Both the position numbers and the translations under genes were made by a program. 43,020 nucleotides of DNA from Candidatus Bathyarchaeota archaeon (GTDB taxonomy: Archaea; Thermoproteota; Bathyarchaeia; Bathyarchaeales; DTEX01). The DNA lies in contig JAGTRG010000002.1 of NCBI GenBank assembly GCA_018396435.1, forward strand, positions 3,882-46,901. The letters are read 5' to 3'. Under the pieces are notes generated by a model that did no database searches, was not told the DNA's origin, and was given only the letters and a program-made list of their open reading frames with translations. The stretch's first letter is position 1. The number at the start of each line of letters is the position of its first letter. Below, piece by piece: positions 1-43,020 of the stretch.

Positions 1-570
1 GTGAAGTGGGGATTTTTCTCAATAATGCATCTTCTTGGAAGGGTATTAGTCTTAAGCCTTATAACTGGGGTATTAATTGCGCTTGGCTTTATTCTGCTAT
101 TCTTCCCAGGCATACTGATGGCGGTCATCTTTAGTTTAGCAATTCCCATAATGGTCGTAGAACGCCTAAACGTTTTGGACAGCCTACGCAGAAGCAAAGA
201 GTTAACGGATAACGTATGGTGGAAGGTTTTTCTACTGTTAATTTCAATTTTCCTGATGCTTATTATGGCAATTCTGTTTGCAGAGTTTCTCAACATCTCC
301 TTTTACACGCAAAGATGGTTAAAGGAGATCTTCAGAATCATCGTTGTTTCGCTTGTTGAGCCGATTTATCCGATAAGTCTAACTCAACTTTATTATCACC
401 TAAAGAAGTATAAACCTACCCCTATTCCAATTGAATATCCGTCTGCAGAAGCGGAAGCGGCGCCATCATATTTATCTGAGATAAAGTTCTGTTACTACTG
501 TGGGCAAGTTCTCCCGTATGATGCCATCTATTGCCCAAATTGCGGAAGAAAGATCGAACCCCATTTATAA
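1..570 (+). CDS. Membrane protein with C-terminal zinc ribbon (5' end probably cut)
   Basis: The frame is open from base 1 and begins with GTG, so the true start may lie outside the window; treat it as possibly partial. The visible 189 residues hold about three hydrophobic segments (near residues 13-55, 76-100 and 108-125). A low-complexity Pro/Glu/Ala linker follows, then a zinc ribbon made of two CxxC knuckles (CYYCG and CPNCG, near 163-182). This arrangement is common in archaeal integral membrane proteins of unknown role, where the cytosolic ribbon is thought to mediate protein contacts. I do not recognise a specific family or function. The gene ends about 35 bases before the hairpin element at 605-699. 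Confidence 0.7.
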   Translation: MKWGFFSIMHLLGRVLVLSLITGVLIALGFILLFFPGILMAVIFSLAIPIMVVERLNVLDSLRRSKELTDNVWWKVFLLLISIFLMLIMAILFAEFLNISFYTQRWLKEIFRIIVVSLVEPIYPISLTQLYYHLKKYKPTPIPIEYPSAEAEAAPSYLSEIKFCYYCGQVLPYDAIYCPNCGRKIEPHL

Positions 571-604
571 TTTGCTTTTTTATTTCAGCATGTTAGAAAC
601 GCGA

Positions 605-699
605 GAGGGTGGGGGCGGATCATCTCCAATTTTTTTAGCAAATTTTTAACTCTTGGAGTACTTTTGCCTCCACCCCCACCCTCAAAAAAGTTTTGAGGG
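605..699. repeat. Nested inverted repeat with overlapping second hairpin
   Basis: Bases 605-619 (G-rich, core GAGGGTGGGGG) pair with 669-683 over 15 positions with one mismatch. Inside this, CTCCAA at 624-629 pairs with TTGGAG at 653-658. A second hairpin pairs 679-687 perfectly with 691-699 around a 3-base loop. The two structures share bases 679-683, so they cannot both form fully in one transcript. The lone imperfect outer pair is C-A on the plus strand and G-U on the minus strand. The rest of the 571-894 gap is AT-rich and shows no convincing ORF. It could be a 3'-UTR structure, a small RNA or a remnant of a miniature element. Confidence 0.6.
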
Positions 700-894
700 A
701 TAACCATTAATAAAATTATCTGATATGCGGCGATATATTCTGTTAATTCACCTTTTCAGGTTTAATTGGGAACCCATATTACCTTTACAAGTTATTTCCA
801 CACTTACCAATCGCCATTATTTGTTTTGACTGTTGAAGATAAGGTTAAATGAGTCGTCATCCAATATTTTTGTTTGAGTTGGGAGGCCAAATTA

Positions 895-2658
895 TTGGAT
901 TACTCACTAGTTACGGAAGCCTATGAGAAAATTGAGGGTACAACTAAAAGGCTTGAGATGACAGATTACCTAGTTGACTTTTTCAGGAAGACCCCGAAAG
1001 ATGTGATTGATAAGGTTGTTTATTTAACTCAGGGGAAGCTATACCCGGATTTCGTGGGTATAGAGCTCGGCATGGCGGAGAAGCTCGCAATAAGGGCTGT
1101 TGCCAAGGCCACTGGGCGAAGTGAGAAGGAAATTGAAGAAGATCTTGCAAAAACTGGCGATATAGGTGAAACAGCTCAAAGGTTTCTTGAGAAGAAGCGC
1201 CAAATATCGTTTTTCCGGGTGCCGCTTACTGTTGAGAGAGTTTATCAAACACTTGACAAAATAGCTAGAGCCGCCGGCGAGGGGTCGATGGATTTAAAAG
1301 TGAATCTGTTAGCCGGGATTCTGGCAGACGCAACGCCTAAAGATGCAAAATATATAATTAGAACCGTTACCGGAAAACTCCGCCTTGGAATAGCCGACAT
1401 GACTGTTTTGGACGCTTTAGCCATAGCTTATGGCGGGGGCAAGGAGGCGAGAGATCTTATAGAAAGGGCGTATAATATATCTTCAGACCTAGGGAAAGTT
1501 GCAAGGGATCTCGCTGAATACGGCATTGAAACGCTTAAGAACTTTAAGATCACTCTTGGCAGTCCGATTAGACCTATGCTGGCTGAAAGACTTAGCTCGC
1601 CAGAGGAGATACTGGAGAAGCTTGGCGGTAAATGCATCGTTGAGTACAAATATGACGGTGAAAGGATACAGGCCCATAAGGATGGGGAAAAAGTAGTATT
1701 GTTCTCGAGGAGACTTGAGGATGTAACGGAGCAGTATCCAGACGCTGTTGAGCTAATTAAGAGCCATGTTAAACTTAAGGAGGCAATTGTTGAAGCTGAA
1801 TGCGTTGCAGTAAACCTGGACTCAGGTGAAATGATGCCTTTCCAAGAACTTATGCATAGGAGGCGAAAATACGAGATTGAGAAGGCTATAAATGATTATC
1901 CCATTTCGCTCTTCATGTTTGACGTTCTTTATGTTGATGGAAAAGATTTAACTTTGGAACCATATCCGGTCAGGCATAAAATCCTAGAAGAAATAATTCA
2001 ACAAAGCGATAGAGTTCAGTTAGCTAAATATCTGATAGTGGATAATGTTGATGATCTGGAGAAATTTTTCGAAGAGGCTGTGGAAGCCGGATGTGAAGGA
2101 CTGGTTTGTAAGTCGCTTAATAGCGACGCTGTATATCAAGCAGGTGCAAGGGGCTGGCTATGGATAAAATATAAACGGGACTATAAGAGCGAGATGATAG
2201 ACACAGTTGACTTAGTTGTGGTTGGAGCCTTTTATGGTAGAGGAAGAAGAGCTGGGACCTATGGAGCATTGCTATTGGCAATATACAACCATGAGAATGA
2301 CACGTTTGAAACGATTTGTAAGTGCGGATCAGGCTTCACTGATGAAGATCTGAGAAACCTGCCGAAGATGCTTGAACCATATAAAATCGATCATAAGCAT
2401 CCAAGGGTTAATTCAAACCTTGAGGCGGACGTATGGTTCCTGCCGAAAATGGTTATAGAAGTTATCGGAGCCGAAATAACCCTGAGCCCAATACACACAT
2501 GCGCAAGAGACATGATAAGGAAGGGAAGCGGTTTGGCAATAAGGTTCCCAAGGTTCACAGGGAAATATCGCACGGATAAATCAGCTGAAGATGCCACCAC
2601 AATTGACGAGATAATAGAAATGTACAAGAAACAGCTAAAGAAAATAGAGGCAGAATAG
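895..2658 (+). CDS. lig: ATP-dependent DNA ligase
   Basis: Joins nicks in duplex DNA using ATP; this is the archaeal/eukaryotic ligase I type used for Okazaki fragments and repair. The order is an alpha-helical DNA-binding domain (about residues 1-200), then the adenylation domain with the KYDGERIQAHK active-site motif (its Lys takes AMP), then motifs such as EAECVAVN, MFDVLYVDG, EGLVCKS and WIKYKRDY, then the OB-fold domain. The length, just under 590 residues, is normal. The frame can begin at TTG 874. I prefer TTG 895 because GGGAGG at 881-886 sits 8 bases upstream and the product then begins MDYSLVTEAYEKIE, as in relatives. No operon partner follows; a minus-strand RNA candidate converges on its 3' end. 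Confidence 0.95.
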   Translation: MDYSLVTEAYEKIEGTTKRLEMTDYLVDFFRKTPKDVIDKVVYLTQGKLYPDFVGIELGMAEKLAIRAVAKATGRSEKEIEEDLAKTGDIGETAQRFLEKKRQISFFRVPLTVERVYQTLDKIARAAGEGSMDLKVNLLAGILADATPKDAKYIIRTVTGKLRLGIADMTVLDALAIAYGGGKEARDLIERAYNISSDLGKVARDLAEYGIETLKNFKITLGSPIRPMLAERLSSPEEILEKLGGKCIVEYKYDGERIQAHKDGEKVVLFSRRLEDVTEQYPDAVELIKSHVKLKEAIVEAECVAVNLDSGEMMPFQELMHRRRKYEIEKAINDYPISLFMFDVLYVDGKDLTLEPYPVRHKILEEIIQQSDRVQLAKYLIVDNVDDLEKFFEEAVEAGCEGLVCKSLNSDAVYQAGARGWLWIKYKRDYKSEMIDTVDLVVVGAFYGRGRRAGTYGALLLAIYNHENDTFETICKCGSGFTDEDLRNLPKMLEPYKIDHKHPRVNSNLEADVWFLPKMVIEVIGAEITLSPIHTCARDMIRKGSGLAIRFPRFTGKYRTDKSAEDATTIDEIIEMYKKQLKKIEAE

Positions 2659-2659
2659 G

Positions 2660-2671
2660 AAAAATTTAAAA
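2660..2671 (-). terminator. T-rich stretch at the end of the minus-strand RNA
   Basis: Read on the minus strand, this is TTTTAAATTTTT, starting about 4 bases after the 3' side of the basal stem of the RNA candidate. Archaeal RNA polymerase stops at T-rich tracts, so this fits the RNA's 3' end. It also lies just after the ligase stop codon, where on the plus strand it is A-rich. Confidence 0.45.
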
Positions 2672-2675
2672 TATC

Positions 2676-2810
2676 GCCAAGCCAGGTCTAAGCCTTAGGC
2701 GCTGCCCGGCCCGTTTAAGCAAAGTCTTTATCGCGCACTAATCTTCAGCCGTTTTGATCAGCGCGCTCTTCGCTTAAACGCGACGCCTAAAGCGTACCCC
2801 CTGGCTTAGC
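2676..2810 (-). ncRNA. Candidate structured non-coding RNA, family unknown
   Basis: On the minus strand this 135-base segment folds into one long interrupted hairpin. P1 pairs 2810-2800 with 2686-2676 (11 bp). P2 pairs 2793-2784 with 2701-2692 (10 bp). P3 pairs 2780-2772 with 2720-2712 (9 bp, perfect). P4 pairs 2765-2761 with 2736-2732 (5 bp). The apical loop has 24 bases. The only two imperfect pairs (2808/2678 and 2791/2694) are G-U on the minus strand but C-A on the plus strand, which points to minus-strand RNA. A TATA-like box is centred about 27 bases before 2810 and a T-rich stretch follows 2676. It lacks the signatures I know for RNase P, SRP RNA, 5S rRNA and tRNA. Confidence 0.6.
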
Positions 2811-2832
2811 AGGCTAAAACTTGTATTGTTTT

Positions 2833-2841
2833 CTATATAAG
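2833..2841 (-). promoter_or_regulatory. TATA box for the minus-strand RNA
   Basis: On the minus strand this reads CTTATATAG. Its centre is about 27 bases upstream of 2810, the first base of the basal stem, which is the normal archaeal TATA-to-start distance. An A-rich stretch immediately upstream could serve as a BRE. It lies in the gap between the ligase and the next plus-strand gene. Confidence 0.5.
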
Positions 2842-2895
2842 ACTTTTGCACAAATTTTTAAGTTTAAAAACTTAATATTTTTTGAGTGATGTATA

Positions 2896-3543
2896 TTGGA
2901 GCGTTCTATCGAGAGGTTTGAGGATGATTTAAATATTACTGCAAATAGGCTTTGTAGTGGTGAAAGTGAGAAGGTTTGTCAGCATATTATGAGATTAAAA
3001 GATAGGCTTATACTTCTTTATAAGAAGAATGTTGTTAAAATCAATCATTCTATAATGGAGCTTATCTGCGCCAAATATCTCATTCTGAGCGGTTATTATG
3101 TTGATTTAGAGTATGTTTTAGACAGCATGTCATGCGACATATATGCCTTAAAAGGGTTAGGTAGCTTAATCGTTGAGGTTGAAACCGGCTATGTTCCGCC
3201 CGAGCACGCCACTGACCCTATAACTTACTGTAAAGCCAGGATAGTTAGTAAGATAACTAGGTATAGCGGCTATGCTGAAAAATTTGCCTTAGCAACCCCG
3301 CCATATTATACTCTATGGTTTCCTTTAACCCTAGTTAAGCCTCCGCGCTACAGGAAGATGAGCGAGATTAAAGGGATTAAAGCGCTTTGTGATCTCTATT
3401 ACAGTAATCCGCCTGTTAGCCTAGAGGAGATAAGAAACGCCCGTCTACATGCAATATACATTCTCGACATTGACAAGGGTGTTGTTAGAGAAACTGACCC
3501 TAACACTTATTTAGAGAGATCGCAACAATTTTGTGAATGGTGA
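2896..3543 (+). CDS. Uncharacterised protein with PD-(D/E)xK nuclease-like motif
   Basis: A 215-residue soluble protein that I cannot assign to a named family. After a helical N-terminus it shows E55, then D81 (CDIYA), then E94-V-E96 in a hydrophobic strand (LIVEVETGY). This spacing resembles the catalytic core of PD-(D/E)xK nucleases, with Glu in place of the last Lys; K113 or another residue would have to substitute if it is active. A DNA or RNA cleaving role is therefore possible but unproven. The start is TTG, with GTGAT just upstream as a Shine-Dalgarno match. Its 3' end abuts or overlaps the rhomboid gene, so the two are probably cotranscribed. Confidence 0.7.
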   Translation: MERSIERFEDDLNITANRLCSGESEKVCQHIMRLKDRLILLYKKNVVKINHSIMELICAKYLILSGYYVDLEYVLDSMSCDIYALKGLGSLIVEVETGYVPPEHATDPITYCKARIVSKITRYSGYAEKFALATPPYYTLWFPLTLVKPPRYRKMSEIKGIKALCDLYYSNPPVSLEEIRNARLHAIYILDIDKGVVRETDPNTYLERSQQFCEW

Positions 3544-3547
3544 GGGC

Positions 3548-4186
3548 TTGAGAAAAACTACATTATTAATAGTTTCCTGCATAATTGTAACCTTGCTATG
3601 CTGGGCTTTAAACGAGAACACGCTGGTTGATTATCTGTCTTTCAGTAATGAAAATCTCAGAAAAGGATATTTCTGGATCCTCATAACAGCCTTATTTGTG
3701 CATGCTAATCCACTCCATCTGGCCGGAAACATGCTTTTCCTATATGCTTTTGGGCGAACATTGGAGGAGGAAATTGGATCATCTAAAACCATGCTAGCTT
3801 TCTTTTTAGGCGGCGCCCTATCCTTCATTTTAAGCGCATTTTTCTACAAGATTGACGTGCGAATGATCGGCGCCTCAGCGGCAATCTTCACCCTTATATC
3901 AATAACAATGCTCGTTAAACCGCTTAAGTTCTCCTGGCTCTTCCTCATGCCGTTGGGACTAGTAGCCATGATCTACTTCTTATATAATATTTTTGCAATC
4001 GCGTATCCGGGCTTCGGCGAGGCGGGTGTAGGTTACTTAGGGCATGTAATAGGTTTCCTTATCGGTGTGCCCCTTGGGGTTTTTTGGAGTCGTGGAAAAT
4101 GGAAAAGGAACATTTTGATCTCAATCGCCATGCTCGTCCTATACATAATTCTAGTAAACGCCGCCAGCATAATCCTTAAGATATAG
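3548..4186 (+). CDS. Rhomboid family intramembrane serine protease
   Basis: Cleaves transmembrane substrates inside the membrane. Numbered from the upstream GTG at 3533, the catalytic serine is S115 in GASA and the catalytic histidine is H171 in YLGHVIGFLIG. The HxxxxHLAGN motif (H57, H62, N66) supplies the oxyanion and loop residues. About six hydrophobic helices fit the basic rhomboid fold. The frame opens at GTG 3533, but TTG 3548 is preceded by GGTGA at the stop codon of the nuclease-like gene, so I place the start there; the product then begins MRKTTLLIVS with a first membrane helix. The natural substrate cannot be inferred from the neighbours. Confidence 0.88.
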   Translation: MRKTTLLIVSCIIVTLLCWALNENTLVDYLSFSNENLRKGYFWILITALFVHANPLHLAGNMLFLYAFGRTLEEEIGSSKTMLAFFLGGALSFILSAFFYKIDVRMIGASAAIFTLISITMLVKPLKFSWLFLMPLGLVAMIYFLYNIFAIAYPGFGEAGVGYLGHVIGFLIGVPLGVFWSRGKWKRNILISIAMLVLYIILVNAASIILKI

Positions 4187-4349
4187 GAGCAATGTAATGT
4201 ACAATATGTCGTTTAGGCAAAAGGATAATTCCATTTTTCCAAAAATGTTAAGAACTCATGAAATTCTATTTAATAAATAATATTGAGCAGCAATTCAACA
4301 TGCCCCTTTTAAACAAAATATAAAAGTTCGATGTTTGGAAGGGATCACG

Positions 4350-5552
4350 ATGAAGATTTACTTCGGAGTGTGCGGTATTGGACTAGGTCACGCAGGGCGC
4401 TGTGTGCCGATAGCGAATAGGCTTAGAGAAAGGGGCGCAGAAGTTCTATTTTCAACTTATCAGGATGCTGTAGAGTATATTAAAGAGGAGGGCTACAATG
4501 TTGTTGAACCACCTTCAATGGGCGCTATGGTTAAGCCTGATGGAACGATTGATTTTAGACAAACTGTCATTAATCCCGGCCCATTCCTCGCAGCCTTTAC
4601 TTTCATGAGGCAAGTTGAAACCGAAATTAGGTTTATGAGATCATTTAAACCCGACGTTGTTGTCTCAGACTCCCGTGTTTCACCATTATTGGCTGCAAGA
4701 GCTCTGGGAATCCCGAATTTATGCATCGTTAATCAATTTCAGATAATAATACCTAGGAAAAAAAGGCTCCTTAGGCTTGCGAAGATCGTTGATACGGGTG
4801 AATTGGCAATAATCGGAGGAATATGGGTTAACTGCACAGTTCCACTTCTAATTCCGGATTTTCCACCTCCATACACCATATCGACTGGAAACCTTAAGAT
4901 GCCGGAGAGCTATTTCAAGCATGTGAGATTCGTTGGTCCAATATTGCCAACATACCCGGAAGATCTTCCAAGCAGAGATAAGATCCGCGAATATCTGGGT
5001 TTTGAGAAGGATAAACCGTTAATATTTGTGCCTATAAGCGGCCCTATTAAAGAACGTGCTTACGTAATTGAAGTTTTAAAGGAGATTTTCAGAACGTTTC
5101 CACACGATTACCAGATAGTTATGTCTACTGGTAGCCCCAGCAATCCAGTCGAGGTTGTCAAATGCGGGCATTTCACTGTTTACAATTGGATCCCAAACAG
5201 GTTTGAATATTTAAAGGCATGCGACCTCGTGATATCTAGGGCTGGGCATGGAACACTTATGCAAAGCATACATTATGGGAAGCCCATGATACTAATCCCG
5301 ACACCAAGCCACACTGAGCAGACGAATAATGCCAAGAGAGCTCAAGAGATGGGCATAGCGGAAGTTATAGAGCAAATTGATGTGAATAAGGAAAACCTTC
5401 TAAAAACAGTTAATAAAGTTTTATTCGATAACTCCTATAAAATGAATGTTGAAAAAATTCGAGAGAACACTGTAGGAATGAACGGGTTAAAAGTTATTGT
5501 TGATACAATAATAGATGTTGCTGAGGGTAAACAAGCGAAAAATTTACTTTAG
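4350..5552 (+). CDS. Glycosyltransferase, MurG/UDP-glucuronosyltransferase-like (GT-B)
   Basis: Transfers a sugar, probably from a nucleotide sugar, to a lipid or other acceptor; the acceptor is unknown. About 400 residues form two Rossmann-like halves. The N-terminal half starts MKIYFGVCGIGLGHAGR, a Gly-rich loop typical of the family. The C-terminal half has the donor-binding stretch SRAGHGTLMQSIHYGKP followed by HTEQTNNA. I chose ATG 4350 over an in-frame TTG at 4335 because an AT-rich TATA-like sequence near 4315-4325 would start a transcript essentially at this ATG, giving a leaderless message. The last 4 bases overlap the stop of the convergent methyltransferase gene. Confidence 0.85.
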   Translation: MKIYFGVCGIGLGHAGRCVPIANRLRERGAEVLFSTYQDAVEYIKEEGYNVVEPPSMGAMVKPDGTIDFRQTVINPGPFLAAFTFMRQVETEIRFMRSFKPDVVVSDSRVSPLLAARALGIPNLCIVNQFQIIIPRKKRLLRLAKIVDTGELAIIGGIWVNCTVPLLIPDFPPPYTISTGNLKMPESYFKHVRFVGPILPTYPEDLPSRDKIREYLGFEKDKPLIFVPISGPIKERAYVIEVLKEIFRTFPHDYQIVMSTGSPSNPVEVVKCGHFTVYNWIPNRFEYLKACDLVISRAGHGTLMQSIHYGKPMILIPTPSHTEQTNNAKRAQEMGIAEVIEQIDVNKENLLKTVNKVLFDNSYKMNVEKIRENTVGMNGLKVIVDTIIDVAEGKQAKNLL

Positions 5553-6181
5553 ACTCTAGGTGCATTATGCTGAAAACCTCTATAGTTCATTCCAAGCAAA
5601 TAAATTTCGGCGCTCTCTTTTCTGCTGGCCTTCGGCTTAATAATCTCAACCCGCATAAAATGATTTTTTACTTCACTTAAGAATTGATTGAAGAACTCGC
5701 CTTGAAAAACTTTGACGAAAACGCTTCCGCCTCTCCGAAGCACAGATAATGCTATTTTTAGGGAGCTTTCCGCCAGCTCTATCTGTCTGGCATGATCCAG
5801 TTCCCAAATCCCTGAAATATTGGGCGAAACATCTGAGATCACAACATCTGCGGAACGTGGCAGAATAGCCTTAATCCTCCTAATAGCTTCCGAATTTCTA
5901 ATGTCTCCTAAAATAAGATGAACATTATCATAGTTCAGGGGCTCAATCTCCCTTAAATCCATGCCTAAAACAAAGCCTTTCTCGCCGACAATTTGCCGCG
6001 CAGCTTGTAGCCACCCGCCTGGGGCTGCGCCTAAATCAACGATAATATCGCCGGGACGCATAAAACCATATTTTTTGTTTGCCTCCAGAAGCTTGTATGC
6101 CGCCCGAGACCTATATTTTTCCTCCTTAGCCCTCCTATAATAATAGTCTCTTTTCCGCCTTTCAAGCCACTTTCCCGACAA
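5549..6181 (-). CDS. rlmE: RlmE/FtsJ (RrmJ)-type rRNA 2'-O-methyltransferase
   Basis: SAM-dependent 2'-O-ribose methyltransferase, expected to modify a uridine in the peptidyl-transferase region of 23S rRNA. The K-D-K-E catalytic tetrad is readable: K30 (RAAYK), D117 (SDVSP), K157 (VFVKVFQG) and E192 (SAEIYL). The SAM-binding loop is VDLGAAPGGWLQ. At 210 residues it matches the stand-alone bacterial/archaeal enzyme, with no extra TRAM or SPB1-type domain. Other FtsJ relatives methylate tRNA, so the substrate is inferred from family. It lies downstream of the TFE-beta-like gene on the same strand, with 35 bases between them. Confidence 0.93.
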   Translation of the reverse strand: MSGKWLERRKRDYYYRRAKEEKYRSRAAYKLLEANKKYGFMRPGDIIVDLGAAPGGWLQAARQIVGEKGFVLGMDLREIEPLNYDNVHLILGDIRNSEAIRRIKAILPRSADVVISDVSPNISGIWELDHARQIELAESSLKIALSVLRRGGSVFVKVFQGEFFNQFLSEVKNHFMRVEIIKPKASRKESAEIYLLGMNYRGFQHNAPRV

Positions 6182-6216
6182 AACTATCAGTCACCGTGAG
6201 TAGGGATGCCTCAACT

Positions 6217-6576
6217 TTAATCCTCTTTTAATACCCATTCAATCAGCCTGTCGCAGTCGTTTGGGGAGAGCTTGCCTCCAGCGCCGCATCTTAGGTTTTC
6301 CTCGCATGACAGACATGGGCAATCTAATATTGAATCCATAGAGACTGGTTGCCTTTTAGGATAAAGTCTATATGTCCACCGCCCTCTTGAGAGCTCTGGT
6401 TCACGATATATGAGCCCCTTATTTTCCAGCCTAATTGAGATTCTAGAGCCTTCTCTACTGCTGGCGTTTATCTCACGCCATAAATCGGACTGCAGTATGC
6501 CCTTTTCACCACTGCTCATTATTATGTCAAGCGCCCTCTGCTCAAGATCATTTTGTTTAGGCATATCCTTCCCCAT
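6217..6576 (-). CDS. TFE-beta-like / RPC39-type winged-helix Fe-S protein
   Basis: Probably the beta subunit of archaeal transcription factor TFE, related to the Pol III subunit RPC39. In TACK archaea TFE-beta joins TFE-alpha to help open promoters. The 119 residues comprise a winged helix (about 10-72, with ILQSDLWREINASS and the wing RGRWTYRLYP). A short Cys-rich tail follows, with C86, C88, C91, C97 and C108, fitting the 4Fe-4S domain of this family. Known TFE-beta proteins have this small size and layout. The start may be ATG 6576 or 6564. A TATA-like TATAATTAA lies just upstream, implying a very short leader. The gene is divergent from kae1. Confidence 0.8.
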   Translation of the reverse strand: MGKDMPKQNDLEQRALDIIMSSGEKGILQSDLWREINASSREGSRISIRLENKGLIYREPELSRGRWTYRLYPKRQPVSMDSILDCPCLSCEENLRCGAGGKLSPNDCDRLIEWVLKED

Positions 6577-6686
6577 GTTCAGTGAACGTTTAATTAATTA
6601 TAGAATAGTGAATCTGACACATAAATATATTGAATGAACGACATTGATACTCAAACTTTATGAGCACCATTTACAATGTTTAATTT

Positions 6687-7706
6687 ATGCAAGAGGGCTA
6701 CTGCCTAGGTATTGAAAGCAGCGCTGACGATTTTGGAGTCGGCATAATTTCCTTTAGCGGCGAGGTGCTGGCAAATGTAAATGATGTTTATATCCCGGAA
6801 AGAGGCGGGATTCACCCCCGTGAAGCATCTAGGCATCATGCTATGATAGCCAGCAAAGTTATATCCGAAGCATTTAGTAGGGCTGGAATAAAACCTAAAG
6901 AAATAGGTGTGGTAGCCTTTTCGCAAGGTCCAGGTTTAGGTCCATGCTTAAGAGTCGGCGCCACAGTTGCTAGAGCCCTCTCATCCTTTCTTAATAAGCC
7001 TCTCGTAGGGGTTAACCATTGCCTGGCTCATATAGAGATAGGTAAAATGGTAAGTAAAGCGATTGACCCAGTTACCCTTTATGTGTCAGGCGGTAACACG
7101 ATCGTCGCAGCTTTTGAGGCTAAAAGATACCGTGTTTTCGGCGAAACGTTAGACATAGCAGTTGGAAACTGTTTAGACGTTTTCGCCAGAGAAGCTGGTT
7201 TAAAGCCTTTGTCCAGTAAGCCTTTAGGCGCCATGGTTGAGGAGTTAGCTTCAAGGGGTAAGGTTTTAGTTAGGCTCCCATACACAGTGAAGGGTATGGA
7301 TATGTCCTTCAGCGGGCTATTGACAGCGGCCGTAAATATTATGCGTGAAGGAAAATATTCCCTTGAAGATCTATGCTTTAGCTTGCAAGAAGTGGCTTTC
7401 TCCATGCTTACTGAGGTAACTGAGAGAGCGCTTGCACATACTGAGAAGCCTGAAGTGCTATTAACCGGCGGTGTTGCAGCTAATAAAAGACTTCAAACGA
7501 TGCTTAAAATCATGTCTGATGAACATGGCGCAAGATTTTGCGTTGTGCCGAGAGAGTACGCTACGGATAATGGCGCGATGATAGCGTGGACTGGCGTTTT
7601 ATGCTACAAGTTTGGGATGACGATACCCATAGAAAGGAGCTTCGTGAAGATGAGGTGGAGACTGGATGAAGTTGAGGTCCCATGGGTTAGAACCCCAAAT
7701 ATGTAG
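6687..7706 (+). CDS. kae1: KEOPS subunit Kae1 (TsaD family)
   Basis: Catalytic subunit of KEOPS, which transfers threonylcarbamoyl from TC-AMP to A37 of ANN-decoding tRNAs to make t6A. This 339-residue ASKHA-fold protein has GIESSADDFGVGI at the N-terminus, the metal-binding NHCLAHIE motif, YVSGGNT and LLTGGVAANKRL nucleotide-binding elements, and DNGAMIAW near the end. The ATG at 6687 is preceded by an AT-rich region with an AAATATATT box near 6626. bud32 follows after 18 bases, so the two are cotranscribed, as in many archaea where they may even be fused. The other KEOPS subunits (Pcc1, Cgi121) are not in the window. Confidence 0.97.
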   Translation: MQEGYCLGIESSADDFGVGIISFSGEVLANVNDVYIPERGGIHPREASRHHAMIASKVISEAFSRAGIKPKEIGVVAFSQGPGLGPCLRVGATVARALSSFLNKPLVGVNHCLAHIEIGKMVSKAIDPVTLYVSGGNTIVAAFEAKRYRVFGETLDIAVGNCLDVFAREAGLKPLSSKPLGAMVEELASRGKVLVRLPYTVKGMDMSFSGLLTAAVNIMREGKYSLEDLCFSLQEVAFSMLTEVTERALAHTEKPEVLLTGGVAANKRLQTMLKIMSDEHGARFCVVPREYATDNGAMIAWTGVLCYKFGMTIPIERSFVKMRWRLDEVEVPWVRTPNM

Positions 7707-7724
7707 AGGCGAGGTTATATAGAT

Positions 7725-8357
7725 ATGCTGATAAAGAAGGGGGCTGAGGCAAGCATATACCTAGAGGAGTGGTGCGGTAGAAAGGTCATCTTTAAGAGGC
7801 GCCACCCGAAAAAGCATAGGATGCCGGAGCTAGATAGGGAGATTCAAATACAAAGGACTAAGCATGAACCCCAAATGATTCATAGAGCTAAGGAGGCCGG
7901 CGTCCCAACGCCAATCATATATACGGTTGATCTTGAGGAGGCCTCCATCATCATGGAATTTGTTGAGGGAAAGCAGATCAAACAAATACTTGCTGAGCTA
8001 TCAAGCGAAGAAAGGATTAGCTTATGTTATCAAATTGGTAAAATAATTGGCAGACTTCATAAGAATGGTATAATTCACGGTGATCTAACAACCTCAAATA
8101 TGATTCTTACCCCATATGGAAATATTGTGCTAATAGATTTTGGGCTTAGTGAGCAAAGCATGGAGGTTGAAGCGAGGGGTGTTGATCTTCACTTAATGAA
8201 GAGGGCTTTGGCAAGCACGCATTACGAATATTCTGATGAATGTTTCAAAGCCATTATAAAGGGATATGGGGAAATAATGGGCGTTGAAGCCGCAAAGGCT
8301 GTCCTAAACAAGATGATGGAGATTGAAAAGAGGGGAAGATACGTATCGGAGAGATGA
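7725..8357 (+). CDS. bud32: KEOPS-associated kinase/ATPase Bud32
   Basis: Small RIO-like kinase that supports Kae1 in t6A synthesis; within KEOPS it works mainly as an ATPase. The 210 residues include an N-lobe GAEASIY loop and the IFKRRHPKKHRMPELD lysine region. Further on come the catalytic loop GIIHGDLTTSNMIL and the metal motif LIDFGLSE in place of the usual DFG context. The archaeal Arg-rich C-terminus ends EKRGRYVSER, which interacts with Kae1 and tRNA in studied KEOPS complexes. The stand-alone length is normal and there is no fusion to Kae1. It sits 18 bases after kae1 and 39 bases before the pyrophosphatase reading frame. Confidence 0.96.
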   Translation: MLIKKGAEASIYLEEWCGRKVIFKRRHPKKHRMPELDREIQIQRTKHEPQMIHRAKEAGVPTPIIYTVDLEEASIIMEFVEGKQIKQILAELSSEERISLCYQIGKIIGRLHKNGIIHGDLTTSNMILTPYGNIVLIDFGLSEQSMEVEARGVDLHLMKRALASTHYEYSDECFKAIIKGYGEIMGVEAAKAVLNKMMEIEKRGRYVSER

Positions 8358-8396
8358 ATTGGAATTGTCAATGTATGGGATTTCACTTCGTAATAA

Positions 8397-8984
8397 ATTG
8401 ATGTATTTTTCGCAACTGGAAATATATATAAATTCAATGAGGCTAGAAGAATCCTAGCCGAATATAACATTGCTACAGCTATGATTAAAGTTAAAACCTT
8501 AGAGTTGCAGGATGACAATATAGAGAACATCGCCAGATTAAGCGCAATCGATGCGGCAAGCAAGATTAATCTTCCAGTAATAGTTGAGGACGCAGGGCTC
8601 TTCATAGATGCGCTGAATGGCTTTCCAGGACCATATTCTTCCTATGTTTATCGGACAATAGGGAAAGAGGGGATAATTAAGCTTCTGGAGGGGGTAAATG
8701 ATCGGGAAGCCTACTTCAAATCTGTAGTTGCCTTCTGCAGTCCTGGCGGCAACGTTATTTGCTTTGAAGGCGTTACTGAAGGAAAAATCGCTATGGAGCC
8801 TAGAGGATGTGGCGGTTTTGGATTTGATCCGATTTTTGAACCCGCAGAGCAACCTGGAGAAACCTTCGGTGAAATGTCTATTGAAAATAAAAATAGATTC
8901 TCGCATCGTGCTAAAGCTCTGAGAAAATTTGCTGAATGGTACAGGGCTCAACCCTCTTCTGCTCTTATCAGTATGCTCACCTAA
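8397..8984 (+). CDS. rdgB: XTP/dITP pyrophosphatase (RdgB/HAM1), start anomalous
   Basis: House-cleaning nucleotide pyrophosphatase that removes dITP and XTP. The frame carries FFATGN (substrate loop), VIVEDAGLFIDALNGFPG (catalytic and metal region), RGCGGFGFDPIF and SHRAKAL. The first ATG in frame is at 8481, but starting there would delete the FATGN loop that all family members need. Upstream of it the frame runs back to a TAA at 8394 and contains no ATG, GTG or TTG. The codon at the expected Met position is ATT 8397. Either ATT is used, or an ATG was mutated, or one base is missing in the T run after ATG 8401, which would give MYFFATGN. It belongs to the kae1-bud32 run. Confidence 0.85.
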   Translation: MDVFFATGNIYKFNEARRILAEYNIATAMIKVKTLELQDDNIENIARLSAIDAASKINLPVIVEDAGLFIDALNGFPGPYSSYVYRTIGKEGIIKLLEGVNDREAYFKSVVAFCSPGGNVICFEGVTEGKIAMEPRGCGGFGFDPIFEPAEQPGETFGEMSIENKNRFSHRAKALRKFAEWYRAQPSSALISMLT

Positions 8985-9046
8985 TAAACCAAAAAGTATA
9001 TTTCTCACTTTAAAAGTTGTTGATCAATAGCTGAAGGTTGATTACG

Positions 9047-9208
9047 ATGCCGGTTGTTGATCCCTTTAAGAGAAGCATAGCTCAGAGAAAAAGGCTCTAC
9101 ATGAAGATATGTAGGGAATGCGGCGTTAGAAACGCGCCCTCAGCCAAAAAATGTAGAAAATGTAGAAGTAAAAATCTTAGATGGAAGAAGCGTGAGAAAG
9201 CTAAATAA
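9047..9208 (+). CDS. rpl40e: 50S ribosomal protein L40e
   Basis: A 53-residue, strongly basic zinc-binding ribosomal protein of the large subunit, the archaeal counterpart of the eukaryotic ubiquitin-fused L40. Four cysteines form the zinc site as C22-x2-C25 and C36-x2-C39 (KICRECGVRNA and KKCRKCRSK), followed by the Lys/Arg-rich tail. ATG 9047 is preceded by GAAGGTTGAT as a Shine-Dalgarno sequence, and a TATA-like AGTATATTT lies at 8995-9003. The gene is easily missed for its size. It follows the KEOPS/pyrophosphatase run on the same strand and faces the GfcR gene tail to tail. Confidence 0.93.
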   Translation: MPVVDPFKRSIAQRKRLYMKICRECGVRNAPSAKKCRKCRSKNLRWKKREKAK

Positions 9209-9250
9209 AAAATCGGACTCGGGTTAACAAGGGTCTTAACTAGGCTAGGC

Positions 9251-10024
9251 TTATCCAAGTCTAAGGATTACTTCAACTGGGCAGTCCAGCGGAATGTTCA
9301 TCCTTTTTATCCATGTGTCCCCAATAGATATCATGGTGAATATTCCCGCAACCTCGGCTTTCGCCTTATAAACCAGGTTTAACAGTGCATTTTGTGTTTC
9401 ACCGCTTTTTATAATGTCATCAACTATTAGAACACTGTCACGTTTCTTAATGGAATCCCTTGGAATGTAAAGCGTCAAGGTATAGCCTGAATCGCTTAGA
9501 ACATATGTTTCCTCAAGGAATGATGAAACACCAACCTCTTTAGTTGCCTTTGCGACGACGAGGTTTACGCCCAAGGCGTTGGCAACCATTGTTGCAAGGG
9601 GAACGCCGTCCACCGCGGCTGTCAAAACCCTAGTTATCCTCTTCCCAGCAAACTTCGTTATGGCGTAGTTTGCAGCCTGCCTTAGGAGAATTATGTCTCC
9701 AACAAGAAGAGTGTTATCAAAATATCCTTCACTATTAAGCCTGATTCTTCTCTTAAATTCGCTTTCTAACCCAATGATTTTCGATAGAGCATCCCATAGT
9801 TGACGCGCCCTATCAATATTTGGAAGAACATGCCCCTTGGCATATCTACTTAACACCGTTACTGGAAGATCAGTTTTTAGAGCTAGTTCTCTATAAGTGT
9901 AATGTTTCTTTGCTGTACGAAGCAGCTCAACCGTTGCTAAACGGAATTTTAGGTCTTCCGCATGTGTTGAAGTTTTTATCTCATCGGAGGTTAAATCTGC
10001 CAGCATAAAATTTCTCACCGCCAC
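9251..10024 (-). CDS. gfcR: GfcR-like regulator: HTH plus orotate phosphoribosyltransferase-like domain
   Basis: Transcriptional regulator built from an N-terminal helix-turn-helix (about residues 38-75, YTYRELALKTDLPVTVLSRY) and a phosphoribosyltransferase-fold domain. The PRPP-binding loop is VLIVDDIIKSGETQ, and the hood region TAAVDGVPLATMVA is conserved. In haloarchaea the homologue GfcR activates glycolytic genes. Here the ligand and targets are unknown, and the name is by family resemblance. The 257-residue length fits. ATG at M7 (FMLADLTS) is an alternative start to the first codon. The gene is monocistronic in appearance, with a 352-base AT-rich upstream region that also serves the divergent unknown gene. 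Confidence 0.85.
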   Translation of the reverse strand: MAVRNFMLADLTSDEIKTSTHAEDLKFRLATVELLRTAKKHYTYRELALKTDLPVTVLSRYAKGHVLPNIDRARQLWDALSKIIGLESEFKRRIRLNSEGYFDNTLLVGDIILLRQAANYAITKFAGKRITRVLTAAVDGVPLATMVANALGVNLVVAKATKEVGVSSFLEETYVLSDSGYTLTLYIPRDSIKKRDSVLIVDDIIKSGETQNALLNLVYKAKAEVAGIFTMISIGDTWIKRMNIPLDCPVEVILRLG

Positions 10025-10376
10025 TAATTAAGAGGTTAATGTTTCTTTGCATTTTTCAGTAATTTTACTTTTTATATTTTTTATAGGACTTCTAAATTTA
10101 TTCTTATAAAAAAAGGCGGAGATATTTTCATGAATCTCATAAGGAGAGCTTTTTGAACCCCATTTCATGTTTAGTCTAATAGCGTTCATGCTTGATAGCA
10201 ATTAGCCCCTGATTTATAATTCTATTAAATTGCTAATTTAGCTGCAAATCCTTAAATATTTTGAGAACGCAATTATACAATCACATGTATGTTCTGAAAA
10301 AATAACGTTTATTTTCCATGGCAAATTCTAATATTCGAGGTATACGTAGATAGCACTTAAAGCGTGAGTGATATTT
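10025..10376. other. Divergent intergenic region, no gene seen
   Basis: About 350 AT-rich bases lie between gfcR (minus) and the plus-strand unknown gene. They must hold both promoters; several TATA-like runs are present (for example TTTTTATATTTTTTATA near 10069-10085). TAGCAATT at 10196-10203 pairs with AATTGCTA at 10228-10235, a weak 8-bp hairpin. A 7-codon ORF with an upstream GGCGGAGAT at about 10115-10156 is probably chance. I see no tRNA, repeat array or convincing RNA structure. Confidence 0.5.
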
Positions 10377-10811
10377 ATGAGCGGCGGTGAGGGTTCGAAA
10401 AGGAGAAGCAAAGTGAAAATAATTTATAGACCGGCTAAGGAGATCGTTATACTTGATTTCTTCCAATTCTCTAAAGATGCTTTAGATCAAATGTTTGCAC
10501 GATTAATACAATCAGGAATGCCGGTGATGGCTCAATGGGCCGATGGTGTAATCTTCATTCATTTTCCAATAGCGCCAGAAACAGACGATCTGATGGAGAA
10601 TTATCTTAAGGGGAGAATCTTTTGGAACTCTGTTAACTTCGCACTGATGCCGAAATATTCTCCATCCATTAAGGTCGGGGGCTTAGAGATACCGGTGTTA
10701 AATGTTTCAAACCACCCGATCCTCGTGGAGGTTGCAAAATGGCTGAGGAAACAAGCTAAGCCGGAAGTGAAAACTGAAACAAGCATCATAAGAGGGGACC
10801 AAGCGGTCTAA
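10377..10811 (+). CDS. Conserved-looking hypothetical protein
   Basis: I do not recognise this family. The 144-residue product is soluble. It starts with a basic stretch (KRRSKVKIIYR), followed by alternating hydrophobic strands and helices (IVILDFFQFS, VIFIHFPIA, WNSVNFALMP). It ends in a charged, likely disordered tail. No cysteine motif or catalytic signature stands out. GTG 10368 opens the frame, but ATG 10377 with GTGAT just upstream is the better start. It precedes the aldehyde oxidoreductase gene by 74 bases. That gene has its own TATA-like box (GATAAATA near 10834-10841), so functional linkage is uncertain. Confidence 0.65.
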   Translation: MSGGEGSKRRSKVKIIYRPAKEIVILDFFQFSKDALDQMFARLIQSGMPVMAQWADGVIFIHFPIAPETDDLMENYLKGRIFWNSVNFALMPKYSPSIKVGGLEIPVLNVSNHPILVEVAKWLRKQAKPEVKTETSIIRGDQAV

Positions 10812-10885
10812 TCTGAACTATAGTGTGGAAATAGATAAATACATCTTTAACCCTTTTTCTTTAATCCTCTTGGGAGGAGAGAAAA

Positions 10886-12739
10886 TTGTTCGGATATGCT
10901 GGCAGAATCTTAAGGGTGAACTTGTCGACTGGAAAGACAGCGATTGAGCCCTTAAAGGAGGAGATGGCGAAAAAATACATTGGCGGCATAGGTCTTGGCA
11001 TTCGCTTATTGATTGATAACTCTAAGCCAGGCATAGATCCGCTTAGTCCGGAGAACCCGCTTATCCTAACAACAGGGCCATTCAGTGGAACAGTTGCTCC
11101 GACAGGCGGCAATGGGCACGCCTTTGTCGCTAAATCCCCCCTAACCAATGGTGTTGGGGAGGCTAAGTCGCACGGCTTCTTTGGGTCTGAACTTAAGAGG
11201 GCTGGCTATGATGCGGTTATCTTTGAGGGGAAAGCCGAAAAACCTGTTTACGTCTGGATAGATGATGATAGCGTTCAACTTATGGATGCAAAGCACTTTA
11301 TGGGCAAATCACCGCAGGAAACTGAGGACATGATCAGGGAGGAGCTGGGTGATTATTATATTCGTGTTGCATCGATTGGGTTAGCGGGCGAAAAACTTTC
11401 ACGAATCGCCTGCATAATAAATGATAAAACTAGGGCTGCCGGTAGGTGCGGCTTAGGCGCAGTCATGGGCTCAAAGAATCTTAAAGCCATAGCTGTTAGG
11501 GGAACAAAAAATGTTGATGTTGCAAAGCCAGAGGAGTTCCTTGAGTTCGTTCGTGTTCTCCATGAGCGGATGAAGGGTCCGGCAACAGTTAAATATAGAA
11601 CCTTAGGAACCCCGCAGAACGTTCTGGTTCATAATTCATTAGGCGCCTTACCGACCAGAAACTTCACGAACGCAATCTTTGAAGGCGCTGAGAAAGTTAG
11701 CGGTGAATACTTAAATGAGCGCTTTGTAGAAAAGATCGTCGGCTGCTCCTCATGCGCAATGCGCTGCGAGCACATAACCATCGTTCCAGAGGGCCCGTAC
11801 AAGGGGACTATGGCCCGTGTTGAATATGAACCCCTCTGGGCTCTCGGCCCTCATTGCGGTGTTGACAGAATGGATGCGATAATTAAAGCCATAGATCTAT
11901 GCAATTATTATGGGATAGACGCGATATCTGCAGGCGTTATTGTTGGCTTTGCGATGGATTGCTATGAGCATGGCATATTAACTAATGATGACACTGGCGG
12001 ACTTGACTTAAAATTTGGAAATGCTGATGAAATGGTTAAAGTTGTTGAGATGATAGGTAAACGGGAGGGGCTGGGCGACATACTTGCTGAAGGCGTTAAG
12101 AGGGCTGCTGAAATAATTGGTAAGGGCGCCGAAAAATATGCTAACCATATTAAGGGGCTTGAGATGACGGGCTACGATATAAGGGGCTTGAAGACCGCTG
12201 CTCTAGGCTATGCTGTCTCATTTAGGGGCGCCGACCACAATAGGCATGGGGCATACGCATTGGACATATCTGGAAAGACGAACCGATTCAAGTTTGAGAA
12301 GGGAAGATCAAAGTTAGTTATCGAAGTAGAGGATCTATACACTATAATTGATTCGCTTATCGTGTGCAAATTCTCAAGAGGAGTCTATTATAAGGGATTC
12401 GACGACCTAGCTCAATATTATACTCTGGTTACTGGAATTGGTGTGACCGCTGAAGAACTTAGAAGGGCAGGTGAGAGAATAAGCAACTTGGCGAGATTAT
12501 ACAATATTAGGGAAGGATTCACCAGGAAAGATGACCATCTGCCAATTAAAGTTATGTCCACGCCGATACCGGATGAAACGGTCGCGAAGGGACAATATGT
12601 TTCTCAAGAGGAATTAGACTTTATGCTGGACGACTACTATGAGCACCGCGGCTGGACTAGGGAGGGTGTTCCAAAATTAGAAAAGATTAAGGAACTAGGC
12701 CTGGAGGATCTGGCTTACGTGGTTGAAGGAAAAATTTAA
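10886..12739 (+). CDS. aor: Tungsten-containing aldehyde:ferredoxin oxidoreductase
   Basis: Oxidises aldehydes to carboxylic acids, or with strong reductant the reverse, passing electrons to ferredoxin through a 4Fe-4S cluster and a tungsten bis-pterin. The 617 residues are the usual length. Cluster ligands are C287, C290 and C294 (GCSSCAMRCEH) and C494 (IVCKFSRG), at positions matching the characterised Pyrococcus enzyme. The N-terminal domain has RVNLSTGK, TGPFSGTVAPTGGN and GRCGLGAVMGSKNLKA, and DIRGLKT lies in the later pterin-binding part. The start is TTG, with GGGAGGAG 6 bases upstream. The ferredoxin gene follows after 57 bases. The exact aldehyde cannot be read from sequence. Confidence 0.95.
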   Translation: MFGYAGRILRVNLSTGKTAIEPLKEEMAKKYIGGIGLGIRLLIDNSKPGIDPLSPENPLILTTGPFSGTVAPTGGNGHAFVAKSPLTNGVGEAKSHGFFGSELKRAGYDAVIFEGKAEKPVYVWIDDDSVQLMDAKHFMGKSPQETEDMIREELGDYYIRVASIGLAGEKLSRIACIINDKTRAAGRCGLGAVMGSKNLKAIAVRGTKNVDVAKPEEFLEFVRVLHERMKGPATVKYRTLGTPQNVLVHNSLGALPTRNFTNAIFEGAEKVSGEYLNERFVEKIVGCSSCAMRCEHITIVPEGPYKGTMARVEYEPLWALGPHCGVDRMDAIIKAIDLCNYYGIDAISAGVIVGFAMDCYEHGILTNDDTGGLDLKFGNADEMVKVVEMIGKREGLGDILAEGVKRAAEIIGKGAEKYANHIKGLEMTGYDIRGLKTAALGYAVSFRGADHNRHGAYALDISGKTNRFKFEKGRSKLVIEVEDLYTIIDSLIVCKFSRGVYYKGFDDLAQYYTLVTGIGVTAEELRRAGERISNLARLYNIREGFTRKDDHLPIKVMSTPIPDETVAKGQYVSQEELDFMLDDYYEHRGWTREGVPKLEKIKELGLEDLAYVVEGKI

Positions 12740-12796
12740 TAACGGCGTTAAGTTCATAAATAAAGAACCAGATAAAAATAAATGGAGGAAATAAGC

Positions 12797-13285
12797 GTGT
12801 CGCGTATTCATGCTAGAAAGTTTGTTTCAGACGACCCGGATAAATGCGTTGGATGCAGCGTATGCGAATATATCTGCTCATTTGAGAAGGAGAAAACATT
12901 TAATCCATTAAAATCGCGCATAAGGGTTGTAAGATTAGACACAACTATAAACATGTCTGTCGCATGCAGATTATGCGAGGATGCGCCTTGCGTAGCAGCA
13001 TGCCCGCGTGACGCCTTAAGGCAATCTGAGGAAACAGGTGTGATAATTGTTGATGAGGACAAATGTAATGGCTGCGGTTGGTGCATTGAAGCATGCGATT
13101 ATGGTGCAATAATGCTCCATCCGGACAAGAAGGTTGTTTTCATATGTGACACATGCGACGGGAAACCGAAATGCGTTGAATGGTGTCCTGAGGAGGCCTT
13201 AAGCTTTATAACTAAAGATGTTTTGGCGCAGAAATCGAGAATTTCAGCAGTAAAGAAGCTTTTTTATGAGGCTCTAAAAACCTGA
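12797..13285 (+). CDS. Four-cluster ferredoxin-type iron-sulfur protein, AOR partner
   Basis: Electron-transfer subunit of the HycB/DmsB-like polyferredoxin type. It has 16 cysteines in four groups: CVGCSVCEYIC, CRLCEDAPCVAACP, CNGCGWCIEACD and CDTCDGKPKCVEWCP. These would bind four 4Fe-4S clusters by exchange between groups. There is no signal peptide, so it is cytoplasmic. An in-frame ATG lies at 12782, but GTG 12797 has GGAGG (12784-12788) 8 bases upstream and is the better start. It directly follows aor and is most likely its electron acceptor or a permanent subunit. A membrane anchor or quinone-binding partner is not present nearby. Confidence 0.9.
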   Translation: MSRIHARKFVSDDPDKCVGCSVCEYICSFEKEKTFNPLKSRIRVVRLDTTINMSVACRLCEDAPCVAACPRDALRQSEETGVIIVDEDKCNGCGWCIEACDYGAIMLHPDKKVVFICDTCDGKPKCVEWCPEEALSFITKDVLAQKSRISAVKKLFYEALKT

Positions 13286-13498
13286 ACTATCCTTCACATA
13301 TCTCAATCATTTTTTATCCTATTTTTAGTTAAACACATTGTTTGTAAGCCCGCCTCATAAATCTATCTTTCAGCATACATACGCACATATGCAGGTGAAT
13401 TTAGCGCTTATAGTTTTTAAGTAAATATTATCCCTTCATAACTCTTTACCTTCCATCCCAGCATAACTGGTTTTAATCCTATGTGAAAGTGAAATTTA

Positions 13499-13750
13499 AT
13501 GCATAAGTGTGCAGTTTGCAATAGTGGTCTAAAAGAATCTAGGGAGCGCGATTTTATCCGCTACTATTGTGATAAATGCAACTTGGCGTATTATGTTTAT
13601 GATCCAATTTTCCGGAAAGGATTATTGCGCCATGAATTATTCCAAGGGCTCGACCATGAAATTGAGCAAGTTCCCGATCGACTGAGCATAGTTTTCTCCC
13701 TTATTTTCATCGCTATATCAGAAATGGCATATTATTTGATTTTTCACTAA
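13499..13750 (+). CDS. Small zinc-ribbon protein with C-terminal membrane helix
   Basis: An 83-residue protein. Two CxxC pairs (CAVC near 4-7 and CDKC near 24-27) form a likely zinc ribbon. A charged middle part follows, and one hydrophobic segment (SIVFSLIFIAISEMAYYLIF) at the C-terminus suggests a tail anchor with the ribbon on the cytosolic side. I know of no function. ATG 13499 is preceded by GTGAAAGTGAAATTT. Its stop lies 6 bases from the end of the convergent glycosyltransferase gene. The motif content makes it more credible than chance, but it is short. Confidence 0.6.
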   Translation: MHKCAVCNSGLKESRERDFIRYYCDKCNLAYYVYDPIFRKGLLRHELFQGLDHEIEQVPDRLSIVFSLIFIAISEMAYYLIFH

Positions 13751-13756
13751 AATTTT

Positions 13757-15232
13757 TCATTGCTTATTGGGCGATGGAAGCCCTCCATCCCTCCAATAGC
13801 AGTTCCTTTTACCCATCATGTACTGAAATAGGCATACGGATCTGGCCAGCATATTTATGAATCTGAGGAGGAAATATAACGGCGTGTATAGGAGCAGGTT
13901 TCGATGGTTATGGTTTCCATAAGCAAACTTTAAGGCAACAGACTGCTGTATGACCCCGACAAGAAAAGCTAATGGAAAATATATTGCCATGTTGTAAATG
14001 AAGTATAGCCTATCTGGAGCGAAATAAAAGAACAGTGGCAGGCTCAGCGTGGCTACTAACTCCACTATGGCTCCACCATAACCCGCAATTATTCCATGCC
14101 ACAAAAATAATGCTATCCACCTTTTTGAGAATAACAGTCTTCTATGTATACTCAGAAAGTTGTGCAGTCCACCTAGAAACCATCGTTTTCTCTGGATCCA
14201 GAACTGCTTAAGTTTATGGGGCGCTATCGTAGTGCTTCTAGCCCTACCAGTATATCCAACCCTATTTTTCCTCCTATGCATTTCAAGGGTTACCTCAAGA
14301 TCTTCAGTTATAGACTTTGGCTCAGCCTCCTTTAAAATCGCCTTCAACACCTCAGCCCTGTAGAGACTTATTGGTCCAGGAAGCACAATTACACCTCTAA
14401 CGAGGGATTGGGCGCATCTGAAGACCCCTAATCCTTGGCTATATTCAAGCTGCTGGAGCCGCACAAATAAATTTTCATCTCCATTTCCATCAGATGGGTG
14501 GATAAAACCTGAGGCTGCGTCTAAGTCTTCCATGGTAAGCGTGTCAACGAGATGCCTAACCGCATCTGGCTCCCACCACGTGTCAGCATCAACTAAGGCG
14601 ATCAAATTTCCAAAGGACTTCCCTACGCCCGTCTTTACGGCTTTAGCCTTCCCTAAATTCACTTTATGCTTAATCACTTTCGCCTTTATATACGGCCATT
14701 TCTCCCAATTCATTTTAATTGTTGCTTCGGCCACAAGTCTAGTATTATCCGTGCTTCCATCATCGACAATTATTATCTCAGAGTAGCCTGGATAATTTGC
14801 TGCACATTCAAACAGGCTTGCTATACACTTCGATATGGTTTTTTCCTCATTACATGCTGGAACTATAAAGGATACTGCCGGTGAAACTCTTTTCTTAATG
14901 GGTTTTTTCCTACGGTTCCAAATCCATGATGCGATCATAAATGCTCCGCCGACGCCGATTGATAGGAAAGTATACCACGTATAAAAGAACCCTAGTGTTG
15001 CATGCCAAAGCCAGTGGGTCGGCTGAAGATTAGGCGTGTAATTTAATATTCTCCTAATAATAAAGTCTGATAGTATGGGGAACCAGCGCCACACTATGTA
15101 GGCCAGGATAAATGGGAGTAAAACAAGTATTGAACTAAACCGTGAAATCCTAAATCTAGACTTAGAATCGCTTTCAGACATTAAAGTCTCTTCTGCAACG
15201 CTTCTCGCCGCATTCACTTCAGTCTCTCCCAT
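13757..15232 (-). CDS. Membrane-bound family 2 glycosyltransferase
   Basis: Processive-type GT-A enzyme that probably makes or extends a polysaccharide or glycolipid at the membrane. After two N-terminal membrane helices comes the GT2 domain with IIVDDGSTDNTR, ALVDADTWWEPDAV, SITEDLEVTLE (acceptor-side TED) and QRKRWFLGG. That set is shared with chitin, cellulose and hyaluronan synthases. Three or more C-terminal helices follow. No PilZ domain is visible. The frame extends to TTG 15262; ATG 15232 is used here because a TATA-like ACATATTATA sits right before it and no better ribosome site exists. The sugar made cannot be told from sequence. Confidence 0.88.
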   Translation of the reverse strand: MGETEVNAARSVAEETLMSESDSKSRFRISRFSSILVLLPFILAYIVWRWFPILSDFIIRRILNYTPNLQPTHWLWHATLGFFYTWYTFLSIGVGGAFMIASWIWNRRKKPIKKRVSPAVSFIVPACNEEKTISKCIASLFECAANYPGYSEIIIVDDGSTDNTRLVAEATIKMNWEKWPYIKAKVIKHKVNLGKAKAVKTGVGKSFGNLIALVDADTWWEPDAVRHLVDTLTMEDLDAASGFIHPSDGNGDENLFVRLQQLEYSQGLGVFRCAQSLVRGVIVLPGPISLYRAEVLKAILKEAEPKSITEDLEVTLEMHRRKNRVGYTGRARSTTIAPHKLKQFWIQRKRWFLGGLHNFLSIHRRLLFSKRWIALFLWHGIIAGYGGAIVELVATLSLPLFFYFAPDRLYFIYNMAIYFPLAFLVGVIQQSVALKFAYGNHNHRNLLLYTPLYFLLRFINMLARSVCLFQYMMGKRNCYWRDGGLPSPNKQ

Positions 15233-15383
15233 TATAATATGTTTTAGGAGTATAGAATTCAAATAAGTGTTATGGAATAAAGTTCAGAAAGAAGCATCTG
15301 GTTTAATATGGAAGAATAACGCAGTTAAATGAAAACTAATCCCAGTAAGCGCTCTCAATAAAAAGAAAAAGGAGGCTAGATAT

Positions 15384-15653
15384 TTAACTAATTTTAATTT
15401 CTATTATATGCCGCCTCTCCAGCCTCTTCAATGCGTCAAAGAATTCACTTCTCTGTTTTCCCTTCAAATTGAGGTGCTGCGTCATCTCCTTTATCGATGA
15501 TTTCGGTGTTCCATACCTCATCAAGTGGCTTTGAAGATATTCGATAACAAGCCTCTCAACCTTACCGCACTTCCATGTTGTATTCCGAAGAAGAACAACA
15601 ACAGCCCTAAACATCTTCTGTGTTTCCTTTCCAGATTGCCTAGCCATACCCAT
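15384..15653 (-). CDS. Small helical protein, possible winged helix
   Basis: An 89-residue basic protein I cannot name. The pattern of helices (KVERLVIEYLQSHL, SSIKEMTQHLNL, FFDALKRLERRHIIEIK) looks like a winged-helix DNA-binding domain with a short final strand. A transcription-factor role is therefore possible but not shown. Either M1 (15653) or M3 (15647) could start it. It stands alone between two intergenic regions, upstream of the GT2 gene on the same strand with about 150 bases between. Confidence 0.5.
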   Translation of the reverse strand: MGMARQSGKETQKMFRAVVVLLRNTTWKCGKVERLVIEYLQSHLMRYGTPKSSIKEMTQHLNLKGKQRSEFFDALKRLERRHIIEIKIS

Positions 15654-15825
15654 CCTTAAATAAGTGTCGAGTCAAGTATTTATGCGTTTATGATGATCTC
15701 CCAGCTAAGCAATAATGTTAATTTTACATTCCCAGAGAAATGTCAAAATCGCTGGAATAATTCCGGAGTTTTTTAGCCTATGAAATTGAATTAAGTCAAA
15801 TAAGTTATCCGTGCATTTACCTTTA

Positions 15826-15833
15826 TTTTTATA
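15826..15833 (+). promoter_or_regulatory. TATA box for adenylate kinase
   Basis: TTTTTATA lies in an AT-rich context and would start a transcript about 26 bases downstream near 15856. This leaves a leader of about 18 bases that contains the GAGGTG ribosome site of adk. Confidence 0.45.
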
Positions 15834-15873
15834 TCCTTGACGGATGCTTTCTCTTAGAGTAGAGGTGTCCAGC

Positions 15874-16521
15874 ATGAGAATTGTAATACTCGGTCCCCCT
15901 GGCTCCGGGAAGGGAACCTATGCTTCCAGACTTACAAGCCTACTTAGAATACCGCATATATCTACCGGCGACATGGTGCGTGAGGAAATAAGGGCTCAAA
16001 CAGAAATTGGAAAAATAATTAAGGATTATAGCGATAAGGGCAAGCTTGTTCCAGATGAAATAATTGTTAACCTTTTAATTAGGAGGCTTAATGAGACGGA
16101 TGCTAAAAGAGGCTTCATACTTGACGGTTTCCCAAGAACAATGAGTCAAGCCGAATCCCTAGAGGAAATCTCGGGGGTGGATTTAGTTATAAATCTGAAT
16201 GTTCCAGATGATGTAATAATTCAGCGTCTCTCCAATAGGCTTGTATGTAAAAGGTGCGGAGCCATATATAACAGGCTTACCTTAAAGCCTAAAATTGATG
16301 GAATCTGCGACATATGTGGCGGAGAACTCTATCAAAGGGAGGATGATAAACCTGAAGTCATTCAGAATCGCCTAAACGTTTACAGGAGAACCACAGAACC
16401 GCTTATAGAATACTATAGAAAAAAGGGGCTCTTAAGAGATGTTAGCTGCAATAATTTAATGACTCCGCCAGAAGAGATAGTTGAGAAAATAATAAACGTG
16501 ATTCAAGAAGAATTCAGGTAA
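15874..16521 (+). CDS. adk: Adenylate kinase, zinc-lid type
   Basis: Interconverts AMP plus ATP with two ADP. P-loop GPPGSGKGT lies at residues 7-15, the AMP-binding region includes ISTGDMVREE, and DGFPRT is canonical. The lid carries four cysteines (CKRCG and CDICGG), so it is the long, zinc-binding bacterial-type form (215 residues) rather than the trimeric archaeal AdkA. The frame opens at ATG 15844, but ATG 15874 has GAGGTG 6 bases upstream and gives the canonical MRIVILGPPG start. In many archaea an adk of this type lies near ribosomal protein or secY genes; here it stands alone. Confidence 0.95.
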   Translation: MRIVILGPPGSGKGTYASRLTSLLRIPHISTGDMVREEIRAQTEIGKIIKDYSDKGKLVPDEIIVNLLIRRLNETDAKRGFILDGFPRTMSQAESLEEISGVDLVINLNVPDDVIIQRLSNRLVCKRCGAIYNRLTLKPKIDGICDICGGELYQREDDKPEVIQNRLNVYRRTTEPLIEYYRKKGLLRDVSCNNLMTPPEEIVEKIINVIQEEFR

Positions 16522-16647
16522 AAATACTGATGAAGAGTTATGGCTCCGAAAAGAATGATAGGCTATAATATATTCTGATGATCTTAAAATTAATCTGAAA
16601 TAATTTTTATTAATACATAAACATAATTTAAAATATAGGTGGAAAGA

Positions 16648-17310
16648 ATGGAGTACGCGATGCCTTTAATAGGTGAAAAGTTCCCCCAGATGGAAGTAAG
16701 AACCACAAAGGGCATTATTAAAGTTCCAGACGACTACAGTGGAAAATGGTACATTTTATTCAGCCATCCAGCAGATTTCACACCTGTATGCACAACAGAG
16801 TTTGTAGCTTTTCAGAAAAGGTATGATGAATTTAAGAAACTTAACTGCGATTTAATCGGACTGAGCATAGACCAAGTATTTGCTCATCTTAAATGGGAAG
16901 AGTGGATAAAAGAAAAGCTAGGTGTTGAAATACAGTTTCCAATAATCGCAGATAATACCGGGTCGATATCTGCGAGGCTGGGAATGCGTCATAAGCAGGC
17001 AGAGGGGACTCAAACCGTAAGAGCGGTATTTATAGTTGACCCTAAAGGGATAATCAGGGCTATACTTTATTATCCCATGGAGCTTGGCAGAAACATGGAT
17101 GAGATCCTTAGAATGGTGAAGGCGCTGCAGATTGCCGATAAAGGATATGCGATTCCGGCAAACTGGCCAAATAATGAGGTCATAGGCGATCATGTGATCG
17201 TTCCGCCAGCAAACACTGTTGACATGATTAAAAAGAGAAGAGAGCAGGAGAAAGCCGGTGAAATCGAGTGTATCGACTGGTGGCTGTGCCATAAAAAGAT
17301 AATGGAGTAG
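16648..17310 (+). CDS. Peroxiredoxin, archaeal Prx6-like
   Basis: Thiol peroxidase reducing H2O2 and organic peroxides. The peroxidatic cysteine is in [10 protein letters not shown] (about residue 47), with the Thr and Arg of the active site present. The long C-terminus has a Cys pair in [10 protein letters not shown], spaced six residues apart, as in the Aeropyrum enzyme where these take part in resolving the oxidised state. At 220 residues it is the full Prx6/AhpC2 length, expected to form a decamer. GTG 16639 opens the frame, but ATG 16648 with GGTGG five bases before is the better start. A TATA-like TTTTTATTA lies at 16604-16612. Confidence 0.93.
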
Positions 17311-17369
17311 GGCGTCAATATTCCCGAAGTCTCTAATCCACCTATATTTTTTGTTAAGTAAACGGTATG

Positions 17370-19331
17370 CTATGGTATTTTTAGGCTACCGATTTCCTCC
17401 AGGGTCGTTAGGTTATTCATTTTTATCATTCTATCTGAAATGGTATAGAGCACATCGCCTATATATAGCGCCCGTTCAATTGCGTAATCTGAATAGAACC
17501 GGTATCCGCTTTTAAGAAAATCGCTCCGGTCTTCTATATGGGTGATCCTACCCCTTAAGCGCAAGTTGTTCTCAGTTATCTCAAATACATATAGCCCTTG
17601 CCAAACGTAGTCTCCATAGGCATTTGGCGGAACACCATCCGGATACTTTGATTCATCTATCTCGGCAACTAGGACTGGCATTGCAAGCAGATTTAGATCT
17701 TTATCAAATAGCAAAGCTTTATGGTCCCACAGAACTGGCGAGTCGGTCCCCCTATCGCCTATCACGTAGCCATCCACCTCTTTAGGATGCTCAAAATCGC
17801 TCACGTCGAAGATCGATATTTTAACGCCTTGATACCATGCAAAATCTCCCTCTTCAGCTTCAACGGTCCATTTTCCTATACCAATCAGATGGTCTTCATC
17901 GAATGGATGCAAATAATCAGAGTATCCCGGAATTTTAAGTTGCCCAAGCACCTCTGGTTTAGTCGGATCCTTAAGGCTTATGACGAACAGCGGATCGACC
18001 TTTTTGAATGTGACTAGGTAACATCTGTCACCCATGAATCTTGCAGCGTATATTTGCTCGCCCGGAGCCAACCCTTCAAGCCTGCCGACAACTGCTAGGC
18101 TTCTGTTCAAAACGTAAACGTTGTTTCTCCTCAGATTTTCCTCCTCGCGAGCGATAGAAGTTGATGTTGCAGATAAGCCCCTAAGTATCGTTGCGCCGCT
18201 TGTTGTGGTCGCTATTCTGAAATAGCCATTATGCTCGTCCATTGAGAACTGGTTTAAGACGAATCCTGGAACGATCCCGCTTGCTTCGTAACTTACTTTG
18301 CCGCCGTCTATGCGTATTCTATGAATCTCAGATGTCTCGCCGTATTCTTCGCTATATTTTGACACTGTCACATAAATATTGTTTAATGATACGTAAATGC
18401 AGCTTGCAGATCCGAATAAGAAGGTTTCTTTTGTAATTGGCTCCTCCACATCTTGGATATTTATCGCTGCAACTACTGTGAATGCATAATAGAAGTCGGA
18501 AACATTCGAATAGTAAATCGATGTGGGCTCTATATTTACGATGCGCTCATTATCAACTATTTTTGGAAGAACCGGTTCCCCATTCCCTAGATGATATGCT
18601 GGGAGGGTTGCTAGAACGTAAACATGTTTCCCAATCATTCTGGAGTTGAAGTAGATCCCGTTTAAAGTTACATTTCTTATCAGAACCGGCGTTTCATGCT
18701 CTTCAACATCATAAACCATTAAATGAGTCCACGGTCCCATTAATTCCTTGCTTTCAGAGTCATTTAGAAAAATCATGGGATAATAAATATCGCTATAGGC
18801 GAAGATAACTAGTCTATTAGCGTTTACGAATATTCCGCAAACTGTCGCATTCACCTGAATCTGAGAGCTTAACTTGGCACCTTCAGGCGGATAAGCCTTA
18901 ATGATAAAAACGCTTTTGCCAGAAACTAGGTATATGTATCTCCCATCAGTCTTCACCATGTCAGCCTCATCGACACCCTCAACTTGAATGTTCGTTTTAG
19001 AATATCCCACATCCATCGAAGCGGGTTCGGCTGCTGCACCAACAAATTGTGCGACTGCGAAGCTTTTCTCCAAAAAGATTCTCGGCAGACCCGTATAGCC
19101 CCCATATAATCCGCTCTTCAGTAAGAAGTTCTTCAGCTCCTCACGGGATGAGAATTTTTGCAGAAACGCATTTCCAATGAAAGGTACATTGTGATCAACA
19201 TCATGATCATTTGTTGAAAGGAGTCCGCTCATATACAGCGTTAAAGCCAGGGAGGACACTAATATAAGCGCTATTAAAGCCGTCAGCAAAAATCTTCGGA
19301 GTGAAACCTTGTAATCTCCAATTTCAGACAT
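17370..19331 (-). CDS. Secreted or membrane-anchored beta-propeller protein (COG4880 type)
   Basis: About 650 residues: a basic N-terminus, one hydrophobic segment (LLTALIALILVSSLALTLY) acting as signal or anchor, then a large extracellular all-beta domain. The family signature is VEGVDEADMVKTDGRYIYLVSG near the start. The rest shows repeated strand patterns typical of beta-propellers distantly related to WD40. The function of this archaeal family is unknown; substrate binding or cell-surface roles are guesses. The frame opens at TTG 19343, but ATG 19331 has GGTGA five bases upstream. Two inverted repeats sit in its leader/promoter, and a winged-helix gene lies just upstream on the same strand. 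Confidence 0.85.
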   Translation of the reverse strand: MSEIGDYKVSLRRFLLTALIALILVSSLALTLYMSGLLSTNDHDVDHNVPFIGNAFLQKFSSREELKNFLLKSGLYGGYTGLPRIFLEKSFAVAQFVGAAAEPASMDVGYSKTNIQVEGVDEADMVKTDGRYIYLVSGKSVFIIKAYPPEGAKLSSQIQVNATVCGIFVNANRLVIFAYSDIYYPMIFLNDSESKELMGPWTHLMVYDVEEHETPVLIRNVTLNGIYFNSRMIGKHVYVLATLPAYHLGNGEPVLPKIVDNERIVNIEPTSIYYSNVSDFYYAFTVVAAINIQDVEEPITKETFLFGSASCIYVSLNNIYVTVSKYSEEYGETSEIHRIRIDGGKVSYEASGIVPGFVLNQFSMDEHNGYFRIATTTSGATILRGLSATSTSIAREEENLRRNNVYVLNRSLAVVGRLEGLAPGEQIYAARFMGDRCYLVTFKKVDPLFVISLKDPTKPEVLGQLKIPGYSDYLHPFDEDHLIGIGKWTVEAEEGDFAWYQGVKISIFDVSDFEHPKEVDGYVIGDRGTDSPVLWDHKALLFDKDLNLLAMPVLVAEIDESKYPDGVPPNAYGDYVWQGLYVFEITENNLRLRGRITHIEDRSDFLKSGYRFYSDYAIERALYIGDVLYTISDRMIKMNNLTTLEEIGSLKIP

Positions 19332-19340
19332 CAGATTCAC

Positions 19341-19365
19341 CAAGGAAAATAATTAGATTTCCTTG
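19341..19365. repeat. Inverted repeat in the beta-propeller leader
   Basis: CAAGGAAA (19341-19348) and TTTCCTTG (19358-19365) are perfect 8-base arms with a 9-base spacer. The repeat lies immediately before the preferred start codon at 19331 and adjoins the GGTGA ribosome site. It could be a DNA operator or an RNA hairpin that masks translation. Confidence 0.5.
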
Positions 19366-19381
19366 CTCTTAATATTAGACA

Positions 19382-19399
19382 TTAGAACATTTGTTCTAA
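19382..19399. promoter_or_regulatory. Operator-like palindrome before the beta-propeller gene
   Basis: TTAGAACA (19382-19389) and TGTTCTAA (19392-19399) are perfect 8-base arms around TT. A further half-site, CAGAACA, follows at 19404-19410. Its position about 50 bases upstream of the beta-propeller start, downstream of a winged-helix gene in the same direction, suggests a transcription factor site. Confidence 0.5.
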
Positions 19400-19488
19400 A
19401 TATCAGAACAGGTGCCTCAAAGCGGTGCAGCCGCATTTTTCACTAATATGGGTGGAAAATAAAAGAATTAATGGGGAAATAATGTCGC

Positions 19489-19746
19489 CTAAGTGGAGAG
19501 AAGGTTATAGGTCTCTTCTAGGCGATTGACTAGGCTTCGCCCCTTTTCGGTAATTAAATACAGCTTCCTCTTGTTTCTTTCAATGGCCGTCACTAGACCC
19601 TTCTCAGTTAATGAGTCTAAAATCTCCTTGAGGGTTATCCAGGATAAATTACTCTTGTACATTATGTTTGTTGGCTTACTATACCCAGCCATGATCGTCT
19701 CCAAAACTTCAAGGTAGATTTCAAGCTTGGATCTTTTCTTCGACAT
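19489..19746 (-). CDS. Winged-helix transcriptional regulator (HTH_45-like)
   Basis: An 85-residue archaeal single-domain DNA-binding protein. The order of elements is a first helix (KLEIYLEVLETIMAG), the PTNIMYKSNLSW motif typical of this family, the recognition helix TLKEILDSLTEKGLV, a wing (NKRKLYLITEKG), and a final helix for dimerisation. No ligand domain is present. It lies upstream of the beta-propeller gene on the same strand. The palindrome at 19382-19399 between them is a candidate target, but this is inference only. Confidence 0.85.
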   Translation of the reverse strand: MSKKRSKLEIYLEVLETIMAGYSKPTNIMYKSNLSWITLKEILDSLTEKGLVTAIERNKRKLYLITEKGRSLVNRLEETYNLLST

Positions 19747-19926
19747 TCTTCTCGCCTATTATTTATAATAACTACCTCTTAGTCCTTTCTAAGGGTTCTT
19801 TTAAAATATAAGTTATGAATCATAAAGATGTAAAAATAAAGCCGTAATTTTAATATATAGAATACATAAAGACTGAAAATTAGTTTTCATTAAAAAAGAA
19901 CGCTGTAATTAAAATACGTAAAAAAG

Positions 19927-20706
19927 TCATCTCCTAAAATTCCATTCCTTTGTAGAATACTTCTCTCTCTTAAGTTTAAGAGCTGTTTGCTTTTCAAAAT
20001 CAGTTATTTCCCCAGAAGACAATTCGATATCAAAAGATTCTTTAAAACCCATTATCAAAGCACTCTTTAGCTCCTCAAAGCTAACGCCTCTTCCCAAGTA
20101 TTTTTCTACCGACGTAACCCTCTCCTCCACGGATTTTATTATCTTATCACGTATCTTTTCGCTTGGGACGCTGAGCACTGTGAACATAAGTGTTGGATCA
20201 ACTTTGCGTAATATTGTGCCGTGCTGATGAACAACATTCATCCCACGGGTCTGAGCGTTTCCCGATATTTTTTTACCGTTGACAACTATGTCATTTATCG
20301 GCTTAAACTCGGCTGGAACCCCTAGATGCCTTAAGCCTTTAACGAGACCTAAACATAAAGTTTCATAGGTTTTCTGGAAATCTTTGGAAATCAACCTATG
20401 GTCTTCATTTATTATGAGGCTATATGTTAATTCGCCGTCACGGTCATGATACACTGCTCCGCCACCAGTTCTTCTCCTCACATAGTTAATGCCCAGTCTA
20501 TTACATGCCTCTATGTCCACTTCCTCCTCCATGCTTTGAAAATATCCTATTGAAACAGATGAAGGCTCCCATCTGAAGAAGCGCAGCGTGTTAGGTACGA
20601 TGCCTCTGGATCTGGCGATAACTATGGCTTCATCTAAAGCCATATTATAGAATGCATCGTTAAGCTCAGTATCAAGTAAACGCCACTTTTCAACCAACGC
20701 CTTCAC
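19927..20706 (-). CDS. lplA: Lipoate-protein ligase A, catalytic subunit
   Basis: Activates lipoate with ATP and transfers it to a lysine of acceptor proteins such as glycine cleavage H protein or 2-oxoacid dehydrogenase E2. The family motif RRRTGGGAVYHD and the catalytic lysine region NDIVVNGKKISGNAQ are intact. At 259 residues it is the large domain only. The small C-terminal domain is encoded by the overlapping upstream gene, as in the Thermoplasma LplA/LplB pair where both parts are required. No lipoylated protein is encoded in the window, so the client is unknown. Confidence 0.93.
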   Translation of the reverse strand: MKALVEKWRLLDTELNDAFYNMALDEAIVIARSRGIVPNTLRFFRWEPSSVSIGYFQSMEEEVDIEACNRLGINYVRRRTGGGAVYHDRDGELTYSLIINEDHRLISKDFQKTYETLCLGLVKGLRHLGVPAEFKPINDIVVNGKKISGNAQTRGMNVVHQHGTILRKVDPTLMFTVLSVPSEKIRDKIIKSVEERVTSVEKYLGRGVSFEELKSALIMGFKESFDIELSSGEITDFEKQTALKLKREKYSTKEWNFRR

Positions 20707-20974
20707 CAGCCTTGATTATGCACCTTGCAAAATCCTCTGGGGCAACCCCTAGAAGCGTTATTCCCTTCTCTTCAATAAATTTTCTTATCGTCTCAATTAT
20801 TATCGTTTCATTTAATGGGCATCCAATGAGGAATTTCTCAAGATCCTCAATGAGTCCCTCCGGATACATGAAAAAGTCACCTGTAATTTTTATCGCGCCT
20901 ATTCTCCCATCATCCTTATTAAGCTGAACCTTAATTAGCTTGCCGCCTTCAACCTTGTATTCGGATCTGAACAT
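20690..20974 (-). CDS. lplB: Lipoate-protein ligase accessory subunit (LplB-like)
   Basis: A 94-residue protein corresponding to the small C-terminal domain of bacterial lipoate ligases. It opens FRSEYKVEGGKLIKVQL and contains GDFFMYPEGLIEDLEKFLIG, as in known LplB/CTD sequences. It is needed with LplA for lipoate activation in Thermoplasma. Its 3' end overlaps the lplA start by 17 bases, so translation is probably coupled. The order B then A is a split of a protein that is fused A-B in bacteria. ATG 20974 lies close to an AT-rich promoter region shared with the divergent aminotransferase gene. Confidence 0.88.
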   Translation of the reverse strand: MFRSEYKVEGGKLIKVQLNKDDGRIGAIKITGDFFMYPEGLIEDLEKFLIGCPLNETIIIETIRKFIEEKGITLLGVAPEDFARCIIKAGEGVG

Positions 20975-21124
20975 TTTGCGATCACCTTAATCTATAAAGA
21001 AAATATTTTTAGTTTTTGGTTTAATAACTTAATGTTTTTAGAGTAATAGAAAAGTTTTTGAATAAGTTAAGCTTCTTAAACTGGTCGTAAACTAAGCATG
21101 AATCAAAAGAAATGAGGGTTAAAC

Positions 21125-22327
21125 ATGCCGGAGATCTCTGAGAGAACCAAAAATCTGGGCACTGAGAACGCGTTTGTAGTTCTGAAGGAAGTTAATGATC
21201 TCGTCAAGAAAGGTAAGAATATAGTGAACTTCTGCATCGGTCAACCTGATTTTGACACGCCGGAATACATAAAGGAAGGCGCGATAAAAGCCATAAAGGA
21301 TGGAAAAACCGGCTATACGCCTTCCTCAGGCATACCTGAGCTTAGAGAAGCCGTTGCGGAATACTTCTCTGAGACTAGGGGGATTGATGTTAAGTCCGAA
21401 TGGGTTGTTGTAGCATGCGGAGCCAAGCCCTTCATAGGTTACACGATATTATCCGTCACAGACTATGGTAGGGGTCATGAGGTAATTTACCCCAATCCCG
21501 GCTTCCCAATATATGAGTCGCTTATAAAAGCCTACGGCGCGGTTCCCGTCCCCATACCTCTTCTTGAAAGCAGAAACTTCGGCATGGATCTGGATTATCT
21601 GGAGAAAATAGTGAACGATAGAACTAGGCTGCTTATACTGAATTCTCCGCATAATCCCACTGGTGGGGTTCTAGACAGGAAGACTCTGAAGCGAATAGCT
21701 GAGATCGTTAAACGATATGATAATTTATGGGTTTTCTCAGATGAGGTTTATTCAAGAATGCTATATGAGGGCGAATTTACAAGCATAGCCTCAATAGATG
21801 GAATGCAGGAGAGAACAATAATTGTTGATGGGGCATCAAAAACGTATGCTATGACCGGCTGGAGGATAGGTTTCGCCGCGAATGAGAGGCTTGCTGATCA
21901 TCTAGCCCGCTGGGTAACAAACACTGAATCATGCGCCCCGCACCCAAATCAATATGCTGTGCTAACAGCGCTTAAAGGTCCGCAGGATGATTCGAAGAAA
22001 ATGGTTGAGAGCTTTAGGAGGAGAAGGGAGATAATTGTTGATGGCTTAAACTCGATAAAGGGGGTTAAATGCCTAAAGCCTGGCGGCGCATTCTATGTCT
22101 GGCCAAATGTTACAGAAGCTTGCAGACTTGTTAAGGCTAAGGACTCGGAGCACTTTAGAGCACGCCTCCTCTACGAGGCTGGCGTAGCAGTCCTCTCGGA
22201 CATACATTTCGGACATAAAAACGAAGGCGAAGGCGAGCATGTGAGATTCTCCTACGCAACTTCGGAGGGGAATATCAAAGAGGGACTTAAAAGAATTAAA
22301 GCCTTTATAGAGGAAAACAGTATTTAA
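21125..22327 (+). CDS. Class I/II pyridoxal-phosphate aminotransferase
   Basis: Fold type I aminotransferase of the aspartate aminotransferase I-gamma group. The PLP lysine is K239 in GASKTYAMTGWRIGF. The substrate/cofactor motif NSPHNPTGG, the FSDEVYS Asp and Tyr, and the carboxylate-binding Arg in VRFSYAT are present. The product is a normal 400 residues. Archaeal relatives act on aspartate, aromatic or branched amino acids and the sequence does not decide which. ATG 21125 follows GAGGGTTAAAC. The gene is alone on the plus strand between minus-strand neighbours. Confidence 0.92.
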   Translation: MPEISERTKNLGTENAFVVLKEVNDLVKKGKNIVNFCIGQPDFDTPEYIKEGAIKAIKDGKTGYTPSSGIPELREAVAEYFSETRGIDVKSEWVVVACGAKPFIGYTILSVTDYGRGHEVIYPNPGFPIYESLIKAYGAVPVPIPLLESRNFGMDLDYLEKIVNDRTRLLILNSPHNPTGGVLDRKTLKRIAEIVKRYDNLWVFSDEVYSRMLYEGEFTSIASIDGMQERTIIVDGASKTYAMTGWRIGFAANERLADHLARWVTNTESCAPHPNQYAVLTALKGPQDDSKKMVESFRRRREIIVDGLNSIKGVKCLKPGGAFYVWPNVTEACRLVKAKDSEHFRARLLYEAGVAVLSDIHFGHKNEGEGEHVRFSYATSEGNIKEGLKRIKAFIEENSI

Positions 22328-22332
22328 ACTCT

Positions 22333-23154
22333 CTATTTCTCTTCGGCTCTAATGCGATTAACTTTTTGAGAAAATTTCTCATTCCTGAGATGGAAAAACC
22401 CTATAGTAGAAAACCATCCTAAGAGAACAATAAGGGTTGCTGGAAAACCAGCGATATTCAGCGGCAGATTAAGTATTAAAAATTCGAAGATGAAAAACGT
22501 GAAGCTTATCATTGCTGCCGAGAGCAAACCGAACTTACGTTTGTACTTCAATGCTGTCTGAATAGATAAAAGTCCTGAGAGAAAAATGTCGCCTATACCT
22601 ATGGTCATGAGTTTTTGTGAGGGATAAGTTGGGAGGATAAGTGCTACTGGCAGGTATAAGCCGATCATTTTGCTGGCGGACTCAATCATGTATCCTGTCC
22701 AGAAAACTTGAATTACATCCATTATTGTTAATAACACGGCGAAGGCTAATGTGATCTTCCACGGAAAGAGGGGGCTCAAATATATGATTACCATTATTGA
22801 AAATATAGCTGCAAAGATGCTTACAACATAGATGCTTCTTACCAGCAAGTAGGTTACCACAAATATTGTTGGCGGAAATATTGCCAGAAACCATTTGCCT
22901 AAGATAATGTATGCAAACACCAGTAGCATGTAAGCGTAGGCGAATAGAAAAAGAATCCGTATTGCGTAGCCCGGTATAAAAGCCACAAGCGTAACCATTA
23001 TGCCCATTGATAAAACCATAATGACTACTTCACGCATACCCAGTTTTTTACCCTCGAGGATGCCTCTCATTTTCTTCTCAAATTTCTCATAGAGAAAAAT
23101 GGATGATGCAACTATCGTAAATATTGATAGAGGTAACAAAAAATCTATTTCCAT
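22333..23154 (-). CDS. Presenilin/signal-peptide-peptidase-like aspartyl protease
   Basis: A 273-residue integral membrane protein with about nine hydrophobic helices. It has the two aspartates of GxGD intramembrane proteases: D146 in LLTIMDVIQV, where the usual motif is YD, and D189 in TIGIGDIFLSG. A P-A-T-L sequence at 238-241 sits where the PAL motif is expected. The protein is thus an archaeal PSH/SPP relative with slight motif changes. It would cleave transmembrane peptides in the membrane; its substrate is unknown. It lies 40 bases downstream of the NAD(P)HX repair gene on the same strand, with no evident functional link. Confidence 0.8.
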   Translation of the reverse strand: MEIDFLLPLSIFTIVASSIFLYEKFEKKMRGILEGKKLGMREVVIMVLSMGIMVTLVAFIPGYAIRILFLFAYAYMLLVFAYIILGKWFLAIFPPTIFVVTYLLVRSIYVVSIFAAIFSIMVIIYLSPLFPWKITLAFAVLLTIMDVIQVFWTGYMIESASKMIGLYLPVALILPTYPSQKLMTIGIGDIFLSGLLSIQTALKYKRKFGLLSAAMISFTFFIFEFLILNLPLNIAGFPATLIVLLGWFSTIGFFHLRNEKFSQKVNRIRAEEK

Positions 23155-23194
23155 ATTCTCTCAGCATCCATTTTCGTCTTTCCAAATCCGCCCA

Positions 23195-24727
23195 TTATAT
23201 AAGTCTTTTTCTTCTTAGACCAGCATGGCTCATCGGATCATCCATAACCTTTGGAATCCAATCTAGAAGATCGGTGGCAACCATGTGGTAGCCTTTTTCA
23301 GCAGCAACAAGATCGCCTGCTGTACCGTTGATAAAGGCTCCGGCGATGGCGGCTTCATATGGATCCGCCCCCTGCGCCAGTAATGTGGCAACTACACCTG
23401 AAAGAATATCGCCTGTTCCACCAACGGTCATTCCTGGGTTTCCAGTGTAGTTGAATTTAACTCTAAAGCCATCGGAGATTATGTCAACATGAGACTTCAA
23501 TAATAAGGTGGCGTTGAGGTTCTCCGCCGTTCTCCTCACATGCTCCGCCCTCTCTTCCATGCTGTCTGGCAGTTTTTCACCTGTCAGAATCATGTATTCA
23601 CCTGCGTGGGGTGTTAGAACAGTCGGGGTCTCAAGTCTCCGTTTGAAGCCAGCAAAGGCCTTTAACCCATCAGCATCCAGTAAAATCGGGATTTTTCTTT
23701 CCTCAGCAATCATTATTATCTCTTTAACAGCCTCCAGGGTTTCTCTGTGAAGCCCTAATCCTGGACCGATTGCTACAGCGGTAGCCTTCTCCATGTATCC
23801 TCTTACTGTTGAGATGTTATGTTTGCCTAAGTATTCGCCTTCAAGCTTAAGCGTTATTAAATTTGGCGACATGGATGATATTGCATAGGCTGCTTCACGT
23901 GGTGCAGCAATATAGACCAAATCTACACCAGCCCTTAAAGCCGCTAGGGCTGTTAAAGCCGGTGCGCCAGTGAAGGTTTCGCTGCCTCCAACAACGAGCA
24001 GTCTACCGAAGTCTCCCTTATGCGCCTCTGGGAATCTAGGTTTTATAGCTATTACCACGTCGCCTGGACCGGCGAACCTTTCGATCTCCGGGGGAATACC
24101 GATATCTTTAACCACTAGTTCACCGACATACTCTTTAGCTTTAAAAAGTCCGGGCTTAGCTTTATGGAAGGTGACCGTTAAATGCGCCTTCACGGCTTCG
24201 CCCAGAACTGCGCCTGTATCTGAATCTATTCCGCTGGGTATGTCAACGGCAACTTTGAAGGCGCCAGACTCATTCATCTTCTTTATTAGTTGTGCTATTG
24301 GTGGGCGAGGAGAAGTTTTTAACCCTATCCCGAGCAGAGCGTCTATAAAAATTTCTGCTTTAATGTCTGGGATAAGCGACGAATCGTATATTTCACGTAT
24401 GGTTACTGATGTGCGTAATGATTTCAGTATCTCCCAATTCTTTCTAGATTCTTCATTAGTTATCTCCGAGGCTTTCCCGGCAAGAATGACCTCCACCTTG
24501 AATCCCATGCATACTAAATGCCTAGCTGCAACGAATCCATCTCCGCCATTCCCACCTAAACCGCAGAAGACCGCAACTTTGGATTCCTGGGGCTTAAAGC
24601 GTGACGCTATTTCAGCAGCGACGCTTCTACCAGCATTCTCCATGAGCTGCAATCTGGATATGCCGAAATATTCAGCGTTCAAGTCAAGCGCCCGCATCTC
24701 CCTAGATGTTATTAATTCTGTGAGCAA
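23195..24727 (-). CDS. nnr: Bifunctional NAD(P)HX epimerase / ADP-dependent dehydratase
   Basis: Repairs hydrated NADH and NADPH. The N-terminal half (about residues 1-215) is the YjeF_N epimerase, with LMENAGRSVA and GLGGNGGDGFVAARHL. The C-terminal half is the ribokinase-like dehydratase, with VVGGSETFTGAP, GPGLGLHRETLEAV, DADGLKAF, LTPHAGE and GGTGDILSGVVA. At 510 residues this is the fused form common in prokaryotes. TTG 24727 has a GGTGTGA sequence upstream. An antisense open frame of about 257 codons overlaps its N-terminal half and is a shadow. Confidence 0.95.
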   Translation of the reverse strand: MLTELITSREMRALDLNAEYFGISRLQLMENAGRSVAAEIASRFKPQESKVAVFCGLGGNGGDGFVAARHLVCMGFKVEVILAGKASEITNEESRKNWEILKSLRTSVTIREIYDSSLIPDIKAEIFIDALLGIGLKTSPRPPIAQLIKKMNESGAFKVAVDIPSGIDSDTGAVLGEAVKAHLTVTFHKAKPGLFKAKEYVGELVVKDIGIPPEIERFAGPGDVVIAIKPRFPEAHKGDFGRLLVVGGSETFTGAPALTALAALRAGVDLVYIAAPREAAYAISSMSPNLITLKLEGEYLGKHNISTVRGYMEKATAVAIGPGLGLHRETLEAVKEIIMIAEERKIPILLDADGLKAFAGFKRRLETPTVLTPHAGEYMILTGEKLPDSMEERAEHVRRTAENLNATLLLKSHVDIISDGFRVKFNYTGNPGMTVGGTGDILSGVVATLLAQGADPYEAAIAGAFINGTAGDLVAAEKGYHMVATDLLDWIPKVMDDPMSHAGLRRKRLI

Positions 24728-24805
24728 CTTTCACACCCTGTAATGCTCCAAAATCAAAAAGATTTTTTAAGCATTTAAGTTATATTATTTTTCGAGGGAA
24801 TAGGT

Positions 24806-25048
24806 ATGCCAACAGCATTCGTTTTAATAAATGCTGAGATAGGATCTGAAAGTGAAGTCTTAAATGAGCTTAGAAAGGTTGAGGGCGTTGAGGAAGCCTA
24901 CAGCGTCTACGGTGTTTATGATATTATAGCCAAGGTGAAGGCGGAGTCGATGGAGAAACTTAAGGATGTTGTTACTTGGCGCATACGAAGACTTAACAAG
25001 GTTAGATCCACGTTAACCATGATAGTTATTGAGGAAATGCAGAAGTGA
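24806..25048 (+). CDS. Stand-alone Lrp/AsnC ligand-binding (RAM) domain protein
   Basis: An 80-residue protein containing only the alpha-beta amino-acid sensing domain of Lrp/AsnC regulators (PTAFVLINAEIGSE, VEGVEEAYSVYGVYDIIAKV); the DNA-binding domain is absent. Such proteins form dimers or decamers and may bind amino acids or modulate full-length regulators. ATG 24806 is preceded by GAGGGAATAGGT. A second protein of the same type begins at the right edge of the window. The role here cannot be deduced. Confidence 0.85.
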   Translation: MPTAFVLINAEIGSESEVLNELRKVEGVEEAYSVYGVYDIIAKVKAESMEKLKDVVTWRIRRLNKVRSTLTMIVIEEMQK

Positions 25049-25156
25049 AGACGGCCCATTTGCCTCAGCTCTGAATATTACGCGGTGAATGCAGCGTACG
25101 TGTTAATCCAACATTGCAGGAATAAAATATTGGAGAAAATCTTTGGTGGCATTTTA

Positions 25157-26044
25157 TTGAAGCCCTTATTTGGGATACATGCTCCTATACATGGATCCTA
25201 CGGTTATTGGTCTTTTTTAGAGTTATCATCTATGGCCGATGAGATGGGCTTTGATTATCTTACTGTTGGAGACCATTTCTTTCTCCCCTCTGAGACATAT
25301 GCGAGAATAGGTGGGGATCCAGCTAAGCCTGATAAGCTTGACGCTTGGTCTGTTTTATCTGCCCTCGCCGCTAAAACTGAGAGAATTAGGATTGGCACAC
25401 GTGTTTCTCCTATACCCTTCTATCTGCCATCTAGGTTAGCTAAGATTGTGGCTACAGCTGACATAATTTCAGGAGGAAGGGCGATACTTGGAGTTGGCGC
25501 TGGCTGGCATAAGGATGAGGCGATAGCATATGGGGTTAAATGGGGTAGCCACAAGGAGCGCATGGAGAGGACGCTGGAAGGCTTAGAAATAATTTTAAGC
25601 CTCTGGCTCAATGAGAAAACAACATTTAAGGGAAAATATTATCAGGTTTTAGAAGCGCCCTTATGGCCTAAACCATTACAGAAACCTCATCCTCAAATAT
25701 GGTTCGGCGGCTCCTCAAATGCCATAATAAATGCCGCTGTCAAATATGGTGATGGACTTTTCCCACTGACGGATACGCCGATAGAAAAGCTAGTTGATAT
25801 TCTGCAGCGCCTAAGGGAGGCGGAAAGAAAACATGGCGGGAAGAAACCAGTTATGTTCGCTCCAGCAATTTCATATCCAAGTGGCATAGGAAAGAAATCG
25901 GAGTGGACTAGCAATATAGAAAATTGCATCAGAATTGGGGCAAACTTGGTCCTAATAGATTTTACAATGGAATATGCACCGCTTAATGAGGCGAAATTAT
26001 TCTTAAAAGAGTTTGCAAAAGAGGTTCTGCCAAGCTTCCGCTAA
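25157..26044 (+). CDS. Luciferase-like (LLM class) flavin/F420-dependent oxidoreductase
   Basis: TIM-barrel oxidoreductase of the bacterial luciferase superfamily, probably using F420 or FMN. Recognisable parts are DYLTVGDHFFLP, the strand with LAAKTERIRIGTRVSP, GGRAILGVGAGWHKDE and HPQIWFGGSS. The frame opens at 25085, but the first 24 residues do not resemble the family. TTG 25157 has GGTGG (25145-25149) 7 bases upstream and gives the typical MKPLFGIHAPIHG start. Relatives include methylenetetrahydromethanopterin reductase and F420-dependent dehydrogenases; the substrate here is unknown. Confidence 0.88.
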   Translation: MKPLFGIHAPIHGSYGYWSFLELSSMADEMGFDYLTVGDHFFLPSETYARIGGDPAKPDKLDAWSVLSALAAKTERIRIGTRVSPIPFYLPSRLAKIVATADIISGGRAILGVGAGWHKDEAIAYGVKWGSHKERMERTLEGLEIILSLWLNEKTTFKGKYYQVLEAPLWPKPLQKPHPQIWFGGSSNAIINAAVKYGDGLFPLTDTPIEKLVDILQRLREAERKHGGKKPVMFAPAISYPSGIGKKSEWTSNIENCIRIGANLVLIDFTMEYAPLNEAKLFLKEFAKEVLPSFR

Positions 26045-26363
26045 TCCCGAAATACTTTAACTCTCATCCATCAATTTTCAATTTCTAATTTTTCAGACGC
26101 CCGACTAGGGGAGGGGTGGATGAAATATTAATATTTTTATTTATTTTCTAACCATAAAAAGCACCTATTTTTCCGAATCAATTTAACATCAATAATACAA
26201 AAATAATATTTGTTTGCCGTCAGTTTAACCCTGATCTATCATCATCGGGTTCAATCAAATGCCTTCTCCTCATCCGGCAATAAAATATTTTACAAAAACA
26301 GATATTAATGTTGCTCCTTCATATCTTTCCTAATGGCGGTTAAAGGGGGTAAATTAGAATATA
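26045..26363. other. Intergenic region, no gene seen
   Basis: About 320 bases of mostly AT-rich sequence separate the oxidoreductase and tiaS. It has a G-rich patch (GGGGAGGGGTGG near 26109-26120) and several A/T runs able to act as TATA boxes. A GGGTTCAATC at about 26248 recalls a tRNA T-loop, but no tRNA fold surrounds it. A GGGGGT lies about 14 bases before the GTG start of tiaS. Confidence 0.45.
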
Positions 26364-27719
26364 GTGGCTGAGCAGATGAAGTTGCATATAGGTTTTGATG
26401 ATACGGATTCGCCTAGAACCGGATGCACAACATATGTAGCTGCCCTCATAATCGAAAAACTACGCGGGATAGGGGCATCATTCATAGATTACCCAAACCT
26501 AATTAGGTTAAATCCAAACGTTCCATGGAAAACTAGGGGAAACGGTGCATTATGCCTAAGAATCTTCATTAAAGAAGACCTTTATGGGAAAGTTAAGGAG
26601 AGCGTGCTTGAAGTCGTTGAGGAGAATGCGGACTTCAACTATAAGGGAACAGACCCAGGTGTAGTTTTCCTTGCTGGCGGTGTGCCAAAGGAGATCGAGC
26701 TATTCGCTAAAGAGGCTATTCAAGGGATTGTGAAAATGAAGGATGCTTTAAGATTGATTAAGAGGTTTAAGGCTGAAGCAGTCGGCTATAATAGGGGAAG
26801 AGGCATAATTGGGGGGCTAGCGGCAATAGGTGAAACATTAAAGGCTGATTACACCTTCGAGTTCATAGCCTACAGAAGCCCGGAGAACTGGGGAACTCCA
26901 AGAAAAATTGATGTCTCATCAGTTATAGAAATGGACAAGATGATGGGGCAATTAATATTCAACAATATTGATCCTGAAACGGGCAGAATACTCGTAACGC
27001 CTAGGGGGTCGGATCCAATACTTTACGGCATTAGAGGCGAGACTCCTGAGGCTGTTAGACGCGCCCATGAAATTATTCGTTCTTACGAGCCCATTGAACG
27101 CTGGATAATTTTCAGGACAAATCATGGAACAGATGCACATCTTAGGAGGACCTCCTCAATAAGCGATGTGAAGCCATATATGCCTATCATAGTTCAAGGT
27201 GAGGTTATAGGCAAACCGAAGGTTATCGCAGGTGGACATGTAATATTTAAGATAAGGGATGAAACCGGCACCGTTGACTGCGCTGCCTATGAGCAAAGCG
27301 GTATCTTACGTAAAGTTGCTGAGACACTGATTGAGGGGGATCTAGTTGAAGTCTATGGTGGCGTCCGCCCACCATCAAGAAAAAATTTGAAAACGATAAA
27401 TTTGGAGAAAATGAGGCTGATTAGGCTTGCCGACTTGATCATCCTTCAGAACCCAACGTGTCCAAGATGCGGTAAAAGAATGAAGTCTATGGGAAGAGGT
27501 AAGGGCTTTGAATGTTATAAATGCGGCTTCCACGGGGCAAAACTAACAAAGATCGCCTTTAAAGTTGAGAGGCCCATAAAGCCTGGGCTTTACATCGCCC
27601 CTCCAAGATCGGAAAGGCACTTGACAAAACCGCTATCAAGATATGGCTTAGAAAAGGCAGGAAGCCCGCAACATGCTGGCGAGATGATTCCCTACAGCCT
27701 ATTTTCGAATCTTACATAG
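26364..27719 (+). CDS. tiaS: tRNA(Ile2) 2-agmatinylcytidine synthetase
   Basis: Adds agmatine to C34 of the tRNA-Ile that reads AUA, using ATP; it is archaea-specific and essential. The start region KLHIGFDDTDSPRTGCTTY is the family's TCKD kinase-like signature, and RLNPNVPWKTRGNGA follows. An OB-fold segment (GEVIGKPKVIAGGHVIFKIRD) lies near residue 280. The C-terminal zinc ribbon has CPRCG and CYKCG. At 451 residues the length is typical. GTG 26364 opens the frame; ATG 26376 is an equally possible start, just before KLHIGFDD. The gene precedes the prefoldin cluster on the same strand by about 100 bases. Confidence 0.95.
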   Translation: MAEQMKLHIGFDDTDSPRTGCTTYVAALIIEKLRGIGASFIDYPNLIRLNPNVPWKTRGNGALCLRIFIKEDLYGKVKESVLEVVEENADFNYKGTDPGVVFLAGGVPKEIELFAKEAIQGIVKMKDALRLIKRFKAEAVGYNRGRGIIGGLAAIGETLKADYTFEFIAYRSPENWGTPRKIDVSSVIEMDKMMGQLIFNNIDPETGRILVTPRGSDPILYGIRGETPEAVRRAHEIIRSYEPIERWIIFRTNHGTDAHLRRTSSISDVKPYMPIIVQGEVIGKPKVIAGGHVIFKIRDETGTVDCAAYEQSGILRKVAETLIEGDLVEVYGGVRPPSRKNLKTINLEKMRLIRLADLIILQNPTCPRCGKRMKSMGRGKGFECYKCGFHGAKLTKIAFKVERPIKPGLYIAPPRSERHLTKPLSRYGLEKAGSPQHAGEMIPYSLFSNLT

Positions 27720-27818
27720 GCGAATCGGCCTAATAATCTTCTTCGAAATCGGAAATATTTAATTGTAGCAGTCTAATATTAGGTGAGTGAAAATAATAGT
27801 TTAATAGCGGTGTGGATT

Positions 27819-28181
27819 ATGAGTGAGGAAACCAAGCTTCCACCAGCGGTTCAGGAGAGGCTTTTAAGGCTGCAGCAGCTACAAGAGACTCTGCAGACTG
27901 TTCTTGCGCAGAAACAGCAGCTCGACCTTGACCTTCTGGATATTGATAGGGCGCTAGGCGAGCTGGAGAAAACTCCAGATGAAACTATAATATATAAGTC
28001 TATAGGCTCCCTCCTTATTAGAACCGATAAAGCAAAAGTAACCAGCGAGCTGGCTGAAAGAAAAGAATTAACAAGCATGCGAATCTCCGTGCTTACAAAG
28101 CAGGAGGAGAGGCTTAGAAGCCAAATAAAGGAGCTTCAGGAGAGACTTCAGAAAGACCTGCGCCCAATATCGCCAACATAA
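27819..28181 (+). CDS. pfdB: Prefoldin subunit beta
   Basis: Beta subunit of the hexameric archaeal chaperone that captures unfolded proteins and hands them to the thermosome. The 120 residues are two long coiled-coil helices (about 10-45 and 75-112) linked by a beta hairpin (IIYKSIGSLLIRTDKA). The frame extends to 27783, but ATG 27819 has a GGTG at 27807 and starts with MSEETKLPPAVQER like relatives. DUF3194 follows after 19 bases. Prefoldin beta followed by DUF3194 is a conserved archaeal arrangement, usually with pcc1 and rpoP, which are absent here. Confidence 0.95.
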   Translation: MSEETKLPPAVQERLLRLQQLQETLQTVLAQKQQLDLDLLDIDRALGELEKTPDETIIYKSIGSLLIRTDKAKVTSELAERKELTSMRISVLTKQEERLRSQIKELQERLQKDLRPISPT

Positions 28182-28200
28182 AGTAAACGGTGCCCAGCCC

Positions 28201-28533
28201 TTGACCGAGCGGCGAACATCACTATCTGCCTTAACCTACGAAGAACTGGAGAGAATATGCGACATAGCTGAGGAGGCTGCTAGAAAATACATCGTATCAA
28301 AAGTTCCAAAGGAGGGAATATCAGACCTAACTATTTCAGTCAGTCTAGAGAGCTCAGAATCCCTTAACATCAATGTCGATGTAGAAGTTAGGCTCTCCCC
28401 AATTTATGGAAATGTAAACGTAAAAGAATTGGTGAGAGGCTCGGTGAAAGCGGCCTTTAAGGCCGTTGAAAAGCATTTAAGTTCCATTAGGAGAATGAGC
28501 CATGAACAATGTGGGGTTCATACGAAAAATTAA
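28201..28533 (+). CDS. DUF3194 family protein
   Basis: A 110-residue archaeal protein of unknown function that typically lies next to prefoldin beta. It starts with a helical region (LTYEELERICDIAEEAARKYI). Alternating strands follow (DLTISVSLESSESLNINVDVEVRLSP) and a final helix with VKAAFKAVEKHL. The initiator is TTG 28201, 19 bases after pfdB. The tail overlaps the start of the DHH gene by 32 bases, so the last residues may be variable. Functional coupling with prefoldin is suggested only by gene order. Confidence 0.85.
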   Translation: MTERRTSLSALTYEELERICDIAEEAARKYIVSKVPKEGISDLTISVSLESSESLNINVDVEVRLSPIYGNVNVKELVRGSVKAAFKAVEKHLSSIRRMSHEQCGVHTKN

Positions 28534-29518
28534 AGCGATAATTGAGGAGAGGGAAGCTGAATTTGTTCTTCTTCTATGCCATCAAAATGCTGATCCAGAT
28601 GCCGTATGCTCATCCTACGCTCTCTCTAAATTAATGAACCATTTGAAATCCGGAATAGATGTTGAGGTTGCGTCGCCGGAAAGCGTGAGCAAAATATCAA
28701 AGATTCTGCTGGAACATTTTTCCATGAGGGTTGTAAATGATGAGCCAAGTTTTGATAAAACAGACATAATTTTTATGGTTGACACAAATACGATAGGGCA
28801 GCTCGGCGAATGGGGCGAACATTTAAAAGAAGCATGTTTACCCCTAATAGTTATTGATCATCATGCTCCCCATCCAGAGACTGGAAAGATCGCTTCTCTG
28901 TGCATTTACGATGAGAATGCTTCATCCACATGCGAAATAATTTACAGCCTTTTTAAGGAGGCTAATATAAAACCTTCAAGGGATGTGGCCGAGGCTCTTC
29001 TTCTGGGCGCAGCATTTGATACGAAACACTTCGCGCTGGCCAATGCATCAACATTTAAAATGATTGCTGAACTAATTGATTTAGGCGTTAATGTTAGGGA
29101 GATAATGGGTCTTCTTACAGCGCCGATGGATGTTTCGGAACGCATAGCTAGACTAAAGGCATGCAAAAGGATGAAACTCATGAAGATGGGGGGTTGGATA
29201 ATTGTTCTCTCACATGTTAGCTCCTTTCAAGCCTCGGCAGCTAGGGTGCTGATTGATGTTGGAGCGGACTTAGCCATAGTAGGTTCGCAGAGGAAGAATG
29301 AGCTATCAATAAGCATGAGATCCAGCCAAGATTTTTACGGAAAGACAGGAATACATCTAGGCAGGGATATAGCGAACCCTCTAGGGAAATATCTTAATGG
29401 AATGGGCGGTGGGCACTCAACATCAGCCGGCGTGAATGGAACAGGGGATCTTAAATCAGCCTTCAAGCATGTGACGAGGATCTTAAAGGAGAGGATTAGG
29501 CAGAGCCAAAATCAGTAG
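28502..29518 (+). CDS. DHH/DHHA1 family phosphoesterase
   Basis: Manganese-dependent phosphoesterase of the RecJ/NrnA superfamily, probably hydrolysing short oligonucleotides, pAp or cyclic dinucleotides. The catalytic motifs are readable: LLLCHQNADPDAVCSS, FMVDTNTIGQ, VIDHHAPHP (the DHH motif) and the DHHA1 motif GMGGGHSTSAG. At 338 residues it is the NrnA-like size and lacks RecJ extra domains. It starts inside the DUF3194 gene and its stop overlaps the convergent iolB-like gene by 7 bases. Confidence 0.92.
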   Translation: MNNVGFIRKIKAIIEEREAEFVLLLCHQNADPDAVCSSYALSKLMNHLKSGIDVEVASPESVSKISKILLEHFSMRVVNDEPSFDKTDIIFMVDTNTIGQLGEWGEHLKEACLPLIVIDHHAPHPETGKIASLCIYDENASSTCEIIYSLFKEANIKPSRDVAEALLLGAAFDTKHFALANASTFKMIAELIDLGVNVREIMGLLTAPMDVSERIARLKACKRMKLMKMGGWIIVLSHVSSFQASAARVLIDVGADLAIVGSQRKNELSISMRSSQDFYGKTGIHLGRDIANPLGKYLNGMGGGHSTSAGVNGTGDLKSAFKHVTRILKERIRQSQNQ

Positions 29519-30366
29519 CCGAAAATATTATTGATAATCGGCTCACAATCCTTTAGCCACCTATGCTTCGGATCATCCGACCATGCGCCGTAAATTCTCC
29601 TATCGCCAGCAAGAACCCATAGATAATACAGCTGGTAGCCGGGCGCTGCAACAACCGGATGATAACCCCTGGGCAAAACAACAGTGTCATTATTCTCAAT
29701 CACGTATGCTTCATCAATTGGATCCGTATCATCCTGAGACGTATAAATTCTCTGAATCCCAAAACCCTGATTGGGCTTAAACTTAAAGAAATAGACCTCC
29801 TCAAGGGGAACCTCATCCGGTCCCTCGCTATCATGCTTGTGTGGTGGAACGCTGGACCAGTTTCCAGGCGGGTTTAATGTCTCCCCAACGAGAAGCCTAG
29901 AAGCCCTAATGTTATCCACAACAGCCAGTCGGATCCTCCTACGCCAATTCCATGCGCCAACGGTCCTCTCGGCAATCTCATTTTCCTTCACGATCATCGG
30001 TGGATAATCAGCATCGCTTGGAGCCTTAGAAATTCCCATCTCAAGCCTTGGGCTTAGAGCGATAATCTTAAACGTGGTCTCTCTTGGAAGATAAATTGCC
30101 ACAGGCTTATCTGAGAATACATCATTTCTACTACCAGTAAATTCATCATGCACTTTTTGCATGGGACAGTCTATGACGATTTCAAATTTGCCGCTGAAAT
30201 CCACTATTACTGCCTCATGGTTCCGTGTTTTATCATCATATTCCTCGCCTTTCTCTGACAGAGATAGAACCCCATACTCTATATACTTCAATTCGGAATT
30301 TCTGGGATGAGCTATCGGCGTATAGCCCTTCCCGATATTTGAGCCCTTAAACAGTCTATTAACCAT
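29512..30366 (-). CDS. iolB: 5-deoxy-glucuronate isomerase-like protein (IolB/KduI cupin)
   Basis: A 284-residue double-cupin protein matching IolB, which in myo-inositol degradation turns 5-deoxy-glucuronate into 2-deoxy-5-keto-gluconate. The metal site region NPPGNWSSVPPHKHD with EEVYFFKFKPNQGFGIQRIY is very characteristic, followed by YHPVVAAPGYQLYYLW. No other iol genes (iolC, D, E, G) are in the window. The neighbour upstream is a large transaldolase-like protein, separated by 27 bases, so the pair probably acts on an unusual sugar or sugar acid rather than the standard inositol route. That context reading is inference. Confidence 0.88.
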   Translation of the reverse strand: MVNRLFKGSNIGKGYTPIAHPRNSELKYIEYGVLSLSEKGEEYDDKTRNHEAVIVDFSGKFEIVIDCPMQKVHDEFTGSRNDVFSDKPVAIYLPRETTFKIIALSPRLEMGISKAPSDADYPPMIVKENEIAERTVGAWNWRRRIRLAVVDNIRASRLLVGETLNPPGNWSSVPPHKHDSEGPDEVPLEEVYFFKFKPNQGFGIQRIYTSQDDTDPIDEAYVIENNDTVVLPRGYHPVVAAPGYQLYYLWVLAGDRRIYGAWSDDPKHRWLKDCEPIINNIFGY

Positions 30367-30393
30367 AATTCACCCTTCCATTCATAAAATACT

Positions 30394-32568
30394 TTAGGAC
30401 CTTATGAGCTTAAGAGCGAATTCAACGCATTTCTTCTTAAACTCTTCATAGCTCCTAGAGAATTCCTCCATAGTTTTTACAGTTGCGCCGTAGGATCCCC
30501 ATTCATCTGGTCTTAAGCCGTGGGTTCCATACTTATATAGGTTCGCAACCCCAACCTCCTCCAGTATTCTGCTTTGCTCCGGCGTCAGCTCATATGCTTT
30601 TACAAAATTATCAGCCGTCTCCTCCCAGCCCGCTGAGAGCCTAAGAGCTATTTCTGAATCAACATCCCGCAAAATTGAATCACGATAATTCTCATGGTTA
30701 AAACCAGCCTTCCGGCTCTCCAATAGCACATTTGTTTGATGATTTGGAAACTCAGTGTGCGTTACATGCGTGCTTCCAAGCGTTAAAAGCGTCTCTTTAG
30801 GCTTCCTCTTAGAGGCTGGAAGAACATCAATTCCCTGAAGCACCATCTCAGCCTGTTCAGATGTAAGATTGAATTTTGACTGGATGTAGAAAATCCATTT
30901 ATGTCTATTTTCTTGGCTAAAGAATATTTCATAAACTCTTTTAGTCACAAGTATGCCGCAGTAGCTTATATCCTCCTCAAGCCTAGCAATGTAATCAGCA
31001 ACCTTATCCCTAGAGGCGTAGGGCACGCCATGCTCAGCTAGAAAGCTTATGAAGGGTTCCTTGTTCAGCGGACTTAAAAATCTTCGGCTACATATGATTC
31101 GAATCTTATCGTTCAGCGATGTTTTATCCTTAATTTCGCCCCAGGCGTTCAGAGCCTCGGATAGCCTCCTTAAATCTTCATTCGCACTCCTAGATCTCTT
31201 AAGGGCTTCCCTTAACAATTCCTCAGCTTGAATTTCCCTCATATGGTCATCAAGCCTCCCGCCCATATTTGTTTCATAAACCGTCGTAGGACGTATACCC
31301 TTCTTTACAGCTTCAGCCCTACCGCTGATCTTCGCTAAAATCAATTCCACTTCTTGGGAAACAGTGAAAGTCACAGTGTTGTTTGTGCCTATGCCTAGGC
31401 TCTCAAGTTTTCGAGTTAATTTAATAGCCGCCGGGGAGCTACCGGCAACCTTAAACACAATATTTGGTCTCCCATGCTCAAAGCTTGTTGAATAACCCCA
31501 CAAAAGATAGTGATCATACTTCTTCAGAAATTTATCAGCATCCAAGTAGATTTTAAGGGCTTCCCTAAAACTCTTCTCAAAGTCATCAGCTATGTTAGGG
31601 TTCAACTGTAAGCTAACCATTCCATGGCGCATGTTAGAGGCTACTGCTATTGGCCTAAAAACCACAAGGTTCGGCCATATGCTGACCTCCGTTCCCTTAG
31701 CAGCCAATTCGTCGCTAAATAAATGTGGTTTTTCAAGCATTTCAAAATTTTCTTCAATCTCAGATTTAAAATCCGGACATAAATCTTCACCATTATAGCC
31801 ATCCCACAGGCTTGGGTCATCATCATATGATGCGGCTGCCAAAACTGGATTAGTTGATACTTGAACGAAGCCTAAATGCCTCAGCCATCTAAGACCAAGA
31901 GCGTAATCATTACCGAATTTGCAGATTCCCGCCTTACTTAGCCTATAATAAACGTTGCTTTGAATCTGATTCTTTGCCGAATTAAGAAAAGAGGTCAATA
32001 TGTTGCTCCAATCAATGTTTTTTTCAATCTCCTTGGCCATGTAGGCCAGCATTGAACCTGGTGGACGATAAAAGCCGCTCATAACTTTACTCATATCGGA
32101 TAGAATTGCCCTAGTAACCGCCTCAGCTATAGGAGCCCCATTTCGCATCTCATTTCTTTCCATATCCTCAAAACTTTTTAAGGCTTCCACTATTTTCAAG
32201 TATGCTCCATTAGATTCGGCATCCGGAAAACCAACAATTTCCTTCTCTAAACCGATGAAGTTCAGCGCCATTTGAATTAAGGCATCATATATTCTTGCAC
32301 ATAGTGGGACGCTTTCTCCATATTCGATTGCTCTGTAATTTTCCCGCTTCAGAAAGGCCCTGTTAAAAATCAGACTAAACTGTCTAATTATGTTTCCAAC
32401 GGTCTCCTCTAGTCGCCCAATCATCTCCCTATGCAGAAGGTGATCGGCGGCCAACTTAGTATACCCTTTTTCAGCAAGATAAACAACATGTCCAGCATGA
32501 TCAGCGCTTAACGCTGGGAAATCTAATCTCTCCGGTTTAGAAAAGCTAATAGTATCCTTTATGTTCAC
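30394..32568 (-). CDS. Large transaldolase-fold protein of unknown specificity
   Basis: A 724-residue protein whose central third resembles transaldolase, normally about 220-330 residues. Matching segments are VQVSTNPVLA (residues 236-245), VVFRPIAVASN, HGMVSLQLNP (315-324), NIVFKVAGSSPAA with K373 at the Schiff-base lysine position, and LGIGTNNTVTFTVSQEVEL (391-409). About 230 residues precede and 300 follow this domain, mostly helical, with no motif I can name. It may be an aldolase or transaldolase on an uncommon substrate. It is cotranscribed with the IolB-like gene (27 bases) and a hydrolase (29 bases). Confidence 0.75.
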   Translation of the reverse strand: MNIKDTISFSKPERLDFPALSADHAGHVVYLAEKGYTKLAADHLLHREMIGRLEETVGNIIRQFSLIFNRAFLKRENYRAIEYGESVPLCARIYDALIQMALNFIGLEKEIVGFPDAESNGAYLKIVEALKSFEDMERNEMRNGAPIAEAVTRAILSDMSKVMSGFYRPPGSMLAYMAKEIEKNIDWSNILTSFLNSAKNQIQSNVYYRLSKAGICKFGNDYALGLRWLRHLGFVQVSTNPVLAAASYDDDPSLWDGYNGEDLCPDFKSEIEENFEMLEKPHLFSDELAAKGTEVSIWPNLVVFRPIAVASNMRHGMVSLQLNPNIADDFEKSFREALKIYLDADKFLKKYDHYLLWGYSTSFEHGRPNIVFKVAGSSPAAIKLTRKLESLGIGTNNTVTFTVSQEVELILAKISGRAEAVKKGIRPTTVYETNMGGRLDDHMREIQAEELLREALKRSRSANEDLRRLSEALNAWGEIKDKTSLNDKIRIICSRRFLSPLNKEPFISFLAEHGVPYASRDKVADYIARLEEDISYCGILVTKRVYEIFFSQENRHKWIFYIQSKFNLTSEQAEMVLQGIDVLPASKRKPKETLLTLGSTHVTHTEFPNHQTNVLLESRKAGFNHENYRDSILRDVDSEIALRLSAGWEETADNFVKAYELTPEQSRILEEVGVANLYKYGTHGLRPDEWGSYGATVKTMEEFSRSYEEFKKKCVEFALKLIRS

Positions 32569-32597
32569 AGTGCAGTTTCCTCCTGGATGTTTCAGCG

Positions 32598-33404
32598 CTA
32601 TTGGCTTACTAGCGTGTTAATCCACTTTAATGTTTTCTCTATAACCTCCAATGTATGCTCCCTTTTAGAGAACGTGTGATCCCCGCCCTTAACCACATAA
32701 AGCTCATTCTTCTCATTTAGATCTCTAATAACTTCATATCCCTTTTTAGCTTCCTCTAAAGGTATAACTTCATCTTTATCACCATGCACAATCAATATGG
32801 GGACCTTAATACCGCCCATAATGTCCAGGGGAACGATGTAATCAACAGTGTCAAAAAATGCCTTTTTCAGATACCAACCCCCAGGGATTTCGATGGATTC
32901 CCCGGAATTAAGCTTCTCTAAAGCCTCTTTACTGGCTTGTGAAAGGAATCTTTCCCCCAAGGATCCAAGGGCTGGTGAATATAGCACTGCAAATTTAACC
33001 CGTCCATCGAGAGAGGTCAGTATGGCTGCAACTCTTCCGCCCATGCTTAGACCTATAACGCCAACCCTTTCCCTATCAACACATCTCTGTCTCATAAGGA
33101 AGGCCAAAGCTCTTTCTGCATCGCTTACTTCTCCGGGTAAGGTCATATCTTCAAATTCGCCATCACTGTCTCCGGAGCCTCTGAAGTCAAATCGAAGGAC
33201 AACATAGCCTGAATCACATAGGCTTCTGGCAACATGAACGAAGAGCCTATGAGCTTCAGTCCTATTCCCTGTGAAACCGTGAAGCATCAAGATTCCCGGA
33301 GCCTTCATCCCCGATTTCAGTTCATCAGGTATATGAAGTATACCAATCAGCTGCTGACCTTGATTTTTAAAAGCTAATGGCTTAATCAAACCATATTCCT
33401 CCAA
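32598..33404 (-). CDS. Alpha/beta hydrolase
   Basis: A 268-residue soluble serine hydrolase. The nucleophile elbow is GLSMGGR (Ser near residue 120), preceded by the oxyanion region LMLHGFTGNRTE and the strand VLRFDFRGSGDSDG. The catalytic Asp is in VHGDKDEVIP and the His in GGDHTFS. It resembles the BAAT/peptidase S9-like esterases. The substrate is unknown. It lies 29 bases before the transaldolase-like gene and 39 bases after the MBL gene, in what looks like a four-gene minus-strand transcription unit. Confidence 0.88.
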   Translation of the reverse strand: MEEYGLIKPLAFKNQGQQLIGILHIPDELKSGMKAPGILMLHGFTGNRTEAHRLFVHVARSLCDSGYVVLRFDFRGSGDSDGEFEDMTLPGEVSDAERALAFLMRQRCVDRERVGVIGLSMGGRVAAILTSLDGRVKFAVLYSPALGSLGERFLSQASKEALEKLNSGESIEIPGGWYLKKAFFDTVDYIVPLDIMGGIKVPILIVHGDKDEVIPLEEAKKGYEVIRDLNEKNELYVVKGGDHTFSKREHTLEVIEKTLKWINTLVSQ

Positions 33405-33443
33405 TCATTACTTCTAATTCAGTGTATTATGTTTTTGCAGAAC

Positions 33444-34457
33444 TTAAAACTTTTTGAGAAATGGGCTGCTTAATGAGAAATTTGTCGGGATCAGGTTGAC
33501 CGGGTAAGCCTTTATCCCGAGATTTTTCTCAACGTATTTTGCCAAAATGTTGCTGAATCCGCCTCCATGGCATGTTAAAACAATTTTAGGACCGCACTCG
33601 CTAACAAACTCCATTAAGCTTGGGAAATCAGCATGGTCACTCAAGGGGAAAGATGTGCCTTTAAATCTTAAAGCCCATCCTGAAACAAGCGCTGATATAA
33701 AATCCGGATGATATGTTGATTCTAAGCGTTTCGGGGCGACGATTATGGCGTTTCTACGCGATATGAGATCATAGGCTTCCACAGATCTTATGTCAAAATA
33801 TTTCATTCTGTAACCGTAAGCCTCATAAACCCTATTGATCTTCGAAACCCTCCAATGTGAAACTACCGGTATATTTGTATCCTCATTAAATATGCGTATT
33901 ACCTCCTGCGCATTGCCAAGCGAGTCAGCTCGAAAAACCGGAATCTTACCCTCCTTCAGAGACCTGCTTGCCCACTCAATCATGCCCTTAGCAACAATCT
34001 CATCAGGTGGAAAAACGAAGCTGGGAGAGCCGAAAGTTGATTCCAAAACGAGAACATCGCACTTTATCGGATCAGCCGGTTTAATCGTCCTTGAGCTTCT
34101 AGTATTTAAATCTCCAGTGAATAGGACTGTTCCTTCAGGCGTCGCAATCTCAAATTCGTAGGAACCTAAAACATGTCCTGAATAATGAGGCGTAACCTCA
34201 AAATCATCCATCACGACTTTCTCTTTTACCTTTATAGGGTGCCACTCTTGGACTTTAACTCCGTCTATTGCAACAAGACTCATGGTTTCCTCAGAGGAAA
34301 ACTTCGATATTTTGTCAGCTCTAAAAGCGCTTGAATGATCTGCATGCGCATGAGTTATAAATGCAACTCTGCATCTGGGATTCTTAGATGTGGGATCCAA
34401 AATTATTCTATTTCCCCTATGCTCTATTAGCACTCCGCTCTCCCATTTTATCCTCAA
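33444..34457 (-). CDS. Metallo-beta-lactamase fold nuclease-like protein
   Basis: A 337-residue MBL protein related to the exonuclease/RNA 3'-processing branch. It has the metal motif THAHADHS (near residue 36-41), HYSGHVLGSYEFEIA, FTGDLNTRSSRT and LESTFG. The C-terminal PLSDHADF and LTCHGGG suit the beta-CASP-like group that acts on nucleic acids. TTG 34457 starts it. Some family members lie beside a dedicated DNA ligase; none is adjacent here. It heads the unit with the hydrolase, transaldolase-like and IolB-like genes, though nuclease function does not obviously fit that group. Confidence 0.82.
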   Translation of the reverse strand: MRIKWESGVLIEHRGNRIILDPTSKNPRCRVAFITHAHADHSSAFRADKISKFSSEETMSLVAIDGVKVQEWHPIKVKEKVVMDDFEVTPHYSGHVLGSYEFEIATPEGTVLFTGDLNTRSSRTIKPADPIKCDVLVLESTFGSPSFVFPPDEIVAKGMIEWASRSLKEGKIPVFRADSLGNAQEVIRIFNEDTNIPVVSHWRVSKINRVYEAYGYRMKYFDIRSVEAYDLISRRNAIIVAPKRLESTYHPDFISALVSGWALRFKGTSFPLSDHADFPSLMEFVSECGPKIVLTCHGGGFSNILAKYVEKNLGIKAYPVNLIPTNFSLSSPFLKKF

Positions 34458-34529
34458 TGTTGACAGCCGCCGTCTAAGCGATCCCTACGTCTAAAGTTTC
34501 TTTGCTGATTTAACATATAAACAATTCTA

Positions 34530-34545
34530 GAATGTTTAAACATTC
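34530..34545. promoter_or_regulatory. 16-base perfect palindrome between divergent units
   Basis: GAATGTTTAAACATTC is a perfect 16-base dyad. It lies upstream of the TATA-like boxes of both directions: TTTTTAAATA (34564-34573) for the ECF genes, and GTTTATATG on the minus strand (about 34513-34521) for the MBL unit. A shared operator for the divergent units is plausible. Confidence 0.45.
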
Positions 34546-34563
34546 AATTTAATTACCACAGTG

Positions 34564-34573
34564 TTTTTAAATA
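34564..34573 (+). promoter_or_regulatory. TATA box of the ECF transporter operon
   Basis: TTTTTAAATA would place the transcript start near 34595, about 20 bases before TTG 34615, with GGTG at 34601-34604 as the ribosome site. Confidence 0.45.
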
Positions 34574-34614
34574 TCTCTTTCAAGATGAGAGAATAGTTAA
34601 GGTGTAACTGGACG

Positions 34615-35469
34615 TTGGCCATAATCGAGGCTAGAAACCTAACTTACACGTATCCATACGCTGAGAGCCCCGCCTTCAAGGACGTAACCCTTAGAGTAGA
34701 GAGGGGAGAGTTTATACTTTTAACCGGGCCTAGTGGATGTGGAAAAACAACTCTTTGCAGATGCTTTAACGGGCTTATTCCTCATTTCTATGGGGGTAAA
34801 CTTGAGGGTGAAATAACTGTTGCCGGATTAAGGACAACTGAGCACCCAATTCATGAAATAGCGCAGCATGTTGGGCTTGTTTTCCAAACGCCGGAAAATC
34901 AGCTTTTCGCGTTAACCATCGAGAAGGATGTTGCCTTCGGCTTGGAAAATCTAGGGCTGCCTAGAGATGAGATGCGCAGAAGGGTTGATTGGGCCCTCAA
35001 GGTTACAGGCATATATGATTTGAAGGACAGGGCTCCATATGAGGTTTCTGGAGGTCAGCAGCAGCGCGTTGCGATAGCCTCTATACTTGCAATGCAGCCC
35101 GAGGTTATAGTCCTCGATGAGCCAACGTCATTTCTCGATCCGTTAAGCGCCAGAAACATTCTGGAAGTTATCAACCGTTTGAATAAGGAGCTTGGTATAA
35201 CTATAATCCTTGTTGAGCATAGATTAGATTTGGCAGCTAGATACGCCAATCGAGTAATAGTTATGAATGAGGGACAAATAATCCTGGACGGTGAGCCACG
35301 TAAAGTTTTCCTAGAGAATGAAGCGGCTCTGATCGGGGTTGGAATACCTAAAGTGGTCAGGCTCTACATGCTGCTGAAGAGAGCCGGGTTAAATATAAGC
35401 AGGGTTCCGCTAAGCCCGGAGGAGCTCTCAAAATCCATAATGGAGGAGCTCATTTTTGATAGAGGTTAA
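34615..35469 (+). CDS. ecfA1: ECF transporter ATPase subunit A1
   Basis: ABC-type ATPase powering an energy-coupling-factor importer for vitamins or metal ions. Walker A is GPSGCGKTT, the Q-loop LVFQTPENQLF has the ECF-type Glu-Asn, the signature is VSGGQQQRVAIA, Walker B is VIVLDEPTS, and the switch His is in LVEHRLDLA. The 284 residues include the C-terminal extension typical of EcfA/CbiO. The start is TTG. Its end overlaps ecfA2 by 14 bases. The substrate-binding S component is not adjacent, so this may be a shared group II module. Confidence 0.92.
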   Translation: MAIIEARNLTYTYPYAESPAFKDVTLRVERGEFILLTGPSGCGKTTLCRCFNGLIPHFYGGKLEGEITVAGLRTTEHPIHEIAQHVGLVFQTPENQLFALTIEKDVAFGLENLGLPRDEMRRRVDWALKVTGIYDLKDRAPYEVSGGQQQRVAIASILAMQPEVIVLDEPTSFLDPLSARNILEVINRLNKELGITIILVEHRLDLAARYANRVIVMNEGQIILDGEPRKVFLENEAALIGVGIPKVVRLYMLLKRAGLNISRVPLSPEELSKSIMEELIFDRG

Positions 35470-36280
35470 AGATGTTTATTTCACCTACCCAAATGGCACT
35501 GAAGCCCTAAAGGGCGTCTCCCTACAGATAACCAACGGAGAATTTGTTGCAATAATGGGCCAGAATGGCGCTGGCAAAACAACCCTTGTTAAACATTTTA
35601 ATGGCTTACTTAAGCCTACAATGGGCAAAGTTCTTGTAGATGAGGTTGACACTAGGCATGTAAGCGTGGCAACCCTATCTAGAAAGGTTGGCTTCGTCTT
35701 CCAGAACCCGGACCATCAGCTTTTCAGCGAAACCGTTGAGGATGAAATATCATTCGCCCTAAAGAATTTCGGTTTCGATGAGAAGAAAATTAGAGAGAGG
35801 GTTGATTGGGCTCTTAACATCCTAGATCTCACTAGATACCGAAAAACCTCACCATTTATGCTCAGCGGGGGTGAAAGAAAAAGGTTGGCTTTAGCGTCTG
35901 TTCTTGCATGGGATCCAAAAATACTAATTCTTGATGAGCCCACCATAGGTCAGGATAGGAATCAAAAGGAGCGATTGCGTCAATTTATACTTCAGATGAA
36001 TCATCAGGGGAAAACCGTGGTGATAGTTACCCATGACATAGAGTTTGTCGCTGAATGTGAGCCAAGGGTTGTTTTAATGGCTAATGGGAAGATAGTGGCT
36101 GATGGAGCTGCGAGGAATGTGCTGACTGATCCTGATTTAATTTCTAGATCCTGGCTTATTCTCCCCGAAATAACCAATGTTCTTTTAAATCTTAATGATC
36201 TGGGTTTCCCAACGAACGTTATGGATGTTTATGAGGCGAGGGATCTAATCATTGAAAGAATAGGTTGGGCTAGAAAATGA
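35456..36280 (+). CDS. ecfA2: ECF transporter ATPase subunit A2
   Basis: Second ATPase of the ECF heterodimer. Walker A is GQNGAGKTT, the Q-loop is FVFQNPDHQLF, the signature is LSGGERKRLALA, Walker B is ILILDEPTIG, and the switch His is in VTHDIEFVAE. The 274-residue length is normal. TTG 35456 lies inside ecfA1 and the stop overlaps the start of ecfT (bases 36277-36280, ATGA), which indicates tight translational coupling and an equal supply of all three parts. Confidence 0.92.
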   Translation: MIEVKDVYFTYPNGTEALKGVSLQITNGEFVAIMGQNGAGKTTLVKHFNGLLKPTMGKVLVDEVDTRHVSVATLSRKVGFVFQNPDHQLFSETVEDEISFALKNFGFDEKKIRERVDWALNILDLTRYRKTSPFMLSGGERKRLALASVLAWDPKILILDEPTIGQDRNQKERLRQFILQMNHQGKTVVIVTHDIEFVAECEPRVVLMANGKIVADGAARNVLTDPDLISRSWLILPEITNVLLNLNDLGFPTNVMDVYEARDLIIERIGWARK

Positions 36281-37071
36281 GCATGTTTGACGGCTTAAAA
36301 TTTAGAAATATTTCTTCGCCGATACATAGAATTGATCCTAGGACTAAATTTATTTATGTACTTACTTTCTTCATTGTAGCGGTATTTTTCAATCAGCTAA
36401 TCCCGCTTCTAATACTTTTCTTCTCGCAGATACCGCTCATCATAATAGCCAAGGTTAAAAAAGAATGGCTTCGCTTGATTAAGGGCTCATCATTTTTTGC
36501 GACAATAATTTTCATAATGAACGTTATCTCCCTATACTTTTACAGCGGCTACTCATCTTTTGCATCAATCATTGAGCAAGCTTCAGCGATGACTGTTAGA
36601 TTCATAGTTCTAGTTGAATCCTTCTCAATATTCTTTCTAACAACATCACCCGATATGCTTGGATTATCCCTAGAGCAGATCGGCATACCCTATGAATTCT
36701 GCTTCGCTTTCACAACGGCAATACGTTTTGTTCCAGTTTTAGCTGAAGAGGCTCAAACTATAATTGACGCGCAGAGAGCTCGGGGTTTAGAGCTTGAGGG
36801 TGGAAACTTAATGAAGAGGATAAGAAATTACATCCCCATACTTATCCCATTAATTGTTAATGCAATTCGAAGAAGTTTAGAGCTGGCGGAGGCGATGGAA
36901 TCTAGGGCTTGGGGTGCAACCGAAAAGCGTACAACCCTATATATGCTGAAGATGGAGAGACGGGATTACTGCCTAATTCTAATATCAGCATTAATGCTGG
37001 CTGCATCCGTATATGCTTGGTTATTTATTAAGATACCGACCCTGACCCAAATCCTGAATATTCAAGGTTAG
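36277..37071 (+). CDS. ecfT: ECF transporter transmembrane subunit T
   Basis: Scaffold membrane protein of the ECF importer that links the S component to the two ATPases. It has several hydrophobic helices, and two cytoplasmic coupling motifs of the Ala-Arg-Gly type: AQRARGLELEGG and AMESRAWGA. The 264-residue length fits EcfT/CbiQ. The last 4 bases overlap the stop of the convergent DUF4438 gene. No S component (BioY, ThiT, RibU and so on) is visible within the window, so the substrate is unknown. Confidence 0.9.
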   Translation: MSMFDGLKFRNISSPIHRIDPRTKFIYVLTFFIVAVFFNQLIPLLILFFSQIPLIIIAKVKKEWLRLIKGSSFFATIIFIMNVISLYFYSGYSSFASIIEQASAMTVRFIVLVESFSIFFLTTSPDMLGLSLEQIGIPYEFCFAFTTAIRFVPVLAEEAQTIIDAQRARGLELEGGNLMKRIRNYIPILIPLIVNAIRRSLELAEAMESRAWGATEKRTTLYMLKMERRDYCLILISALMLAASVYAWLFIKIPTLTQILNIQG

Positions 37072-37940
37072 ATTAGACTCGGAAACGGAAATCCTAGGTC
37101 GGCTCTTAGTTTCATGATTTTCGCTATATTTGCATTAGGATCAATTATTGGAGCGATTTTTCCGGTTTTAGAGGTTAGCAGCGTTGTTACACCTGGACCG
37201 TGCCCCGAAATTACGGAGTTGGTGTGGACAACTATGCCCAGGGTAACCGCGCCCTTAAGATATATGCGTCCATACGAATGGTCTGCATCCTGAATTGCCA
37301 CCAGATCGCCTAGTCTCAAATCGGATAAGCCGTATTCTTTGACGATGGACTCGTCAAACAGCTGAATATCATAATCTCCAGAGTAGGTTTGATCAGCCCC
37401 AAGTCCCGAGCCCATAATTGAAGCTGGAACTATATGGGTTACGGGAACCTCAATTTTGTCGCCGATGGATTTTATGCCGATGGAATTAAGAAAGTTCGGA
37501 TCGGAATTCATAACCTTAATATCTGGGCAATCCAGTAGCTCTAGACCTAAACCGAAAGCCTTTATCAAAATTTTATCGCCGATCAACAGTTTCTCCATCG
37601 TCTCAGTTGAGAAATCCACCAGCACATGTTCTATCCCACCATGTTTTCCGGTTACAACACCCTTGGCTCCTTTAGCATCGCCAGAAGCAACAGTAGCCTC
37701 GTTTCCAACGCAAGCCAAAATATTTAGAGCCATGTTGGCATCCTCACCCTCTCTATTTTTAACGCTTACACCCGGCTCAACGTGATCCGCCATCCAGCCT
37801 ACGGCCGGATCGCCTACGCGAACATTATAGGTTATGCCGCCTACGCCTGGCAATACGACCGGCCTGCCGTCCGAAGAAATTTTGTAGGCTGAGCGCCGAA
37901 AGACTGGGCTTGAAACCTCGCCTATGATTGAAATTTTCAC
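37068..37940 (-). CDS. DUF4438 domain protein
   Basis: A 290-residue soluble protein matching the DUF4438 family known from archaea and Thermotoga, where a structure is known but no function. Distinctive stretches are VLPGVGGITYNVRVGDPA, GAKGVVTGKHGGIEHVLVDF, GLGADQTYSGDYDIQL, IQDADHSYGRIY and GHGPGVTTLL. Conserved Asp, His and Gly residues suggest a metal or ligand site. It lies 72 bases after the DUF1667 gene on the same strand and may share the glycerol operon transcript, though no role in that pathway is known. Confidence 0.82.
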   Translation of the reverse strand: MKISIIGEVSSPVFRRSAYKISSDGRPVVLPGVGGITYNVRVGDPAVGWMADHVEPGVSVKNREGEDANMALNILACVGNEATVASGDAKGAKGVVTGKHGGIEHVLVDFSTETMEKLLIGDKILIKAFGLGLELLDCPDIKVMNSDPNFLNSIGIKSIGDKIEVPVTHIVPASIMGSGLGADQTYSGDYDIQLFDESIVKEYGLSDLRLGDLVAIQDADHSYGRIYLKGAVTLGIVVHTNSVISGHGPGVTTLLTSKTGKIAPIIDPNANIAKIMKLRADLGFPFPSLI

Positions 37941-38012
37941 AAGCTTCTCAGCATTTGTTTTTAACGTAGAGATCCCTCCTCAAATCATAAGTTGGGCTAA
38001 AAATATTTATTT

Positions 38013-38405
38013 TTAACTGGGCTGTGCCGGGTCGACATTTCTAGTTGCTGTAACATTGATTTTTAAGCCTAGGAAATCTTTAATTATGATCTGGCCGATT
38101 TTAACAGGGGCTTGAACGGTCACTTTTGAGAGAATCCTCATAGCTTCAGGGATCATTTCTTTAGGCATTGGCTCAGAAGTTTTAACCGACACAACTGGAA
38201 GGTTGCCTCCGCTAACCTTTACTACTGATATAAGTATGCGTTTAGGCTCAACTTCATTTTGTGCGTAAACAATTCCTCTAGGACATCTGTTTCCCTCAAC
38301 AGAGCGAACCTCACCATCCTCTAATATTGCCCTTAGCCTGCATCCTAATGGGCAAACAATGCAAGTAAATTCTAAAACGCGGCCATCCTTAACGATGGGG
38401 CCCAT
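38013..38405 (-). CDS. DUF1667 protein of the glycerol-3-phosphate oxidoreductase operon
   Basis: A 130-residue protein with four cysteines, C15, C18, C22 and C41 (CIVCPLGC then EGNRCPRG), probably holding an iron-sulfur cluster or metal. The pattern resembles the N-terminal cluster of molybdopterin oxidoreductases. DUF1667 genes regularly follow the glpA/glpB-like oxidoreductases in Thermotoga, clostridia and some archaea, so it is likely an electron-transfer or assembly partner of that enzyme. It starts 5 bases after the preceding FAD enzyme, as part of one transcript. Confidence 0.88.
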   Translation of the reverse strand: MGPIVKDGRVLEFTCIVCPLGCRLRAILEDGEVRSVEGNRCPRGIVYAQNEVEPKRILISVVKVSGGNLPVVSVKTSEPMPKEMIPEAMRILSKVTVQAPVKIGQIIIKDFLGLKINVTATRNVDPAQPS

Positions 38406-38410
38406 AAAAA

Positions 38411-39664
38411 TTACACCTTAACAACGTTAACCACCATCTTTTCATCATGCAGTTTTAATAAATCATCCGCTGAAATCTTAAATCGGAACATTTCTGAGGG
38501 ACGTGCAATCGGCAATTTAAATGCTTGACCGATCTCATCAAACCGAACTTGAACGTTCTCTTCAGGTTTACCGACTCGCCCATAAAATGTGACATCTTGA
38601 ACGCAGCTTATGAGATGGGGCACAACAAGTCTTACATTACGTCCCAAGATAACCCTCTTAAATTTGAATGCTGCAAGACCATCATGCATAAACTTGGCAG
38701 CTGATTCAGCGGCCCGTTCACCCTGCTCAGCAGCATAATCAACTAGGTCATTTATGACAAGCACGTTGCCAGCTGCGAAAACCCCAGGGATCGTGGTTTC
38801 AAGCCAATCATTAACTATGGGTCCTCCAGTAGCCTCATCTATGAGCGCGCCGGCTTTATCGCGCAATTCAACCCTAGGCTTAAGCCCAACAGCCAAGATC
38901 ACGGTGTCACACTTCAGAGAGTTTTCCGAGCCATGTATAGGATTGAATTTTTCATCCACCCTAACGATTTTGACGCCTTCAACCCTCCTTGAACCATTAA
39001 TTTCAGTCACCATGCAGCTTAAATAAAGGGGTATGTGGAAATCCTCCAGACATTGAACAATATTACGCGTTAAACCCCCAGGATAGGGCATTATTTCAAC
39101 AACCGCTTTAACGTCGGCTCCCTCTAAAGCGAACCTCCTAGCCATTATTAGCCCAACGTCACCTGAGCCGACCACAACTATTTCGCTTCCTGGGAGAATC
39201 CCATACATGTCCATTAGGGTCTGGGCTTCACCCGCCGTGTAGACCCCCACGGGTCTATCGCCCAAAATATTGACTTCGAAACGGCTTCTTTCCCTACAAC
39301 CAGCTGCATAAATAACCGCTTTACATTTAATCTTAAAAGCCTCCCCATACTTATAGCCGAATATCTCCTTCTCGCCGCTGGATTTGACTTCAAGATGTTC
39401 CGCGTATGACCCGACTAAAACATTAACCCCTGTATCTTTAAGTCGATCTAAAAGTTTAGCTGCAAACTCCGGTCCAGTCAAGTCTTCCCTAAAATAATGC
39501 AGTCCGAACCCTGGATGTATACATTGCGGTAAAACCCCACCTAGAAGGTTAGATTCCTCAAGGAGAACTATACTTTTGACGCCTAGCTTCCATGCCTTAA
39601 TGGAGGATGCAAGCCCAGCCGGTCCGCCGCCTATGATTGCAAGGTCATAGTTTTTCTCCATCAA
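38411..39664 (-). CDS. FAD/NAD(P)-binding oxidoreductase of the glycerol-3-phosphate complex
   Basis: A 417-residue two-dinucleotide-binding-domain flavoprotein. The FAD motif is IIGGGPAGLASS near the N-terminus, a second Rossmann motif is VVGSGDVGLIMAR near 165, and the FAD-closing motif is TTIPGVFAAGNVL. It resembles the NADH-oxidase-like partner seen beside GlpA-type dehydrogenases and DUF1667, and may pass electrons from glycerol-3-phosphate to NAD or ferredoxin. Its start overlaps the end of the upstream dehydrogenase gene by 20 bases, showing coupled translation. The exact acceptor is not known. Confidence 0.88.
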   Translation of the reverse strand: MMEKNYDLAIIGGGPAGLASSIKAWKLGVKSIVLLEESNLLGGVLPQCIHPGFGLHYFREDLTGPEFAAKLLDRLKDTGVNVLVGSYAEHLEVKSSGEKEIFGYKYGEAFKIKCKAVIYAAGCRERSRFEVNILGDRPVGVYTAGEAQTLMDMYGILPGSEIVVVGSGDVGLIMARRFALEGADVKAVVEIMPYPGGLTRNIVQCLEDFHIPLYLSCMVTEINGSRRVEGVKIVRVDEKFNPIHGSENSLKCDTVILAVGLKPRVELRDKAGALIDEATGGPIVNDWLETTIPGVFAAGNVLVINDLVDYAAEQGERAAESAAKFMHDGLAAFKFKRVILGRNVRLVVPHLISCVQDVTFYGRVGKPEENVQVRFDEIGQAFKLPIARPSEMFRFKISADDLLKLHDEKMVVNVVKV

Positions 39665-41162
39665 TCTTGGCTTTCCCCTTTGATTTATTTTTCTCTATAA
39701 ACAGAGCTTTCACATCGCCTATCCCTATCTCCGTCCCAGGCCCTCTCAGGGAGACCATCCATAATGGTACATTGAGTTCTCTTGCCAAAATTACTGCGAC
39801 TTTATACATACATGATGAGCCTTGACAAGCACCCATGCAGGCTCTAGTTCTAAATTTAACGCCGTCTATTGTTGTCGCTCCCCTTCTAATCGCCTCCACT
39901 ATTTCAGCCTCAGTTACAAGCTCATCTACGCAAATTATACGTCCATATCTCGGATTCTCATTCATAGCCTTGCTTCTCTCCTCAAACGTCATTTCAGAAA
40001 ACCTTTTTATGCGTCGCCTATACCTTTTCCATCCCGCTTTAGGCTTAGGATTAAGATCAAATTTAACCTTCAGCGAATCGAGAATCATGCGGGCTACCGC
40101 TGGAGCCGAGGTTAAACCAGGCGAACGCATGCCTGAAGCCTCTATAAAACCGAAGACTTCATTGCAGTCCCTGATTATGAAGTCTCCGCCTGACGGTTCA
40201 GGCCTTAAGCCAGCGAAAAACCTTATAACTTTGTTTCTGGGCGGGAGCTTATTTACAAGATTAGAGGCTGATTCCCAAACAATCTTTAATCCATCGTAAG
40301 TGTTACTTTTATCCTCCCTAAGGTTTTCAGGCAGGTCCTGAGCGCTGGGACCAATCATTAGGTTTCCATCGGTCGTTGTTGTCACCACTACGCCTTTGGA
40401 AATAGGAGTAGGTGTTGGAAAAATTATCCTGTTAACTTTAGGTTCAGCGTCCTTATCAAAGATCAAGTATTCGCCCTTTCTCGGCTTTATGTGATAACCG
40501 CCCACACCAGCCATCTCCGATATTTTATCCGCATACAGTCCAGCCGCATTGATAACGCAGTCAACTTTAAGGAAGAATTCGTTGGTTTCTAACCCAGAGA
40601 TCTGCCCCCCAACAACCTTAACCTCCTTAACCTCGGTTGATAAATGAAGCTTAACGCCATTCGTAACGCTGTTTTCCACTAAAGCAATTACAGCGTCCCA
40701 GGGCGATATTTGCCCAGCTGTTGGGGCCCAAAGGGCAGATGTAGCTTTCTCCGAGGAGTTCGGTTCAAGCATCTTAAGTTTCTCGTGGTCAATAATTTCT
40801 AGGCTTGGAGCGCCATTCCTAATTCCTCTATCAAGCAACTCTTCAAGGATTTTCTCCTCCTCACTGTTGAAGGCTAAGACTAGTGAACCGCACCATCTAA
40901 TGGGTATATCGAGATCCTTAACCCACTCATGCCATATTCTGTTTCCCTCAGCGCATAATTTAGCTCTAAGCGGAAAAAGACTCGGCTCATCATCATATCC
41001 CGCGTGAATTATTCCAGTGTTAGCCTTACTAACCCCCCATCCTACGTCTGCTTCTCTCTCTATTAAATGCACTTCAAAATCCTCGAACATGGAGAGAACT
41101 CTAGCTATGCTGGCTCCAACAACCCCAGCTCCTATTATAGCTACGCGTATTAATCTGCCCAT
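39645..41162 (-). CDS. glpA: GlpA-like glycerol-3-phosphate dehydrogenase with BFD domain
   Basis: FAD enzyme oxidising glycerol-3-phosphate to dihydroxyacetone phosphate. Residues 1-360 are the DAO fold, with IIGAGVVGASIAR, the substrate region ANTGIIHAGYD and GGDFIIRD. The C-terminus is a BFD-type [2Fe-2S] domain ending in CMGACQGSSC. In that domain the first CxC ligand pair reads C411-V-D413, so one usual Cys is Asp, while C446 and C451 are present and an extra C442 lies nearby. The 505-residue length is usual. It follows glpK by 15 bases. L-2-hydroxyglutarate oxidases are related, but the operon supports glycerol-3-phosphate. Confidence 0.88.
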   Translation of the reverse strand: MGRLIRVAIIGAGVVGASIARVLSMFEDFEVHLIEREADVGWGVSKANTGIIHAGYDDEPSLFPLRAKLCAEGNRIWHEWVKDLDIPIRWCGSLVLAFNSEEEKILEELLDRGIRNGAPSLEIIDHEKLKMLEPNSSEKATSALWAPTAGQISPWDAVIALVENSVTNGVKLHLSTEVKEVKVVGGQISGLETNEFFLKVDCVINAAGLYADKISEMAGVGGYHIKPRKGEYLIFDKDAEPKVNRIIFPTPTPISKGVVVTTTTDGNLMIGPSAQDLPENLREDKSNTYDGLKIVWESASNLVNKLPPRNKVIRFFAGLRPEPSGGDFIIRDCNEVFGFIEASGMRSPGLTSAPAVARMILDSLKVKFDLNPKPKAGWKRYRRRIKRFSEMTFEERSKAMNENPRYGRIICVDELVTEAEIVEAIRRGATTIDGVKFRTRACMGACQGSSCMYKVAVILARELNVPLWMVSLRGPGTEIGIGDVKALFIEKNKSKGKAKIDGEKL

Positions 41163-41177
41163 ATCTGCACCTCTGTA

Positions 41178-42701
41178 TTACTCGAATCCAGCCTCTTTAA
41201 GAACCCTAGCCCAGCCCAGAGATCTTTCAACGGCTTCCCTCCAAACCTTATATAGCCTCTCTCTTTCAGCCCCATCCATTTTAGGCTCAAATATCCTCTC
41301 AATTTTCCACATGGATGCGAGATCTGAGAGGTTCTTCCAAAATCCTGTCGCTAGGCCGGCCAAGTAGGCTGCTCCCAGGCTTGTGGTTTCAAGAATTAAT
41401 GGTCTGAGAATTTTTAAGCCCAATATGTCCGCCTGGATTTGCATTAAAAGATCATTTTTTGAGGCCCCACCATCAACCCTTAGCTCCGTAACACTTATGC
41501 CCGTGTCCTCCTTCATGTTCTCCAGAACGTCGCGGGTTAAGTAGGCTATTGCTTCAAGCGTCGCCCTAGCGAGATGGGCTTTTCCGGTTCCTCTGGTTAA
41601 ACCTATGATGAGGCCTCTAGCATACTGATCCCAGTATGGCGCCCCAAGCCCCACGAAAGCCGGGACGAAGTATACGCCTTCAGCGCTTTTAACTGAGGAT
41701 GCTAAAATCTCAGTTTCAGAAGCATCCTTTATTATTTCTAGGGCTTCCCTAAGCCACTGTATTGCAGCGCCGGTTATGAATATGCTGCCCTCTAGGGCAT
41801 AGGTCACCTTGTTTTCTATTCCCCAAGCAATGGTTGTCAGCAATCTTTCAGATTTGTAAGGCTTACTGCCGGTGTTCATGAGTAGGAAGCTGCCAGTTCC
41901 AAAGGTGCACTTAACCGTGCCTTCCTCAAAAGCCGCCTGCCCAAATAGCGCAGCTTGCTGATCGCCTATGTCTCCCGCTATCGGCACGCTTGCACCGAAA
42001 ATTTCAGGGTCCGCGTACCCGTAAATGTAGCTTGATGGTTTAGGCTCGGGTAATATGCCCTCCGGTATTCCCAGAATCTCTAGCAGCTCTTTATCCCAAT
42101 TTATTTTGTGAATGTTAAACATCATTGTTCTCGATGCGTTACTGTAGTCTATGACGTGCGTTTTGCCGCCTGTGAGCTTCCATATTAGGAAGGAATCTAT
42201 TGTGCCGAATAGGATCTCGCCTCTAAGAGCCCTATTTCTAAGGCCGGGCACATTTTCTAGGAGCCACTTAACTTTTGGGCCTGAAAAATATGAGTCTGGA
42301 ACCAAACCGGTCTTCGCTTTAAATAATTCACCATAATCAGCCTTAAGCTCTTCAATAATATCCGCCGTCCTCCTGCACTGCCACACTATTGCATTATGCA
42401 CGGGTTTACCCGTTGATTTATCCCAGAGAACAACGGTTTCCCTCTGGTTTGTCACCCCTATAGCCGCCACTCTATCGGGTTCCACATGGGAATTTTTAAG
42501 CGAGTCCTTAACGGCCATGACCTGCGCTTTCCAGATTTCCTCAGGGTCATGTTCAACCCAACCAGGTCTAGGGTATATTTGAGAGAAGTTATACTGTCCT
42601 AAACCTGAAATTTTAGATTCTCTATTAAATAATATGGCTCTCGCGCTGGTTGTCCCCTCATCTAAAGCCAGCAGATAAGAATCCTCAAAATCGCTGGACA
42701 T
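41178..42701 (-). CDS. glpK: Glycerol kinase
   Basis: Phosphorylates glycerol to sn-glycerol-3-phosphate with ATP. FGGY-family motifs are present: [14 protein letters not shown] at the start, [46 protein letters not shown] and [15 protein letters not shown]. The length of 507 residues is standard. It is the first gene of the minus-strand unit followed by the GlpA-like enzyme, its flavoprotein partner and DUF1667. Since archaeal lipids use glycerol-1-phosphate, this operon most likely serves glycerol use as carbon source. A short divergent region separates it from the RAM-domain gene. No glycerol facilitator is seen. Confidence 0.96.
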
Positions 42702-42827
42702 CTCAACTCATCTCTCATCTTCTAATGAGGATAAACTATTGAGATATAGGAAATAAATTTTTAGAAATCCCGTTTAATATACTAAGATATTTATGCTCAA
42801 ATAGTAAATTATTGATTGGTGGTTTGC

Positions 42828-43020
42828 TTGGAAGCTTACATCCTTATAAACGCTGATCCTGGATTAATATGGGACGTTGCAGAGGCAGCTCTCAAAATCG
42901 AAGGTGTTAAAATGGCTCATGCGGTTACTGGGCAATTTGACGATGTTGTCTTCGTGGAGTTCTTGAAGATGGAGGATCTTGGAAGAATAATTAAGGAGAT
43001 CCAAGCTATCTTTGGAGTGC
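42828..43020 (+). CDS. Stand-alone RAM-domain protein, cut by window end
   Basis: The frame runs off the right edge after 64 codons. It reads EAYILINADPGLIWD, then VAEAALKIEGVKMAHAVTG, then FDDVVFVEF, the Lrp/AsnC ligand-binding fold without a DNA-binding domain. It is a paralogue of the gene at 24806. TTG 42828 has GGTGG (42818-42822) five bases upstream; GTG 42819 is an alternative. It is divergent from glpK with about 125 bases between, so the two could share control. Confidence 0.75.
   Translation, partial: MEAYILINADPGLIWDVAEAALKIEGVKMAHAVTGQFDDVVFVEFLKMEDLGRIIKEIQAIFGV

Follow-up and report, generated by a model that had tools for sequence, protein, structure and literature searches.

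The minus strand of positions 2676–2810 in the window, the 43,020-nucleotide stretch of a 1.39-Mb Bathyarchaeia MAG analysed here, encodes a structured RNA that almost certainly represents a real family. Comparison with relatives establishes the RNA, its strand, its fold with a pseudoknot, the position of its promoter, and its association with the gene of a neighbouring protein, c7. The RNA class is categorically new in that no relative was found in Rfam or in the literature searched, and the newness lies at the level of the class. An initial annotation had proposed a structured minus-strand RNA forming its own unit, which is borne out by compensatory changes, an excess of G-U pairs, conserved promoter spacing, and the lack of an Rfam match. 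Its suggestion of a new archaeal RNA family is likewise supported by the covariation and by the absence of Rfam matches. On balance, the evidence favours a reading in which a free-standing, trans-acting RNA with a docked arm would partner with c7 in nucleic-acid processing or repair.

The RNA lies between the stop codon (2658) of a convergent ATP-dependent DNA ligase gene (874–2658, plus strand; Pfam PF01068, PF04675, and PF04679) and the start (2896) of the divergent 215-aa c7 ORF (2896–3543, plus strand). The RNA segment has a GC content of 56%, compared with 12–21% in its flanks, and the ORF list of the window places no ORF within it, both in agreement with the initial annotation. The TATA-like box and the T-rich tract were also found where they had been placed. 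The TATA box (CTTATATAG, 2833–2841, minus strand) lies ~28 nt before the P1 stem, next to a BRE-like tract of the RNA promoter that was read in the sequence (TTTGTGCAAAAGT, 2842–2854, minus strand). The TGTGCAAAA-TTATATA arrangement is also present upstream of the RNAs of relatives and of the type B RNAs described below. The position of the box is conserved, as TATA[TA] occurs 36–50 nt before the P1/P2 loop (a 15-nt window) in 40 of 62 upstream regions (mean 7.3 and maximum 15 in 200 shuffles). The T-rich 3' end (2658–2671, minus strand) is a presumed terminator with counterparts in the T-runs of relatives; TTTT occurs within 40 nt of P1 at 34 of 49 loci, and the expectation derived from these contigs is 11.9. 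Judged from these sequence features, the conserved TATA spacing and the T-runs after P1 indicate that the RNA is probably a free-standing gene, whose own promoter would drive its transcription as a separate unit. At family f8 loci L079, L086, L087, L115–L117, L165, L167, and L168, a conserved hairpin and U run (AGUGGAA...UUCCACUUUUUU) follow the RNA and form an intrinsic-terminator-like 3' end, here in archaea.

The minimum free energy of positions 2640–2860 is −81.4 kcal/mol, compared with −59.3 ± 4.0 for shuffled sequences (z = −5.5; 0 of 200 shuffles as good). Within 2676–2811, the minus strand folds with −71.7 kcal/mol and the plus strand with −50.3 kcal/mol. The minus-strand product is a long imperfect hairpin (2676–2810) with stems P1, P2, P3, and P4 of 11, 11, 13, and 11 bp and a 4-bp pseudoknot. 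The initial annotation had listed stems of 11, 10, 9, and 5 bp; the 11 bp of P1 were correct, whereas P2, P3, and P4 are all longer than described and the pseudoknot was missed. All elements are on the minus strand. P1 pairs 2800–2810 with 2676–2686, and its sequence varies between loci while pairing is kept. P2 pairs 2783–2793 with 2692–2702. P3 (2768–2780 with 2712–2724) and P4 (2756–2766 with 2733–2743) covary at fixed length, with two-sided changes in 12 of 13 P3 pairs (107 arms) and 11 of 11 P4 pairs. Between them lies J34 (2725–2732), a one-sided 8-nt bulge and presumed hinge with the sequence GAUAAAGA and the consensus GAYAAAGA, whose letters are near-invariant. The pseudoknot joins CGGC (2748–2751) within the apical loop L4 (2744–2755) to GCCG (2707–2710) in J23.

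The J12 loop between P1 and P2 is almost universal, and its motif GAGYANGC/GGCUYAGAC is present in nearly all loci, including those of type B. The 5' side (2794–2799; consensus GAGYAN) reads GGGUAC in the window, and the 3' side (2687–2691) reads UUAGA. The GAG/UYAGA pattern holds in most loci; GGG replaces GAG in the window and in L157, and the C stem is non-standard. A putative kink-turn that binds L7Ae would be an attractive reading of J12, but position A1n is a G in the window.

Covariance models were built from 20 arms (alignment A1, model R1) and from 43 arms (A2, R2), and the final alignment, A3, holds 107 arms. Covariation was one of the tests by which the initial annotation proposed to be judged. 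In A3, two-sided changes occur in 27 of 28 pairs, including all four pseudoknot pairs; 90.6% of cells pair, and the observed score was reached by none of 500 shuffles. Sliding the partner by one column reduces pairing to only 37–38%. The L4–J23 pseudoknot is paired in 95.0% of cells over the 107 arms, with a covariance model that was built without it, and eight fully complementary combinations occur (CAGC/GCUG, CGGC/GCCG, CGGU/ACCG, AGGC/GCCU, CAAC/GUUG, UGGC/GCCA, AGAC/GUCU, and CAGU/ACUG). G-U cells outnumber A-C cells 199 to 71 across arms, which supports the minus strand as the RNA and extends the strand hint that the initial annotation had drawn from individual G-U/C-A pairs. Element lengths are nearly constant over the 107 arms: P4 has 11 nt in 103, J34 8 nt in 102, L4 12 nt in 85, and P3 13 nt in ~90. 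The contact between the P4 apical loop and the base of P3 implies a bend of the arm at J34, and such a bend would account for helices of similar and constant length. In the docked shape that we infer, the 8-nt hinge would let P4 lie back against P3, so that the apical loop of P4 reaches J23 at the foot of P3 and docks there through the 4-bp pseudoknot.

Searches with Rfam 15 (4227 models) gave no match at the gathering score for the window or its relatives, and only two chance-level matches of 14–20 bits at E ≤ 10. The literature search returned general surveys only and no paper on non-coding RNA of Bathyarchaeia. The initial annotation had seen no RNase P or SRP signature, and both RNAs are indeed encoded elsewhere. 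The SRP RNA (RF01857) of the window genome is a separate locus (G000:C41:8837-9224), and RNase P RNA (RF00373) lies elsewhere in 16 of 21 relatives and has no match in the window. The new RNA resembles archaeal SRP and RNase P RNAs in being structured and free-standing but differs in that both are found separately in relatives, and the idea that it substitutes for either was rejected on this ground. In the window genome and its two closest relatives (G000, G001, and G010), the SRP RNA is ~388 nt long rather than ~328 nt, owing to a ~60-nt insertion. Archaeal H/ACA and C/D guide RNAs also combine hairpins with internal loops, and J12 shows a possibly kink-turn-like pattern (GA on each strand and a UYA bulge). 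However, the RNA has fixed loop sequences and no variable guide pocket; each of J34, J23, J12, and L4 is either conserved between species or covaries within the RNA. OLE RNA has protein partners. More generally, OLE, GOLLD, and ROOL are conserved, elaborate, free-standing orphan RNAs whose functions were unknown at their discovery (PMC12286853). The RNA described here shares these three properties but is far shorter (~135 or 230 nt), archaeal, and built of one or two repeated arms, with no Rfam similarity.

BLAST located the RNA in all 11 genomes of its own genus, and other families yielded weaker copies. Covariance-model searches of relatives, which the initial annotation had recommended, found R2 arms in 63 of 257 Bathyarchaeia genomes. 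In a sample of 398 genomes from the phylum, 30 of 30 matching genomes among the matches listed belong to Bathyarchaeia. No copy was found in the viral and plasmid sequences searched; two viral pattern matches, L184 and L185, fail the model. In many genomes a single P1 stem encloses two tandem arms, and in others one arm, which gives RNAs of ~230 and ~135 nt; the window holds the one-arm form of type A, as the arm-bearing RNA is called here. The ~95-nt arm (P3, P4, and the pseudoknot) would be a module used once or twice per P1/J12 stem. The first arm of L085 (6952–7062) is near-identical to the other copy in G098 and is fused to unrelated sequence close to a contig end; it probably reflects a chimeric assembly or a recent, partial duplication.

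The gene order ligase, RNA, c7 is kept in families f1 and f5. In f11, the RNA is divergent to c7 with no ligase alongside, and the arm-type RNA of f6 and f8 is located away from c7, at differing places with differing neighbours. Outside genus g15, no downstream gene is shared, and the next gene is often convergent. Inheritance of the RNA looks vertical. Its intergenic position, the lack of a common downstream gene, and the different neighbours in f6 and f8 make it very probable that the RNA is free-standing and acts in trans.

The divergent neighbour c7 is a candidate partner. It matches no Pfam, NCBIfam, or PADLOC family and is highly conserved (~60% identity between families) and present in 114 of 257 Bathyarchaeia genomes. 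Its AlphaFold2 model (pLDDT 89.6) has a helix-strand order that fits PD-(D/E)XK proteins (alpha-beta-beta-beta-alpha-beta core). Foldseek matched it to SfsA, XisH, and restriction enzymes with probabilities of 0.97–0.99 but weak E-values (best 4e-3). Residues D81, E94, E96, and K119 are invariant, and ExE stands where a catalytic ExK is expected. The c7 gene adjoins the RNA in families f1, f5, f11, f12, and f13, with another form of the RNA in f12 and f13. It is found in 58 of 63 RNA-positive and 56 of 194 RNA-negative genomes (Fisher p = 9e-20, phylogeny ignored). With linked families removed, the counts are 34 of 39 and 56 of 192 (p = 1e-11, phylogeny likewise ignored). No c7 match was obtained in 5 of 63 RNA-positive MAGs, and no RNA was found in many c7-positive genomes (f27, f18, and several f8). 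Gene neighbours of c7 include DNA ligase, a GIY-YIG nuclease, DUF123, and, below the cut-off, an alkyltransferase-like domain; these neighbours suggest a possible role in repair.

Type III toxin-antitoxin RNAs, such as ToxI of ToxIN, consist of tandem pseudoknotted modules that are genetically tied to a nuclease-like protein. The same combination is seen here, tandem pseudoknotted modules associated with the gene of a nuclease-like protein. However, the modules are ~95 nt long with 13- and 11-bp helices, the RNA is either divergent to c7 or unlinked from it, and the protein is predicted to resemble PD-(D/E)XK enzymes rather than ToxN. Inheritance appears vertical with no plasmid or phage copy found, and c7 lacks a PADLOC or Pfam match. 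Assignment to this class was therefore rejected.

Genomes without arms provide a further link to c7. Beside their c7 genes lie RNAs that share P1, J12, the promoter, and the orientation but differ in the interior. An RNA of this second kind is immediately upstream of c7 in f12 and f13, and in f6 and f8 a type B RNA is found ~300 nt upstream. Type B loci (L218, L219, L222–L224, L228, L230, L232, L234, and L237–L242) carry the interior hairpin GCGAUNACAUCAAAUG and their own TGTACAAACAACTTTATAT promoter; a sixteenth locus, L220, was counted despite a variant motif. The pattern of J12 with a pairing P1 is present in 18 of 60 c7-neighbourhood loci, with zero matches in 20 shuffles of each. Two-sided changes occur in 22 pairs among 15 type B sequences, in which P1 had been selected by pairing. 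Among the sampled c7-positive genomes of f6 and f8, type B lies next to c7 in 16 of 23 without arms and 0 of 10 with arms (p = 3e-4). This replacement of one type by the other next to the c7 gene is the strongest indication that both types serve c7.

Whether the RNA and c7 are partners is finely balanced on this genomic evidence. If they are, the RNA could act as a cofactor, scaffold, or inhibitor of c7, probably through the near-universal J12 loop, and the physical complex would function in nucleic-acid processing or repair. A broader proposal, which is tentative and leans toward doubtful, unites type A, type B, and the f12/f13 form in a single RNA superfamily spanning Bathyarchaeia, whose members share a constant P1/J12 core while their interiors are exchangeable; this superfamily would form an obligate complex with a previously undescribed PD-(D/E)XK-fold protein.

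Genus g15 uses the arm differently. Single arms at L108, L110, L106, L097, and L107 lie in 5' UTRs of dodecin (G041 and G064), of a cold-shock-domain (CSD) protein (G041 and G047), and of two short Pro/Lys-rich ORFs. Those of the dodecin and CSD genes are 50–75 nt before the gene, which has a strong Shine-Dalgarno sequence. Most of these copies share TGCTGAGAATA, located downstream of the TATA box and ahead of the presumed start site, and only one match to TGCTGAGAATA exists outside RNA copies. Judged from the sequences, the leader arms form a small regulon, and their use suggests that the arm has a regulatory activity of its own. These leaders, together with tandem arms that look like tandem aptamers, would fit a ligand- or condition-sensing module, similar to a riboswitch or thermosensor. 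The UTR copies would then be its true use, and the free-standing copies decoys or attenuated leaders. This explanation is unlikely, since outside g15 no conserved gene lies downstream of the RNA, and the next gene is often convergent with it. Accordingly, a riboswitch or cis-leader class was rejected, the conserved downstream set of dodecin and CSD genes being confined to g15, and these genes are absent from most RNA-positive genomes, which excludes them as general targets. At L105 (G041:C6:258795-258971), a decayed dodecin gene with three in-frame TGA codons directly follows an intact two-arm RNA, and G038 (L170) retains a shorter dodecin remnant after an intact two-arm RNA. Genomes of f1 have neither dodecin nor CSD genes. 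Both observations indicate that the link to these genes is local and does not reflect the ancestral role.

The occurrence of the same arm in free-standing, tandem, and 5' UTR forms could also reflect titration, in which free-standing arms sequester a regulator that also binds some mRNAs, as in CsrB or 6S systems. This is improbable, as the arm greatly exceeds a simple protein-binding hairpin in complexity, there is no known regulator, and c7 resembles a nuclease and not a translational regulator. The initial annotation's other proposal, an antisense sRNA against the end of the ligase mRNA, draws on the convergent arrangement in f1 and f5, but it is very hard to sustain because the RNA ends close to the stop codon of the ligase gene and hardly overlaps it, and because the RNA is not beside the ligase in f6, f8, and f11. 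A dispersed, MITE-like palindromic repeat lacking RNA function, which had been named as a refuting possibility and would suit the long near-perfect inverted repeat, the varying neighbours within f8, and the several copies in some genomes, has a negligible probability given the single copy in the window genome, the absence of copies from the viral and plasmid sequences searched, the compensatory changes in nearly every pair including the pseudoknot, the strand-specific G-U excess, the fixed promoter spacing, and the synteny kept across families.

Few folded RNAs newly found in archaea combine strong covariation with a pseudoknot and fixed helix geometry. The RNA described here is conserved in several Bathyarchaeia families, occurs in modular one- and two-arm forms, has been redeployed into mRNA leaders in g15, and has a specific candidate protein partner in c7. 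If the partnership is true, the two would constitute an RNA-protein system absent from the annotation libraries searched. Should the superfamily proposal also hold, the RNAs and the PD-(D/E)XK-fold protein would represent a new archaeal nuclease or repair machine that contains RNA.
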